A DNA stretch of 6,434 nt. Origin: a bacterium (GTDB lineage: Bacteria > ARS69). The translations under genes were made by a program, and so were the position numbers. The stretch is taken from contig JALGZR010000137.1 of assembly GCA_025774805.1 (NCBI GenBank), positions 1 to 6,434 of the forward strand, given 5' to 3'. Under the pieces are notes generated by a model. It searched no databases, was not told the DNA's origin, and saw only the letters and a program-made list of their open reading frames with translations. Positions 1 to 6,434 of the stretch are shown here, one piece after another; position 1 is the stretch's first letter; each line of letters starts with the position of its first letter.

Positions 1-114
1 CTTCGACAATATCAGCGTGATCGCCGCCGTCAGCGTCGTCTTCCCGTGATCTACGTGACCGATCGTCCCCACGTTCACGTGTGGCTTCGTTCGCTCGAAC
101 TTCTGCTTCGCCAT
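1..114 (-). CDS. tuf: Elongation factor Tu, N-terminal part (cut by window edge)
   Basis: EF-Tu is the GTPase that carries aminoacyl-tRNA to the ribosome A site in the cytoplasm. Only the first 38 codons are present; the rest lies left of the window. The protein begins [16 protein letters not shown] and continues into the P-loop GHVDHGKT (residues 19-26), the G1 nucleotide-binding motif typical of EF-Tu. The ATG at 114-112 is supported by the universal MAK start and by a purine-rich ribosome binding site (AAAGGA at 125-120, 5 bases upstream). It lies 245 bases downstream of four co-oriented tRNA genes in the order seen before E. coli tufB, so it is probably the last or a late gene of that transcript. 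Whether the genome has a second tuf copy cannot be seen here. Confidence 0.97.
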
Positions 115-119
115 GGTCT

Positions 120-125
120 TCCTTT
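120..125 (-). promoter_or_regulatory. Ribosome binding site of tuf
   Basis: AAAGGA on the minus strand, 5 bases before the tuf ATG, inside a longer purine run. It supports the chosen start. Confidence 0.7.
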
Positions 126-139
126 CCTACCGGCGCCGA

Positions 140-223
140 TCATCGCCGCCGCGGGAGACTTGGGTGACGACACCGGCCGGAGCGGGAATCGACACCGCCG
201 CCGAGCTTCTTTCCCATCCGCAC
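140..223 (-). CDS. Possible small ORF in the tuf leader (27 codons)
   Basis: Between tRNA-Thr(GGT) and tuf the minus strand carries a complete Shine-Dalgarno sequence AAAGGAGG (237-230). Six bases later comes a GTG (223-221), followed in frame by an ATG (217-215). The frame stays open to a TGA at 142-140. From the ATG it encodes a 25-residue basic peptide (MGKKLGGGV at the start, RRR at the end). The stop lies 25 bases upstream of the tuf ATG. I do not recognise the peptide, and it has no membrane segment or signal peptide. The ribosome binding site is better than that of tuf itself, which is the main argument for translation. A short open frame can arise by chance in GC-rich DNA, so this is only a candidate leader peptide. 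Confidence 0.25.
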   Translation of the reverse strand: MRMGKKLGGGVDSRSGRCRHPSLPRRR

Positions 224-246
224 GAACACCCTCCTTTCGGCCCGCG

Positions 247-272
247 GGATCGGGATGGCGGCGACCCGATCC
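247..272 (-). other. Hairpin in the tuf leader
   Basis: A perfect 8-bp inverted repeat (GGATCGGG / CCCGATCC) with a 10-base loop lies in the 245-base untranslated leader between tRNA-Thr(GGT) and tuf. No T-run follows it on either strand, so it does not look like an intrinsic terminator. It could help separate the tRNA and mRNA parts during RNA processing, or protect the tuf mRNA 5' end, but that is inference. It ends about 10 bases upstream of the Shine-Dalgarno sequence of the candidate small ORF. Confidence 0.4.
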
Positions 273-359
273 TCGTCGAAGAAAGAAGGGCTATACGAAC
301 GACTTCCTCGCTTCACTCGCGTAGGCGCCGTTTGCCCGGCCCCCGAGCGAGGCGAAGGC

Positions 360-435
360 TGGAGGCCACGAGCGGGGTCGAACCGCTGACCTATTGCTTA
401 CCATGCAATTGCTCTACCGACTGAGCTACGTGGCC
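360..435 (-). tRNA. tRNA-Thr (anticodon GGT)
   Basis: Folds as a complete cloverleaf of 76 bases including an encoded CCA (362-360). The acceptor stem is GGCCACG/CGTGGCC, the D stem GCTC/GAGC and the anticodon stem ATTGC/GCAAT. The loop ATGGTAA places anticodon GGT at 402-400. The T arm has loop TTCGACC. It reads ACC and ACU threonine codons. It is the fourth tRNA in the cluster and sits directly before the tuf leader, corresponding in position and anticodon to E. coli thrT. Confidence 0.97.
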
Positions 436-436
436 T

Positions 437-460
437 CGAACGGTCCCACGAACGGTCCCA
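437..460. repeat. Two tandem copies of a 12-base repeat between tRNA genes
   Basis: The unit CGAACGGTCCCA occurs twice back to back (437-448 and 449-460) with no mismatch. The two copies make up 24 of the 30 bases that separate tRNA-Gly(TCC) from tRNA-Thr(GGT). It looks like a local slippage duplication in the processing spacer. No function is evident. Confidence 0.9.
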
Positions 461-465
461 CCACC

Positions 466-542
466 TGGAGCGGGAAACGGGACTCGAACCCGCGACCCTC
501 AGCTTGGAAGGCTGATGCTCTAGCCAACTGAGCTATTCCCGC
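466..542 (-). tRNA. tRNA-Gly (anticodon TCC)
   Basis: Complete 77-base cloverleaf with encoded CCA (468-466). The acceptor stem is GCGGGAA/TTCCCGC, the D stem GCTC/GAGC and the anticodon stem TCAGC/GCTGA. The loop CTTCCAA gives anticodon TCC at 508-506. The T arm is GCGGG/CCCGT with loop TTCGAGT and one G-T pair. It reads GGA and GGG glycine codons. It lies third in the cluster, matching E. coli glyT. Confidence 0.97.
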
Positions 543-629
543 CCGTGCTGCGATTCCGGTCCGCCGCTCTGCGAGCCCCGACGGACCGTCGCGGAGAGCC
601 CCCGCGATCTCCGGGCGGACACGAAAAAC

Positions 630-715
630 TGGTGGCGAGGGGAGGATTCGAACCTCCGAAGGCGTACGCCAACAGATTTACAGTCTGCCCCCTTTGACCG
701 CTCGGGAACCTCGCC
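630..715 (-). tRNA. tRNA-Tyr (anticodon GTA)
   Basis: An 86-base class II tRNA with encoded CCA (632-630). The acceptor stem is GGCGAGG/CCTCGCC, the D stem CCC/GGG and the anticodon stem GCAGA/TCTGT. The loop CTGTAAA gives anticodon GTA at 681-679. The long variable arm contains the self-pairing GGCGTACGCC, as expected for bacterial tRNA-Tyr. The T arm is GGAGG/CCTCC with loop TTCGAAT. It lies second in the cluster, matching E. coli tyrU. Confidence 0.97.
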
Positions 716-744
716 ACGCGAAGCGCCCGCGGGAACCCCCCGAT

Positions 745-762
745 TCGCCCGATCCCGGGCGA
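745..762 (-). other. Short hairpin in the tRNA-Thr/tRNA-Tyr spacer
   Basis: A 7-bp perfect stem (TCGCCCG/CGGGCGA) with a 4-base loop in the 105-base spacer between tRNA-Thr(TGT) and tRNA-Tyr. No T-run follows, so it is not an intrinsic terminator. It may be a structure recognised during processing of the polycistronic tRNA precursor, or chance in GC-rich DNA. Confidence 0.35.
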
Positions 763-820
763 TCCCGACGATCGATCGGCCTCCCGCGGCCACTGATAAC
801 TTGACCCCCACCCGGAGGCG

Positions 821-892
821 AGCTGGCGGAGGGAATCGAACCCCCAACCGCCTCATTACAAGTGAGGTGCTCTACCGTTGAGCTACGCCAGC
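821..892 (-). tRNA. tRNA-Thr (anticodon TGT), CCA not encoded
   Basis: First tRNA of the cluster; 72 bases up to the discriminator base. The acceptor stem is GCTGGCG/CGCCAGC, the D stem GCTC/GAGC and the anticodon stem CCTCA/TGAGG. The loop CTTGTAA gives anticodon TGT at 860-858. The T arm is GGGGG/CCCTC with loop TTCGATT. After the discriminator T the DNA reads CGC, so the CCA tail must be added by tRNA nucleotidyltransferase, unlike the other three tRNAs here. It reads ACA and related threonine codons and matches E. coli thrU in place and anticodon. Confidence 0.96.
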
Positions 893-915
893 ATTCCGCA
901 CGGCGTGAATCGTGG

Positions 916-945
916 AATGTACGGGAGGACGTGGTCCAGTGTCAA
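916..945 (-). promoter_or_regulatory. Sigma70-type promoter of the tRNA-tuf operon (proximal)
   Basis: The minus strand shows a consensus -35 box TTGACA (945-940), an 18-base spacer and a -10 box TACATT (921-916, 4 of 6 consensus). The predicted start is near 908-910, leaving a leader of under 20 bases before the 5' end of tRNA-Thr(TGT) at 892. Placement directly before a stable-RNA operon and the perfect -35 box make this the best promoter in the window. Confidence 0.8.
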
Positions 946-1093
946 GCGCAAGAATCGGGCGGATCAGCCCCCTCCGCCGGGGCGAGCCCGCCTCACCTTG
1001 CGTCGAGTTTTGAGGCTCCCGGCCCAGGATGTCGAAAACTCACCCTCCCGGCAGCGAGTGAGTGATCCCGGTCCTCCTGTGGAGCAGAATAAG

Positions 1094-1122
1094 AACGTAA
1101 GAGGCGACCGGGCCGATGTCAA
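1094..1122 (-). promoter_or_regulatory. Second sigma70-type promoter upstream of the tRNA-tuf operon (distal)
   Basis: The minus strand shows a perfect -35 box TTGACA (1122-1117), a 17-base spacer and TACGTT as a -10 box (1099-1094, 3 of 6 consensus). The bases just upstream (around 1123-1140) are A/T-rich for this genome and could act as an UP element. The predicted start is near 1087, which would give a leader of roughly 195 bases running through the proximal promoter into the tRNAs. Tandem promoters are common for stable-RNA operons. The weak -10 box lowers confidence. Confidence 0.6.
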
Positions 1123-1161
1123 CCCACACAATTCACCCTAAATCGGGAGAGATTGGTCCTC

Positions 1162-2607
1162 TCACTCGTCGAGGGGTCGCAGGAGAGGTCCTTCCTTGCG
1201 GTCCTCGACGGCGTAGCCGGCGGCGTGAATCCTCTCGCGGAGCGCGTCCGCGGCGGTCCAGTCCCTGGCCCGCCGCGCCTCCTCCCGCTGCCGGACGAGG
1301 GCAAGGACCCCCCCGGGGACCTTGCCGTCACCACTCCCGGACTCCGCGAAACCGATCCCGAGCAACGCGGTGGCCTCGCGGACCGTCTCTCCCGCCGCTC
1401 GGAGAAGCGCGCCGAAGTGGGGAGAGGTCTCCCCGGCCCGGAGGTATCCGTTCCCGACGCGCACGAGCTCGAAGATCTTCCCGATGGCGCTGGCGGAGTT
1501 GAAGTCGTCGTCGAGGGCCTCGTGGAACGAGCGTCGGGCCCGGTCGATCGCGGCGCGAAACTCGGAGTCGATCCCGGCGAGGTCGGCCGGATCGGGCGCG
1601 TCGGACGCTCCGGGCGCGGCGGCGTGCTCCGCCGCGCGCAAGAAGTTCACGATCCTCTCGAGCGCGGCCCCCGATTCCTCCAGACGTTCCTTCCTGTAGT
1701 CGATGGGGCTCCGGTAGTGGGTGGAGAGGAGATAGAGGCGGAGCGCTCGGGGATCGACCTCTTTCATCACGTCCGAGACCAGGAAGTAGACGCCGGTGGA
1801 CTTCGACATCTTCTCGCCGCCGAGGTTCACCATGCCGTTCTCGACCCAGTGGTTGCAGAACCGGTCTCCCGTGGCCGCCTCCGACTGGGCGAGCTCGTTC
1901 TCGTGGTGCGGAAAGATCAGATCCCTTCCGCCGCCGTGCAGGTCGACGACCCCGCCGAGGTACTTCGAGGCCATGACCGAGCACTCGATGTGCCAGCCCG
2001 GCCGGCCCGGACCCCACGGACTGTCCCACGCCGGCTCCCCGGGCTTCGCCGCCTTCCAGAGGGCGAAGTCGACCGGGTGGCGCTTGTTCTCGTCGACGTC
2101 GATCCGGACCCCGGCCCGGAGATCCTCGACCCGCTTGCCGGAGAGCTTCCCGTAATCGGGCTTGGACGTGACGTCGAAGAACACGCTCCCCTCGGAGGCG
2201 TACGCGTGCCCGCGGTCGACGAGGATCCCGATCATCTCGAGGATCTCGGGGATGTGCTTCGTCGCGCGCGGGTAGTGATCGGCCCGTTCGATCTCCATCC
2301 AGTCGGCCGCCTCGAAATAGGCATCAATGTTGCGCTGCGCGAACTCCCGGTAGTCGACCCCGGCCTCCTGGGCCTTGGCGATGATTTTGTCGTCGATGTC
2401 GGTGAAGTTCTGGATGAGCGTCACTTCGTATCCGCGCGCCCGGAAGACCCGGCGCATCAGGTCGGCCACGACGTAGGCCCTCATGTGCCCGACGTGGGGA
2501 GTGGCCTGAACGGTCATCCCGCACACGTAGATCCCCACGCGGTCCGGCTTGACCGGCTCGAAGGGAATCTTCTTCCGGCGCAGCGTGTCGTAGACTTGAA
2601 TGGCCAT
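1162..2607 (-). CDS. cysS: Cysteinyl-tRNA synthetase
   Basis: Class I aminoacyl-tRNA synthetase that charges tRNA-Cys with cysteine using ATP, in the cytoplasm. The product is 481 residues, slightly longer than E. coli CysRS (461). The HIGH signature appears as PHVGH (37-41) and the KMSKS loop as KMSKS (266-270). The four zinc ligands that select cysteine align as Cys29, Cys209 (in WHIECS), His234 and Glu238 (in FPHHENE). An all-alpha anticodon-binding part follows from about residue 305. The C-terminus (EDRKEGPLLRPL) matches the family's final anticodon-recognition segment. The ATG at 2607-2605 gives the expected start MAIQVYDTL. Its ribosome binding site is weak: GGGGAG lies 12 bases upstream, with a closer GGAA. 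It follows btpA after a 118-base gap and may be read from the same upstream transcript, since I see no promoter of its own. The TGA stop is at 1164-1162. Confidence 0.97.
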   Translation of the reverse strand: MAIQVYDTLRRKKIPFEPVKPDRVGIYVCGMTVQATPHVGHMRAYVVADLMRRVFRARGYEVTLIQNFTDIDDKIIAKAQEAGVDYREFAQRNIDAYFEAADWMEIERADHYPRATKHIPEILEMIGILVDRGHAYASEGSVFFDVTSKPDYGKLSGKRVEDLRAGVRIDVDENKRHPVDFALWKAAKPGEPAWDSPWGPGRPGWHIECSVMASKYLGGVVDLHGGGRDLIFPHHENELAQSEAATGDRFCNHWVENGMVNLGGEKMSKSTGVYFLVSDVMKEVDPRALRLYLLSTHYRSPIDYRKERLEESGAALERIVNFLRAAEHAAAPGASDAPDPADLAGIDSEFRAAIDRARRSFHEALDDDFNSASAIGKIFELVRVGNGYLRAGETSPHFGALLRAAGETVREATALLGIGFAESGSGDGKVPGGVLALVRQREEARRARDWTAADALRERIHAAGYAVEDRKEGPLLRPLDE

Positions 2608-2654
2608 CGGCGTTCCGAGCTCCCCGTCTTCCGTTCCCGCCTTCTCTCTTCCGT

Positions 2655-2721
2655 CTAGCCCGGACTATTCATGAACGACCTGCTGCGATCGCGACGGCCC
2701 TTCATGAATAGCACGGGCTAG
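2655..2721. repeat. 67-base inverted repeat between btpA and cysS (REP/MITE-like)
   Basis: Two 21-base arms (2655-2675 and 2701-2721) are inverted copies of each other. An outer 8-bp block CTAGCCCG and an inner 11-bp block CTATTCATGAA match perfectly, separated by two imperfect positions. The 25-base loop contains the palindrome GCGATCGC (2685-2692). The inner block ends in TTCATGAA, itself a palindrome, and both outer ends are CTAG. It starts 4 bases after the btpA stop codon. No T-run follows on the minus strand, so it is not a classic terminator, although the RNA would form a strong hairpin. The A/T-rich inner block is unlike the surrounding GC-rich DNA. It could be a REP-like palindrome, a tiny non-autonomous transposon remnant or a 3'-end mRNA stabiliser. 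I cannot tell which without finding other copies. Confidence 0.9.
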
Positions 2722-2725
2722 CGAC

Positions 2726-3556
2726 TCACGTCGTCTGCTTCACCCGGCGCAGCCGGGCCGCGGCCTCGATCATCTCCCGCGCGCGCTCCCGATCGACCGG
2801 CGAGCGCGGATCCCCGTCCCGCTTCAGTGCCGATCCGACGATCATGCCATCGGAAACCGCCCAGAACTCCGCGAGGTTCCCGGCCGTGACTCCCGATCCG
2901 ACGAAGAGCGGCGTGTCGTCCAGAGCCTTTCTCACCCGGACGAGATCGGCCGGGTCGGCCCGCTCTCCGGTCGCGGCTCCCGAAAGGACCAGGGCGTCCG
3001 CGAGGCCGCGTCGCCGGGCGTCGCGAGCCTCCGCGACGAGAGCGTCGCCCTCGCCGGGAGCTCCCAGAGGACGGGCGTGCTTCACGCCCACGTCGGCGAA
3101 GACCAGGGCGGTGCTTCCGAGTGCCCGCCGGAGGAGCATCGTCTCGCGGGCGCGCCCCTCGATCACCCCCTGATCGGTCACTGCGGCCCCGACGTGGACG
3201 TTTACGCGGATGAAATCGGCCCCGGTGACCGCGGCGACGGACAGGGCGGCCTCCGCGTCGTTGCGGAGCACGTTGACCCCGAAGGGAACGTTGTGATCCC
3301 GGCGCAGCTCCCGACACACGATCGCCAGGGCGGCCACGGTGGTCGGGGGCACGCGGTCCTTCGCGAACGGAGCGTCCCCGAAGTTCTCCACGAGCATCCC
3401 GTCGACTCCGGCGGAGGTAAGGATCTCCGCATCGGCGCGGGCCGCATCCAGCGCGGTCTCGAGATCCCCGCCGGAGGGGCTCCCCGGGAGCGGCCGCAGG
3501 TGGATCATCCCCACGATCGGCCGCGCTCCGCCGAAGAGCCCGAGGACGGGATTCAC
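2726..3556 (-). CDS. btpA: BtpA/SgcQ-family TIM-barrel protein
   Basis: A 276-residue member of the BtpA family (PF03437-type TIM barrel). BtpA was named in cyanobacteria, where it is needed for stable photosystem I; E. coli SgcQ is a relative. The biochemical activity in most bacteria is unknown, and nothing here suggests photosynthesis. Family motifs seen are GMIHLRPLPGSP (16-27), VENFGDAPF (56-64), GVNVLRND (93-100), IRVNVHVGA with TDQG (116-130), ADVGVKHA (154-161), LSGAATG (191-197) and VGSGVTAGN (219-227). The start is the GTG at 3556-3554: the open frame continues 81 codons further upstream, but that part only overlaps ddl in another frame and has no family similarity. The GTG overlaps the ddl stop as GTGA, and AGGGGG lies 7 bases upstream. 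Family membership is clear; the gene name is used in the family sense only. Confidence 0.88.
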   Translation of the reverse strand: MNPVLGLFGGARPIVGMIHLRPLPGSPSGGDLETALDAARADAEILTSAGVDGMLVENFGDAPFAKDRVPPTTVAALAIVCRELRRDHNVPFGVNVLRNDAEAALSVAAVTGADFIRVNVHVGAAVTDQGVIEGRARETMLLRRALGSTALVFADVGVKHARPLGAPGEGDALVAEARDARRRGLADALVLSGAATGERADPADLVRVRKALDDTPLFVGSGVTAGNLAEFWAVSDGMIVGSALKRDGDPRSPVDRERAREMIEAAARLRRVKQTT

Positions 3557-4644
3557 CCCGCCGCCCCCTGTTTCGCCGGATGGCCCGCCGGATGGGGAGC
3601 CGGCCCGCCCCGGCGGGGGCCGCGCGCGATGGCGGACTCGATGATGCGCTCGACGAGCTCCTCGAACGAGATTCCCCTCGCCTTCGCCGCCATGGGAACG
3701 AGGGAGAGCGGCGTCAGTCCCGGAATCGTGTTGATCTCCAGACAGTAGAACGTGGAGTCGGGGGCGAGACGGTAGTCCACCCGGGCGAAGCCCTCGCACC
3801 GGAGCGCGTGGAATGCGGCGAGGGCGCTCAGGCGGATCCGGGCGGCGAGGTCCCCCGGCAGATCGGCGGGCACCTCGTAGCGACTCCGGCCCGGAGTGTA
3901 CTTGGCCTCGTAGCTGTAAACGCCTTCCTCCGGGACGATCTCGACGATCGGAAGCGCCTCGTCATCCAGGATGGCCACGGTCAGCTCCCGCCCGGGCACG
4001 TATCGCTCGAGCAGGACGCGCCGACCGTAGCGGGCGGCCTTCTCGACGGCGGGAAAGGGATCCTCTCCGCGCTTCACCACCGTGAGCCCGACGGTCGACC
4101 CCTGTTCGTTCGGCTTGACGACGATGTCGCTCGAGAGCTCCCGGGCCAGCGCGGCGACGTCGCTCTTCGTCGGGAGATGCTCGGGATCCCACTCGACCAT
4201 GCGCCACTCGGGGGTGGGGACTCCCGCCGTGCCGAACACCCGCTTCGCCCGGTCCTTGTCCATGGCCAGGGCGGAGCCGAGAACGCCGCTTCCCGTGTAC
4301 GGAAGTCCGAGTATCTCGAAGAAGGCCTGCACGGTGCCGTTCTCGCCCCACCCCCCGTGAAGGGCGATGAAGACCGCGTCGACGTCCGCCAGCGACCCGG
4401 CGAGCTCCTTCATCGCGGAGGAACCGGAGAGAGCGAGCGCCCCCTCCCCGGTCTCGCTTCCGGGAGGACGCTCGCCGATCCGCGGAGTCTCTCCGGCACC
4501 GAGCGCCAGTACGCCCTCGCGTGTGTCGAGCAGCGTCACCTGGTGACCCCGATCGGCGAGGGCGCGCGCCACGGCGGTTCCCGTCACCCGTGAGACGTCC
4601 CTCTCTTCACTCTCTCCCCCCATCAGGACCGCGATCCGTTTCAA
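3553..4644 (-). CDS. ddl: D-alanine--D-alanine ligase
   Basis: ATP-grasp enzyme that joins two D-alanines for peptidoglycan precursor synthesis in the cytoplasm. The product is 363 residues, longer than E. coli DdlB (306), owing to a variable stretch near residues 44-80 and a Pro/Ala/Gly-rich tail after about 342. The N-terminal motif GGESEERDVS carries the conserved Glu14; HGGWGENGT (96-104) follows. The ATP-grasp core shows VVKPNEQGSTVG (175-186, Ser183), EAKY (246-249), GFARVD (285-290, Arg288 and Asp290) and EINTIPGLTPLSLVP (303-317, Glu303, Asn305, Ser314). All match known substrate or Mg-ATP residues. I chose the TTG start at 4644-4642: it has AAAGGAG 7 bases upstream, gives the expected KRIAVLMGG N-terminus and overlaps the GNAT stop as TTGA. 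An upstream ATG at 4911 would add 89 residues read out of frame from the GNAT gene and is rejected. Confidence 0.96.
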   Translation of the reverse strand: MKRIAVLMGGESEERDVSRVTGTAVARALADRGHQVTLLDTREGVLALGAGETPRIGERPPGSETGEGALALSGSSAMKELAGSLADVDAVFIALHGGWGENGTVQAFFEILGLPYTGSGVLGSALAMDKDRAKRVFGTAGVPTPEWRMVEWDPEHLPTKSDVAALARELSSDIVVKPNEQGSTVGLTVVKRGEDPFPAVEKAARYGRRVLLERYVPGRELTVAILDDEALPIVEIVPEEGVYSYEAKYTPGRSRYEVPADLPGDLAARIRLSALAAFHALRCEGFARVDYRLAPDSTFYCLEINTIPGLTPLSLVPMAAKARGISFEELVERIIESAIARGPRRGGPAPHPAGHPAKQGAAG

Positions 4645-5270
4645 GGCTCGACTCCTTTCGACTTGTCCGCGGGGGACGTCCCGGGGATCACCCCGGCGGG
4701 ATCCGCTGCGTTCGCCGAATCCGGAGATGCCGGGGACGCGGCGGAAGCGGCCTTGGGGCCGGGCCCGCCGACTTCGGGGGTCTTCGTGAGCTCGATCCAG
4801 CTCTCGGCGAGGAAGTCCTCCGCCCCCAGATCTCTCCAGAACGCAAGGGCCGACTCGCTCCGGACGGCCACGTGCATGCGGGCCGCGTCCAGACCCTTCG
4901 CGGTCAGCCATTCCGCCACCCGGTGGTAGAGCCGGCGACCGATCCCGCGACGGCGGGAGACCGGATCGACCACCAGGTCGGAGACGTAGCCGAAGCGTCG
5001 GAGCTCGAAGAAGGAGTCCTGGGTCCGGACCGAGCCGATGATGAGGCCGACGACACGCCCCCCTCCTTCGGCCACGAACACCGCGGAGTCGAGGTGACGC
5101 ATGCGATCCCGAAGATAGAGAGCGTAGCGCGCACGGGCGTCGGTTCGGAGGCGGAACCTCTCGTCCACGCGCTCCTGCGCCTTCATCTCTTCGTGGGCGA
5201 GGTCGAGAATCGCCTCCTCGTCGGCGTCCCGGGCCGCCCGCACCGTCACGTCGCTCGTCGCTTCGCTCAT
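4641..5270 (-). CDS. GNAT-family N-acetyltransferase with disordered tail
   Basis: A 209-residue protein with one GNAT domain (about 7-163) that should transfer an acyl group from acetyl-CoA to an amine; the substrate cannot be read from sequence. Motif A, the CoA pyrophosphate-binding loop, is YVSDLVVDPVSRRRGIGRRL (95-114) and contains RxxGxG. The preceding strands hold AVFVAEGGGRVVGLIIG (63-79), and motif B appears as SESALAFWRDLGAED (138-152). Residues from about 165 to the end form a low-complexity Ala/Pro/Ser/Gly tail, probably disordered. The ATG at 5270-5268 overlaps the ispDF stop as ATGA, with GGAG 5 bases upstream. Its open frame extends far upstream but only as an Arg-rich shadow of ispDF. 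Co-translation with ispDF and ddl suggests shared expression, not necessarily a shared pathway. Confidence 0.9.
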   Translation of the reverse strand: MSEATSDVTVRAARDADEEAILDLAHEEMKAQERVDERFRLRTDARARYALYLRDRMRHLDSAVFVAEGGGRVVGLIIGSVRTQDSFFELRRFGYVSDLVVDPVSRRRGIGRRLYHRVAEWLTAKGLDAARMHVAVRSESALAFWRDLGAEDFLAESWIELTKTPEVGGPGPKAASAASPASPDSANAADPAGVIPGTSPADKSKGVEP

Positions 5271-6434
5271 TCCGACTCCGGCACCACGGGAATCCTCCCG
5301 ATCAGGACCACGGCGGTCGCCGAGATTCCCTCGCCACGCCCCTCGAATCCGAGTCGCTCCGTGGTGGTGAACTTCACGGAGACCCGCTCCGGCGGGAGCC
5401 GGAGCGCCCGTGACAGCGTCTCGATCATTCCGTCGCGGTAGGGGGCGAGGCGGGGCGCCTGGGCGATGACCGTGGCGTCCACGTTCACGGGAACGTAACC
5501 CGTTTCCCGCAGAATCTCCACCGTCCGCGCGAGGAGCTCCCCGCCGGACGCGTCCTTCCACGCCTCCTCGGAGTCGGGAAAGTGCACCCCGAGGTCGCCG
5601 GCGGCGGCGGCCCCGAGCAGCGCGTCGCAGACCGCATGGGAGAGAACGTCCGCGTCGGAGTGACCCAGGAGCCCGCTTTCGGCGGGAATCTTCACCCCGC
5701 CCAGAACGAGAGCCCGCCCCTCCACGAGGCGATGGGCGTCGTATCCGGTCCCGATCCTCACCTGGCGGGGCGGCGACTCCCCGCGCAGCAGGGCCTCCGC
5801 GATCGCCAGATCCTCGGGAACCGTCACCTTGAGATTGAGGCGATCTCCCTCGACGATCGCGACCTCTCCCCCTACCCGTTCGACGGCGGCCGCCTCGTCG
5901 GTCGGCTCGTACCCGTCCCGCTTCGCGGACGCGAGCGCCTTCGCGAGAAGGTCCCGCCGGAACCCCTGGGGGGTCTGGGCCTCGCGCAGCGAACCACGAT
6001 CGAGAGTTCCGGCCGACACGCCGTCCTCCTCGCGCTTGATCGTCGCGACCGGAGGCACTCCGGGAATCGCGGCCCCTCGCGCGCTCGCCGCCTCGACGAC
6101 CCGACGGATCAGCTCCTCGGACACGAGGGGGCGCGCACCGTCGTGCACGAGAACGAGATCGACCTCGGAGGGAAGCGCCGCCGTTCCGAACCGGGAGGAC
6201 TCGGTTCGGGTGGCGCCTCCTCGAACCACGCGTCGCACTTTCGACGGACCCATCGCCTCGATGAGCTCCTGGACGCGCTGCACTCGATCGGATCGGACCA
6301 CTACGACGACGTCGTCGACGACGTCGCACGCGGAAAAGGCTCGAACCGAGTGAAAGAGGAGGGGAGTCCCCGCAAGAGGGGTCAGCATCTTGTCGATGCC
6401 CCCCATGCGTTCGGAGCTTCCGGCGGCGACGATC
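5267..6434 (-). CDS. ispDF: Bifunctional IspD/IspF (MEP isoprenoid pathway), 5' end outside window
   Basis: A fusion of two cytoplasmic MEP-pathway enzymes: IspD (makes CDP-methylerythritol from MEP and CTP) and IspF (makes the cyclic diphosphate MEcPP). About 388 residues are in the window. The frame runs to the right edge, where it reads IVAAGSSERMGG, the IspD CTP-binding loop, so only a few N-terminal residues are missing. The ATG at 6406 lies inside this motif and is not the start. Counting from that Met, IspD shows RTESS (67-71), VHDGARP (87-93), AQTPQGF (143-149), TDEAAAVE (169-176) and NLKVTVPEDL (191-200). IspF begins near 216 with GTGYDAHR (219-226; zinc ligands Asp223, His225), HSDADVLSH (249-257; zinc ligand His257), HFPD (275-278) and TTTERLGFEGRGEG (347-360). 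The linker is very short. Its stop overlaps the GNAT start. Confidence 0.96.
   Translation of the reverse strand, partial: IVAAGSSERMGGIDKMLTPLAGTPLLFHSVRAFSACDVVDDVVVVVRSDRVQRVQELIEAMGPSKVRRVVRGGATRTESSRFGTAALPSEVDLVLVHDGARPLVSEELIRRVVEAASARGAAIPGVPPVATIKREEDGVSAGTLDRGSLREAQTPQGFRRDLLAKALASAKRDGYEPTDEAAAVERVGGEVAIVEGDRLNLKVTVPEDLAIAEALLRGESPPRQVRIGTGYDAHRLVEGRALVLGGVKIPAESGLLGHSDADVLSHAVCDALLGAAAAGDLGVHFPDSEEAWKDASGGELLARTVEILRETGYVPVNVDATVIAQAPRLAPYRDGMIETLSRALRLPPERVSVKFTTTERLGFEGRGEGISATAVVLIGRIPVVPESE

Follow-up and report, generated by a model that had tools for sequence, protein, structure and literature searches.

An internally deleted copy of a foldback MITE with IS1380-type ends between btpA and cysS

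The inverted repeat that follows btpA in the window, the 6,434-nt stretch of bacterial contig JALGZR010000137.1 (assembly GCA_025774805.1) analysed here, is very probably a copy of a non-autonomous foldback MITE that inserts at YTAR with duplication of these 4 bases and whose ends an IS1380-family transposase (ISBdi2/ISSp1 type) would recognise. The family is present in many copies in its own genome, and elements with the same ends and flanking duplications recur across phyla. Whether the hairpin is maintained beyond its ends is a more tentative question, which is considered last.

Results

Geometry and fold of the hairpin

The original prediction of a large near-perfect inverted repeat at 2655-2721 was confirmed. 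Two 21-base arms (2655-2675 and 2701-2721), complementary at 19 of 21 positions, enclose a 25-base loop that holds the palindrome GCGATCGC; CTAG stands at both borders, and the repeat begins 4 bases past the btpA stop codon (2726-2728). The arm mismatches form one 2-base block, in which the left arm has GA and the right arm has CA instead of the expected TC, because the right end of this copy carries a private 2-base change. Folded as operon-strand RNA, the hairpin has a free energy of -43.4 kcal/mol (z = -9.9), and 0 shuffles were as good. Chance is ruled out mainly because both halves of the hairpin recur genome-wide: a genome search with 87 bases around the element returned 95 matching pieces, several of which are identical across 39-40 nt of the left half. 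The features are summarized in Table 1.

Table 1. Features of the element and its neighbouring genes in the window.
Feature	Position	Strand	Basis
btpA, preceding the element on the operon strand (start codon not fixed)	2726..3571	-	Pfam BtpA 8.9e-82
cysS, downstream of the element	1162..2607	-	Pfam tRNA-synt_1e 7.9e-121
67-bp internally deleted MITE copy, subfamily A, both CTAG included	2655..2721		left 39 nt identical to 1-39 of the 185-bp unit; right 33 nt 94% identical to 153-185
CTAG, left copy of the 4-bp target duplication	2655..2658		YTAR duplications flank the family
Left terminal inverted repeat CCCGGACTATTCATGAA	2659..2675	+	
Remaining interior with putative deletion junction at shared TCGCG (2689-2693)	2676..2700		left and right matches overlap in exactly these 5 bases
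Right terminal inverted repeat, 2 substitutions relative to the family end	2701..2717	-	
CTAG, right copy of the 4-bp target duplication	2718..2721		YTAR duplications flank the family

A dispersed MITE family in the same genome

The left 39 and right 33 bases of the element recur at many loci of its genome, normally ~150 bp apart. The search revealed ~40 dispersed copies on many contigs, hence a repeat family and not a single copy. Subfamily A, with a unit of 185 bp, is young and has many copies that are 98-100% identical, while subfamily B has a unit of 184 bp and copies with 87-98% identity. Intact copies end in YTAR and CCCGGACTATTCATGAA, and the terminal inverted repeats span 17 bp, or 21 when the target copy is counted. 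The unit has no ORF (longest open stretch, 59 codons) and matches its own reverse complement along the whole length at ~75%, which identifies it as a foldback element. When the flanks were joined by script, 1 of 28 insertion sites looked coding, compared with 365 of 466 control positions. The earlier suggestion of a MITE is therefore borne out by dispersed intergenic copies, terminal inverted repeats and target-site duplications in an element that is short and lacks a coding gene.

The window copy as a deletion derivative

The two parts of the window copy, which correspond to unit positions 1-39 and 153-185, overlap in TCGCG. This junction fits a deletion between two TCGCG repeats that removed ~118 bp of the interior at a 5-base microhomology. 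Such an interior deletion leaves the two ends close together, so that the proposal of a decayed element's joined ends was right in this one sense. It is highly improbable that the 67-bp form is instead an assembly artefact of a full-length copy. Several young copies in the same assembly (G000 C87:41560-41805, C266, C55, C63, C50, C105 and C261) do break near unit position 113 or 73, and 20 N stand between the two 113-base arms of one young copy; these cuts are probably assembly gaps. The breakpoint of the window copy, however, lies elsewhere (39/153) and at the microhomology, the copy has private substitutions, its 67 bp are shorter than the usual short-read length, and other deletion copies with different breakpoints exist (C130 and C218). 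Owing to the different breakpoint and a length within ordinary reads, the deletion in the 67-bp copy is taken as real from the assembled sequence.

The events at this locus can be modelled as follows. An IS1380-family transposase would recognise the CCCGGACTATTCATGAA ends, insert the MITE at YTAR and duplicate those 4 bases; the window copy, a member of the younger subfamily A, would have landed at CTAG between btpA and cysS; and the ~118-bp interior would have been deleted between the TCGCG repeats after insertion, leaving the 67-bp hairpin.

Gene setting and empty sites in relatives

The window contains cysS, btpA, ddl, a GNAT gene and a fused ispDF on the minus strand. As all five are on this strand, the element sits between two genes read in the same way, and transcription in the ddl-btpA-cysS direction probably includes it. 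The gaps between btpA and cysS in distant relatives were compared at the level of gene spacing, and the element is missing in both cases: in relative G004 the btpA stop and the cysS start share bases (TGATG), and the spacing is ~12 nt in relative G001. The end motif was found in 0 of 4 other genomes of the phylum. Gene spacing and the result from these four genomes support an insertion in the lineage of the window.

A stable operon-strand hairpin directly after the btpA stop might also be read as a local regulatory hairpin acting to stabilise the btpA and cysS messages or keep them apart. We consider this very unlikely, because the hairpin's sequence is present at ~40 other places and is absent from this site in the two relatives; in addition, no T-run was found after the stem, which led us to reject an intrinsic terminator. 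A known RNA family was rejected as well, as no Rfam family matched at the gathering threshold. For the inserted MITE copy, the putative effect of the hairpin could at most be to stabilise or separate transcript segments.

Elsewhere in the window, the IspD and YgbB (IspF) domains share one reading frame (5267-6433). Minus-strand tRNA genes lie at 363-435, 469-542, 633-715 and 821-892 (within 1-900), and 1-113 holds, judged by eye, the beginning of a tuf-like gene.

Ends and target duplications across phyla

At least 116 stretches of GTDB genomes contain the pattern YTARCCCGSANTATTCATGAA, versus ~4 expected by chance according to our own estimate. The hosts among the matches listed include Nitrospira, Myxococcota, Planctomycetota, Acidobacteriota, Gammaproteobacteria, Zetaproteobacteria, Krumholzibacteriia and Eisenbacteria, and most of the internal matches listed form inverted end pairs, commonly 165-230 bp apart. 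The flanking 4-mers are identical in 40 of 66 end pairs versus 20.0 in shuffles (maximum 31 in 10,000), and pairs flanked on both sides by the non-palindromic TTAG or CTAA are direct in 8 cases and inverted in 1. The flanking YTAR repeats are true 4-bp target-site duplications, which occur as CTAG, TTAA, TTAG and CTAA. Insertion into palindromic targets was rejected, as the flank complementarity is 84 versus 81.9 in shuffles. The 67-bp element gave only weak partial matches against plasmids, and one sample element searched against plasmids and one against phages gave no matches.

(Nearly) perfect 26-bp palindromes composed of two overlapping ends (CCCGGATTATTCATGAATAATCCGGG type) were also observed at L105 3087-3112, L142, L180, L196, L199 and L208; these possibly stem from deletion between two TTCATGAA cores. 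In seven genomes of other phyla (G021, G023, G027, G028, G029, G032 and G033), the motif CCCGSNNNNNTCATGA (at most 1 mismatch) is ~2-11 times as frequent as its reversed control.

Attribution to the IS1380 family

On plasmids, the ends of complete IS1380-family elements read CTAG followed by CCCGTCTTATTCGT, CCGCTCTTATTCAC or CCCGCCTTATTC, or CTAA followed by CCCATCTTATGCAC, with duplications of CTAG or CTAA. Ends of complete elements of the family also include CTAG followed by CCCGTCTTATTCGTCAGAG or CCCGCCTTATTCGCGAGAG, again with duplications of CTAG or CTAA, and the end of a Sphingobium IS1380 element is CCCGGCTTATTCATGAG. These ends closely resemble those of the MITE and are not equal to them. 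The ends of IS1380A and of the Nostoc elements compared are more distant and have other 4-bp flanks, which confines the likeness to the ISBdi2/ISSp1 type and not the whole IS1380 family. Some IS1380 elements have been reported with 5-bp duplications (PMC3281130, PMC4133298). Ca. Euphemobacter has the exact MITE end a short distance upstream of an IS1380 transposase remnant, and two further genomes have similar ends next to IS1380 remnants. Judged by ends and target, the attribution to IS1380 is strong, and an IS1380 transposase is presumably the mobilising enzyme.

No complete IS1380 element with the ends of the MITE was found in its own genome, in which repeats are poorly assembled. PF13701 is represented in this fragmented assembly by a C-terminal fragment only, which was rejected as the source element since no MITE ends surround it. 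Two other identities that had been suggested for the repeat were discarded. An IS630 origin, proposed on account of the CTAG borders, conflicts with the duplication of 4-bp YTAR (direct TTAG/TTAG and CTAA/CTAA included) and not TA, and with ends that match the IS1380 family. Elements of ~185 bp with target duplications argue against a REP unit, and a search of the genome for PF01797 (RAYT, Y1 transposase) gave no match.

Relation to known elements

The ISBdi2/ISSp1-type elements of IS1380 share with the MITE the YTAR-CCCGNCTTATTC-type ends and the 4-bp YTAR duplications; in contrast, they are ~1.6 kb long and carry a transposase gene, whereas the MITE has no gene and is a full-length palindrome. 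REP/REPIN sequences with RAYT are likewise palindromic intergenic repeats bordered by a tetranucleotide, but differ in the length, target duplications and transposase considered above. The palindromic MITEs ERIC, YPAL and Correia are, like the present element, short, intergenic and multi-copy, and form a single hairpin. They have other ends and targets, however, and are known from narrower groups, while the present end and apical motif recur across phyla. The eukaryotic piggyBac elements, compared by target alone, duplicate TTAA, which is covered by the YTAR of the MITE. IS1380 transposases have served as an outgroup for piggyBac (PMC10813416).

Searches of Rfam and the open-access literature with the end and apical sequences found no description, which is not proof of absence. 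MITEs are a known kind of element, and the present group with its cross-phylum apical motif is apparently undescribed. YTAR with CCCGSANTATTCATGAA provides a searchable signature for a MITE group with IS1380-type ends in many phyla. For annotation, such hairpins after genes should not be called terminators or riboregulators without a test.

Possible maintenance of the hairpin

The consensus from the window's genome aligns over its full length, at ~70%, with elements of Desulfobacteraceae, Nitrospira and Krumholzibacteriia. When 51 elements from many phyla were folded, nearly all formed one full-length hairpin, mostly of -75 to -165 kcal/mol, and an apical motif of the form CTCGACGTACTG-loop-CAAGTACGCCTCGG was recognisable in 29 of the 51. 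Five consensus apical pairs, which were picked on an alignment that was anchored by a seed motif and included copies from the window's genome, show 13 both-side changes versus 1 one-side change. Pairwise change counts between elements used pairs kept by both folds only. A model of the apical part matched loci outside its training set, mostly inside end-bounded elements, including those of Binatota and Myxococcota. A low G-U content was not used as proof of pairing at the DNA level, as the drop is moderate (4.8-7.7% versus 10.9% in shuffles).

Paired changes were also observed within single copies. In the 21 outer pairs of subfamily B, 24 both-side changes in about ten distinct combinations were found versus 5.8 in shuffles. 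They cluster at unit positions 11-15, between the conserved CCCGGA and CATGAA, and copies with the same private changes at both ends include G000 C11:33906, C262:42402, C8:108709, C87:772 and C19:44649. Arm-to-arm repair or selection on pairing may lie behind these matching changes.

From these data, we tentatively propose, at somewhat less than even probability, a cross-phylum foldback family whose hairpin is maintained beyond the ends: paired changes would preserve both the apical motif CGACGTACTG..CAGTACGCC and the complementarity of the arms, whether through the need for a folded DNA or RNA form or through repair of one arm by the other. A rival reading takes the element as structured and conserved, either ncRNA-like or serving as a folded single-stranded DNA substrate, with selection acting on the hairpin itself and IS1380 only spreading it. 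This reading draws on the same single-hairpin folds, apical pairs and outer-pair changes and on the further elements found by the apical model. We regard it as unlikely, given that the interior pairs in copies of the window's genome mostly break (75 breaking single changes versus 5 paired double changes in subfamily B), that a closed Acidobacteriota genome shows no co-variation between the two ends, and that Rfam holds no matching family at its gathering threshold. The Acidobacteriota result also led us to reject end co-variation as a general rule. The foldback MITE family is a natural test case of how a long DNA palindrome keeps its two arms complementary over time.

Three copies of the window's genome (C8b, C236a and C247) have paired changes at the central TA of their target duplication, a hint of arm-to-arm repair after insertion; the outer two bases of the duplication were excluded as evidence, since the choice of target can alter them. 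In copy C261a (G000 C261:26149-26283), the flanks lengthen the palindrome by 9 bases (CCATGGCGG / CCGCCATGG), which is not the case in other copies.
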